Positions 1 through 37,197 of a stretch of DNA of 37,197 nucleotides are shown here, one piece after another. The DNA is from a virus. Below the pieces are notes generated by a model, which saw only the letters and a list, made by a program, of their open reading frames with translations, was not told where the DNA came from and made no database searches. Numbering within the stretch: position 1 is the stretch's first letter; each line of letters opens with the position of its first letter. The DNA is taken from positions 1 to 37,197 of IMG/VR virus record IMGVR_UViG_3300017971_000521. One strand, 5' to 3'. A program made the translations under genes and the position numbers.

Positions 1-126
1 TAAAAAAGATAAATCTTTAAAATATATATCTTCATATAAATTATTATTAGTTTCTTTTGCTTCATCTGGATTAAGAATTTTAGTTCTTAATTTACCTTTA
101 ATAAATTCCTGATCAAATATAATCAT
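1..126 (-). CDS. Hypothetical protein, N-terminal part (runs off left edge)
   Basis: An open minus-strand frame starts with ATG at 126-124 and stays open for 42 codons to the window edge. It begins MIIFDQEFIKGKL and is rich in charged residues and asparagine. An AGGA stretch lies about 10 bases upstream of the ATG, an acceptable ribosome site. I do not recognise the family, and the C-terminus lies outside the window. It diverges from the small terminase gene at 405, so the spacer between them should hold its promoter. A real gene is likely but the fragment is short. Confidence 0.5.
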   Translation of the reverse strand, partial: MIIFDQEFIKGKLRTKILNPDEAKETNNNLYEDIYFKDLSFL

Positions 127-321
127 TATAAAACATCCTGTATTAAATCATTTCCTATTTAATAATAGTTAATAAATTAAAAATAATACCTAAGTTTTAA
201 TTATAACTAACATATAATTGAACATATACTTGAATACTTAAAAGCTTTGAATAATACTTTAAATATGCTGATATTTTTTATTTCCTTATTATTGTGTTTT
301 ATATCAGTATATTATTTATCT

Positions 322-370
322 TGCTGGGATCACTTCTATAGCGTCACTCATCTTTCACTTAGTCCCAGCA
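322..370. other. 8-bp inverted repeat before the small terminase gene
   Basis: TGCTGGGA (322-329) is the exact reverse complement of TCCCAGCA (363-370), with a 33-base spacer. The right arm is followed by GG and a run of six T, so a rightward transcript could end here or be attenuated before the ATG at 405. A looser pair, CTGATAT/ATATCAG, lies at 268-274 and 301-307. The position beside a small terminase gene also allows a packaging-site role. Nothing else is evident between 127 and 404. Confidence 0.45.
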
Positions 371-404
371 GGATTTTTTATTAGTTCTGTTCTATATATT
401 TAAT

Positions 405-926
405 ATGGAAAATAAACCTAAAAAAAGAAAAATACGTGTTAAAAAAAGAGTTATTTTAACTGAAGAAGTAAAAGAGTTCATTTTAGAGAAAATGCATGAG
501 GGTATGGATATATCAAATATATCTAAAAAATATCCAGACAAAGTTCCTACAGCAGATAATATTTATAAGGCTTCGCTTAAAGATAAAGACTTTGAGAATA
601 GAGTTAATGATGCTTATTCAGTATTACTTATGCGTAGGTTAGATGAACTTAACGATCTCATGGATGAGAATTGGTGTAAAGATCGATTAGGACAATTTGA
701 TGGTGATTATAAACTTGCATTTGAAGCTAGAAGAGCAAAATTAGATGTACTTAAATTTATATTAGGAAAGATGTCTCCTATTTTATCTAGAAGATTTCAA
801 AAACAAGAAAGATTAGAAGTAACCGGATTAGAAGGTGCAGCATCAATATCAATAATAAATTATTATGCTGATAAAGAACCAGTAAATATTATTGAATCTA
901 AAAAACAGGAATTAGAAGAGCATTAA
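405..926 (+). CDS. terS: Terminase small subunit (Sf6 gp1-like)
   Basis: This 173-aa protein probably recognises phage DNA and loads the large terminase for packaging. The N-terminus is very basic (residues 2-15). A helix-turn-helix-like segment follows at about 18-60 (LTEEVKEFILEKM, then GMDISNISKKYP). The C-terminal half has the Sf6-like pattern of a helical stretch, then RRAKLDVLKFILGKMSP, then RRFQKQERLEVTG. Length fits the family. No clear ribosome site precedes the ATG. The gene stands alone, 6.6 kb from the large terminase and next to the DnaA-box cluster, which is unusual because the two subunits are normally adjacent. Family assignment rests on pattern recognition. Confidence 0.75.
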   Translation: MENKPKKRKIRVKKRVILTEEVKEFILEKMHEGMDISNISKKYPDKVPTADNIYKASLKDKDFENRVNDAYSVLLMRRLDELNDLMDENWCKDRLGQFDGDYKLAFEARRAKLDVLKFILGKMSPILSRRFQKQERLEVTGLEGAASISIINYYADKEPVNIIESKKQELEEH

Positions 927-932
927 TGGAGT

Positions 933-969
933 TAAGCCTCTTCGTATGGGGAAATACAAGAGAGGCTTA
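933..969. other. Perfect 9-bp hairpin after the small terminase gene
   Basis: TAAGCCTCT (933-941) pairs exactly with AGAGGCTTA (961-969). The 19-base loop can form an inner stem GTAT/ATAC around GGGGAA. No T-run follows on either strand, so a simple Rho-independent terminator is unlikely. It could be a processing hairpin, a small RNA domain or a packaging or origin element. It lies 7 bases after the terS stop and about 100 bases before the DnaA boxes. Confidence 0.5.
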
Positions 970-1028
970 TCCGCCATGAACTAAGGAATCTCTAGGATAA
1001 CAAATTCGATATGCTCTATCAATAATCA

Positions 1029-1044
1029 GACGAACGGTGTATAT
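1029..1044 (+). promoter_or_regulatory. Copy of the GAC(A/G)AACGGT motif near the DnaA boxes
   Basis: GACGAACGGTGTATAT closely matches GACGAACGGTATAT at 31308-31321 and GACAAACGGTATAT at 6156-6169. The motif is therefore shared between this non-coding region and the two best late/lysis promoter regions. A partly related palindrome, CGGTAGTACCG, follows at 1056-1066. A binding site for a phage regulator is inferred. Confidence 0.45.
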
Positions 1045-1067
1045 CAACTGATATTCGGTAGTACCGT

Positions 1068-1136
1068 TTATCCACAATTTCTTTTGATAAGAATGTGGAT
1101 AACTCTGTGGATAAACATACCTATCCCTGTGGATAA
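1068..1136. other. Candidate replication origin: four perfect DnaA boxes
   Basis: Four exact copies of the high-affinity DnaA box TTATCCACA lie within 69 bases. One is on the plus strand at 1068-1076 and three are on the minus strand at 1094-1102, 1106-1114 and 1128-1136 (read as TGTGGATAA). A strongly AT-rich stretch follows (about 1140-1215), as expected of an unwinding element. The cluster sits in the 380-base non-coding gap between convergent genes. Four exact 9-mers this close are very unlikely by chance. A DnaA-dependent origin is the simplest reading; a DnaA-titrating site is the alternative. From 1216 to 1306 I see only an imperfect TCGTT-N6-AACGA dyad (about 1233-1248) and a weak AT-rich hairpin near 1285-1310. 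Confidence 0.7.
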
Positions 1137-1306
1137 GCTGTTTATAATTTTTCCACTGCTAAATTAAATATCAATAATTGGTGAAAGGTCAAAATAATTA
1201 TTATGTCATAAAAGAATATTATCTGAGATTAAATCGTTCGGTCAAACGAATTAAGAAGGAATACTTAGTAAGAAAATAGTATAAGGTTATAATACTTTAT
1301 AACTTA

Positions 1307-1510
1307 TTACTTTATTCCAAATGGTTTGCTTAAAAAGTTTTCTGCTTCTTTTATTTTTTCTAAACATTTATTATAGCTAAGAGAGTTTTTTTGTTTACTA
1401 ATTATTAACTTAGAATATCTTCTTAATTTCTTTTCATAGAATTTTTTCTTTTTATTATAATAATCTATTTCTTTTTTAATGATGTCTTTACATTCTTCTA
1501 ATAGATTCAT
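1307..1510 (-). CDS. Hypothetical lysine-rich coiled protein
   Basis: A 67-aa protein very rich in lysine, glutamate and tyrosine, predicted to be almost wholly helical (for example KKEIDYYNKKKKFYEKKLRR). The start ATG overlaps the stop of the preceding gene by one base (TAATG), so it is probably translationally coupled as the last gene of the leftward set. I do not recognise a family. A DNA- or RNA-binding role is only suggested by the positive charge. Confidence 0.6.
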   Translation of the reverse strand: MNLLEECKDIIKKEIDYYNKKKKFYEKKLRRYSKLIISKQKNSLSYNKCLEKIKEAENFLSKPFGIK

Positions 1511-1725
1511 TACTCTATTCCCAAAGTATTCAAGCTATCGCATAAATCATGATAAAGGTCATCGATAACTCCTTCCCAATCTGCGTTATCTGATTTTCCA
1601 TATTTCCATAGAGATCTAAGTCGTTGCTGATGAGATTCTAAAGCGCAATAAATGTTTCTGGCATTAACAGCTAGTTTGATATCTACATTATTATCTGATT
1701 CAATAGTATATGTTTCCTTACACAT
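1510..1725 (-). CDS. Hypothetical acidic small protein
   Basis: A 71-aa protein with a helical core carrying the pattern LRSLWKYGKSDN, then VIDDLYHDLCDSL. This resembles small conserved phage proteins of unknown role, but I cannot name a family. The ribosome site is weak. It is coupled by a one-base overlap to the gene at 1307-1510 and lies 14 bases after the membrane-protein gene, so all three are probably in one leftward transcript. Confidence 0.6.
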   Translation of the reverse strand: MCKETYTIESDNNVDIKLAVNARNIYCALESHQQRLRSLWKYGKSDNADWEGVIDDLYHDLCDSLNTLGIE

Positions 1726-1739
1726 AAGAATATTATAGA

Positions 1740-2585
1740 TTAGATTTTATACTTAGTTAAATATTCATCGAGGCGTAAAAGTTCTTTAACAATAAGGCCC
1801 TCATGTCTGGTTAAAGTTTGGTTCTTGCCTAGATCTCTTAGCTTCATATAACTATCTAATCCATATAAGATAGGTTGAGAAGATACCATCAGAATATCCG
1901 GCATCTCTATGCTGACTTGTTCCTCATAAGATGGGGGAAGTTCTTCAGATTCTTCCCCTAGTGCTTGCTTTAATTTTGCCCTTCTACTTTCTAATGTTTG
2001 CTTTCTATCTTTTATTACTTTACGTAGCCCATCGTGGTCTGCTATAGCTCCGAAGTCCCCCCATAATAAGCGGTCTAAAATGCGTCTTACATAGTCTGGT
2101 GTGATGCCTGTAATCTTAGGAGGATTGCGATATAGCATTACTAGTTCGTTAAATCTCTCTCTCATTTCAACGCTATCTATAGCTAGATCATCTGCTGTTT
2201 CGAGACATTGCTTAGAGGTTAAACGATAGTTCCAATCTCCAAATATACCCTTACAGATAGCCATAGTTGACCATTCTGTAATAGCTGCTGTCGAATAACT
2301 GAATAGCCAGCCACTAAAAAACACCTTTGATGTAGCGTTAGTGAAAGAGCCTGTAAGGCCCAAGGAGGACATTAAATTTACAACCCACCCTCCATATCCA
2401 GTTGATATAAAAGGCATCGCTATGCCTAAAATAAGGGCTGCTGAGGTCATTATTATGTGGATGACATGCTCTGGGATTTTTCTTCCTCTGGATATTTGCT
2501 TAATATCATCTGCTATTTGGTATAGAGGATTAACTATGAATTTTAATGCTGTTGATTTAGATATTGTTTTTAGAATGTCGCTCAT
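1740..2585 (-). CDS. Membrane protein of unknown function with a PPSY motif
   Basis: I place the start at ATG 2585 (MSDILKTISK), giving 281 aa. That leaves a 19-base gap to the previous gene and puts GAGA just upstream; the frame is open to an ATG at 2636, but that start would overlap the previous gene. A hydrophobic region follows an amphipathic start: residues about 40-62 (VIHIIMTSAALILGIAMPFI) and about 65-115 (glycine/serine-rich, weaker hydrophobic stretches). The C-terminal half is charged and helical and includes LPPSYEEQ (PPSY at about 217-220). The DNA looks less AT-rich than neighbouring genes, possibly a sign of separate origin. I do not recognise the family. The PPxY motif could be chance. 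Confidence 0.6.
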   Translation of the reverse strand: MSDILKTISKSTALKFIVNPLYQIADDIKQISRGRKIPEHVIHIIMTSAALILGIAMPFISTGYGGWVVNLMSSLGLTGSFTNATSKVFFSGWLFSYSTAAITEWSTMAICKGIFGDWNYRLTSKQCLETADDLAIDSVEMRERFNELVMLYRNPPKITGITPDYVRRILDRLLWGDFGAIADHDGLRKVIKDRKQTLESRRAKLKQALGEESEELPPSYEEQVSIEMPDILMVSSQPILYGLDSYMKLRDLGKNQTLTRHEGLIVKELLRLDEYLTKYKI

Positions 2586-2604
2586 TGTTATTCTCAGTTT
2601 CTTA

Positions 2605-2898
2605 TTATTTATTATTTTTAATTCTGATTGTATCAATATAATTCAATAAATCTTCAAATTCTTCAGCGAATTCATGAGTAACTGTATCACTTATTTTATT
2701 TAATCTTTTAATTAAATCCTCATATTTTGGAGACCTATATATACATTCTTTTTGAGTATAATTATAAGCATTTAATATCGCTCCATTTAAATAATGAAAT
2801 AGCTTTGATTCAAGAGTAGATAAATTCATTGTTACTTTATCTAAGAAATCTTCAAAATCTGTTTCAGGAAGTATTCCTTTATCGAAATTAGTTTTCAT
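2605..2898 (-). CDS. Hypothetical helical protein
   Basis: A 97-aa, mostly helical, mildly acidic protein with no recognisable domain. An AAGAG stretch upstream of the ATG can serve as a weak ribosome site. It lies 3 bases after the 94-aa gene and 19 bases before the membrane-protein gene, so it belongs to the same leftward operon. Part of the sequence (IYRSPKYEDLIKRLNKIS) loosely resembles part of the 73-aa gene at 3183-3404 (IRYQPTLEKLLSIKQLS), which may mark distant relatedness. Confidence 0.6.
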   Translation of the reverse strand: MKTNFDKGILPETDFEDFLDKVTMNLSTLESKLFHYLNGAILNAYNYTQKECIYRSPKYEDLIKRLNKISDTVTHEFAEEFEDLLNYIDTIRIKNNK

Positions 2899-2901
2899 GT
2901 T

Positions 2902-3186
2902 TTAGCTCTTAATTATTTTTTTATTTAGTTCGTTACTTATTTTTATACAAGAATGTTTAACTACTTCTGAGGTTAAGTTTCCAGCAAGTATATCATAAGC
3001 CATAAATATTCTATCATTATGTTCTAGGCTTCCTAATAATATAGCAACATCTCTTCCGCTTTCTTTGTTATACGATATATTATAAAGAAGCTGGGTTTCT
3101 TTGGAAGTATCAAACACCCATTTAATTCTGTTGTCTATATTATTTGCTATTTTTAACACAAAATCCTCTTGTTCTTGCTCTGTCAT
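2902..3186 (-). CDS. Hypothetical helical protein
   Basis: A 94-aa protein, helical, with no motif I recognise. Its ATG overlaps the stop of the upstream 73-aa gene in an ATGA arrangement (3183-3186), which indicates translational coupling. It is part of the accessory leftward set, whose other members are also about 70-100 aa, helical and of unknown role. Confidence 0.6.
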   Translation of the reverse strand: MTEQEQEDFVLKIANNIDNRIKWVFDTSKETQLLYNISYNKESGRDVAILLGSLEHNDRIFMAYDILAGNLTSEVVKHSCIKISNELNKKIIKS

Positions 3187-3404
3187 TTATTATCCTTAGA
3201 TTCCCAGTTTAAATCTAAATCATCGCTTCCGCTTGATTTTATTTTTACTAATAAGTCAGTGCTTAATTGTTTTATAGAAAGTAATTTTTCTAGTGTTGGT
3301 TGATATCTTATGGAGTTATAATCATCTTCTTGAGAGATTAGATTACGACATTCCTGAATAGATTTATCTAATAAGCTTAAAAGTGCTGTTTCTAATTCTT
3401 CCAT
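3183..3404 (-). CDS. Cassette gene A: small acidic protein with shared C-terminal tail
   Basis: A 73-aa helical protein with a good ribosome site (TTAGGAGATATAA before the ATG). The last part, KSSGSDDLDLNWESK, is almost identical to the tail of the gene at 3542-3847, although the rest differs. At DNA level the tail region is 44/46 identical (3199-3244 against 3558-3603), and the upstream regions are also near-identical (3443-3506 against 3874-3937). The gene therefore looks like one of two cassettes whose flanks are conserved and whose core has been replaced. Function unknown; the acidic tail could be a targeting or interaction signal. Confidence 0.65.
   Translation of the reverse strand: MEELETALLSLLDKSIQECRNLISQEDDYNSIRYQPTLEKLLSIKQLSTDLLVKIKSSGSDDLDLNWESKDNK
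3199..3244. repeat. Conserved 3'-end repeat, copy A
   Basis: This 46-bp stretch matches 3558-3603 at 44 of 46 positions. It encodes, on the minus strand and in the same reading frame in both genes, the tail SSGSDDLDLN. It forms the downstream boundary of a duplicated cassette. Confidence 0.85.
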
Positions 3405-3442
3405 TTATATCTCCTAATGTGCGGTTAAGATAATATAATATT

Positions 3443-3506
3443 ATAGTTAAACAACAAAGTAAATATTTTAATATGTTAACATAAATGTAATTATAATGGA
3501 TTCTAT
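3443..3506. repeat. Duplicated upstream region, copy A, with palindromic operator
   Basis: This 64-bp stretch matches 3874-3937 at about 60 of 64 positions. Each copy lies upstream of one leftward cassette gene and contains the perfect 12-bp palindrome TATGTTAACATA (here 3472-3483), a likely operator. On the minus strand the copy ends in AACTATAAT-like sequence, consistent with a promoter for the gene at 3183-3404. Confidence 0.8.
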
Positions 3507-3541
3507 GTATGTAAAAATATATAGATTGCATTTATGTACTT

Positions 3542-3847
3542 TTATTTAGCTTCTTCAGATTCCCGGTTTAAATCTAAATCATCGCTTCCGCTTGATCTTA
3601 TTTCGGGGCAAGCTTCAGCTATAAGTCTCCAACCAATAGCTGTTCTTATTAGTTCTTTAGGACTTCTTTCCTGAAGTAAATGCTTATATTTAATTAGATT
3701 TTCTGGGATTATTTTAGGATATTTACAGTTATTTTGAATCCCTAATATAGTAGATACGATACTCATATCTTTACTAATTAAATAATTACATTCTTCAAGG
3801 TAATCTAGAACTATAGATTCATATTCATCTGATATTGAGTATTTCAT
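3542..3847 (-). CDS. Cassette gene B: small protein with shared C-terminal tail
   Basis: A 101-aa helical protein with ribosome site AAAAGGATACAAT before ATG. The core (YLEECNYLISKDMSIVSTIL, then NLIKYKHLLQERSPKELIR, then IGWR) resembles the 102-aa protein at 34659-34967 (YMLKCEKLLYDDIQILSPLL, then VLNKYRKIISSRDKKDLIK, then IGWW), so the two are probable paralogues. The tail RSSGSDDLDLNRES is instead shared with the neighbour at 3183-3404. The gene therefore looks chimeric: a core from one family joined to a recurring tail. Function unknown. Confidence 0.65.
   Translation of the reverse strand: MKYSISDEYESIVLDYLEECNYLISKDMSIVSTILGIQNNCKYPKIIPENLIKYKHLLQERSPKELIRTAIGWRLIAEACPEIRSSGSDDLDLNRESEEAK
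3558..3603. repeat. Conserved 3'-end repeat, copy B
   Basis: Partner of 3199-3244 (44/46 identical). It lies at the 3' end of the 101-aa gene and encodes the same acidic tail. The offset between the 3'-end copies is 359 bp while that of the upstream copies is 431 bp, showing that the two cassette cores differ in length. Confidence 0.85.
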
Positions 3848-3873
3848 ATTGTATCCTTTTAATAAAGAATGCC

Positions 3874-3937
3874 ATAGTTAATTAACAAAGTAAATACTTT
3901 AATATGTTAACATAAATGTAATTATGATGGATTCTAT
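3874..3937. repeat. Duplicated upstream region, copy B, with palindromic operator
   Basis: Partner of 3443-3506, carrying the same palindrome TATGTTAACATA at 3903-3914. It lies 26 bases upstream of the 101-aa gene, on the side where its leftward promoter should be. It also marks the left edge of the 562-base spacer (3848-4409). Confidence 0.8.
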
Positions 3938-3999
3938 TAACAAATTATTTGTTACTTTAAGATTTTAGAAAGTTATGTTTATATTAAGATTATATTATT

Positions 4000-4040
4000 T
4001 TGATCGATTCTTTTAGCAAAAGTATAATGTGTATATACAC
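4000..4040 (+). promoter_or_regulatory. Strong sigma-70-type promoter with palindromic operator
   Basis: TTGATC (4000-4005), a 17-base spacer and TATAAT (4023-4028) form a near-consensus rightward promoter. The next base starts a perfect 12-bp palindrome, GTGTATATACAC (4029-4040), where transcription would begin, so a bound repressor should block it. The core TGTATATACA recurs in front of the outer-membrane protein gene (32566-32579) and, with one mismatch, at 4348-4357. The promoter would drive an RNA of more than 370 bases before the first gene at 4410. Confidence 0.6.
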
Positions 4041-4076
4041 GCGAAACTACACAATATATAGTGTAAGGTCGTTATA

Positions 4077-4090
4077 ACTTTCCGGAAAGT
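4077..4090. promoter_or_regulatory. 14-bp perfect palindrome (operator candidate)
   Basis: ACTTTCCGGAAAGT reads the same on both strands. GAAAGTT half-site-like words recur nearby at about 3968, 4102 and 4179. It lies about 40-50 bases downstream of the predicted start of the 4000 promoter, so it could be a roadblock operator or a site for another nearby promoter. The spacer also holds a tight CCCC-T-GGGG palindrome (4195-4203) and a short GC-rich stretch near 4207-4240, for which I see no clear role. Confidence 0.5.
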
Positions 4091-4259
4091 GTACCTTATT
4101 GAGAAAGTTTATTTCGGCAGATACGTTAAATCAATAACTTAGATGGTGCTAGCGATTTATACCAATCATTATTTATAGGAAAGTTTAATTTGACCCCTGG
4201 GGTATTTTGGAGGGTAGGGCGCGGGTTTTGTGCGCGTGTCATTATTTATCATACTCCAT

Positions 4260-4307
4260 CTACAAAAATCTAAAATTCAAGGTTTAAATATATACAGTTA
4301 AATAACT
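4260..4307 (+). repeat. 48-bp leader repeat, copy 1 (no gene behind it)
   Basis: This copy differs from copy 3 (4705-4752) at only 2 of 48 positions. Copies 2 and 3 each sit directly before a small membrane-protein gene. Copy 1 is followed only by about 50 bases of AT-rich DNA with the dyad TTAAGT-GTAT-ACTTAA (4328-4343) and then by copy 2. It may be the leftover of a lost cassette. Confidence 0.8.
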
Positions 4308-4360
4308 ATATAGATTATTATCTATATTTAAGTGTATACTTAAGACATGTATATACTTTT

Positions 4361-4398
4361 CTGAAATTCGAGGTTTAAATATATACAGTTAAATAACT
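4361..4398 (+). repeat. Leader repeat, copy 2 (shortened)
   Basis: About 38 bp matching the second half of copies 1 and 3 and ending AGTTAAATAACT. With the next base it forms CAGTTA-AA-TAACTG (4386-4399), arms of 6 bp around two A. This dyad abuts the GGGG ribosome-site region of the gene at 4410, so it could bind a regulator or act as an RNA hairpin. Confidence 0.75.
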
Positions 4399-4409
4399 GG
4401 GGTATAATA

Positions 4410-4700
4410 GTGACACACTTGTTCGGCTTACTTTTTGTTGCGATAGGGTTATTAGGTTCTGTTGTGCTTATAATAAAACGTATAAATTTGCTTGAACGTT
4501 TAATCTGCAAATATATGGACATAACAGAGGATAAATTAAATAAGGTTTTTGAAATTAGGCCCACATTATATGAAACAGAACATCTGAGGAGAGAATTAAA
4601 AAGTATTAATTTTAAGATTAATATGCTTGAAGGGATGATAAACGATAAAACTTCAGTAGATGACGGGAAAGGTTCATCTTCTTTAATGGATTGGGATTAA
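4410..4700 (+). CDS. Cassette membrane protein 1
   Basis: A 96-aa protein starting with GTG behind CTGGGGTATAATA. Residues about 4-23 form one membrane helix (FGLLFVAIGLLGSVVLIIK). The rest is charged and helical (about 30-75), with an acidic, serine-rich end. The first residues and their DNA match the gene at 4765 (both H-x-FGLLFV-x-x-G), while the 3' parts differ. A holin-like or exclusion-type inner-membrane role is possible but unproven. It is probably expressed from the promoter at 4000. Confidence 0.65.
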   Translation: MTHLFGLLFVAIGLLGSVVLIIKRINLLERLICKYMDITEDKLNKVFEIRPTLYETEHLRRELKSINFKINMLEGMINDKTSVDDGKGSSSLMDWD

Positions 4701-4704
4701 TCAA

Positions 4705-4752
4705 CTACAAAAATCTAAAATTCACAGTTTAAATATATACAGTTAAATAACT
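4705..4752 (+). repeat. 48-bp leader repeat, copy 3
   Basis: 46/48 identical to copy 1, and placed 4 bases after the stop of the gene at 4410-4700. It ends in AGTTAAATAACT and continues into GGGGGGAT, the ribosome site of the next gene. The complete copy includes the CAGTTA-AA-TAACTG dyad. Confidence 0.85.
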
Positions 4753-4764
4753 GGGGGGATAATA

Positions 4765-4947
4765 ATGATACACTCGTTCGGTTTACTTTTTGTTTCAGTG
4801 GGGTTCGCCCTTGCTATTATGTTCATAACAAAACGCATGAATTTAATTGAATGCTTACTTTATAAACATATCGAAGCATTAGAGATCATAGAAAAAATAA
4901 TATATGAAGAGTATAAAGATAATTCCAACAAAGATGCCCGGCAATAA
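4765..4947 (+). CDS. Cassette membrane protein 2
   Basis: A 60-aa protein with a strong G-rich ribosome site (CTGGGGGGATAATA before ATG). One membrane helix lies at about residues 4-23 (FGLLFVSVGFALAIMFITK), followed by a short acidic helical tail. It is a paralogue of the gene at 4410 in its first 35 residues and diverges after that. Being preceded by its own leader copy, it looks like a stand-alone cassette. Confidence 0.65.
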   Translation: MIHSFGLLFVSVGFALAIMFITKRMNLIECLLYKHIEALEIIEKIIYEEYKDNSNKDARQ

Positions 4948-4956
4948 AATTAAAAA

Positions 4957-5733
4957 TTATTTAATAATAATCTCCTGAATGAATACTTCATCACCCTGAA
5001 AGGGTAAATATTTAGAGTTTGTTGAAAGGTCAGCAGGAGTAAATTCATTAGATGGTTGAGCATAACTTCCTACTCCTATTTCTCTAAATACTGTAACCAC
5101 AAGTTCGCTACAGAAAATAGAACTTAAATCCTCTTTATTATCTGAAAAGTAACTAACTATTTTATTTAATATAGGGATACTATACCACCATTTAGGGGCA
5201 TCTATAGCGGATTTGAATAGTTCACTAAGATTTCTTTCATAAGATACTCCTATATAACGTTGAACAGTTTGTTCTAATTTTAATAATTGTTTTTTGGTTA
5301 GAGGTCTAGTTAATCTTCTTAAGGCAACAGTTCCATCATAAGTATTTAATATATCTTCAAGAAAGATGGTTCTTACTTTACCAGATAGGGAATAACCCAC
5401 GCCAGACTTTAATAGAGAGCTTGTAGCTTCGAACAGGCATAGTTGCCCATTCCATTCAACAATCATCCCCACGTGCGTCCATTTGCTTCCTGTGAAGGTT
5501 TTAATTATTCTGCCGTACCAATCTGAGTTTGAGAATAATAATATATCCCCTGGTTTTAAATTTAAATCATGTAAAGATTGTTGGGTAAATGTCATTTTGA
5601 TAACTCTCTGTTGTGATTGTAATAAAAAAAGGAATGAATATGTATTTGGCTTAACACCCAATCCTATAGCTTCAAAACATATACTAAATATTAATAGAGT
5701 CAATTTTAGTTTAGTTAGATAGCTTTTAGGCAT
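4957..5733 (-). CDS. Papain-fold cysteine hydrolase (YiiX/C92-like)
   Basis: The frame encodes up to 258 aa. The core has the permuted NlpC/P60 pattern: LKPGDILLF (60-67), WTHVGMIVEW with H87, FEATSS with E102, and FCSELVV with C208, matching the Cys-His pair of YiiX/C92 hydrolases. Such enzymes cleave amide or ester bonds in cell-wall peptides or lipids. The first 46 residues are hydrophobic and could be a signal or anchor, but no ribosome site precedes the ATG at 5733. The ATG at 5595 (MTFTQQ) has AGAGAG upstream and is an equally likely start. It is the only gene that the leftward promoter near 6100 could drive. A cargo gene or an extra lysis enzyme are both possible. Confidence 0.7.
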   Translation of the reverse strand: MPKSYLTKLKLTLLIFSICFEAIGLGVKPNTYSFLFLLQSQQRVIKMTFTQQSLHDLNLKPGDILLFSNSDWYGRIIKTFTGSKWTHVGMIVEWNGQLCLFEATSSLLKSGVGYSLSGKVRTIFLEDILNTYDGTVALRRLTRPLTKKQLLKLEQTVQRYIGVSYERNLSELFKSAIDAPKWWYSIPILNKIVSYFSDNKEDLSSIFCSELVVTVFREIGVGSYAQPSNEFTPADLSTNSKYLPFQGDEVFIQEIIIK

Positions 5734-5774
5734 ACTATAAAATATCTATTACTCTTAAAATAAAAGGAGGCGAT

Positions 5775-5903
5775 ATGATTATAGTGCACTTATTTAATAA
5801 GCTTAAGAATAATTTGATTAGAGATGATTTTGATATTTCAGATATTCTGGGTGCGGCTATGTTGATATTAGTTATTTCTATGATTGTGGGAACTTTTTTT
5901 TAG
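5775..5903 (+). CDS. 42-aa membrane peptide
   Basis: A short frame behind an excellent ribosome site (AAAAGGAGGCGAT, then ATG). It starts MIIVHLFNKLKNN, has an acidic middle (RDDFDISD) and ends in one membrane helix (residues 25-42, LGAAMLILVISMIVGTFF). The strong ribosome site argues for real expression. It is divergent from the hydrolase gene with only 41 bases between the start codons. Function unknown; small inner-membrane regulators and toxin-like peptides look similar. Confidence 0.55.
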   Translation: MIIVHLFNKLKNNLIRDDFDISDILGAAMLILVISMIVGTFF

Positions 5904-5985
5904 GGGATTTCTCTCTATACTTTCCAGACCATCTGGATATTCCCTTTCTTAATAACGTAGTTAATATTATTGTTATTGATCCCCT
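5902..5985. ncRNA. Candidate structured RNA (three-way junction)
   Basis: AGGGGAT (5902-5908) pairs with ATCCCCT (5979-5985) and encloses two further stems: TCCAGA/TCTGGA with a CCA loop (5923-5937), and AATAAC/GTTATT (5951-5956 with 5972-5977). The element lies in the 348-base gap 5904-6251, which is richer in G+C than its surroundings. It would be in the leader of the leftward transcript, or the 3' trailer of the 42-aa gene. The stretch 5986-6084 holds only short pairings (CCTA/TAGG near 5990) and no frame I trust. No known RNA family is recognised. Confidence 0.35.
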
Positions 5986-6084
5986 TTTACCCTACGGCCT
6001 AGGACTTTTACGTTCCAGCAAGTTTAATCTTAAGGGAGAGGAAGGTTGACCAACGGGGCTTCACACTTTAGAGTTCTAATAAGG

Positions 6085-6115
6085 AGTATAGCAAAATCCT
6101 TTCTAAGTTTGTCAA
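6085..6115 (-). promoter_or_regulatory. Leftward promoter candidate
   Basis: On the minus strand TTGACA (6115-6110) and TATACT (6090-6085) are close to consensus, with a 19-base spacer that is longer than ideal. It points toward the hydrolase gene at 5733/5595 and would give it a leader of at least 350 bases that includes the structured element at 5902-5985. Confidence 0.45.
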
Positions 6116-6121
6116 GCGATT

Positions 6122-6166
6122 TTTCCGACAAACGGTAATTTTTTTCAATATTTCCGACAAACGGTA
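6122..6166 (+). promoter_or_regulatory. Two direct copies of TTTCCGACAAACGGTA between divergent promoters
   Basis: Identical 16-mers lie at 6122-6137 and 6151-6166, 29 bases apart. Each contains the dyad CCG-N5-CGG. The first copy starts 7 bases from the leftward -35 box and the second ends 19 bases before the rightward -35 box, as expected of sites for an activator or repressor. Related copies occur at 1029-1044 and 31308-31321. Confidence 0.65.
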
Positions 6167-6185
6167 TATCTTAACTAAATAACTA

Positions 6186-6213
6186 TTGACATATAAAATA
6201 TGTTAGTTATAAT
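6186..6213 (+). promoter_or_regulatory. Late promoter with consensus sigma-70 boxes
   Basis: TTGACA (6186-6191) and TATAAT (6208-6213) are both perfect consensus hexamers, with a 16-base spacer. The first gene of the long rightward virion block begins at 6252. This is the best promoter match I noticed in the window and implies use of the host housekeeping RNA polymerase for late genes. Confidence 0.75.
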
Positions 6214-6251
6214 TAAAACTTAGATATTATTTTCGTAGGGGGTAGTCACGA

Positions 6252-6458
6252 ATGAAGTTAATTTCTTTTATTATTATTTGTTTATTATCTAATAATTCTT
6301 TTGCAGAACAAGGTCATATTTATTGGATAAAGACATATAATAAAACTAATAAATCTGATCAAAGTTTATGTTTATTTTCTAAAACAAAAAATAACTTTAC
6401 ATTTACTATTTCGATAGGAACAAAGAAAATAGGATTATTATTTAAACAAAATTTTTAA
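6252..6458 (+). CDS. Small exported protein, first gene of the late block
   Basis: A 68-aa protein with a clear signal peptide (MKLISFIIICLLSNNSFA, likely cut before EQG), so the mature part is about 50 residues in the periplasm. The ribosome site is G-rich (TAGGGGGT) about 10 bases upstream. The mature part is basic and carries one cysteine. No family recognised. Being first behind the late promoter, it may alter the envelope of the infected cell or help lysis. Confidence 0.6.
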   Translation: MKLISFIIICLLSNNSFAEQGHIYWIKTYNKTNKSDQSLCLFSKTKNNFTFTISIGTKKIGLLFKQNF

Positions 6459-6500
6459 TTTCGACTATAGTTAAAAGGACTGAAGCATGGAAGCTTTAAT

Positions 6501-6752
6501 ATGCCTATATATGAATTTATTTGTCCTAAGTGTAATAAATTAGAAGAACATTATTTAAATCAAAAAGATTTAGATAACACCCATCTTATATGTAATAAGT
6601 GTGAAATTCCTTTAGAAATAAAAATATCAGTATCTCATATTAATTCATCCAAAAGAAAACAAGAACCAATTATCCCCATTAATTTAGTAGATATAAACAA
6701 GGACGGTTCTTTCAAAATAACCTCAACATCAAGAGATCCAATACCAATTTAA
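6501..6752 (+). CDS. FmdB-like zinc-ribbon protein
   Basis: An 83-aa protein whose first 40 residues match the FmdB/CxxC zinc-ribbon pattern: MPIYEFICPKC, then CNKC, with zinc ligands C8, C11, C31 and C34. The remaining half is unstructured-looking. GGAAG about 8 bases upstream can serve as ribosome site. Its stop is immediately followed by the ATG of the next gene. FmdB-type ribbons are thought to bind nucleic acid or protein; small versions are common in phages, but the role here is unknown. Confidence 0.65.
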   Translation: MPIYEFICPKCNKLEEHYLNQKDLDNTHLICNKCEIPLEIKISVSHINSSKRKQEPIIPINLVDINKDGSFKITSTSRDPIPI

Positions 6753-7556
6753 ATGAGCAGAATAATTATATCACAAGCAAAAACGATAGCAGAACTATCT
6801 AAACTAGCAGCATTAGAAGAAGCAGGAGACGATATATTATATGTATCGAAATTTGGAAAATCAGGAATATTAACAGCAAATGTTCAAGAATCAGTATGGA
6901 GCGTAGGAGGAGATAGAACATTATTATTTACCTCTCAAACAATATCAATCGTATCAACAAGTGGAGAAGATGATTCAACAGGTACTGGAGCACAAGTAAT
7001 TCTCATACAAGGATTAGATGGTAATTACGATATTCTACAAGAAACAATAATAATGGATGGAACAACCCCAGTATTAACAACTAATAAATTTTTAAGAATA
7101 GAAAGAATGGTAGTACTAGCTGCAGGATCTAATCATTCTAATGTAGGAACTATAACTGCAACAGAAACTGGGGGATCTACAATTCAAGCAAGAATAGAGA
7201 TTGGTAGATCACAAACCCAAATGGCAATGATTACAATACCTAGAGGATATACAGGTTTAACAACTATGTCTTTAATTTCCTGTCATAGATCATCTGGAAC
7301 AGGAGTTAAAAGAGGTGAGTTAGAAGTTGTTGCTACAACGAGTACTCAAGTTGAGATTAGATTACAAACATTTGGAATGGTTAATGACGGAACTAGTACA
7401 TTCTTTGGTGAATATAATCTACCATTTGTAACACCAGAAAAAACAGAAGCACATTATTCTTTTACTGCTGAATCATCTGGAACCTATTGTTCTGTTGTTT
7501 TTAATATTCTTTTTGTGAAAGGAAATTGGAATACTAACGATAATACTTTATTTTAA
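6753..7556 (+). CDS. Putative virion structural protein
   Basis: A 267-aa protein rich in serine, threonine and glycine with alternating beta-type segments (for example GGDRTLLFTSQTISIV, then VILIQGLDGNYDI), ending in a hydrophobic beta stretch. Similar proteins are carried near terminase genes in many environmental tailed phages, usually annotated as structural. It overlaps the large terminase start by one base (TAATG) and so is coupled to packaging genes. The exact role (head decoration or tail) cannot be told. Confidence 0.5.
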   Translation: MSRIIISQAKTIAELSKLAALEEAGDDILYVSKFGKSGILTANVQESVWSVGGDRTLLFTSQTISIVSTSGEDDSTGTGAQVILIQGLDGNYDILQETIIMDGTTPVLTTNKFLRIERMVVLAAGSNHSNVGTITATETGGSTIQARIEIGRSQTQMAMITIPRGYTGLTTMSLISCHRSSGTGVKRGELEVVATTSTQVEIRLQTFGMVNDGTSTFFGEYNLPFVTPEKTEAHYSFTAESSGTYCSVVFNILFVKGNWNTNDNTLF

Positions 7557-8923
7557 TGTCTAATCAATCAATAAACATTCCCTATAATTTTATACCCAGA
7601 AATTATCAACTAGAACTTTTTAGAGCATTAGATGGACAACAGGGAAAACCAGAAACTAGAAAAAGAAGAGCAATTCTTCGCTGGCACAGAAGAGCTGGAA
7701 AAGATAAGTGTTGTTGGTGTTATTTATTGAAAGAAGCCGCTCAAGTTACAGGAAATTATTTTTATATATTCCCAACTAAAACCATGAGCAGACAAGCATT
7801 ATGGGAAAACATAGATAAAGATGGATTTAAATTATTAAATCATTTACCAAAAGAATTTATTACAAGATTAAGTAATCAAGAAATGTTAATAGAACTTGTT
7901 AACAAGTCTACTATTAGAGTATTGGGATATGATAAAGATCCAGATTCTATTAGAGGGGTAGCATGTAAAGGAGCTGTATTTTCAGAGGTAGCATTTTCCG
8001 ATCCAGAATCTTATAAAACAATGATGCCTGCATTAAGAGAATCTAAAGGATGGGCAATATTTAATTCTACACCTAACGGAAGAAATCATTTTTATGATCT
8101 CTGGCAAAATGCTTATAACTCAGAAAATTGGTTTGCTAGTTTGTTACAAACATGCTGGCCTAATAAACCAGGATATAGTGGAATATTATCCCCAGAAGAA
8201 ATAGCTTCAATACAAAATGAAGAGGGATTAACACAAGATGAAATAGAGAGAGAATTTGGAGTAAGCTTTTCTTCTGGAACTCAAGGGGCTTATTATATGA
8301 ATTCTATAGAATCAGCTTATAATTCTGGAAGAATTTCTGATTTTGTTTATGATGATACTTTAAAGGTAGATACATTTTGGGATTTGGGGATAGATGATTC
8401 AACCGCAGTTTGGTTTAGACAGCGTAAAGGAAATAAATTAATTTTCATTGATTATTATGAAGAATCGGGAAAAGACCTCCAGCATTTTGTTAGGATGCTC
8501 GAATCAAAAGGATATAATTATGAAACTCATTATTTACCTCATGATGCAGGACATCGTTCTATTCAAACTGGAGGTTCAACAGCAGATTTATTAGAAGATT
8601 TATTAAGAGCTACCGATATATCAGATGATATAGTTCTTTTAAACAAACTTCCAGTACAAAGTGGAATAAATGCAGTAAGAGCAAGATTCAGCAGATATTG
8701 TTTTGATATAAACAAATGTGCTGAGGGATTAAAGAAATTAGAACTTTATCATAAGAGATGGGATAAAAGGAGATCTGTTTTTTTAAAAGAACCAATGCAC
8801 GACAGCAACTCTCATGCAGCTGATGCCCTAAGAATGGAAGCAATTTCTGAAGACCTGCGAAATGACGAATTTTATACTATAAATAATATAAAAGTTGAGA
8901 TGAATTATGACATATTTGCATGA
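7556..8923 (+). CDS. terL: Terminase large subunit
   Basis: A 455-aa packaging motor with both domains visible. The ATPase has a Walker A-type loop WHRRAGKD (43-50), a Walker B region GAVFSEVAF (139-147, glutamate E144) and the coupling motif FNSTPNG (169-175). The RNase H-like nuclease has FWDLGIDD (274-281), LPHDAG (327-332) and the final DSNSHAADALR (416-426). Length is normal for the T7/P22-like groups. It cuts concatemers and pumps DNA through the portal encoded at 10220. The small subunit is unusually far away, at 405. Confidence 0.93.
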   Translation: MSNQSINIPYNFIPRNYQLELFRALDGQQGKPETRKRRAILRWHRRAGKDKCCWCYLLKEAAQVTGNYFYIFPTKTMSRQALWENIDKDGFKLLNHLPKEFITRLSNQEMLIELVNKSTIRVLGYDKDPDSIRGVACKGAVFSEVAFSDPESYKTMMPALRESKGWAIFNSTPNGRNHFYDLWQNAYNSENWFASLLQTCWPNKPGYSGILSPEEIASIQNEEGLTQDEIEREFGVSFSSGTQGAYYMNSIESAYNSGRISDFVYDDTLKVDTFWDLGIDDSTAVWFRQRKGNKLIFIDYYEESGKDLQHFVRMLESKGYNYETHYLPHDAGHRSIQTGGSTADLLEDLLRATDISDDIVLLNKLPVQSGINAVRARFSRYCFDINKCAEGLKKLELYHKRWDKRRSVFLKEPMHDSNSHAADALRMEAISEDLRNDEFYTINNIKVEMNYDIFA

Positions 8924-9065
8924 AGCCATAGCTCTAATCTTATTTTTTGTTGTAGGTTTTTTATATGTAATGAAATATAAAAATATTTATTTATATGAAA
9001 GAATACAAGTTTTTTTAATTGGTATAGGAATTGGTATAGGGATATTAGATTTATTATGTATATAA
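8907..9065 (+). CDS. 52-aa two-helix membrane protein (holin candidate)
   Basis: The ATG lies inside the end of the terminase gene and the frame runs to TAA at 9063-9065, overlapping the next gene too, so it is tightly coupled. Two membrane helices are visible: residues 8-22 (IALILFFVVGFLYV) and about 35-52 (VFLIGIGIGIGILDLLCI), with a basic linker (KYKNIY). Size and layout fit a small holin, but the endolysin is in a different operon. A role in assembly is also possible. Confidence 0.5.
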   Translation: MTYLHEAIALILFFVVGFLYVMKYKNIYLYERIQVFLIGIGIGIGILDLLCI

Positions 9066-9331
9066 ATAAAATAATAGTATATTTTATTGCTATTGTTCAT
9101 ACTTTATTAATATTTTTAAATATTATTTCTATTCCTTTAATGATAATTAATGAACCCATTTGGATAAAGATACCTTTAATAACTTGTTTGGTATCTCCAG
9201 TTTTGGGAGGATCTTATTGTATATTCAATCGAATTGAAAATTATTATAGGGAAAAAGCTAATATGCCACAAATAACAGATAGGCTAGATGATATATTTAA
9301 AATATTTATCAAGCCCAGGGAGATAAAATAA
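9056..9331 (+). CDS. Membrane protein of unknown function
   Basis: A 91-aa protein with at least two hydrophobic segments (about residues 5-30 and 37-57) and a charged C-terminal tail (NYYREKANM to KPREIK). Its start overlaps the end of the 52-aa membrane protein and its stop overlaps the next ATG, giving a continuous coupled run from terminase to portal. It could form a lysis pair with the gene at 8907, but no family is recognised. Confidence 0.55.
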   Translation: MYINKIIVYFIAIVHTLLIFLNIISIPLMIINEPIWIKIPLITCLVSPVLGGSYCIFNRIENYYREKANMPQITDRLDDIFKIFIKPREIK

Positions 9332-9696
9332 TGACAGGAGTTATAGCACCAGTAACATCCTTTTTAGCAAAAACTTCTACCGGCTCTCTTTTGTCAAATA
9401 TAGGAAGTATTGTTGGAATAGCATCAGGTGTCAGTAATATTCTTGGAGGAGCTTCTTATGCTCCTGAAATATCATATACACCAGCACCAGCATTACCGGA
9501 AACAACAACACCTGTCGAAGCTCCTAAGGTTGCAACAGAACCCGAAGAAGTTCAACAAAAAGAAATAACAACTGAAGAAGAAGCAAGACAAAGAGCTTTA
9601 AGAAGAAAAAGGGTAAGCCAGCAAAATTTAACCATGTTAAATACATTAGATAATCAACCATCTTCTGTTTTAACCAAAAGTTTATTTGGAGAATAA
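9331..9696 (+). CDS. Small structural protein 1 (pre-portal group)
   Basis: A 121-aa protein: hydrophobic glycine/serine-rich N-terminus (residues 1-40), proline-rich middle (YTPAPALPETTTPVEAP), then an acidic and a basic stretch (RRKRVSQQNL) and the ending SVLTKSLFGE. The order (hydrophobic start, proline-rich linker, RRR-type motif, end in leucine-x-G) is shared with the gene at 9947 and the end with 9698. Such proteins are common just before the portal gene in podoviruses and are treated as virion or assembly proteins. Confidence 0.5.
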   Translation: MTGVIAPVTSFLAKTSTGSLLSNIGSIVGIASGVSNILGGASYAPEISYTPAPALPETTTPVEAPKVATEPEEVQQKEITTEEEARQRALRRKRVSQQNLTMLNTLDNQPSSVLTKSLFGE

Positions 9697-9697
9697 T

Positions 9698-9943
9698 ATG
9701 TCAAACGTTGGAACATCAGCATTTAAATTTTTTACCGATCCTTTTGAACAGGCTTATAGAGAAAAGGGATGGATTGTAAATAACCCAGGCCAAACTACTA
9801 TGTATGTAACGGAACCGGAAAAAAAACCTTTAATATCTTCATCAACTAGGAAAAAAGAAAAGGAAGAGGAAGAAACTAGAACTGCTTATGGAAAACAAGA
9901 AAGCAGAACAGGAAGATTAACTAGAACTATATTAGGGAGATAA
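9698..9943 (+). CDS. Small structural protein 2 (pre-portal group)
   Basis: I use the ATG at 9698 (MSNVGTSAFKFF, 81 aa), which has GGAGAATA upstream; the frame is open to an ATG at 9686, but that lies inside the previous gene. The C-terminal half is highly charged and ends RLTRTILGR, like the end of its neighbours. Function unknown; its position between terminase and portal suggests a minor head protein. Confidence 0.5.
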   Translation: MSNVGTSAFKFFTDPFEQAYREKGWIVNNPGQTTMYVTEPEKKPLISSSTRKKEKEEEETRTAYGKQESRTGRLTRTILGR

Positions 9944-9946
9944 AAT

Positions 9947-10216
9947 ATGGGAGGAGGAGGAGGATTTTTAAGTGCAATACCTATTGTAGGAGATTTATTG
10001 GCACCCGATATACCAGAAATGCCTACATATCAACCTCCAGTACAACAAGTTGTAACTGGAGCACAAGAAGTTATACCAGAAAAAACAAAACCTGCTACAG
10101 CAGAACCGGAGAAAAGAGTAGAGGAAAGAACAACTGGGGCAACAAGAAGAAGAGCTGCTTCTAGGAGCAGAACTATTCTTTCTGATTCTTCTACTAAACA
10201 ATCTATATTAGGATAA
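9947..10216 (+). CDS. Small structural protein 3 (glycine start, pre-portal group)
   Basis: An 89-aa protein starting MGGGGGFLSAIPIVGDLL, with a proline/threonine-rich middle and the C-terminal pattern TRRRAASRSRTILS, ending ILG. The MGG start plus RRR-S-T-IL ending is a common feature of small proteins before portal genes in podoviruses. It lies 3 bases after the previous stop and 3 bases before the portal ATG. Confidence 0.55.
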   Translation: MGGGGGFLSAIPIVGDLLAPDIPEMPTYQPPVQQVVTGAQEVIPEKTKPATAEPEKRVEERTTGATRRRAASRSRTILSDSSTKQSILG

Positions 10217-10219
10217 GAA

Positions 10220-11896
10220 ATGAATTTAGATATTGATAGATTGATTAGAAGATCTGATTATCTCTTCAGTACACCTGAGAGATATAACTCTGAAACTATG
10301 TGGGCTGAAATAACTGAATTCATGTTAAATAATCAAACCACAAATAATTATAAAACTGCTATTTTTTCTGGAGATGTGTTTAGTTCTTTAACAGCATCAT
10401 CAGCAGCACCGGGTTCTAAAAAGACTAGACGCTTATATGATTCAACAGCACTTCAATGTGTACAGGATTTAGCTTCAGCATTTCAAGGAACTTTAACTAA
10501 TCCAGTAACAATTTGGTCTAGATTAAGATACAAAGATGAAGTATTAAATAATAGCGAAGAAGCTAATATATGGTTAGATAAAAGTAATATCGTTATGCAC
10601 AACATGTTTAATGAATCTAATTTTAATACAGAGATAGCCAAAGCATATCAATCTTATGTATCTATAGCGAACATGGCAATGCTTCATGAAGAAACCTATG
10701 ATGAAAATACAGGCTTATTTTCTGGATTTAATTTTACTGCATTACATATGTCTAGAATAGCTTGGACTGAAAATAGATTTGGTATAGTTGATACTATATT
10801 TAGAAAATTTGAATTAACAGCTAGACAAGCTTTTAATAGGTGGGGTGAAGAAGTTCATGATGGTATATTAAAATGCTTAGAACAAGAACCAGATAAATCA
10901 TTTTCTTTTCTTCATTGTATATTTCCTAGAGATAGAAGTAATATAATATTAGATGAATTAGGGTTAGCTCCAGGATCTAAAAGACCGATAGCTAGCATTT
11001 ATATAGATATATCAAATAAAAAAATAGTTGAAGATTCTGGTTATTATGAAATGCCTGTATATGCTTCTAGATATGGATTGGCTCCTGGAGAAGTATATGG
11101 AAGAGGTCCTGGGCATTTATCTTTACCTGATGTTAGAACTTTAAATCAATTAAAAATGAGAGGATTAGAAGCGATAGATCTCCAAGTAAGACCTCCTTTG
11201 TTCGCTAATCAAAGAGATGTTTTTGGACAATTAAATTTACGTCCTGGTGGAGTATCTATTGTTAAAAGTCATGCTGGCATTAGAGAATTTATTTCACAAG
11301 CAAGAAATGATATATTAAATTTTAATGTTGAAGATTTAAGAAATTCAATAAGAAGTATATTTCATTTAGACAAACTTTTGTTACCTCCTAGAACTGAAAC
11401 TGGAGAAATGACAGCTTATGAAGTTTCTCAAAGAATAGAACAAATGCAACGCGTTTTAGGACCTACATTATCTAGACTTAATAATGAATTTTTAAATCCT
11501 CTTATAATTAGATCATTTAAAATTTTATTAAGAGCGGGAGCATTACCAGAAGTTCCACAGATAGTAAGAGATAGAGGAATTGATATAGAAATATCTTTTG
11601 TGAATCAATTGGCTAGAGCTCAACAAATACAAGATGTAACAACAATTCAACAATGGATACAAGGCTTAGCGGGTATTGCTCAATTTAATCCTGCTGTTTT
11701 AGATTTAATTAATGTAGATGGAATAGCTAAACATACAGCTAAAGTTTTAGGAGTTCCTGAGGAGGCTGTACAAAATGAGGATACAGTAACAGCAATTAGA
11801 CAACAAAGAGCACAAGCACAACAACAAGCCTCTCAATTAGAAAGTATGGTAAAAGGAGCTGATGTCGCTTCTAAATTAAATATGTCAGCAGCATAG
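10220..11896 (+). CDS. Portal (head-tail connector) protein, T7 gp8-like
   Basis: A 558-aa protein that should form the dodecameric ring for DNA entry and exit. Recognisable T7-type features include the N-terminal region with WAEITEFMLNN, the DSTALQCVQDLASAFQGTL helix (about residues 74-92) preceding TNPVTIWSRL, and the later LSLPDVRTLNQLKMRGLEA and LLLPPRTETGEMTAYEV segments, with a glutamine-rich helical C-terminus. Length is close to T7 gp8 (about 536 aa). The ribosome site AGGATAAGA lies at the end of the previous gene. Confidence 0.9.
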   Translation: MNLDIDRLIRRSDYLFSTPERYNSETMWAEITEFMLNNQTTNNYKTAIFSGDVFSSLTASSAAPGSKKTRRLYDSTALQCVQDLASAFQGTLTNPVTIWSRLRYKDEVLNNSEEANIWLDKSNIVMHNMFNESNFNTEIAKAYQSYVSIANMAMLHEETYDENTGLFSGFNFTALHMSRIAWTENRFGIVDTIFRKFELTARQAFNRWGEEVHDGILKCLEQEPDKSFSFLHCIFPRDRSNIILDELGLAPGSKRPIASIYIDISNKKIVEDSGYYEMPVYASRYGLAPGEVYGRGPGHLSLPDVRTLNQLKMRGLEAIDLQVRPPLFANQRDVFGQLNLRPGGVSIVKSHAGIREFISQARNDILNFNVEDLRNSIRSIFHLDKLLLPPRTETGEMTAYEVSQRIEQMQRVLGPTLSRLNNEFLNPLIIRSFKILLRAGALPEVPQIVRDRGIDIEISFVNQLARAQQIQDVTTIQQWIQGLAGIAQFNPAVLDLINVDGIAKHTAKVLGVPEEAVQNEDTVTAIRQQRAQAQQQASQLESMVKGADVASKLNMSAA

Positions 11897-11902
11897 GTTT
11901 GT

Positions 11903-12163
11903 ATGAAAAATAAAAATTCACTTGAAGTATATAAAGAATATAGAAAAGCTTTAAAAGAAATATATAATTCTCCACAAGGCAAAATAATTTTTGATTATTT
12001 AGAAAAGGTTTATGTTGAGGCTAGTTGTTTTGATAGGGATACAAATACTCTTGTTTATAGATTAGCTAATAAAGAATTAATACAACATTTAATATATGAA
12101 GCTACTACTAAATTTGAAGATACAAAGGAATCTAATTTAGAAAATGAATACGGATATGTTTAA
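11903..12163 (+). CDS. Bbp19-like small phage protein
   Basis: An 86-aa protein with the pattern of the Bbp19-like family: a helical start, then IYNSPQGKIIFDYLEKVY, then YRLANKELIQHLIYEA. Members lie between portal and scaffold or capsid genes in many podoviruses, as here. The biochemical role is unknown. It starts 6 bases after the portal stop, and a good ribosome site for the scaffold gene (TTAAGGAGAAAA) follows its own stop. Confidence 0.65.
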   Translation: MKNKNSLEVYKEYRKALKEIYNSPQGKIIFDYLEKVYVEASCFDRDTNTLVYRLANKELIQHLIYEATTKFEDTKESNLENEYGYV

Positions 12164-12178
12164 TTAAGGAGAAAATTT

Positions 12179-13057
12179 ATGTCTGATGGAACAGCTGTTA
12201 TTGCTCAGGAAACTCAACAAGTTGAATCTCCCGCTATAACCAACTCTCAACCTTTAGAATTTGTAGAAACATTAAATGAAGATTTAAGAAGCCAGGGCAA
12301 TCTTAAAGATTTTAAAGACGTAAACCAATTGGCAAAAAGCTATGTTGAGCTACAAAGAATGGTGGGTAATTCAGTACGAATCCCACCCGCCGATGCATCT
12401 CAAGAAGCAAAACAAGATTTTTATAATAAGATAAAAAGTTTAGACGATGTAATAATAAAGGGTGGTGAAGATTTCTATCAGAAAATAGGTAGACCTGAAT
12501 CTTTTGATAAATATCAATTAGATGATATGGCTTCAGATGACTTCAAAAACAAATATTCTGTAGATATAGAGCACTTTAAAAAAACTGCATTCGATTTGGG
12601 TTTAACAAATGAGCAGGCCAGAATAGCAGCCTCTCAGCATTTAAAGGCAATAGAACAACAAGAGAAATCATTAGAAGCTAATAGATTAAATACAGAACAA
12701 GAATTAAAAAAAGCTTGGGGTCATGATTATGATAATAGAATTAATGCTGCAAAACAAGCTGTAGATATATTTAAAACTAAATATGGTGATAGTGTTGAAC
12801 ATTTAATTAATAGTGATGCTGGCAATAATCCTGCTCTTATTAGAATGTTAAGTGATATGGCAGAAATATATAAAGAAAGAAGTCATGCTGGAACATCTAG
12901 TATGCAATTCAATATGACACCAGAATTAGCTGCCCAGAAGATAGCTGACAAAAGGGCTGATTCTGGATTTATGAAAGCTTATCATGATGATATGCATCCA
13001 GGTCATGCTAAAGCAGTTGAAGATATGTCAAGATTATATGCTTTAGTTAATAGTTAA
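12179..13057 (+). CDS. Scaffold protein
   Basis: A 292-aa acidic, helical protein placed directly before the major capsid gene, the usual position of the scaffold that shapes the prohead and later leaves. The sequence has an unstructured N-terminus, the segment FKDVNQLAKSYVELQRMVG (about 45-63), a central helical region and a C-terminus with the pattern MTPELAAQKI then DSGFMKAYHD, seen in T7-type and related phage scaffolds. Ribosome site AAGGAG is strong. Confidence 0.8.
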   Translation: MSDGTAVIAQETQQVESPAITNSQPLEFVETLNEDLRSQGNLKDFKDVNQLAKSYVELQRMVGNSVRIPPADASQEAKQDFYNKIKSLDDVIIKGGEDFYQKIGRPESFDKYQLDDMASDDFKNKYSVDIEHFKKTAFDLGLTNEQARIAASQHLKAIEQQEKSLEANRLNTEQELKKAWGHDYDNRINAAKQAVDIFKTKYGDSVEHLINSDAGNNPALIRMLSDMAEIYKERSHAGTSSMQFNMTPELAAQKIADKRADSGFMKAYHDDMHPGHAKAVEDMSRLYALVNS

Positions 13058-13095
13058 TTTGTATTTATTTATTTTTTATACTATATAAAAACTAT

Positions 13096-13200
13096 GATTC
13101 TAACTTTGCTCAGAATCCCGGACAAGGCTGGCTGCCCCCGCTAAATGACGCTGCTTGACCCATAAGCTATATGGTAGAACAGTGACCCCATTTTTGGATA
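13096..13200 (+). promoter_or_regulatory. GC-richer structured leader of the capsid gene
   Basis: The 190-base gap before the capsid gene contains a stretch clearly richer in G+C than its surroundings. Visible stems are GATTCT/AGAATC (13096-13101 with 13112-13117), GGC/GCC around TGGCT (13126-13136) and CCATA/TATGG around AGCTA (about 13160-13174). No T-run follows. It may be a leader that stabilises the capsid mRNA, a processing site or a weak terminator. No tRNA fold or known riboswitch is recognised. Confidence 0.4.
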
Positions 13201-13247
13201 AGTCGTTCGAAAACAAATAAGACACGTTTTATTTTAAGGAGAGCGAC

Positions 13248-14111
13248 ATGACTGCTACAATTAGTACAGCATTTATTAATCAATTTTCAGACAACTTATA
13301 TAGTTTAGTAGAACAAAAAGGTTCTAAGCTTCGCCCAGCCATGAAAATAGAAATGGCTAAAGGTGAAAAACATTTCTTTGATAGATTAGGTTCTTTTACT
13401 GCAACCGAAATTACTTCCCGTTTAGAGGATACTGTAATGCAAGACCCTGCACACAGCAGACGTATGGCTACAGTTGCAAGATATGGAGCAACAACATATT
13501 TGGACAATATAGATAAATTAAAGCTGCTTATAGACCCAACTAGTGATTATGCTATGAAATTAGCAAGAGGCCAAGGCAGAAATTTAGATGATGTTATTTT
13601 AGCTGCAATGCTAGGAACTGCTGCTACTGGACAAACAGGAAGTGGTTCACAGGCTTTTGATGCTAATCAACAAATAGCTCATGGTTCTACAGGATTTTCT
13701 GTAGCTAAATTTAATCAAGCTTTACGTTTAATGGAATCAAACGAGGTTGATGTTGATGGCATTAGAATATATTTAGCAGCAGGAGCAAGAGCTGTTGAAG
13801 ATTTATTTGGTGAAAATGATATCGTAAGTTTTGATTTCCAAAATACTAAAGCTTTATCAGATGGCAAGCTTCCAATGTTTCGTGGTGTAAATATTATAAG
13901 AACTCAACGCATTCCTGATCAAACATCTGGTTCTGTTTATCGTTGCTTATTGTTTACTGAAGACACAATGAAGGTTGCTATGAACCAAGATATTGAGGTT
14001 AAAGTTGGCGAGCGCATGGATAAAAACTGGGCATTACAAATTTCAACCTACATGCAATATGGTGCAGTACGCATGGAAGAGGAACAAGTAGTAGATATTT
14101 TATATCAATAA
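13248..14111 (+). CDS. Major capsid protein
   Basis: A 287-aa protein that forms the head shell. The order and sequence fit the short podovirus capsid family that begins with FINQFSDNLYSLVEQKGSKL, continues with FDRLGS and a TRYDDT-like region (SRLEDTVMQDPAHSRRM), and ends GAVRMEEEQVVDILY. Codon use appears less AT-biased than in neighbours, as expected for a highly expressed gene. The ribosome site AAGGAGAG is very strong. Flanking hairpins (13096-13200 and 14124-14146) may isolate its mRNA. Confidence 0.88.
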   Translation: MTATISTAFINQFSDNLYSLVEQKGSKLRPAMKIEMAKGEKHFFDRLGSFTATEITSRLEDTVMQDPAHSRRMATVARYGATTYLDNIDKLKLLIDPTSDYAMKLARGQGRNLDDVILAAMLGTAATGQTGSGSQAFDANQQIAHGSTGFSVAKFNQALRLMESNEVDVDGIRIYLAAGARAVEDLFGENDIVSFDFQNTKALSDGKLPMFRGVNIIRTQRIPDQTSGSVYRCLLFTEDTMKVAMNQDIEVKVGERMDKNWALQISTYMQYGAVRMEEEQVVDILYQ

Positions 14112-14123
14112 TTATTTTTAATC

Positions 14124-14146
14124 GGAGAGTGATAATAAAGCTCTCC
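14124..14146 (+). terminator. Hairpin after the capsid gene (partial terminator)
   Basis: GGAGAG (14124-14129) pairs with CTCTCC (14141-14146) around an 11-base loop, 12 bases after the capsid stop. There is no T-run, so it may protect the 3' end of the capsid mRNA or slow transcription rather than stop it. Confidence 0.4.
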
Positions 14147-14165
14147 CATATAAAGGAGAAAACAA

Positions 14166-14711
14166 ATGACTGCAACTACAGTTTATTCAGAAGCAGTAAC
14201 CAATCTTATAGCAGATCCTATTGTTATATTAGATAGAAAAAAAGGACGTCTTAAAACTATTATTGATCAAGATGAAGTAGCTACCACTTCTATAGATGAA
14301 GCAGGAGACGTTACATTATTTTGTCCAATACCATCTAATGCAGTAATTCTATCTGTTCTAGTAAAAAATGATGATTTAGATACTAATGCAACAGAAACTC
14401 TAGATTTAAATTGGGGTTTATATTATTCAGGAATTGGTGGGAATCAATATATAACAGGCAAAACATTAGGAACCGCAATAGACGCGGATTGTTTTGCGGC
14501 AGATAGTGCTTTGTTTGAAGACGCTAATACAACTTGGGTAGATGTTAGAAATGCTACTGATGATATTGCCGATATAGATTTAGAAGCATGGCAAGTAGCT
14601 GGATTAACCTCAGACCCAGGCGGTCTATTTTTAATAGGCATGACTGTTGGAACTAATGCAGCTGCAACAGCGCAAGCAGGAACAGTTGTTGTAAGAGTTG
14701 ATTATATTTAA
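14166..14711 (+). CDS. Putative capsid decoration or minor head protein
   Basis: A 181-aa acidic protein directly after the capsid gene, with ribosome site AAAGGAGAAA. It contains beta-type segments and a GG-rich middle (LNWGLYYSGIGGNQY), and ends TVVVRVDYI. Its first residues (MTAT) match those of the capsid protein, but no further similarity is seen. The position and the following strong terminator suggest a virion protein needed in large amounts, such as a decoration protein. No family can be named with confidence. Confidence 0.55.
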   Translation: MTATTVYSEAVTNLIADPIVILDRKKGRLKTIIDQDEVATTSIDEAGDVTLFCPIPSNAVILSVLVKNDDLDTNATETLDLNWGLYYSGIGGNQYITGKTLGTAIDADCFAADSALFEDANTTWVDVRNATDDIADIDLEAWQVAGLTSDPGGLFLIGMTVGTNAAATAQAGTVVVRVDYI

Positions 14712-14726
14712 TTTAGAAGCGAATTA

Positions 14727-14768
14727 CCCGCCACGCCTCTTAATAATGCGAACCAAGGCGGGGTTTTT
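14727..14768 (+). terminator. Rho-independent terminator
   Basis: CCCGCC (14727-14732) pairs with GGCGGG (14757-14762). An inner CGC/GCG pair can form, and after one more G there is a run of five T (14764-14768). This is the clearest terminator in the rightward direction and lies between the decoration-like gene and the head-fibre gene. Some read-through must occur, because no new promoter is evident downstream. Confidence 0.75.
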
Positions 14769-14779
14769 AAGGAGATAAA

Positions 14780-15802
14780 ATGGCTTTGGAAAGAGAAATA
14801 AATGTAGATCATCTTGAGATAGATGGTACAGAAATAACTGCTACTGCTTCTGAAATAAATGCATTAGATGGATTAACTGCATCTTATGATGAATTAAATA
14901 TTTTAGATGGAGTAACAGCTACAGCAACAGAAATTAATTATTTAGATATAGCCACTTTAGGAACAGGAGCAGCTTCTAAAGCAGTAGTTTTAGATGCAGG
15001 TGAAGACTATACGTGGCCTACTGCTGGTAGATTAACCTATGGCGGAACAGCGATTACAGCTACTGGAGCAGAAGTTAATTATTTAGATATAGCAACTTTA
15101 GGCACAGGAGCAGCTTCTAAAGCTGTAGTGTTAGATGCAGGAGAAGATTATACATGGCCTGCAAGTGGTGTTTTAACCTATGGTGGAACAGGTATTACAG
15201 CTACGGGAGCAGAAATTAATTATTTAGATATAGCAACCTTAGGAACAGGAGCTGCCTCTAAAGCAGTAGTATTAGATGCAGGGGAAGACTATACGTGGCC
15301 AGCTACTGGGGTTTTAACCTATGGTGGCGGAGCAATAAATGCAACAGGTGCAGAAATAACTAGAGCTTGTGATCTTTCAGCCAGATTAGTTTCTTTAACT
15401 GCTACAGCATCTATTACTGAAGCAGCACATGAAGGTAGAGATATGTATATTACTGGAACTGCTTTAGCTACATATACATTACCAGAAGCAACAGGAAGTG
15501 GAGGCAGATATAGATTTATTATCGGAGAAGTAAATACCAATAATACAGTTATTACAACCGCTGACGCTACTAACTGTAGTTTTTATGGTAGTGTAAATAT
15601 TTTAGATAAAGACGCAGCAGCACAAGCCGCTTATGCGCCAGCAGCTACAGATGAATTAATTACTTTAAACGGAACTACTACTGGAGGACAGATAGGAGAT
15701 TTTATAGAAGTATTAGATATTGCTACTGATAAGTGGATGGTGTTTGGACAATTAACAGTTCCAACAGGATCTAATCCTGCAACTCCTTTTAGTGGAGCAT
15801 AA
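14780..15802 (+). CDS. Head-fibre-like protein with three 47-aa repeats
   Basis: A 340-aa protein. The N-terminus has ASEINALDGLT and ATEINYLD motifs typical of phage head-fibre and fibre-shaft proteins. Three tandem repeats of 47 aa (141 bp) follow at about residues 51-191, each with NYLDIATLGTGAASKAVVLD, then AGEDYTWP and LTYGG. The DNA of the repeats is also very similar, indicating recent duplication. The C-terminal part (about 195-340) is beta-rich and probably binds the outside. Ribosome site AAGGAGATAAA. It likely projects from the head. Confidence 0.65.
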   Translation: MALEREINVDHLEIDGTEITATASEINALDGLTASYDELNILDGVTATATEINYLDIATLGTGAASKAVVLDAGEDYTWPTAGRLTYGGTAITATGAEVNYLDIATLGTGAASKAVVLDAGEDYTWPASGVLTYGGTGITATGAEINYLDIATLGTGAASKAVVLDAGEDYTWPATGVLTYGGGAINATGAEITRACDLSARLVSLTATASITEAAHEGRDMYITGTALATYTLPEATGSGGRYRFIIGEVNTNNTVITTADATNCSFYGSVNILDKDAAAQAAYAPAATDELITLNGTTTGGQIGDFIEVLDIATDKWMVFGQLTVPTGSNPATPFSGA

Positions 15803-15807
15803 AAAAC

Positions 15808-15863
15808 ATACCCAGTTATTTCAAGGCTTGGAGGCTAAATTTTAATTATTAATAACTGGGTAT
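15808..15863 (+). terminator. 13-bp perfect hairpin before the tail tube gene
   Basis: ATACCCAGTTATT (15808-15820) pairs exactly with AATAACTGGGTAT (15851-15863), loop of 30 bases. An A-run precedes it and only ATTTATC follows, so termination would be weak in the rightward direction. It lies 7 bases before the ribosome site of the tail tube A gene and could reduce expression of downstream genes or protect the upstream mRNA. Confidence 0.5.
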
Positions 15864-15870
15864 ATTTATC

Positions 15871-15888
15871 AGGGAGGATAAAACCATC
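15871..15888 (+). promoter_or_regulatory. Ribosome site placing a likely ATC start codon
   Basis: AGGGAGG (15871-15877) lies 8 bases before the ATC at 15886-15888. No comparable site lies near the first ATG at 15913, which is 35 bases from AGGGAGG. From the ATC the protein would begin (start)ASKVQICNMALSKLGA, the normal N-terminus of the family. Confidence 0.6.
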
Positions 15889-16455
15889 GCATCAAAAGTT
15901 CAAATATGTAATATGGCCCTGAGTAAATTAGGAGCTAATACTATAGTTTCATTAACTGATGGAACTTCAGAAGCTATTTTATGTAATACATTTTTTGAGG
16001 ATTTAGCTAAAAGAGTAATGGTTCAAGGTTCTTGGACTAGTACTATTAAAAGAGCTGCATTAGCCCAAACTACGAATACTCCTACATATGATTATTCATA
16101 TGAATATCAATTACCTGTGGGGCCTAAATGTTTAAAAGTTTTAGATATAGATGAAGAAGTTCCAGGAACTATAGATTATAGAATAGAGGGCGATAAACTT
16201 TTAACTGATGAATCTTCTATTAATATTAGATATATAGGGTATCTAACCACTACAGAGGATTATGGTGTTTTGTTAACTGAGGCTATAGAAACTTTATTAG
16301 CTTCATATCTTGCTTTGCCTTTAACTGGTAATGCTCAATTATCACAAGCATTAAAACAAGAATACATTGAGATATTAAATAATAATTTAGCTGTTGATGG
16401 ACAACAAGGAGAAAAACAAACTGTTTCTATTACCGATTTAATAGAGGTTAGATAA
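15886..16455 (+). CDS. Tail tubular protein A (T7 gp11-like)
   Basis: The protein forms the adaptor ring between portal and tail nozzle. With the ATC start at 15886 it has 189 aa and begins ASKVQICNMALSKLGA, the expected family N-terminus; starting at ATG 15913 would remove nine conserved residues. Further family marks are DGTSEAILCNTFFEDLA, a central beta-rich part and LLASYLALPLTGN in the C-terminal helices. The next gene's ATG overlaps the stop by one base. The rare ATC could be a real weak start, a mutated ATG or a sequencing error. Confidence 0.8.
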   Translation: MASKVQICNMALSKLGANTIVSLTDGTSEAILCNTFFEDLAKRVMVQGSWTSTIKRAALAQTTNTPTYDYSYEYQLPVGPKCLKVLDIDEEVPGTIDYRIEGDKLLTDESSINIRYIGYLTTTEDYGVLLTEAIETLLASYLALPLTGNAQLSQALKQEYIEILNNNLAVDGQQGEKQTVSITDLIEVR

Positions 16456-19181
16456 TGCCCAGAAATTCTGATAATGAAAAGATAATTAATCAGGTTTCAT
16501 TTACTGGGGGGGAAATATCTCCTAAATTATATTATAGAATTGATACTAGTGAATTTGAGAAATCTCTTAGAATAGCAACAAATTGCCTTCCTTTACCGCA
16601 AGGGCCTATAAGAAGAAGAAATGGAACTCAATATATAGCAGATGTTAAAACACATTCTGCAACTGTGAAATTAATACGATATCAATATAATCAAGATACA
16701 GCATTTATATTAGAATTCGGGAATTTATATATTAGATTTTATGTTGATAATGGGCAAGTACAATCTGGGGGAAGTCCATATGAAATAGTTACTCCATATA
16801 CTACTGCTCAATTATCCCAAATTGAATATATTCAAAATGGTAATATAATGTATTTAACTCATCCATCTCATGCTCCTAGAATATTAATTAGGTATGCTGA
16901 TGATGATTGGGAATTAGATATTTTAGATTTATATCCAGAACCTACATATGAAGCTGGATATTCACCTTCGGCAACCTTAACTCCTGCTGCTATTACTGGA
17001 ACTGGAATTAATTTTACTGCTAGTGCTGCTAGTTTTTTAGGAGCTGATGTAGGAAGACAGATAGTTAATAATGCAGATGGAGAAACTGGAAGAGCAGCTA
17101 TTATATCGATAACAAGTTCTACTGTTGCTGTATGCGATATATTGGAAAATTTTACTGATACTAATGCTATTGCCTCAGGGGATTGGGTAATGGACTTAAG
17201 CCCAATTGCAGATTTAGAAATAGATGGCGTTCAAGCAGGTTCAATAGCGAATATAAGAAGCGAATATCCTTCAGGAACTTTAGGTAATAGATTAACTATT
17301 ACTGGAATAACTTCCGCAGATCCAGCGGTTGTTACGTCCGCATCACATGGTTTATCTAATGGACAACAAGTTCAAATAGATGATGTTGTGGGAATGACTG
17401 AAATAAACGATAGTACATTTACAGTAAATAATGTTGCTGCAAATACTTTTGAATTAAAAGATGAGGATAGTTCTTCTTATGTTACATATAGTTCTGGCGG
17501 AATAGCTAGAAGAGTATTTACTGGGGAAAGTATTAATGCTTTTCGCTCAGCTGATGTAGGTAAATATCTCTTAATGAATGGTGGTGTATGTAAAATAATT
17601 AGTGTGAATGCTGCAAATGATATAGATGTAGAAATATTAAAGAGTTTAAATTCAGATGATATTACTGGTGATTGGACTTTAGAAACAGCTACATGGGATG
17701 CAACAAGAGGATATCCAAGAGCAATAGGTTTCTATGAACAACGTTTAATTTTTGGGGGAACAATTGCACAACCTCAAACAATTTGGATGTCCGAATCTGG
17801 AATATTTGATGGTTTTGGTGTAGGGCCTGATGATGAAGATGCTATTGAAATTGATTTAGTATCAAATGAAGTTAATCAGATTAATTGGATAGCTTCTGGA
17901 CGAGATTTAGTTATCGGGACTAGTGGTGGGGAAATAACAGTTGATAGTAGTTCTGTTTCAGGTCTTACTCCTTCTACAGCTAGGCAACAACCTAGAACAT
18001 ATCATGGTAGTAAAATACAACAAATAGTACAAATAAAAGATGAAATATTATTTATTCAAGGTTCTGAAAGAAAAATTAGAACTTTTAGATATAATTTTGA
18101 TGTAGATAATTATACTGGAGAAGATTTAACTTTTCTTATTGAACATTTAACTCCAGAAGGTATTACTGAAATTGCATATTCTCAAGAACCAGATAGCATA
18201 TTATATGCAGTAACTGGAGATGGAAACTTATTAGCTGGTGTATATGATAGAATTAAAAAGGTATTGGGATGGTCTAAGATAACAACGGATGGTTATTATG
18301 AGAATGTTCAGACAATAACCAGTGGAGAACAAGACCAGGTTTGGGTTGTTGTTCAAAGAAAAGTAAATGGAAGTACTGTAAGATATATAGAAATTTTTGA
18401 TAATTCAGATGGAACAGGTGATACAGATGGATTTAGTGATAGTTATTTAACATTATCTAATGCTTTAACTATTACAGGAATAACCAATGCAAATCCCGCT
18501 GTTGTCACATCTGCATCTCACGGATTATCTAATGGTGATTTGGTTATTATAAAAGATTTAGAAGATCCTTTGTCCGGGGATTTAGATTCCGATAAGACAA
18601 ACTTAAGTTCTATAAATCAAAATACTTATACAGTAGCTGGAGTAGCCACTAATACGTTTCAATTATCTGGATTAAATACTACAAACTATAACGCTTATGG
18701 TTCTGGAGGAAATGCTTATAAAAAGGTTACAAGTATTTCTGGTTTAGATCATTTAGAAGGGAAAACAGTTCAAGTAAAAGTAGACGGTGCTGTTCATCCC
18801 AATGAAACAGTATCAAGCGGAGCAATAACTTTAGATTATCCTGCGGGCGAGGTTACAGTCGGATTATCTTATTCTACTGAAATATCTATGTTAAATATAG
18901 AATATGATATTGGTTTAGGTAGCATGCAAGGACAAAGAGCTAGATGGGTTCGTCCTATTGTATATGTTTATAAATCTGGATATCCCTTAGTTAATAATGA
19001 ATTCAAACCTTCCAGGGATGGCACAATGAAGATGGGTCAAAAAGTTCCTTTATTCAGCGGTTATATTGAATATGCTGGATTAAAATGGGATAACACAACA
19101 GCTTTAACTTTTACTTTATCAGATCCAATTCCATTACAGATAAGTGGTATAACAGGATTAATTAATGCGGGGATTAAATAG
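16455..19181 (+). CDS. Tail tubular protein B / tail nozzle protein
   Basis: A 908-aa protein whose N-terminus (VSFTGGEISPKLYYRIDTS, then ATNCLPLPQGPIRRRNGTQY) is typical of the large tail nozzle protein that follows tail tube A in podoviruses. It should form the hexameric tip of the tail. Two copies of a domain with VVTSASHGLSNG occur at about residues 277-350 and 668-757, resembling the E1-FCCH-type beta domains seen in phage tail proteins. The C-terminus (LKWDNTTALTFTLSDPIP) also fits. Coupled to the previous gene by TAATG. Confidence 0.82.
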   Translation: MPRNSDNEKIINQVSFTGGEISPKLYYRIDTSEFEKSLRIATNCLPLPQGPIRRRNGTQYIADVKTHSATVKLIRYQYNQDTAFILEFGNLYIRFYVDNGQVQSGGSPYEIVTPYTTAQLSQIEYIQNGNIMYLTHPSHAPRILIRYADDDWELDILDLYPEPTYEAGYSPSATLTPAAITGTGINFTASAASFLGADVGRQIVNNADGETGRAAIISITSSTVAVCDILENFTDTNAIASGDWVMDLSPIADLEIDGVQAGSIANIRSEYPSGTLGNRLTITGITSADPAVVTSASHGLSNGQQVQIDDVVGMTEINDSTFTVNNVAANTFELKDEDSSSYVTYSSGGIARRVFTGESINAFRSADVGKYLLMNGGVCKIISVNAANDIDVEILKSLNSDDITGDWTLETATWDATRGYPRAIGFYEQRLIFGGTIAQPQTIWMSESGIFDGFGVGPDDEDAIEIDLVSNEVNQINWIASGRDLVIGTSGGEITVDSSSVSGLTPSTARQQPRTYHGSKIQQIVQIKDEILFIQGSERKIRTFRYNFDVDNYTGEDLTFLIEHLTPEGITEIAYSQEPDSILYAVTGDGNLLAGVYDRIKKVLGWSKITTDGYYENVQTITSGEQDQVWVVVQRKVNGSTVRYIEIFDNSDGTGDTDGFSDSYLTLSNALTITGITNANPAVVTSASHGLSNGDLVIIKDLEDPLSGDLDSDKTNLSSINQNTYTVAGVATNTFQLSGLNTTNYNAYGSGGNAYKKVTSISGLDHLEGKTVQVKVDGAVHPNETVSSGAITLDYPAGEVTVGLSYSTEISMLNIEYDIGLGSMQGQRARWVRPIVYVYKSGYPLVNNEFKPSRDGTMKMGQKVPLFSGYIEYAGLKWDNTTALTFTLSDPIPLQISGITGLINAGIK

Positions 19182-19190
19182 GAAATTGGT

Positions 19191-19844
19191 ATGACTGATT
19201 TATTAAAATCATTAACAAGTTTTTCTGATAAATATTCAGCTCCTATTCAAAGCTTTATGAATTTAGGAAGTCAATTCGAAGCTTTAAATATTAAAAAAAG
19301 TGCGGCGCAATCTCAAATAAATAGTTTAAGTATGGCTGGTGATACTCAATATATAGGGGGAATATTATCCGCTGAAGGATATAGGAAAAGTAAAACTAGT
19401 GTAGCAAGTGCAACAGCATATAATTTAATTCAAGATAATTTAAATGTACAACGAGAAATGCAGTCATTGAGCAGACAATTTCAAAGAACGATAGGAGAAC
19501 AAATAGTTTCTACAGCTGCACAAGGAATTTCATTATCCAGTAAATCTGCTTTAATGTTAAGAAATGAAACAGTAAATGTTTATGATGAAGCTTTATTACA
19601 ATTAAAACTTTCCGCAGAAAATAATATAAGAAATAGATTATATGAATCTAAGCTTAAGCAAACTGAATTAGAACAACAAGCTCGTGCTTCAGAATATCAA
19701 GCAAAATTAGCTAGAGTAAATGCGGCAAATAGAATAGCAGAAATAGAAGCTACATCCGCATTTCAAGAAAAACAAACAACTAGTAGTTTATTTAAAAATG
19801 TTCCTACAGTTTTAAGACAAATATCTGAGGTAAGAAAAAAATAA
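19191..19844 (+). CDS. Internal virion protein, small (T7 gp14-like position)
   Basis: A 217-aa, glutamine- and alanine-rich helical protein with long coiled-coil-like stretches (about 80-200, for example YESKLKQTELEQQARASEY). Its position after the tail nozzle and before two large helical proteins matches the first of the three injected core proteins of T7-like phages, which help DNA cross the envelope. The ends overlap the next gene by one base. Assignment is by position and composition rather than by motif. Confidence 0.6.
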   Translation: MTDLLKSLTSFSDKYSAPIQSFMNLGSQFEALNIKKSAAQSQINSLSMAGDTQYIGGILSAEGYRKSKTSVASATAYNLIQDNLNVQREMQSLSRQFQRTIGEQIVSTAAQGISLSSKSALMLRNETVNVYDEALLQLKLSAENNIRNRLYESKLKQTELEQQARASEYQAKLARVNAANRIAEIEATSAFQEKQTTSSLFKNVPTVLRQISEVRKK

Positions 19845-22063
19845 TGGCTAAAATAGTTAGAGCAAATGACATAACTTTAAATAATCAATCGAGAATTGAT
19901 ATAAGCACTGCTGCTAGAGAAGGCTCAGGACTTATAGCTCAAGGTTATTTAGCTCAGCAAACGGCTGATGTTGAATTACAGAAAAGACAATATTCTATTA
20001 ATCAACAAATTAGTGACACAATAGATTCAGAAACTCAAAAGATTTTTAATGAATCAAAGTCAGCATATCAAGCTTCTACATTGATGGATAAGATGAATGC
20101 TGCTACTGAAAGTTTTGTTAGAGGAAAATTAAATAGATATAAAACCACTGTAGATGATAAAGGCAATTATACTTATCAATCATTGCCTAAAGATATAGAG
20201 AATATAGGTAACACTATATTACAGAATACTTTAAAAGAAATAAATGACCCGGAAGTAGCACAACAATTTCAACTAAGATTTAAAGGTTATATTTCAAATC
20301 AAAAGATTTCTGCTTTACAAGAAGCAACAAAACAACAAATGGTTGTTGGTTTAGAATCTTTAGATAAAGGATTGGGAACCATAATAAATCAAGCCTCACA
20401 AGATAATATAGGCCAAATGAATACTTATTATAATCAAGGTATTCAATCTTTAAAAGATGCTTTAGTTGGTGGAATAATAAGTAAGCCTGATTATGAACAA
20501 AAAGCAGAACAATTCAGATTAATATTAAAAGATAAAGTATTAAGAAATGCTATAAATGTAGACAGGAATACTGCTGCACAAGCTTTAAATAAGCCTGCTA
20601 CTGAATTGGGAATAACTGAAGATGAGAAAGCTAAATATAAAAAATTATTAGATACTACTTTAAAATCAGACCAGATAGCAGTTAAAAAAGCAGAAGAGTT
20701 ACAAGCAATAGATCGCTCAACTGAAGAAGCTTCTATTATAGAAGATTTAACAGCAAGAATGAAAGCAGATGTTTTAAGAGAAGATGAGCTTTTAGCGTTT
20801 GATGGGCTTATTTCTCCTAATAAATTTTCTCAAATGAAAACAGAATATGTTAAACAAGCTAAACAAAGAGAAGCTGAAAGACAACATCTTGCTGGATTAG
20901 CTTCAAGATTAAGGGAAGGAGATAATTTAAATAATGTTTCTAGCGGGGATATTGATAATATATATAATCATATGCTTGAACAAAGAGCGCATATAACAAA
21001 AAGTCAACCTACTCTTTCTGAGCAAGCAGAAATAGCAGCTTTAATTCCTCAACCAGTTAGAGAATTCGCAACAAATTTAAATACTAATGTGAAGCAAGGT
21101 TCTATTAAAAATGCTACTGAAATATTAGCTGCATATACATATATCAAAGATAGAAACAAACCTAGCTTAGCTAGAAATTTTGATGCTGATGCTACAGCTG
21201 TTATGGAATATACAGAAATGCTGGTTAATAAAGGAGGAGTTTCTGCTGAAGATGCTTTAGTTCAAGCCAGAGAAAAAGTATTTAATTCTTCTAATGAACT
21301 ACAGAGAGATTTATTGAAAGATTTTGATACTAATACTGAATGGTCTGAAGATTTTAAATTAGCTAATATTCAAGAAACCGCAGCATCGGAACTCGGTATT
21401 AAAACTGGAATATATGGATTTAGAAGTAATAATATTTCTCAAGCAATAGCCTATGATTATAAAAATTTTGTTAGAGAAGGTTATAGGAAATTAGGAGATA
21501 TTGAATCTGCTAAAAATTATGCTAAGCAAATAATGAACAGAAGATATGGGAAATCTAAAATAACTGGAGAAACCCAATATATGTTAAATCCTCCAGAAAA
21601 AATATGGGGGGAAGATAAGAGTGAAGATTTAAGAAATATTTTATTAGAAGATATAACTCCTTTAATTGAACAAAAAGTTTTTTCTCAGATTGGCATATCC
21701 GATGATAAAAAAAATATTATGGATATAGTTTTAAATTCTATTAATATACATTCAGATGATAAGACTTCTAATTTAATGACATTCAAATTAAATGAGAAAG
21801 GAGAAATAATTAACGAACAAACACCAACATGGACTGTTACTTATATAGATCCAGTTACAGGATTAATAACTCCCGTACTTAATCCAGAAACAGGACAAAT
21901 AAAAAGATGGTCGCCAGTAGGGAGTACTTATTATGATACGAAAAGAGCGAAATTATTATCAGAAGCAACAGCAAAAGCAGAAAGAGAAAAAGAAAATAGA
22001 GCTACACAAACCCAAGCTCAAAGGGAATTAGAAGAGATGTCTATTAAACCAGGATTAATATAA
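19844..22063 (+). CDS. Internal virion protein, medium (T7 gp15-like position)
   Basis: A 739-aa, largely helical, lysine/glutamate/glutamine-rich protein with no membrane segment. It contains features of internal core proteins, such as the start TLNNQSRIDISTAAREGSGL and a C-terminal charged coil. The position between the 217-aa and 1010-aa proteins matches gp15 of T7, a structural part of the ejected DNA conduit. One-base overlaps on both sides show tight coupling. Confidence 0.62.
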   Translation: MAKIVRANDITLNNQSRIDISTAAREGSGLIAQGYLAQQTADVELQKRQYSINQQISDTIDSETQKIFNESKSAYQASTLMDKMNAATESFVRGKLNRYKTTVDDKGNYTYQSLPKDIENIGNTILQNTLKEINDPEVAQQFQLRFKGYISNQKISALQEATKQQMVVGLESLDKGLGTIINQASQDNIGQMNTYYNQGIQSLKDALVGGIISKPDYEQKAEQFRLILKDKVLRNAINVDRNTAAQALNKPATELGITEDEKAKYKKLLDTTLKSDQIAVKKAEELQAIDRSTEEASIIEDLTARMKADVLREDELLAFDGLISPNKFSQMKTEYVKQAKQREAERQHLAGLASRLREGDNLNNVSSGDIDNIYNHMLEQRAHITKSQPTLSEQAEIAALIPQPVREFATNLNTNVKQGSIKNATEILAAYTYIKDRNKPSLARNFDADATAVMEYTEMLVNKGGVSAEDALVQAREKVFNSSNELQRDLLKDFDTNTEWSEDFKLANIQETAASELGIKTGIYGFRSNNISQAIAYDYKNFVREGYRKLGDIESAKNYAKQIMNRRYGKSKITGETQYMLNPPEKIWGEDKSEDLRNILLEDITPLIEQKVFSQIGISDDKKNIMDIVLNSINIHSDDKTSNLMTFKLNEKGEIINEQTPTWTVTYIDPVTGLITPVLNPETGQIKRWSPVGSTYYDTKRAKLLSEATAKAEREKENRATQTQAQRELEEMSIKPGLI

Positions 22064-25000
22064 TGCCTCTTATAGATGAAGATGTTTTATTAAGCAATAC
22101 AACGGCATCTACTTTAGCTAGATATGTACCGGAAGATGAGGCTAGAAAGATGGCTGAAAGTAAACCTACTTTCGGAGAAACAACAGCTGCTTTTTTCAAA
22201 TTAGAAAATCCTATATTTAATGTTACTAAAGAATGGTTAGCGCCTCAAGTTAGTGGAGAAGTTGATCCTGATTTTGATCCTATTTCTAGATTAGAAAAAG
22301 AGCGTCCAGATTTATTTGATGAATATGCTATGGATTTTTCGGAAGCTGTTAATGAAGAAGAATATAATAGAAAGATGCTTAATGTTGATTTTGAATTAGA
22401 ACAGAAAGATATATTAAGAAGGTCTTCTACTTTATCTGTTTTAGCGTCCGGATTAATAGATGGAATTGTTGATCCTTTTACTTTAATACCTGCTGTAAAA
22501 GTAGTTAAGAATGGAATGCTTGCCGGCAGAGTATTAAAAAGTGCAGGAACAGGAGCAGCATTAGGAGCAGGAACAGCAGGATTAAGCGAAGGAATATTGC
22601 AGGCTACTCAAGAAACTAGAACTATAGAAGAATCCAGAAATGCAATGATTATTCAAACTTTAATGGGAAGTTTATTAGGAGCTGGAGCTGGAGTTCTATC
22701 AAATAATCCAGCAGCAAGTGAATTTGCTGTAGCATTGGAACATGCTTTAGATGGCAGTGATGTAAATTTTAAAATAACTAAAGACGGTAAAGCTATGGAT
22801 GTAGATAGTTCTACTTATGGTAGTGGATCTGTTGGAGCAGCAGAAATAAATAAAGCAGCTTTATATAAAACAGGTTTAATTAGAATTAATAAAAAAGCAA
22901 CATCATTGACAGCAGGCCCAGATTTTCTAAAAGCCCCAGATTTAAGAGCAGCTGAAAGTGAATCCTTTACTTTAAATCAATTAGGAGCTGTATTTTATAA
23001 TTCTAATTATCAAAGAGAAGGCCATTTATATGGGATGTCCACTGGGGCAAATGCTCAAAATGCTATTTATAGAAGAGATAATCTAGCCTTTAATACTATA
23101 AATGAAGTAGATAAATTATATTTACAACATACTGGAACAGGAGCTCTTAGGTCAGGAATTAGACAACTAAGACCAGAAGGAAAATTATCTTCTAGGGATT
23201 TTTCAAGAAGAATATTTACTGCCTTAACTTCAAGAGATTATGTTGACGCAATACCTGAAGTAAATAAAGCAGCCAAATTAATTAGAAAAGATATGGACGG
23301 AGTAGTTAAAGAACTACAAGGAATGAATTTAATATCAAAAGATTTAGATCCAGAATTTATCAAAACATATATGACTAGAGTTTATGACTTAGATAAATTA
23401 ACCATTCCAGCAAATAGACTTAAATTTATATCTAAGGTAGGAAATTGGGTAAAAAATCATAATAAAGATGGAACAATAAGAAAAGCTCCTATAGATAATG
23501 ATGTAGCAGAAGAAATAGCAGAAGGGATTTTAAAAAAGATAAAAGGAGAAACGGACCAACAAATAGCGTTACAAGGTTTATTAGAAGGATTTATTTCCAA
23601 AGGAAAGTTTTTAAAGGAAAGACAATTATTAATTCCTGATTCTGAAATACAAGAATTTTTAGTAGATGATGCAGTGATGCTTTATCAAAACTATATGAGA
23701 AAAACTACGAGATTAATTGAAACACAAAAAGCATTAAATAAATATGGCAGTATTTTAGGTAAACAAGAAGGAGAGAATACTACTATTGTTGATGTATTAG
23801 GAGCAATTCAAAAAGAATCACAAAAAGCAATAAGTGAAATATCAGATCCTAAACAGCAATTAAAGAAATCTAAATATTACGAAAAACAAGAACAGTTAGC
23901 ATCTGATATGTATAGATCACTTTTAGGCCAAATAACTAAACCAGGAGAAGGCTCAAGAGTAGTAAAAGAATTATTAGCATATCAATATATAACTAGACTT
24001 GGAGGAGTATTAATATCTTCTATATCAGAACCCGCTATGTTTGTTTATAGAGCAGGTTTAGCTAGAACATTTAGAGATTTCATAATACCTACAATTAGAA
24101 GTTTAAAAACTGCGAAATTAACTAAAGATAAGATGGCTGATTTATCTGGTAGTTATGAAATAGCAAACAGTAGAATATTAAGAGCATTAGGTGGAATAGA
24201 TGAATTAGACCAGTTAGGTAGAAATAGATCTATATATGAACAAGGTAGAGATGTTGCTTTAGATTTTTTTACTAAAGCTACAGGTATAGCTCATTGGACT
24301 ACAGGAGAAAGACGAATAGCTTCTCAAATGGCATCTGCTGATATTATTAGAACAATAATAAAAGGGCCTAAAGGCAAAGACATACAACGATTGGCTACCT
24401 TAGGTATAGATAAATCTAAATATAAAATGTTAAAAGAAACATTCGAAACAAAAGGATACGTAGACTATTATAAAGGTAGTTATATTCCGAATAGAGAACT
24501 TTGGGATAATCTTGAAGCTAAAGAGATATTTGATAATGCAGTTCAAAATGAAATAGAAAGTATGGTTTTAAAACCTGGAATAGAAGCTTTACCTTTTTTA
24601 GTTCAAAAACATGGAGTAGGTAGAATTTTATTTCAATATAAAACATTTATGAATGCAGCGTCTCATAGAATAACTATATCAGGATTACAAAGAAGAGACG
24701 CTCAAGTTCTTCAAGGGCTTATAGGTTTAACTATTGGGGGAATGATATCAGATCAATTATATAGAATGATTAAAGGAGATGATACTGAGAAACCTTTAGA
24801 TGAATTGATATTAGCAGGTATAAGTAGAAGCGGATGGATGGGATTAATTGGAACAGCAACATTAGATATAGGTTCCCAATTAGCTAATAAAAATCGTAGA
24901 AGATATGCCGATAGAAGTTTAGAAGGACAATTATTAGGACCTTCTGTGGGAACCGTTAGAGACATAGGGGCTTTAATGAGCAGGCTATCGGATGGAGATG

Positions 25001-25095
25001 TAAATAAAAAAGATATAAAAGCAGCATTAAAATTTATACCTTTTAATAATTTATTTTATATAAGGATGTTAACAGATAGAGCACTATCAGACTAA
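22063..25095 (+). CDS. Internal virion protein, large (T7 gp16-like position)
   Basis: A 1010-aa protein. A glycine/alanine-rich, membrane-active-looking segment lies at about residues 160-225 (GTGAALGAGTAGLSEG, then MGSLLGAGAGVLS). Another hydrophobic/amphipathic part is at 880-915 (LQGLIGLTIGGMISDQLYRM). The rest is helical. This fits the largest ejected core protein, which makes the channel across the inner membrane. No lytic transglycosylase motif like that at the N-terminus of T7 gp16 is visible, and the protein is shorter than gp16 (about 1300 aa). Confidence 0.65.
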   Translation: MPLIDEDVLLSNTTASTLARYVPEDEARKMAESKPTFGETTAAFFKLENPIFNVTKEWLAPQVSGEVDPDFDPISRLEKERPDLFDEYAMDFSEAVNEEEYNRKMLNVDFELEQKDILRRSSTLSVLASGLIDGIVDPFTLIPAVKVVKNGMLAGRVLKSAGTGAALGAGTAGLSEGILQATQETRTIEESRNAMIIQTLMGSLLGAGAGVLSNNPAASEFAVALEHALDGSDVNFKITKDGKAMDVDSSTYGSGSVGAAEINKAALYKTGLIRINKKATSLTAGPDFLKAPDLRAAESESFTLNQLGAVFYNSNYQREGHLYGMSTGANAQNAIYRRDNLAFNTINEVDKLYLQHTGTGALRSGIRQLRPEGKLSSRDFSRRIFTALTSRDYVDAIPEVNKAAKLIRKDMDGVVKELQGMNLISKDLDPEFIKTYMTRVYDLDKLTIPANRLKFISKVGNWVKNHNKDGTIRKAPIDNDVAEEIAEGILKKIKGETDQQIALQGLLEGFISKGKFLKERQLLIPDSEIQEFLVDDAVMLYQNYMRKTTRLIETQKALNKYGSILGKQEGENTTIVDVLGAIQKESQKAISEISDPKQQLKKSKYYEKQEQLASDMYRSLLGQITKPGEGSRVVKELLAYQYITRLGGVLISSISEPAMFVYRAGLARTFRDFIIPTIRSLKTAKLTKDKMADLSGSYEIANSRILRALGGIDELDQLGRNRSIYEQGRDVALDFFTKATGIAHWTTGERRIASQMASADIIRTIIKGPKGKDIQRLATLGIDKSKYKMLKETFETKGYVDYYKGSYIPNRELWDNLEAKEIFDNAVQNEIESMVLKPGIEALPFLVQKHGVGRILFQYKTFMNAASHRITISGLQRRDAQVLQGLIGLTIGGMISDQLYRMIKGDDTEKPLDELILAGISRSGWMGLIGTATLDIGSQLANKNRRRYADRSLEGQLLGPSVGTVRDIGALMSRLSDGDVNKKDIKAALKFIPFNNLFYIRMLTDRALSD

Positions 25096-25105
25096 GGGAT
25101 AAGAC

Positions 25106-26245
25106 ATGACGATTGATACAATATATGAACCGGATATTTATAATGGGGATGATTCTACAGATACATTTCCTATAACTTTTGCGTATTTATCTACATCTAC
25201 ATATATTAAAGTTAGTATTAGAGATACAGATGAAGTATTAACTGAGAAAACTGCTGGTACACATTATAATGTTACAAGCGATAATGTTGTATTTACAGCT
25301 GGAAATATACCAGCAACAGGCGAAACAGTAATTATAGAATTAGATCCAAACTTTAAACAAGAGAGTGATTATGCAGAAAATGATACTTTCCCTGCTGAAA
25401 CATTAGAAGATGATTTAGATAAATTATGTTTAGAAGTTCAATTATTATTAGACCAAAGTAATAGGTCTATAAAAGTAGATGCAGATGTTGATGTTGATAC
25501 ATTAGACCTAGAAGATTATATAAATAATGCATTTGATTTAGATATTACAGAACATTGGACTACAGCAACATCTTCTTTATCTAATGCCTTGAGATTCGAT
25601 GAGGCTACAGATAATGGAACTAATTATGTAAAGATACAATCTCCTACTAGCGTATCATCAAATGTTACCTTTACATTGCCTGGAGCAGATGGAAGTAATG
25701 GACAAATACTTTCTACTAATGGTTCTGGAGTTTTAAGTTTTATAGCTGCTAGCAGCTTACCTGCGGGCGGAACAGCAGGACAAATATTAATATCAGATGG
25801 AGCGGGAGGAGGAAGTTGGAGCGATAGTACAGAAAGCGATACTTGGACACCTACTTTAAATAGTACTAATAGTAATTGCACCCTTACTCCTAATACAGGT
25901 TTAGGTATTTATACTAAAGTAGGAAATATAGTAATAGCTAGTGGATATATTACTGTAACTTTTAGTGGAGGTGCAACAGGAACGGGTAATACAGTTATAG
26001 CTAATCTACCTTTTGCTTCTTCAAATACTTCAGGAAATTTTACATCATGCTCTGTATCAGGATATGCTGATCCTGGAACTGTACTTCAAGTAACAAGCGG
26101 ACTTATTCCTGCTGGATCAAGTTATATAATAATTTATGGTAAAGAAAATTGGGATGATTTTCCTATACCTTTACCTATAGCAACTTTTGCCTCCGGCATA
26201 GGTAATACATTAATTTTATATTTTACAGCAACATACATAGCTTAA
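25106..26245 (+). CDS. Tail fibre protein with T7 gp17-like N-terminus
   Basis: A 379-aa fibre. Residues about 1-115 follow the T7 tail-fibre attachment domain (YNGDDSTDTFPITFAYLSTS, later LEDDLDKLCLEVQLLLDQSN), which docks on the tail. The middle has one fibre repeat (RFDEATDNGTNYVKIQSP, then FTLPGADGSNGQIL). The C-terminal domain (about 248-379) begins WTPTLNSTN and probably carries receptor binding. It is short compared with T7 gp17 (about 550 aa). Ribosome site AAGGGATAAGAC. Confidence 0.75.
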   Translation: MTIDTIYEPDIYNGDDSTDTFPITFAYLSTSTYIKVSIRDTDEVLTEKTAGTHYNVTSDNVVFTAGNIPATGETVIIELDPNFKQESDYAENDTFPAETLEDDLDKLCLEVQLLLDQSNRSIKVDADVDVDTLDLEDYINNAFDLDITEHWTTATSSLSNALRFDEATDNGTNYVKIQSPTSVSSNVTFTLPGADGSNGQILSTNGSGVLSFIAASSLPAGGTAGQILISDGAGGGSWSDSTESDTWTPTLNSTNSNCTLTPNTGLGIYTKVGNIVIASGYITVTFSGGATGTGNTVIANLPFASSNTSGNFTSCSVSGYADPGTVLQVTSGLIPAGSSYIIIYGKENWDDFPIPLPIATFASGIGNTLILYFTATYIA

Positions 26246-26261
26246 TTGAGGAGAAAATAAA

Positions 26262-26516
26262 ATGGCATTAACTAAAGAAAGAGTATTAGATAAAATAGAA
26301 ATAGTTCAAGGCGTAATGATGCAAATTAGATATAAAGATATAGTTAAAGAAGATGGTAAAGAAATAGCTTCTTCTTATTTTAGAGAAGTTATAGGACCTT
26401 TAGATAGTAAAGAAGGTAAGCACTTAACTATTCAATCTATAGCTAATATATTACATACACCAGAAGTTGTAGCTCAATATCAAGCTGAAGCAGAAGCAAG
26501 ATTAATATCTAATTAA
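26262..26516 (+). CDS. Small conserved protein in the fibre region
   Basis: An 84-aa helical protein starting MALTKERVLDKIEIVQG with ribosome site TTGAGGAGAAA. Similar small proteins lie next to fibre genes in environmental podoviruses; the role is unknown. It could be a fibre chaperone or an adaptor. Confident as a gene, not as a function. Confidence 0.6.
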   Translation: MALTKERVLDKIEIVQGVMMQIRYKDIVKEDGKEIASSYFREVIGPLDSKEGKHLTIQSIANILHTPEVVAQYQAEAEARLISN

Positions 26517-26530
26517 ACATGGAGGTTTAA

Positions 26531-28438
26531 ATGGCTGCACCAACATTAAGTATAACTAAGCTTTCTGAAAATGATCGCTACGTTATTTTAAGAGCAAATA
26601 TAGGAGAAGGAGGAACAGTAGATGCTTCTAATTTAGTGCTCGCTACTGCTTCAGATTATACAACAATATTAACTGCTTATTCTTTAAGTATTAATAGAGT
26701 TTGGTATAGCTTAGATGGATTCTCCGTTAATTTAAAATTTGAAGCAGATACTCCAGTAAAGGCTATTACTTTAACAGGAAATGGTTCTTATGATTTAGCA
26801 GAAATAGATGGTATAAAAAACCCAGGTACAGCAGGAAGCACAGGAAATATATTATTAGATACAATAGGGATAGCTGATACTGGGAATCCAGGCAGCATCA
26901 TAATAGAAATGAGAAAAGTTTTAGAGGATGAAAGCGGGGGAGATTTAGATGCCGCTGGTTCATCTAGTACTTTTACTCCTGAAGTTCCAGAAGTAAGTGG
27001 GGGATTAATTATAGGTGGAAATTCCGCTGCTGCTGGATATATATCTTTAAAAGAAGATTCAGATAATGGAACTGATAGTGTAACAATACAAGCTGCTGCC
27101 GCTATGGCTGCTGACTTTACTTTAACGCTACCTAACGCTGACGGCACTACCGGGCAAGCATTAAAGACAGATGGAAGCGGGAATTTAGGCTGGGTATCGG
27201 TTCAATCACTAGACGCTTCTTTAACAGATTTAGCAGGAAGGTGGAGCGTTGCTGATGCAGATGGTCCATCTAGTTTAGAGTTTTTAGAGGATACCGATAA
27301 TGGTGTTCATAAAGCTACTGTAGCTGCACCAGCTTCTTTAACAGGAGATGTGGCTATTACGCTGCCTAGTGCAACTGGAACCGTTCTAACCGATACAGAT
27401 ATAGGGTCTAGCGTACAAGCATATGATGCTGACACTGCTAAATATGATGATGCTACAGCTAACTTTACTGGAACTCTGCAAAACGGCGGTAGCAATGTTG
27501 TAGTTGATACAGATATAGGTTCAAGTGTTCAAGCATATAATGCTAACTTAGCAGACTTAGCCACCAATTATACAGCTGCATCTGCGAGTGGGGCTGCGTC
27601 TTTAAAATTATATGAAGATACAGATAACGGTACAGATAGTATAACTATACAAGCTCCAGCAACATTAGCAGGCGATGTAACATTAACGCTGCCTACTACT
27701 GATGGTGACGCAGACCAAGTATTAAAAACTGACGGTAGCGGTAACTTATCTTGGGTTGACCAATCAGGAGGAGGTTTAGATGAATGGACGGCAGCATCAG
27801 GTTCAGGCGGATCACTTTTAAAGTTCTATGAAGATACAGACGGCGGAACAAACTACATTGCCCTACAAGGGCCTGATACAGCAGCAGCAGATGTAACATT
27901 TAAATTGCCTAATGCTGATGGTTCAGCAAATCAAATATTAAAAACAGATGGATCAGGTACCTTAAGTTGGACTGATAATACTGCAGGAGATTCAGCAGAA
28001 ACAGGGTATTGGACACCAGGATATGTAGATGGTACAGCTTCTAACCCAGGAAATGGTGTATTTACATATGATACTGGAACATGGACGCAAAAAGGTCATT
28101 ATATAAGAGTAGGAGATATAGTAACTTGCGTGTTTGAATTAGGAACAGATTCAGTATCAGGAGCAGATGGTTCCTATGTTAAACTTACAGGACTTCCTTA
28201 TACCATTAAGAAAGCTACTGCTGTAGGAGGAGAAGGAAATGGTGTAGGTCTTGGTTCAATAGTTTCTTATAACTGGACTACTCAAGGACCAACTAGAATT
28301 CATTATCAAGGAACAGCAGCATATTTAGTATATGATAACGGAGCTTCTTTTGGCAATATAGCCCCCGCGAATTTAAATACAGGTGCTAATGCTAATGTAT
28401 GCTGGGGAACATTAATTTATACTACGGATGACGCATAA
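26531..28438 (+). CDS. Tail fibre with fused N-terminal domain and repeats
   Basis: A 635-aa protein. Residues about 1-130 resemble the separate protein at 28440-28832 (both PTL near the start, a LSI..V.W block, then TG-IL..T-GIA/GYA). About 165-490 holds at least four fibre repeats of the form Y-EDTDNGT, then TLTLP-DG, then LKTDGSGNLSW. The C-terminal domain (about 500-635) starts YWTPGYVDGT and resembles the end of the fibre at 25106. It has the look of a receptor-binding fibre built by domain fusion. Ribosome site GGAGG. Confidence 0.65.
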   Translation: MAAPTLSITKLSENDRYVILRANIGEGGTVDASNLVLATASDYTTILTAYSLSINRVWYSLDGFSVNLKFEADTPVKAITLTGNGSYDLAEIDGIKNPGTAGSTGNILLDTIGIADTGNPGSIIIEMRKVLEDESGGDLDAAGSSSTFTPEVPEVSGGLIIGGNSAAAGYISLKEDSDNGTDSVTIQAAAAMAADFTLTLPNADGTTGQALKTDGSGNLGWVSVQSLDASLTDLAGRWSVADADGPSSLEFLEDTDNGVHKATVAAPASLTGDVAITLPSATGTVLTDTDIGSSVQAYDADTAKYDDATANFTGTLQNGGSNVVVDTDIGSSVQAYNANLADLATNYTAASASGAASLKLYEDTDNGTDSITIQAPATLAGDVTLTLPTTDGDADQVLKTDGSGNLSWVDQSGGGLDEWTAASGSGGSLLKFYEDTDGGTNYIALQGPDTAAADVTFKLPNADGSANQILKTDGSGTLSWTDNTAGDSAETGYWTPGYVDGTASNPGNGVFTYDTGTWTQKGHYIRVGDIVTCVFELGTDSVSGADGSYVKLTGLPYTIKKATAVGGEGNGVGLGSIVSYNWTTQGPTRIHYQGTAAYLVYDNGASFGNIAPANLNTGANANVCWGTLIYTTDDA

Positions 28439-28439
28439 T

Positions 28440-28832
28440 ATGACGCAACCTACTTTGACGACAAGAACTTTAGCTGAAACAAGAAAACATGTTGTTGTAT
28501 CTGCAACTATAGAAGGAGGAGATGAAGATTTATCTCCTACTATATTAATTGATTTCTCGGAATTAACAGCTAATTTAAGTGGAACAAATAATAAATTATC
28601 AATTCAGGAAGTTGATTGGGCAGCTGATACTTGCTCTATTAGAATTTTATTTGATGCTGATACAGATGATACAGGAATTATATTATCCAGAAATGGTAAA
28701 TATAATTTGAAACCTATCTTAGGAATAGTAGACCCGCAATCAACTGGATACACAGGGGATATACTTATTGCTACAACTGGATATGCATCTAATTCTACAG
28801 CTAGTTTAATTATAAGGTGCTTAAAATTATGA
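28440..28832 (+). CDS. Stand-alone copy of the fibre N-terminal domain
   Basis: A 130-aa protein from ATG 28440 (an in-frame ATG at 28428 overlaps the previous gene; neither has a strong ribosome site). It resembles the first 130 residues of the 635-aa fibre, for example KLSIQEVDW, FDADTDDTG, SRNGKYNL and TGYTGDILIATTGYAS. Such small beta-rich proteins are common beside fibre genes. It may attach fibres to the tail or cap them. Its last base pair overlaps the next gene in an ATGA arrangement. Confidence 0.6.
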   Translation: MTQPTLTTRTLAETRKHVVVSATIEGGDEDLSPTILIDFSELTANLSGTNNKLSIQEVDWAADTCSIRILFDADTDDTGIILSRNGKYNLKPILGIVDPQSTGYTGDILIATTGYASNSTASLIIRCLKL

Positions 28833-28966
28833 TAGTAAAACAAGGTAATAAATGGCAGGTGCAGTCTAAAGAAGGAAAGAATTTAGGTTCATATCATTCT
28901 CGCGCTGAAGCTGTTAAGAGGCTTCAACAAGTTGAATGGTTTAAACATCATTCAGGAAAGAAATAA
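28829..28966 (+). CDS. 45-aa basic protein at the end of the late block
   Basis: Start ATG overlaps the previous stop (ATGA, 28829-28832). The protein MIVKQGNKWQVQSKEGKNLG, followed by SYHSRAEAVKRLQQVEWFK, fits a small phage family with the pattern K-GNKW-V-S--GK-LG-Y-S---A--RL. It is probably a beta-beta-beta-alpha fold; the role is unknown. Its end overlaps the endolysin gene on the other strand by 15 bases, so the late and lysis transcripts converge here. Confidence 0.6.
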   Translation: MIVKQGNKWQVQSKEGKNLGSYHSRAEAVKRLQQVEWFKHHSGKK

Positions 28967-29386
28967 AGTTCTTTCTTCTAATCTTCTTTTTGTTAAACCC
29001 TTAGATGTTTTACCATCTATTTTTACCCAATCTAAAAAATGATTGGCAGCTTTATTAATTTCTCCTTTATTTAATTGCTTGATAAGAGTTGAATTTTTAA
29101 ATGCTGTTTTTCCTATATTAAAAGAAAGAGAAACCAAAGCATCAAATTGATTTTGATTTAATTGTATTGTAGATTTAATACAATCTTTTATATTTAATTC
29201 GAAATCTTTAATATCTTCTAATAAGAAAGCATTTGCTTCTTCAATCGATATAATAGAATTCTCTTTTATATCTGGTCCTGTATGACCATATCCTATAGTC
29301 CAATTATTACTTGAACATAAATAAGCTTTCAAAGAAAAGCCTTCAAATTTTTTTATTATATTTATTCCTCTAATACTTGTTTGCAT
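28952..29386 (-). CDS. Endolysin, T4/P22-type lysozyme (GH24)
   Basis: A 144-aa muramidase that cuts the sugar backbone of peptidoglycan. The catalytic pattern E-x8-(D/C)-x5-T is present as E15, C24 and T30, in FEGFSLKAYLCSSNNWT followed by IGYGHT. Cysteine in the second position is known in some phage lysozymes. Further marks are NQNQFDALVSLSFNIG (about 97-112) and KGLTKRRLEER at the end. There is no signal peptide, so release needs a holin. It is the last gene of the leftward operon and starts at a TAATG overlap. Confidence 0.92.
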   Translation of the reverse strand: MQTSIRGINIIKKFEGFSLKAYLCSSNNWTIGYGHTGPDIKENSIISIEEANAFLLEDIKDFELNIKDCIKSTIQLNQNQFDALVSLSFNIGKTAFKNSTLIKQLNKGEINKAANHFLDWVKIDGKTSKGLTKRRLEERTLFLS

Positions 29387-29700
29387 TAATGAATCCTATA
29401 TTTTGAACATTCGAATAATAAAGAATATAATATTTGAACTTCTTGTGAACTATCATCTATTAATGATAATCTACATAAAAGTCTTTCTGTTATATTCCTT
29501 ATTTTATCTGGAAACATTTCTGATACTTTACATATTATTTTTAGTAAAGTGATTCTATCTTCTGTATCTTTACACCAAGTATCTAATAATAAATATTCTA
29601 TTTTATCTTCATCAATATCTAATAGAGGATTTATATGTACATCTTTTCTATAAGCTTCCTTTATTATATCGGATATAAAATATAATTGTTGATCTATCAT
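29386..29700 (-). CDS. Hypothetical acidic protein in the lysis operon
   Basis: A 104-aa helical, acidic, leucine/isoleucine-rich protein (ITLLKIICKVSEMFPDKIR). It has ribosome site GAGGAAA. No membrane helix and no known domain. It is coupled to the endolysin by a one-base overlap and sits 2 bases after RusA, so it shares their transcript. It could be a regulator of lysis or part of the recombination set. Confidence 0.6.
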   Translation of the reverse strand: MIDQQLYFISDIIKEAYRKDVHINPLLDIDEDKIEYLLLDTWCKDTEDRITLLKIICKVSEMFPDKIRNITERLLCRLSLIDDSSQEVQILYSLLFECSKYRIH

Positions 29701-29702
29701 TT

Positions 29703-30080
29703 TTATATTTCCTCTATATGTACAAAAATAGAATCTTTTAATTTTGCTTCTGGATTATGAACTCTAGTTATATTAATTTTATCTATTAAACAATCATCTT
29801 TATAAACACCAGCATATTGAAGAGCATCTAAAGTAGCTTTTAATAAATTATCTATATCTCTTCTTCTATTATCAGGGGGATAGACTATCAGTTTAACAGC
29901 TAAGTTGCTTAACTTGCAGGTTACATTTCCTACAATAGTTTTAACTTCTTCTCTAAATTCTTTTCCTCTTTTTCCTACAATCATTCGGGCTTTATTGCCC
30001 ATCGGAATAAGCTTCCAGTAATGATTAATAGAAGGTGGAAAAGGAAGAATGGCATAAAAAGGTTCTGTTCTTTGTTCCAT
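29703..30080 (-). CDS. rusA: RusA-like Holliday junction resolvase
   Basis: A 125-aa protein with the RusA pattern: FPPSINHYW near the start and RRRDIDNLLKATLDAL (72-87) with acidic residues D75 and D77 and lysine K81, then YKDDCLID with D95/D96. RusA-type enzymes cut Holliday junctions and other branched DNA, probably preparing replication products for packaging. Length matches the family (about 120 aa). The ribosome site is weak. It lies downstream of the recombinase after a terminator-like hairpin, so it may partly depend on its own promoter. Confidence 0.88.
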   Translation of the reverse strand: MEQRTEPFYAILPFPPSINHYWKLIPMGNKARMIVGKRGKEFREEVKTIVGNVTCKLSNLAVKLIVYPPDNRRRDIDNLLKATLDALQYAGVYKDDCLIDKINITRVHNPEAKLKDSIFVHIEEI

Positions 30081-30120
30081 ATTTCATCTATCTAATTATT
30101 TATTTATAATAAGTATAGAT

Positions 30121-30153
30121 AAAAAAAGAGCTTATAGGTTTATTTATAAGCTC
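30121..30153 (-). terminator. Leftward terminator between recombinase and RusA genes
   Basis: GAGCTTATA (30128-30136) pairs exactly with TATAAGCTC (30145-30153), loop of 8 bases. On the minus strand the stem is followed by seven T (30127-30121). A second dyad, TAAGGGC/GCCCTTA (about 30160-30192), lies between this hairpin and the recombinase stop. Together they could limit transcription from the recombinase into RusA and endolysin. The 30160-30192 dyad next to the recombinase gene is also a possible attachment site. Confidence 0.65.
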
Positions 30154-30193
30154 AAAAGATAAGGGCCAAGGAGGTCGGAGTATAAGCCCTTAT

Positions 30194-30784
30194 TTAATCT
30201 TTCCAAAAATCTTTAAATCTAGTTGAAGATATTTCCGTATAACGTACAGTATGTTGAATATTTCTATGTCCTAAATAATATTGAATGCTACGAGTATCTT
30301 GCCCATCATTTGCTAATTTAAATCCAGTTGAATGTCTTAACATATGAGGATGAACTGATATATCAAGTTCTGCTTGCTTACCAGCTCGCGCTACAATTTT
30401 TCTAAATGTTGAATCTGTTATTGGAGTTTGACGCTCGGTCATAAAAACATATTCACTATCAGGATATTTACGCTTTACTGCACGTAGAGCTCTTAAATCA
30501 GGCCCGAAAAGAGGATGAGTACTAGCTACTCCATTCTTAATACGTGTAACATGTAATAATCCTTGTTGTAAATCTATCTGTGACCACTTTAATGCTATTA
30601 ATTCTGATACTCTAAGCCCATGACGATATGCAATTAAAATCATAGCGGCATCACGTTGTCCATATCTACCATTTTGTTTTGCAGCAGCAATTAATTTATC
30701 AACTTCCTTAGGAGTTAAATATTCTCGAGTACGATACTCTTTATTTTTAACTCTTTTAGGTTTTATATTATTTTTTAGCATCAT
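30194..30784 (-). CDS. Tyrosine recombinase, FimB/FimE type
   Basis: I place the start at ATG 30784 (a second ATG follows at 30781), because AAGGCGG lies just upstream; the frame extends to a GTG at 30802 with a poorly placed ribosome site. The 196-aa protein consists of the catalytic domain only, as in FimB and FimE (about 200 aa). In numbering from 30802 the catalytic residues are R64 (HGLRVSEL), H153 and R156 (HPHMLRHSTG), H179 (LGHRNIQHT) and Y188 (VRYTE). It could integrate the phage or invert a DNA segment. Codon use is less AT-rich than in neighbouring genes, suggesting separate acquisition. Confidence 0.9.
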   Translation of the reverse strand: MMLKNNIKPKRVKNKEYRTREYLTPKEVDKLIAAAKQNGRYGQRDAAMILIAYRHGLRVSELIALKWSQIDLQQGLLHVTRIKNGVASTHPLFGPDLRALRAVKRKYPDSEYVFMTERQTPITDSTFRKIVARAGKQAELDISVHPHMLRHSTGFKLANDGQDTRSIQYYLGHRNIQHTVRYTEISSTRFKDFWKD

Positions 30785-31010
30785 TACCGCCTTTATGTTC
30801 ACTTCCTGTATAAGTTAACAATAATATTACCCAGAAGATTAAACCTACTACAGGGGCATTAGCACTACTAGCACCACATACAATGAATAAAGTTATGAGT
30901 ATCCACTTCCCTACTTCACCACAACCAGAGTTCATCTCCTGCTGGTTTTGTTTAGCGTCATCACTATCATCCTGAATACCCATTATCTCGTTGTAGTCTC
31001 TCTTACTCAT
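30768..31010 (-). CDS. Small membrane protein (holin candidate)
   Basis: An 80-aa protein with ribosome site GGAGGTG. The N-terminus is hydrophilic and acidic (about 1-30), followed by two hydrophobic segments at about 34-51 (GKWILITLFIVCGASSANA) and 53-68 (VVGLIFWVILLLTY), and a short charged tail. Its position in the operon that ends with the endolysin makes it a holin candidate. The end overlaps the recombinase start region by up to 17 bases. No family recognised. Confidence 0.6.
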   Translation of the reverse strand: MSKRDYNEIMGIQDDSDDAKQNQQEMNSGCGEVGKWILITLFIVCGASSANAPVVGLIFWVILLLTYTGSEHKGGNDAKK

Positions 31011-31032
31011 AATACACCTCCACTTTTATTTA

Positions 31033-31209
31033 TTATTGATTCTTCATCATATTAAGTTCCTTCTTAATTTGTTCTTCTATATAAGCTAATCCTGATTCTC
31101 TTAGAGTTTGATTACTTAAACCAATTTTTCGTTCTTCAAAATTCATTAATATTAATTCCAAGAACTTTATTTCTCTTTCTCTTTCTTTTTCAGTTAATTG
31201 AGTATTCAT
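31033..31209 (-). CDS. 58-aa helical protein, first gene of the lysis/recombinase operon
   Basis: ATG at 31209 follows an excellent ribosome site (AGAGGAGGTACAAA). The protein begins MNTQLTEKEREREIKFLELI and ends EEQIKKELNMMKNQ; it is charged and helical with coiled-coil character. The stop is at 31033-31035, and 22 bases later the next gene starts. No family recognised. A small DNA-binding or adaptor role is possible. The good ribosome site and a promoter upstream support it as a real gene. Confidence 0.6.
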   Translation of the reverse strand: MNTQLTEKEREREIKFLELILMNFEERKIGLSNQTLRESGLAYIEEQIKKELNMMKNQ

Positions 31210-31244
31210 TTTGTACCTCCTCTTTTATTTATTCTTCTACCTTA

Positions 31245-31272
31245 ATTATAGTATTTCATACTTCTAACTAAA
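31245..31272 (-). promoter_or_regulatory. Promoter of the lysis/recombinase operon
   Basis: On the minus strand TTTAGT (31272-31267), a 16-base spacer and TATAAT (31250-31245) precede the 58-aa gene. The -10 box is perfect, the -35 box is weak, which suggests need for an activator. The motif at 31308-31321 lies 36 bases further upstream. Confidence 0.5.
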
Positions 31273-31307
31273 TTACAATTGGAAGTACACGAGAAAGGCA
31301 TATTTCA

Positions 31308-31321
31308 GACGAACGGTATAT
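31308..31321 (+). promoter_or_regulatory. Copy of the GAC(A/G)AACGGT motif upstream of the lysis promoter
   Basis: GACGAACGGTATAT matches 6156-6169 (GACAAACGGTATAT) at 13 of 14 positions. The late promoter at 6186 has two copies upstream. The common placement before late-type promoters suggests one regulator acting on both. Confidence 0.5.
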
Positions 31322-31342
31322 AACTAATGATGAAAGGTAATG

Positions 31343-32011
31343 TTAATGTATTTTTGTTGTATTTACTCTAAGCATTGTTTCTAGTTGATGGGTTTGTTTT
31401 CTGTTAACTCTAAACTTTTTATTGGATGATATAGTGTCCCAAAAGCGTTTAATTTCACTAAATATTATGTCATCTATATTCTTATTTCTCTTTAGTGAAA
31501 ATACAATTAAAGGAAGATTTAGCTCTTTTGAATATTGAGTAAGATTAGTAGAAAGAATAGATAGCAAACCATAACTATTATCAGTGCATATTAATTGTGT
31601 ATATAATTGAATTAAATAATTTGCTGGTGGCCAGTTATTCCATTTTAATACATTTATTGGATTAGAGCTTTTGCATTCTAATATAGTATCTTGATTATAT
31701 GCATCGGGAGTAGCACCAAGAGTTTCATCTTCATTAATAAAGAATGTTTTTCCTTTATCATCTTCATATAATTTAAAATCAGTTCCTAATATTATATTTG
31801 TAGCTTTAACTACATCAGGTTCTAACATATTACCTATAACTATATATGAAATATGAGATATAGATTTTGAATTTTTCTTTTCTATAAGCATTTCTTTTAC
31901 CGATGTATAGGGATTTAATCCTAATATTATTCCCATATCTGTAGCCGTAATAACTTTAGACCTAAGTTTAAGCCATTTTTCTTCCGTGTTTACTTTTAAT
32001 TCTTTAAACAT
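31343..32011 (-). CDS. YqaJ/lambda-exonuclease-like nuclease
   Basis: A 222-aa protein with the PD-(D/E)XK pattern of YqaJ-type viral recombinases: RSKVITATDMGIILGLNPY at the start, GNMLEP (60-65), GATPDAY with D103, and LECKSS with E112 and K114; Q135 or Q139 in NYLIQLYTQ follows. Such enzymes resect double-strand ends 5' to 3' for single-strand annealing or for making packaging-ready DNA. No annealing protein (Beta or RecT) was recognised nearby. The ATG overlaps the end of the zinc-ribbon gene by 8 bases. Confidence 0.82.
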   Translation of the reverse strand: MFKELKVNTEEKWLKLRSKVITATDMGIILGLNPYTSVKEMLIEKKNSKSISHISYIVIGNMLEPDVVKATNIILGTDFKLYEDDKGKTFFINEDETLGATPDAYNQDTILECKSSNPINVLKWNNWPPANYLIQLYTQLICTDNSYGLLSILSTNLTQYSKELNLPLIVFSLKRNKNIDDIIFSEIKRFWDTISSNKKFRVNRKQTHQLETMLRVNTTKIH

Positions 32012-32237
32012 CTTTATTATTCTTTGAGATAATTTTATTTTTCTTGTCTTTTTTATTAAGACAATCCAGACATATAGTAGTATAGTGCGGACCTAAAGTT
32101 TTTACTTTTATTAGAAAATTTTTTTGTTGTCCACATTTAGCACACAATATTTCTTCTTTCTTATTTTTATTAGTATTGCTTTTTATATGTCCTGATGATC
32201 CTACTTTTAGTAGATCTTTTAATGCTGTAGATAACAT
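32004..32237 (-). CDS. Small zinc-ribbon protein
   Basis: The ATG at 32237 has GGGGG 8 bases upstream; the TTG at 32243 is too close to this site. The 77-aa protein has two cysteine pairs (CAKC at 32-35 and CLDC at 56-59) forming a likely zinc ribbon, and a lysine-rich end. It overlaps the exonuclease gene and may bind DNA in the same pathway. Function unknown. Confidence 0.6.
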   Translation of the reverse strand: MLSTALKDLLKVGSSGHIKSNTNKNKKEEILCAKCGQQKNFLIKVKTLGPHYTTICLDCLNKKDKKNKIISKNNKDV

Positions 32238-32290
32238 GCGCAATACCCCCTTAAATTATATTTATTATATAATTATATTGTTTCATAAAA

Positions 32291-32512
32291 CTAACTAAAA
32301 GTCAAGTTATCATATATAGAGGATATAACTTTTTCTATATGTTCTTCTTGTATTAAAGCGTGTATAGTATGCTTTTTTTTATCATCGAAAAGACTATTAA
32401 AAATATTATTTATTTCTATTAACTCTTCACTTAATAGAAATTTGTTTTTTTTGAATTCTTCTAATATAAAATTCTTTTTTTCTTCTATACTTAAATTTGG
32501 TTTAGTACTCAT
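32291..32512 (-). CDS. Hypothetical helical protein
   Basis: A 73-aa charged, helical protein starting MSTKPNLSIEEKKNFILEEF. No ribosome site is evident before the ATG and no domain is recognised. It is divergent from the outer-membrane protein gene, with 83 bases between, so both promoters and the palindrome at 32566 lie in that spacer. It might be a small regulator. Confidence 0.5.
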   Translation of the reverse strand: MSTKPNLSIEEKKNFILEEFKKNKFLLSEELIEINNIFNSLFDDKKKHTIHALIQEEHIEKVISSIYDNLTFS

Positions 32513-32565
32513 TTAAAAAACAATTAGTTAAATAAAAACATTATCACGCTTCTAATAAAAATAAA

Positions 32566-32579
32566 ATTGTATATACAAT
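32566..32579. promoter_or_regulatory. 14-bp palindrome before the outer-membrane protein gene
   Basis: ATTGTATATACAAT is a perfect palindrome 17 bases before the ATG at 32596. Its core TGTATATACA is identical to the core of the operator at 4029-4040. A repressor or activator controlling both places is inferred. No clear -35/-10 pair is visible for the gene itself. Confidence 0.55.
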
Positions 32580-32595
32580 CTATTGGGGATATAAC

Positions 32596-33408
32596 ATGAA
32601 AAGGATTTTCTATAACTTATTTAAATTTAATTGGGAAATAATATTATTGATATTTTTATTTTTATTATTAATTCAAAATGCTATAGATGCCCAAGATAAA
32701 AATAATAACTCAAAAGAAATAAATAAAATAGAAGCTGCTCATAGGTCAAGGCCTTATATAGGTATAGAAGCAGGCTTTATTTCAGAAATGTTAAATCCTT
32801 TATATTCTTTTGATGCCTTTAGAAAAGGATATGGAGTTGGGTTACATCAAAAAAATCCTATGTTATATGGTCTTTTCTTAGGTAAGAATCTAAATGATTT
32901 TATTAGTTTAGAAATAGGATATGAAACCCAACATAAAAATGAAAGAGTAATAGAATTAGGGGCAGGAGATACTTTGCCCGGAAGAATAATAATTCCTGCA
33001 AATAATAGCATAATAATTAAAACAATAGATCGCACAGAATATTGGAATGCCGGACTTAAATTTAAAATTAAAGATTATGAAAATAATAAACTTATTTTAT
33101 GGGGTAAAGCTGGAATGTCTTATGCTCAGATAAGAGCTAGTCAAGAGATTTTAGCTGATGAACATGGAATTCTACCTCCTCAAGATAGAAGAGATTTAAC
33201 CAGAACTTTTAAAAGTAAGAAATTAATTCCTTCTGCTCAATTAGGATTTGATTATTCTTTATCTAAAAATTTGGCTATGAGAATTTTTTGTGGCTTTAAA
33301 AATTTAAAATTATTAAAAGCTAAACCAAAAGAAAGACCTACAGGAGAAAGCGAAATTAAATTAAAAGATAGTATACAACTTTCTTTAGGCTTAACTTATA
33401 TTATATAA
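32596..33408 (+). CDS. Outer-membrane beta-barrel protein
   Basis: A 270-aa protein with a long signal peptide (hydrophobic residues about 14-29, likely cut after AIDA) and then repeated beta strands typical of small outer-membrane barrels: RPYIGIEAGF, FISLEIGYET, EYWNAGLKFKI, LILWGKAGMSYA, LIPSAQLGFDYSL and IQLSLGLTYII. Ribosome site GGGGAT. It is the only rightward gene in its area and has its own upstream palindrome, so it looks like a separately controlled cargo gene. Possible roles are altering the host surface, blocking superinfection or adhesion. Confidence 0.72.
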   Translation: MKRIFYNLFKFNWEIILLIFLFLLLIQNAIDAQDKNNNSKEINKIEAAHRSRPYIGIEAGFISEMLNPLYSFDAFRKGYGVGLHQKNPMLYGLFLGKNLNDFISLEIGYETQHKNERVIELGAGDTLPGRIIIPANNSIIIKTIDRTEYWNAGLKFKIKDYENNKLILWGKAGMSYAQIRASQEILADEHGILPPQDRRDLTRTFKSKKLIPSAQLGFDYSLSKNLAMRIFCGFKNLKLLKAKPKERPTGESEIKLKDSIQLSLGLTYII

Positions 33409-33613
33409 CTTGTTTAAACTTTTCTCTGCACTTACTGCATTTGTTTTCTTGTTCTTTAAGCAAATAAATATAAGATGTTATTTCATCATCCCAATAGCAA
33501 TATAAATATTTTCTTTTACATATTCGGCATTCTCTATAAATTGCGGTATTAAAATTATCGGAATCAAATTCTAAAAATTCTAATCTAGAAGAATAAATCA
33601 TAAGTATACTCAT
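33401..33613 (-). CDS. Small zinc-finger-like protein
   Basis: A 70-aa protein with two cysteine pairs (CRIC at 29-32 and CSKC at 59-62), suggesting one zinc site, between aromatic and acidic residues. Its end overlaps that of the outer-membrane protein gene by 8 bases on the opposite strand. No family recognised; it belongs to the leftward regulator group. Confidence 0.5.
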   Translation of the reverse strand: MSILMIYSSRLEFLEFDSDNFNTAIYRECRICKRKYLYCYWDDEITSYIYLLKEQENKCSKCREKFKQVI

Positions 33614-33658
33614 ATTTAATTATAATTATTATATTTTATCGTAATTAAATATTTTAAT

Positions 33659-33922
33659 TCAAGTAGTTTTATTTAATATTTGGTCTTTAATATGTCCTAA
33701 TGAAATTCCTAATTGGAATAAAGAGTTACAATTAAATTTAATTTTAATTGTACATACATGTGAATTAACAGTAGGAATACTAATATTTAATTTATTAGAA
33801 ATGTCTTTAAATTTCATTCCTTTAGCTAAATAAGATATTATTATTAATTCTTTCTCTGTTAAATAATTATCTATTCCATTAACAGTAATATATGTTCTAA
33901 ATTTATTTGCTTTATTACTCAT
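33659..33922 (-). CDS. LuxR-type (GerE) DNA-binding protein
   Basis: An 87-aa protein that is essentially one GerE helix-turn-helix: LTEKELIIISYLAKGMKFKD then ISNKLNISIPTVNSHVCTIK, with the recognition helix at about 49-62. There is no receiver or signal-binding domain, so it is either constitutively active or depends on a partner. It lies 13 bases after the TetR gene. It could be the regulator that binds the GAC(A/G)AACGGT or other dyads, but this is only inference. Confidence 0.8.
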   Translation of the reverse strand: MSNKANKFRTYITVNGIDNYLTEKELIIISYLAKGMKFKDISNKLNISIPTVNSHVCTIKIKFNCNSLFQLGISLGHIKDQILNKTT

Positions 33923-33935
33923 TCGTTTAAATGTA

Positions 33936-34646
33936 TTATTTGCTCCATCCAGAAGTAATAGGCTTATTATCAGGAAAATTAGTTATGTTTGATTCTGTTT
34001 GATTTATTTTTAAATCTAAAGCATTTATTAAAAAATCAATATAAATAAATATAGTTTTATCTGAATTAGTTTTAATAGTACTGTTTAAGAGTAAAACGCA
34101 AGAACCTATAAGCATATTTAAAAACTTTTCTGTTTTATCTTTATAAGATTTTTCTCCTAATTCATGAAATTCTTTATTACACCAACCTATTATTAATTCC
34201 ATGATAGGATTAAAATCATTATATAAAAAATTATTCTGTTTTTTTTCTATATCTAAAAGCAATGAAGAAACAAATCTACCTAAACTTTGTGGTTCATCTG
34301 CATAACTTTTTATTCTTATATCAGTTTTATAAAAATCTTTTATTTCTTTAGTTAATTCTTCTCTGGGAAGACCTAAAAATAATTTAATAAAAGATTGTAA
34401 TCTAAGTTTATTATTTTTACTTTCTGTTTCTATTTTAATTAAATCTAATTTTAATTTAGAAAATCTTATTTTTAATACATCTTGTATCATTGATTCTTTA
34501 GTTTTAAAATAATAATAAACATTTCCTAAAGGAACTTCTGCAAGATATGCTATATCAGATAAAGACATACCGTTAATTCCTCTTTCCGCTAATAATATAT
34601 CAGTTGCTGTTAATAATCTTTCTCTTTTATTATTTCTATTCGACAC
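33936..34646 (-). CDS. TetR-family transcription regulator
   Basis: I choose GTG 34646 because AGGAG lies about 5 bases upstream; the frame opens at another GTG (34652) that is too close. The 236-aa protein has the TetR N-terminal DNA-binding domain: LLTATDILLAERG, then GMSLSDIAYLAEVPLGNVYY and YFKTKESM (about 26-53). The C-terminal ligand/dimer domain is helical and unassigned. TetR proteins usually bind palindromes as dimers and release on ligand binding. One in a phage regulator position is unusual and makes it a candidate for the TGTATATACA or TATGTTAACATA palindromes. Confidence 0.88.
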   Translation of the reverse strand: MSNRNNKRERLLTATDILLAERGINGMSLSDIAYLAEVPLGNVYYYFKTKESMIQDVLKIRFSKLKLDLIKIETESKNNKLRLQSFIKLFLGLPREELTKEIKDFYKTDIRIKSYADEPQSLGRFVSSLLLDIEKKQNNFLYNDFNPIMELIIGWCNKEFHELGEKSYKDKTEKFLNMLIGSCVLLLNSTIKTNSDKTIFIYIDFLINALDLKINQTESNITNFPDNKPITSGWSK

Positions 34647-34658
34647 GAACACTCCTGC

Positions 34659-34967
34659 TTAATATAGTTTACCATTAAAGTTTGCTTTCTCTTCTTCTGA
34701 TAATAAATAATACATTCTAGTTGACATTGCCCACCACCCAATTATAAGCTTTATTAAATCTTTTTTATCACGAGAAGAAATAATTTTTCTATATTTATTC
34801 AACACCTTCTCATCAATATACATGAAGTTTTTATTTTCTTCTAGATTTTCTTCAATTCTTAATAATGGCGATAATATTTGTATGTCATCATATAAAAGTT
34901 TTTCGCATTTAAGCATATATTGTAAAGCAATATCTTCATCATCTACATAAACAACATTATCTTTCAT
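34659..34967 (-). CDS. Hypothetical protein, paralogue of the 3542-3847 gene
   Basis: A 102-aa helical protein similar over most of its length to the core of the 101-aa cassette gene at 3542-3847, including the IIGWW/AIGWR block. It lacks the SSGSDDLDLN tail. It lies between the TetR gene and the gene at 34970 in a leftward operon, with AGGG before the ATG. Function unknown. Confidence 0.6.
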   Translation of the reverse strand: MKDNVVYVDDEDIALQYMLKCEKLLYDDIQILSPLLRIEENLEENKNFMYIDEKVLNKYRKIISSRDKKDLIKLIIGWWAMSTRMYYLLSEEEKANFNGKLY

Positions 34968-34969
34968 TT

Positions 34970-35299
34970 TTAATGCCCTGTAAAATGAATTAAACTTTCA
35001 TCTACTGTGTTTAAAAGGTTAATAAATTTTGGTTTATCTAAAGCTATTTCTATATTTTCTAATGTAGACCCATATAAAAAATTTATTAATTGTATTTGCC
35101 TTAAATATTCTGTAAAAATAAATTTTGTATCAGAGACTTTATGCTCTCCAATTGCAATAGATAAGGCACTATTATACGCTTGTCCATGAAGCATTCCTAT
35201 CTTATATGGATCTGATGTATAATACTTTAGACCTTTTATTGACCAAGTATCTGTATTTTTAGATGAAAATCGTTTTACTTCTGATTTATTTGTTACCAT
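34970..35299 (-). CDS. Hypothetical protein
   Basis: A 109-aa protein with an N-terminal polar part and a helical end (TLENIEIALDKPKFINLLNT). AGGGA lies upstream of the ATG. No family recognised. It is the first gene after the polymerase; the 70-base AT-rich gap before it may hold a promoter for the regulator operon, but no clear hexamers are seen. Only 2 bases separate it from the 102-aa gene. Confidence 0.55.
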   Translation of the reverse strand: MVTNKSEVKRFSSKNTDTWSIKGLKYYTSDPYKIGMLHGQAYNSALSIAIGEHKVSDTKFIFTEYLRQIQLINFLYGSTLENIEIALDKPKFINLLNTVDESLIHFTGH

Positions 35300-35369
35300 T
35301 TATAATTTCCCTAAAGCTTTATGTAATATAACATACCAAATTTATATAATCTACTTTTATTATAGTGTA

Positions 35370-36386
35370 TTATCTCGATTTAATAACATTAGAATGAGGT
35401 TCAATCCAATATATTTTACTCCATTCTGTTTTACTTTTATCCCAACAATTATTAAATCCAGCTTCACATGCAAACCTAGATTCAGGAAATATTGATTGCA
35501 TAGACCTAAGCATTATAGATGCTTTCTCTTCTATTAAATCATACATTTGAGGACATTCTTTAACTTCACTTAGTATTTCATCATGAATCATAGCTTGAGG
35601 AATAAGTAAATCAGTATCACCAAATCTTTCCATTACTTTTATAGTAGCTTTCTTAGCCCCTATAGCAGATCCAGATTGCATTAATATACCATTGCAGAAT
35701 TGAGTATATGTACACCAATCTCTTTTAAATCCTTCTATTTCAAAAGAATACATTGGCTCAGTTTTCCATTCCCCAAACTCATTTTTAATTTGCTTTGTTT
35801 TTCCTGTTAAAAAATCTTTATGACCTTCATTTAAAAAATATTTTAAATCAGGATATAAAGAAAACATTTCATCTTTTAATGCAACTAGCTCATCATATAC
35901 TAATTCAAATAAATTCTTTGCTACTTGTCGAATTCTAACGGGATATCCTTTTTTCTTTAGAATCATCATTTTACCTTGCAAATATTCTTCTTTCTTTGCT
36001 TTAGATAAAACTTTTAATTTAGGAAATATCTCATATCGAGATAATACTATTCTCATAGTGTCGTATCCTATGCCCCCAGGAAAACCGAGATTTATAGGTT
36101 TAGCTAATTGTCTATATTGTTTATAAAGATTTTCTTTTTTATGTTGAACAAAAGATTCATATGTTTCATTAACCCCTTCTTTCATATTCATAAATCTATA
36201 TGCCAGCATGCTATGAGGGTCTATAGGCTCATATCCTTGATTTAAGATATCAAGCATATTTCTTTTGCCTGTTATTTTATATAATTGATAAGCAGTACAA
36301 GCTAATTCTAATCCGGAATAATCTATAGTACATATCTTATAACCTGGTCTTGGAATAAAACAATTTCTTATATCCCAAGTAATCAT
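35370..36386 (-). CDS. DNA polymerase A family, polymerase (palm/fingers) part
   Basis: A 338-aa protein holding the catalytic half of a family A DNA polymerase. Motif A is CTIDYSGLELA with D22. Motif B is RQLAKPINLGFPGGIGYDT (R92, K96) in the GFPGG form known from phage polymerases. Motif C is MIHDEILSE with H268, D269 and E270. It begins MITWDIRNCFIPRPGYK, where the continuous protein would run on from the QQMPR segment of the upstream gene. Its ATG overlaps the upstream stop (ATGA), in a different frame. It is therefore a split polymerase, a frameshifted gene or an assembly error. Confidence 0.88.
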   Translation of the reverse strand: MITWDIRNCFIPRPGYKICTIDYSGLELACTAYQLYKITGKRNMLDILNQGYEPIDPHSMLAYRFMNMKEGVNETYESFVQHKKENLYKQYRQLAKPINLGFPGGIGYDTMRIVLSRYEIFPKLKVLSKAKKEEYLQGKMMILKKKGYPVRIRQVAKNLFELVYDELVALKDEMFSLYPDLKYFLNEGHKDFLTGKTKQIKNEFGEWKTEPMYSFEIEGFKRDWCTYTQFCNGILMQSGSAIGAKKATIKVMERFGDTDLLIPQAMIHDEILSEVKECPQMYDLIEEKASIMLRSMQSIFPESRFACEAGFNNCWDKSKTEWSKIYWIEPHSNVIKSR

Positions 36387-37197
36387 ATAATCTCTCTAAT
36401 TTCTCTAGGCATTTGTTGGATATTTACAGAAGCAAAATTATCAGATGTAAAACTAGAAGTTCTTCCTGATGACACAACAGCATTATATTGTGTACGTATG
36501 TAAGGAGTAGCTTTTTTTAATCGAGAAGTAAATGCTGTTAAAACTTTCTCTACACTCATGATATTTAAAAAAGAATTAAGGAGTGAATATAAATAATCAT
36601 TTTTTGATATTAATGTTAAATAATGGTTTAAATCCTCATTAGAAGTCGATATAGAGCCTTTTGCAGTATATCTTATATTAGGTAGTTTCTTTTTTAATAA
36701 AGCCTTAAAGGCTTTCATATTGCGTTTTAATCCTTTTTTATCTTGGATTAATATTTCATGTTTTTGAAGTATTTCTTTATGAACTGATATTTGATTTTTT
36801 AGTTCCTCTTCTATTGTGGATACTCTGGTCTGTTCTATAAGTATTCCGGTAGAACCCATTCTATTTAAATAATAATCTGCTGAAACTGATAAACTTATAT
36901 CTATATCGGCCTCTAAAAGTTGGTTCTTATAAATATCATAAGCATATATTGAATCATATTTAGCATAGTTTATCGCTTCTTTTGGCCAATCACATAGAGG
37001 TACATTTTCTAATTCATGATATCTTAAACGCCAAGCATTAGGATTTTTTTTATCTTCCGAAATATCTATATTAAAATATTTAAGCACTAATGCTGCTAAA
37101 TTAAAAATACCTATAGGATGTTTTCTTACACAATCTAACAATTGTTCATATATTTTGGTACATATAATTTTTTTATTATTTAATTTTTTATATAAAA
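36383..37197 (-). CDS. DNA polymerase A family, exonuclease and thumb part (runs off right edge)
   Basis: The frame is open to the window edge, so the N-terminus is missing; at least 270 residues are visible. The 3'-5' exonuclease ends with the DEDDy motif III YAKYDS, following FNLAALVLKYFNID. The thumb region follows, then VVSSGRTSS and NIQQMPR, the conserved segment that leads into the palm. The frame stops right after PREIREII, before motif A, and the catalytic part continues as a separate gene overlapping by 4 bases. The exonuclease motif I, if present, lies beyond the edge. Confidence 0.85.
   Translation of the reverse strand, partial: LYKKLNNKKIICTKIYEQLLDCVRKHPIGIFNLAALVLKYFNIDISEDKKNPNAWRLRYHELENVPLCDWPKEAINYAKYDSIYAYDIYKNQLLEADIDISLSVSADYYLNRMGSTGILIEQTRVSTIEEELKNQISVHKEILQKHEILIQDKKGLKRNMKAFKALLKKKLPNIRYTAKGSISTSNEDLNHYLTLISKNDYLYSLLNSFLNIMSVEKVLTAFTSRLKKATPYIRTQYNAVVSSGRTSSFTSDNFASVNIQQMPREIREII

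Follow-up and report, generated by a model that had tools for sequence, protein, structure and literature searches.

A cluster of four exact DnaA boxes beside the small terminase gene of an environmental phage and its possible role in DnaA-assisted replication

To our knowledge, reliance on the host initiator DnaA has been described for few phages. Iteron plasmids, including F, RK2, pSC101, and the phage-plasmid P1, carry DnaA boxes at their origins, and in RK2, which has four such boxes, the orientation of the boxes matters (PMC4980987). The E. coli loci datA and DARS consist of DnaA boxes clustered in a set orientation (PMC5835720). The window analyzed here, a virus record of the IMG/VR type that spans 37,197 bases and has no end repeats, resembles the iteron plasmid and phage-plasmid origins (RK2 oriV, P1, F, and pSC101) in having several boxes beside AT-rich DNA, but differs from them in having no iterons beside the boxes and no Rep in the contig. 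The high-affinity 9-mer of the cluster is common to E. coli oriC; the MG1655 oriC region has two exact boxes, directed outward and separated by 180 bp, compared to four within 69 bp in the window, which is also without the neighbor genes of oriC. The window shares with datA and DARS the occurrence of a short DnaA-box cluster outside of oriC, though these loci also use misfit boxes together with IHF and Fis. Other clusters in IMG/VR phages consist of the same 9-mer and are found on the 5' side of the terminase large subunit gene (terL), often abutting the terminase small subunit gene (terS), in other terminase lineages.

In the window, the cluster falls in a gap downstream of terS and is composed of the following features:

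405-926, plus strand: terminase small subunit gene terS (PHROG 1482, E = 1.6e-8; Pfam Sf6_terminase, 25.2 bits, just below the cut-off of 27 bits)
927-1306, 380 bp, no strand: non-coding gap holding the cluster, between convergent genes (ORF list)
1068-1076, plus strand: DnaA box 1, TTATCCACA, exact match
1094-1102, minus strand: DnaA box 2, exact match
1106-1114, minus strand: DnaA box 3, 12 bp from box 2, exact match
1128-1136, minus strand: DnaA box 4, exact match
1068-1102, no strand: extended inverted repeat (hairpin) of boxes 1 and 2 plus TTCTT/AAGAA (DNA fold z -3.99)
1140-1220, no strand: AT-rich stretch beside the boxes, candidate unwinding element (composition, 78-82% AT)

An exact-match scan of the window confirmed the four copies of TTATCCACA claimed in an earlier note on this DNA, all inside the 69 bp at 1068-1136 (one plus, then three minus), and recovered no others. 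The box spacing is 26-12-22, and box 1 is directed inward, facing boxes 2-4. The chance expectation for such a cluster is ~1e-11 (analytic). Dinucleotide-shuffled versions of the window held a mean of 0.48 copies and never reached four, order-3 Markov simulations (n = 400) placed a maximum of one box in any 69-bp stretch, and TTATCCACA is the sole 9-mer that reaches three or more occurrences within 69 bp in the window. One-mismatch boxes across the window are near the chance number (18, including the 4 exact, versus 11.8 expected).

The cluster begins 142 bp past the end of terS, and the right-hand neighbor of the gap is a 67-aa ORF on the minus strand (1307-1510), such that the gap is downstream of both genes. 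Because it separates convergent gene ends, a promoter role of the boxes for the two neighbors is unlikely. The ORF list and base composition agree with the earlier description of a non-coding gap with AT-rich DNA after the boxes: 1140-1220 is 78-82% AT against ~69% AT for the whole contig, with no defined 13-mers or trios seen in that stretch. An iteron array was found neither in nor near the gap, and searches for DNA similarity between the window start and phages, and between the gap and plasmids, returned nothing useful. Host oriC contamination of the window was rejected, as the gap adjoins a phage terS. Upstream of terS, at 320-380, there is a stem-loop (CTTGCTGGGA...TCCCAGCAGGATTTTTT) that is terminator-like by eye.

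The virion genes of the contig are of the podovirus type (head-tail adaptor, tail protein, and internal virion protein), and are accompanied by genes for a RusA resolvase and a YqaJ exonuclease. Three further genes bear on the discussion below:

7556-8923, plus strand: terminase large subunit gene terL (PHROG 2, E = 2.9e-29)
30194-30802, minus strand: tyrosine recombinase of ~200 aa (Pfam PF00589; plasmid-borne recombinases are up to 60% identical)
35370-37197, minus strand: family A DNA polymerase in two overlapping ORFs, running off the contig end

The last of these confirms that the window encodes a DNA polymerase, and the tyrosine recombinase is possibly a dimer resolvase or an integrase. 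In bacterial genomes, the relatives of terL reach ~40% identity at best and show a scattered distribution, many of them being alphaproteobacterial. Several side observations were made on the remaining contig. The polymerase ORFs overlap by ATGA in both the window and its relative G003 (L147:18381-19472 and the next ORF), and G001 has a single 696-aa ORF. Between terS and terL, 1307-5733 is mostly a minus-strand block, with other genes in its place in G003, and the sole database match among its scanned ORFs was a YiiX-type C92 permuted papain-like protein (4957-5595). An abiF RNA match (Rfam, 40.3 bits, cut-off 37) occurs at 14727-14763, between two virion genes and followed by a T-run; it was not found in the loci of eight relatives and is possibly just a terminator hairpin. 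TetR-type and LuxR/GerE-type regulators are encoded at 33936-34652 and 33659-33922, and a TetR-type gene is also present in G003.

G003 is the best near-complete relative (39,748 bases), with a terL 68% identical to that of the window and a genome that is circularly permuted relative to it. The ~6 kb between its polymerase gene and terS encode a holin, a Gp2.5-like SSB, a ParA (PHROG 164, E = 4.8e-51), and a 409-aa wHTH-like protein; the window is without the corresponding ~6 kb. The contig stops inside the polymerase gene, and neither Rep nor ParA is seen in the contig itself. For the 409-aa protein, neither a Pfam family nor a counterpart in the phage collection was found, and its homologues belong to Bdellovibrio, Piscirickettsia, Legionella, and Cardinium plasmids. 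In the three plasmid records covered (Bdellovibrio, Piscirickettsia, and Cardinium), the gene is located directly after a ParA or AAA-ATPase gene, and 11-bp tandem repeats occur inside the coding sequence in G003, Bdellovibrio, and Piscirickettsia. Members of this family with in-gene 11-bp repeats are located at L147:14125-15354 (G003), L321:2300-3577, and L322:7431-8771. The 409-aa protein looks like a putative plasmid Rep whose iterons lie within its own gene, and G003, with virion genes in addition to predicted partition and replication genes, looks like a phage-plasmid. Because G003 encodes ParA together with this putative Rep, whose iterons are 11 bp long, the family of the window would contain phage-plasmids. 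The earlier label of T7-like fits the virion genes only loosely, and the ParA and plasmid-type Rep-like gene of G003 point to a phage-plasmid. G003 shares a ParA and a Rep-like gene with the iteron plasmid origins, but has no DnaA boxes and carries its repeats inside the Rep-like gene; DnaA boxes were rejected as a general trait of the ParA-Rep plasmid family, none being present in the three plasmid stretches covered.

The favored reading, to which we give about an even chance, is that the cluster is a binding site for host DnaA that serves as, or assists, the replication origin of an extrachromosomal phage genome. Binding by host DnaA is the natural and simplest reading because the four boxes match the consensus exactly, and an origin assisted by DnaA is favored because P1, F, RK2, and pSC101 use such arrays along with their own Rep. 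Replication of the plasmid type is plausible in the family because of the ParA and the repeat-bearing Rep-like gene in G003. Host DnaA would bind the four boxes, and the bound DnaA would bend and strain the adjoining AT-rich DNA to the point of unwinding and would help to load the host DnaB helicase. A probable partner would be a Rep, of phage or plasmid type, encoded in the segment missing from the contig.

Several observations count against an origin. There are no iterons near the boxes and no Rep or ParA seen in the contig, and the replication genes of the family sit across terS from the cluster. Cumulative GC skew tracks gene strand and reaches a local maximum near 1 kb, where an origin would be expected to give a minimum, so the origin-type turn anticipated at 1.1 kb is absent, and skew aligned on the clusters of five other lineages had no consistent turn, though the test is weak for small phage genomes with strand-biased genes. 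Nor are the boxes kept in close relatives. The exact cluster is absent from 33 records of terL relatives, including the near-complete G003, and a cluster of three boxes allowing one mismatch is absent from the available DNA of 14 of the closest relatives; in G003, the position after terS is occupied by plus-strand ORFs. Because the nearest relatives lack the boxes, the family can replicate without them, and the cluster was rejected as a core origin of the family. Judged by these comparisons, it is a lineage-specific gain within the family of the window, or has been lost elsewhere. The original proposal, that replication starts here with host DnaA or that the phage titrates DnaA, is thereby upheld as far as consensus boxes suit host DnaA, and is weakened by the missing skew turn and the absence of boxes in relatives. 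The hybrid initiation mode raised alongside it would be conceivable, and the location beside terS, which recurs in other phages, was not part of that proposal.

The setting of similar clusters in other environmental phages offers a second line of comparison. Pattern scans of IMG/VR recovered at least 120 stretches with convergent triplets, at least 120 with tandem triplets, and 24 with a tighter convergent pattern, and together they give at least 246 other viral loci in which three or more exact copies fit into 250 bp. Among the matches listed, clusters hold 3-13 copies within 250 bp; five loci (L065, L119, L124, L061, and L039), with 9-13 exact boxes, are far denser than the window. Terminase genes are the commonest neighbors of the clusters in the first 120 loci listed. 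Contamination by host oriC was rejected here as well, with dnaA, dnaN, rpmH, rnpA, yidC, mnmE, mnmG, and rsmG near none of 120 listed loci (phmmer). Where TerL could be found with TerL models, 116 of 119 loci among the matches listed have the cluster 5' of terL, and this 116:3 sidedness suggests a recurrence of DnaA-box clusters next to the terminase genes of many unrelated environmental phages. Grouped at 40% identity, 22 of 25 TerL lineages among the matches listed have the cluster upstream (one-sided binomial, ~8e-5 at equal odds and ~1e-3 allowing for longer upstream flanks), with the caveat that the lineages are large and uneven and that half of the loci are without a TerL found. The tandem set alone, found by a separate pattern, favors the 5' side by 53 to 2 among the matches listed. 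It should be noted that genes close to clusters served as seeds for the TerL and terS models, which biases nearness and leaves side unbiased.

The position relative to terS differs by lineage. In one large lineage, the cluster lies between terS and terL and overlaps or follows the terS stop, at -60 to +68 bp relative to it, and in a second terS family it mostly precedes the terS start, within ~160 bp upstream. The window has the arrangement of the lineage with the cluster at the terS stop (+142 bp), but with a very divergent terS of its own; the Pfam family matched by the terS of that lineage is also the weak best match of the window terS. Its 26-12-22 box spacing has no identical case among the loci listed, and the usual distance between cluster and terL elsewhere is 0.3-1.4 kb, compared to 6.4 kb in the window (among the matches listed). 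The terL regions of eight GenBank phage isolates had no exact box. Non-coding DNA itself is concentrated upstream of terL, with 44% of it within 2.5 kb compared to 88% of the clusters, so the terminase-side position may partly reflect the boundary between replication and packaging modules, where non-coding space exists. In one large phage lineage, ~1.4 kb separate the cluster from a primase/helicase gene, an arrangement consistent with an origin at this boundary.

A plain origin does not predict the terminase-side position of the clusters in other phages. This position would best be explained by a packaging role, in which the boxes lie in or flank a pac/cos region beside terS and bound DnaA would have an architectural or gating function for the terminase or would couple replication to the start of packaging. 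The sidedness by locus and by TerL lineage speaks for such a role, as do the clusters that abut terS in two lineages, one sharing its Pfam family with the window terS. Conversely, the enrichment of non-coding DNA upstream of terL could account for part of the signal, nearness to the terminase is biased by model seeding, terL is 6.4 kb away in the window, and the relatives package without boxes. A packaging-linked element is a possible but unlikely reading of this locus. It is rather doubtful that host DnaA contributes to the onset of packaging across many tailed phages, or sets its timing, with the window as one independent acquisition; that clusters beside terS would couple replication initiation to terminase loading is a similarly tentative proposal.

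Alternatively, the cluster may titrate or regulate DnaA as a decoy like datA or DARS, with the many phage copies soaking up DnaA or altering its nucleotide state and disturbing host initiation. Multicopy DnaA boxes do titrate DnaA and raise the initiation mass in E. coli (PMC5835720). A decoy would be free in its position, yet the clusters of other phages show a strong preference for the 5' side of terL, and we consider this reading improbable.

Two further readings are unlikely, and we regard each as very improbable. The stem of boxes 1 and 2 (TTATCCACA-AT-TTCTT...AAGAA-TGTGGATAA) could act as an initiation hairpin of the ABC-primosome type that loads DnaB on single-stranded DNA, as the fold score and the extension past the boxes might suggest, but pairing is a given for any inverted boxes, the 5-bp stem added outside the boxes has p = 0.036, and the extended hairpin is not enriched among 154 convergent spacers of other phages. 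Repeats beside terS could also be terminase or repressor sites that match the DnaA box by coincidence, with DnaA not involved, but all four copies equal the 9-mer consensus of host DnaA, and clusters of this 9-mer recur across many unrelated phages.

The DnaA-assisted origin therefore remains the favored reading of the cluster, at the strength given above. DnaA boxes are a known kind of element, and no description of their recurrent terminase-side position was found in the open literature searched, the coverage of which was incomplete. If the recurrence is true, either many phages would use DnaA-assisted origins at the boundary between replication and packaging, or DnaA would have an unrecognized role related to packaging.

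Follow-up and report, generated by a model that had tools for sequence, protein, structure and literature searches.

Phage DNA polymerases of family A encoded in more than one gene have been described before, and the closest described case is that of the OM43 phages MEP401 and MEP402 (Zobellviridae, OP830906). In these phages the polymerase is divided over ORF13 and ORF15, which flank the small ORF14; the authors weighed an intron and could not demonstrate one (PMC10580990). LUZ24-like phages also carry a family A polymerase in two genes, named 'DNA polymerase part I and II', but unlike in the locus described here the break falls between the exonuclease (171 aa) and the polymerase (546 aa), and several ORFs lie in between (PMC3890496). 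Polymerases in pieces are further known from unrelated families, namely the split, intein-containing PolB of MIJ3 (PMC6892783) and the split minimal PolIII of jumbo phages, which is encoded by distant genes (PMC7824862). In Vibrio phage D69 (L003, OZ195729.1) the family A polymerase is also in several fragments: a 181-aa ORF separates the exonuclease from the thumb, and the polymerase locus has no Rfam intron match. We rejected this phage as a precedent because its gene, interrupted at that point and again within motif B, is broken in another way. The polymerases of Roseobacter CRP-345 and CRP-738, Pelagibacter HTVC103P, Bacillus Goe3 and Microbacterium Endor were examined as candidate split cases and proved to be encoded by one gene each; those of Thermus P23-45, Pseudanabaena PA-SR01 and ctsHD2 are single genes as well.

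Layout of the polymerase locus

The window, i.e. the whole stretch of DNA analysed here, is a complete, linear IMG/VR virus record of 37,197 bases, in which a family A DNA polymerase is encoded in two frames on the minus strand at the right end. The N part (36383-37195, minus strand) is open at the contig edge, with 270 aa seen, and comprises the second half of a 3'-5' exonuclease, the thumb, and the SGRTSS and QQMPR segments. It is 61% identical to residues 76-342 of the intact relative L008, and its Pfam match to PF01612 (E 8e-4) is below the curated cut-off. The C part (35370-36386, minus strand) is 338 aa long, starts with ATG, begins MITWDIRNCFIPRPGYKICTIDYSGLEL and comprises the palm and fingers with motifs A, B and C; it is 63% identical to residues 344-679 of L008. 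It matches PF00476 (DNA_pol_A) with an E-value of 2.7e-7 and 30.3 bits, below the curated 34.3, and the PHROGs DNA polymerase family phrog_17 with an E-value of 2e-16. The N frame ends in NIQQMPREIREII (in longer form VNIQQMPREIREII) followed by a stop, and this TGA overlaps the ATG of the C part by 4 nt in the sequence ATGA (36383-36386, minus strand).

The motifs of family A, i.e. A (DYSxxEL), B (R-x3-K) and C (HDE), are all present in order, as DYSGLEL (36303-36323, with D22 and E27), RQLAKPINLGFPGG (36072-36113) and IHDEI (35574-35588) on the minus strand. The QQ-P and TGR-like segments that precede motif A are seen as NIQQMPR and SGRTSS at the end of the N part, of which the QQMPR segment (36404-36418, minus strand) is the last conserved block. 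The initial annotation had described two overlapping frames with an ATGA joint and a -1 frame change, all catalytic motifs preserved in the two parts, and a break point located after the QQ-P segment and before motif A. All of this is borne out, with each conserved residue present in exactly one of the two products. Of the exonuclease, the window holds the second half (PF01612, and the Y-x3-DS block), while the positions of Exo I and Exo II lie past the contig end; both are present in the nearest relative, L002. An intact 680-aa relative aligns with the window only from its own residue 76, so that the true start of the N gene lies off the contig, unseen, and the TTG at 37141 is merely the first start codon past the edge. 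A search of the window with an intact relative recovered the two known pieces only; neither the window nor the L002 contig holds a second copy of the polymerase.

Several other features of the window deserve mention. A short gene just downstream of the polymerase (34970-35299, minus strand) is conserved in L002 and L008, and the window copy has changed far faster, with 18 unique changes versus 2 in L002 (p 3e-4). A TetR-type regulator (33936-34652, minus strand), which is kept in L002, and a tyrosine integrase (30194-30802, minus strand) indicate that the window phage is probably temperate. A permuted papain-like amidase (Peptidase_C92, YiiX type) is encoded at 4957-5733 on the minus strand. 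An abiF RNA (14727-14763, plus strand; Rfam RF03085, 40.3 bits, gathering score 37), in which a stem of 6 bp closes the conserved loop GCCUCUUAAUAAUGC, sits among virion genes, with the major head protein upstream (13248-14111). For the ORF that follows it (14780-15802), Pfam and PADLOC gave no match, and phrog_30158 is the only hit. That this RNA adjoins a phage structural gene and not an Abi gene may be worth a look.

Relatives and the origin of the breaks

Relatives were collected from IMG/VR and genome contigs, giving about 20 family members (40-71% identity) and about 30 more distant ones, and each was scanned for open frames. All family members except L002 carry exonuclease, QQ-P, motif A and motif C in a single frame of about 650-711 aa; L085 is cut by its own contig end, yet is open over the junction. 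L002 (IMGVR_UViG_3300009009_000007), the nearest relative (identity 71% in the C part and 67% in the N part), comes from another metagenome, and its polymerase is also split. Its N frame continues further and ends in NCFIPRKGTDIL (also quoted as TWDVRNCFIPRKGTDIL) followed by a stop, which is joined via ATGA to a C gene beginning MTNYKLCSIDYSGLEL. The comparison of relatives that had been proposed as a check thus returned a second ATGA-joined split, but at a different site, about 50 nt or 15 residues downstream of the window break, and left the other ~20 polymerases unsplit. In the tree the window and L002 are sisters (support 100/100), with the intact L008 next (100/99); since this nearest kin is intact, the splits arose within the window/L002 clade. 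Judged from these sequences, the clade would either have split its polymerase twice, or once with the break point shifted later. The split genomes are two only, with one sequence each, and no strain-level copies of either junction were found in IMG/VR.

A DNA alignment of six relatives shows what distinguishes the two split genes. Compared with the other five, the window has 8 extra nt between GAA, the last codon of QQMPRE, and TGG, so that the linker (36378-36400, minus strand) measures 23 nt vs. 15 nt in intact relatives; the aligner puts the insertion at 36385-36392, its exact position being ambiguous. In L002 the surplus amounts to 20 nt and lies between GGA (of PRKG) and TATAAA; both insertions stand out as clean gaps. 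As 8 and 20 each equal 2 modulo 3, a -1 shift is needed in either case; in both genomes the ATGA lies within the insert or on its edge, and each conserved residue is found in just one of the two products. The single inserted or deleted base that the initial annotation had held against a genuine split does not fit these data: the window departs from intact relatives by 8 nt, and L002 by 20 nt of its own, so that a one-base slip or a homopolymer error is ruled out as well. Indels do occur in metagenome contigs of AT-rich phages, and an assembly or sequencing error in both contigs could in principle produce such a picture. However, errors of this size (8 and 20 nt) away from any homopolymer are not of the usual kind, the two contigs come from independent data sets, and each error would have had to create an ATGA with the conserved residues kept, making this explanation very improbable.

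To gauge how readily such junctions arise by chance, random sequence of phage base composition was put into the same linker of four intact relatives, success being an ATGA-coupled split with a start before motif A. Such splits resulted from 2.1% of the 8-nt and 3.0% of the 20-nt insertions. These rates make it unlikely that both arose without selection (product ~6e-4 given the lengths, a value that rests on two cases and on the assumption of random insertion). The 8 nt could be read as a tandem copy (GATTATAT GATTACTT, 6/8), but the match is weak (p 0.04 vs. random inserts) and this origin was discarded; the 20 nt of L002 give no sign of a tandem-copy origin. The junctions might alternatively mark where an intron, an intein or a homing element sits or once sat, along the lines suggested for MEP401 and as seen in D69, whose gene is interrupted in motif B. 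Phage polymerase genes are indeed favoured intron sites (PMC10580990, with its references), but at 8 and 20 nt the inserts are shorter than any intron or intein, and there is no Rfam intron match in the window, L002 or MEP401. We therefore consider this the least probable of the explanations; a scar left behind by an element since lost is conceivable, though nothing in the data speaks for it.

To see where the breaks fall in the fold, we used an AlphaFold2 model of intact L008 (mean pLDDT 93.4, pTM 0.91), which matches the structures of Klenow, Bst and T7 polymerase and thus has the Klenow/T7 fold. The window insertion falls in coil 337-348 of the palm, after QQMP, and the L002 insertion in coil 354-357, ahead of the strand (358-365) bearing the aspartate of motif A. 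T7 polymerase has a natural loop insertion near the break site of L002. With both breaks in coils of the L008 model, the two pieces could plausibly rejoin like a single chain.

Translation of the two frames and selection on their products

ATGA overlaps commonly reflect stop-restart coupling, and several tightly overlapping gene pairs are present in the window genome. The C part is preceded, within the linker and 5 nt ahead of its ATG, by the weak to moderate ribosome-binding sequence AGAGAG (-3.5 kcal/mol), a value reached by 23% of random sites; the median energy is -4.05 for starts in the window and -0.3 for random sites, and the C start of L002 has -4.9 with a long spacing. A different possibility is that one fused enzyme is made via programmed -1 frameshifting, transcript slippage or ribosome hopping. 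The overlapping frames would join in register by a -1 shift, and in the window a hop from one ATT to another would likewise bring the product back to the length of its relatives. On the other hand, neither overlap contains an in-frame slippery heptamer (X_XXY_YYZ), the longest single-base run at the overlap is 3 in the window and 4 in L002, and at both overlaps the downstream RNA folds no better than shuffled sequence (z -0.16 and 0.31), with no pseudoknot seen. Moreover, the junction sequences of the window and L002 have no common motif except ATGA. We consider a fused product unlikely, and of the two outcomes originally envisaged, a coupled two-subunit enzyme or a frameshift-made fusion, it is the former that is the best reading, the fusion being without slippery heptamer, long homopolymer or structure.

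A further alternative is that the gene is simply broken, by a recent knock-out or as a rare assembled variant, in a phage or prophage that is decaying or using the host polymerase. The window split is known from a single genome, a distant prophage polymerase (L093) has a plain frame break, and, judging by the integrase, the phage may be temperate and might survive as a defective prophage. Between the window and L002, dN/dS is 0.09 for the N part and 0.14 for the C part, with 0.15 for the neighbouring YqaJ recombinase gene; these values are rough, as synonymous sites are near saturation, and they average over time before the split and are no proof of function after it. Of the columns that are invariant across intact members, the window changes 3 of 87 and L002 1 of 100, while intact members, each left out in turn, change 0-7 of ~100. 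A relative-rate test gave no significant acceleration in the window (N part p 0.25, C part p 0.06), the C part showing a mild excess of 35 unique changes versus 21 in L002. From these patterns, both halves appear to be under long-term purifying selection, and the window polymerase is not visibly decaying, with the proviso that a very recent knock-out would escape these tests. Erosion of conserved columns no greater than in intact relatives, together with two halves that are open over their full length with catalytic residues kept and with ATGA splits in two sister phages from different metagenomes, argues against a broken gene, which we regard as a doubtful explanation.

The break in L093 (IMGVR_UViG_2894385450_000004, 3417-5491) provides a contrast to the window. 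In this family A polymerase of a prophage-like element, a small frameshift within a G-rich run interrupts the gene close to motif C, and the otherwise very similar L095 and L097 are intact, so that a sequencing error or a decayed copy is likely.

We thus favour a real two-polypeptide polymerase of family A, Pol I-like and probably proofreading, which would be expressed by the predicted stop-start coupling. That L002 is split too, at another point, suggests that the polymerase works as two clasping pieces. An 8-nt linker insertion would have moved the second half to another frame and created the ATGA; a ribosome ending the N part at the TGA would restart at the overlapping ATG, and the C part would be made in amounts nearly equal to those of the N part. 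Judging from the L008 model, the exonuclease-thumb-QQMPR piece and the palm-fingers piece may then fold and dock as the one-chain enzyme. The sister L002 would have arrived at the same state via a 20-nt insertion at the next coil downstream. A bolder version, which we put forward only tentatively and think improbable as it stands, is that the clade keeps its replicative polymerase as two separately made subunits under selection, the break point moving along the QQ-P/motif A linker and ATGA coupling being regained. If true, separate subunits would confer something that one chain does not, such as a regulated ratio of proofreading to polymerase, or escape from a host factor or homing endonuclease.

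Implications and comparison with known polymerases

If the halves work together, a Klenow-type palm has been naturally cut between two conserved active-site segments, once among MEP401-like phages and at least twice in the window clade. This would mark the stretch from QQ-P to motif A as a place where family A polymerases can be divided naturally, of use for folding studies and split-polymerase tools. Genome pipelines will overlook or misname such polymerase halves. Finally, sister phages with two break points offer a small-scale natural experiment on how a gene fission becomes established and how its position shifts.

The intact proofreading relatives from uncultivated phages (L008, L016-L031 and others) and Pol I of Thermus phage G20c (7r0k) belong to the same family and have the same motifs in the same order, but in one chain. 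The profile of PHROG 2573 (phage DNA polymerase, 336 positions) starts at the same residue as the window C part, and this family may therefore contain other separate C parts, although it matches intact polymerases too. MEP401 resembles the window most closely, with the exonuclease and N-terminal polymerase in one ORF, motifs A-C in another, and the break between QQ-P and motif A. The MEP401 break reads SPNLQNFDGEIKTLFLSRYGE, stop, MILNADAKALEW, with a longer left side ending in QNFDGEIKTLFLSRYGE and a stop; placed by PHROG coordinates, it corresponds to the site in L002, about 10-15 residues past that of the window. The two systems differ in that cultured MEP401 has a 77-aa ORF between the halves and no ATGA, whereas the window ORFs overlap by 4 nt with no ORF between them. 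The intervening ORF14 (L060, 7276-7509; 77 aa) has no PHROG or Rfam match, and could be a third subunit, a linker protein or a mobile ORF. There is no clear sequence kinship between MEP401 and the window beyond family A, and comparing profiles of MEP401 and A2 was of no help for the C part. The MEP401 and window splits do not share common descent, those of the window and L002 having arisen in their own clade. The arrangement was thus rightly called unusual, but it is not unprecedented, as MEP401 is split at nearly the same place (PMC10580990). A split between QQ-P and motif A is already known from one close precedent, MEP401/402; what is new is the direct ATGA coupling without an intervening ORF, and the presence of two break points in sister phages.
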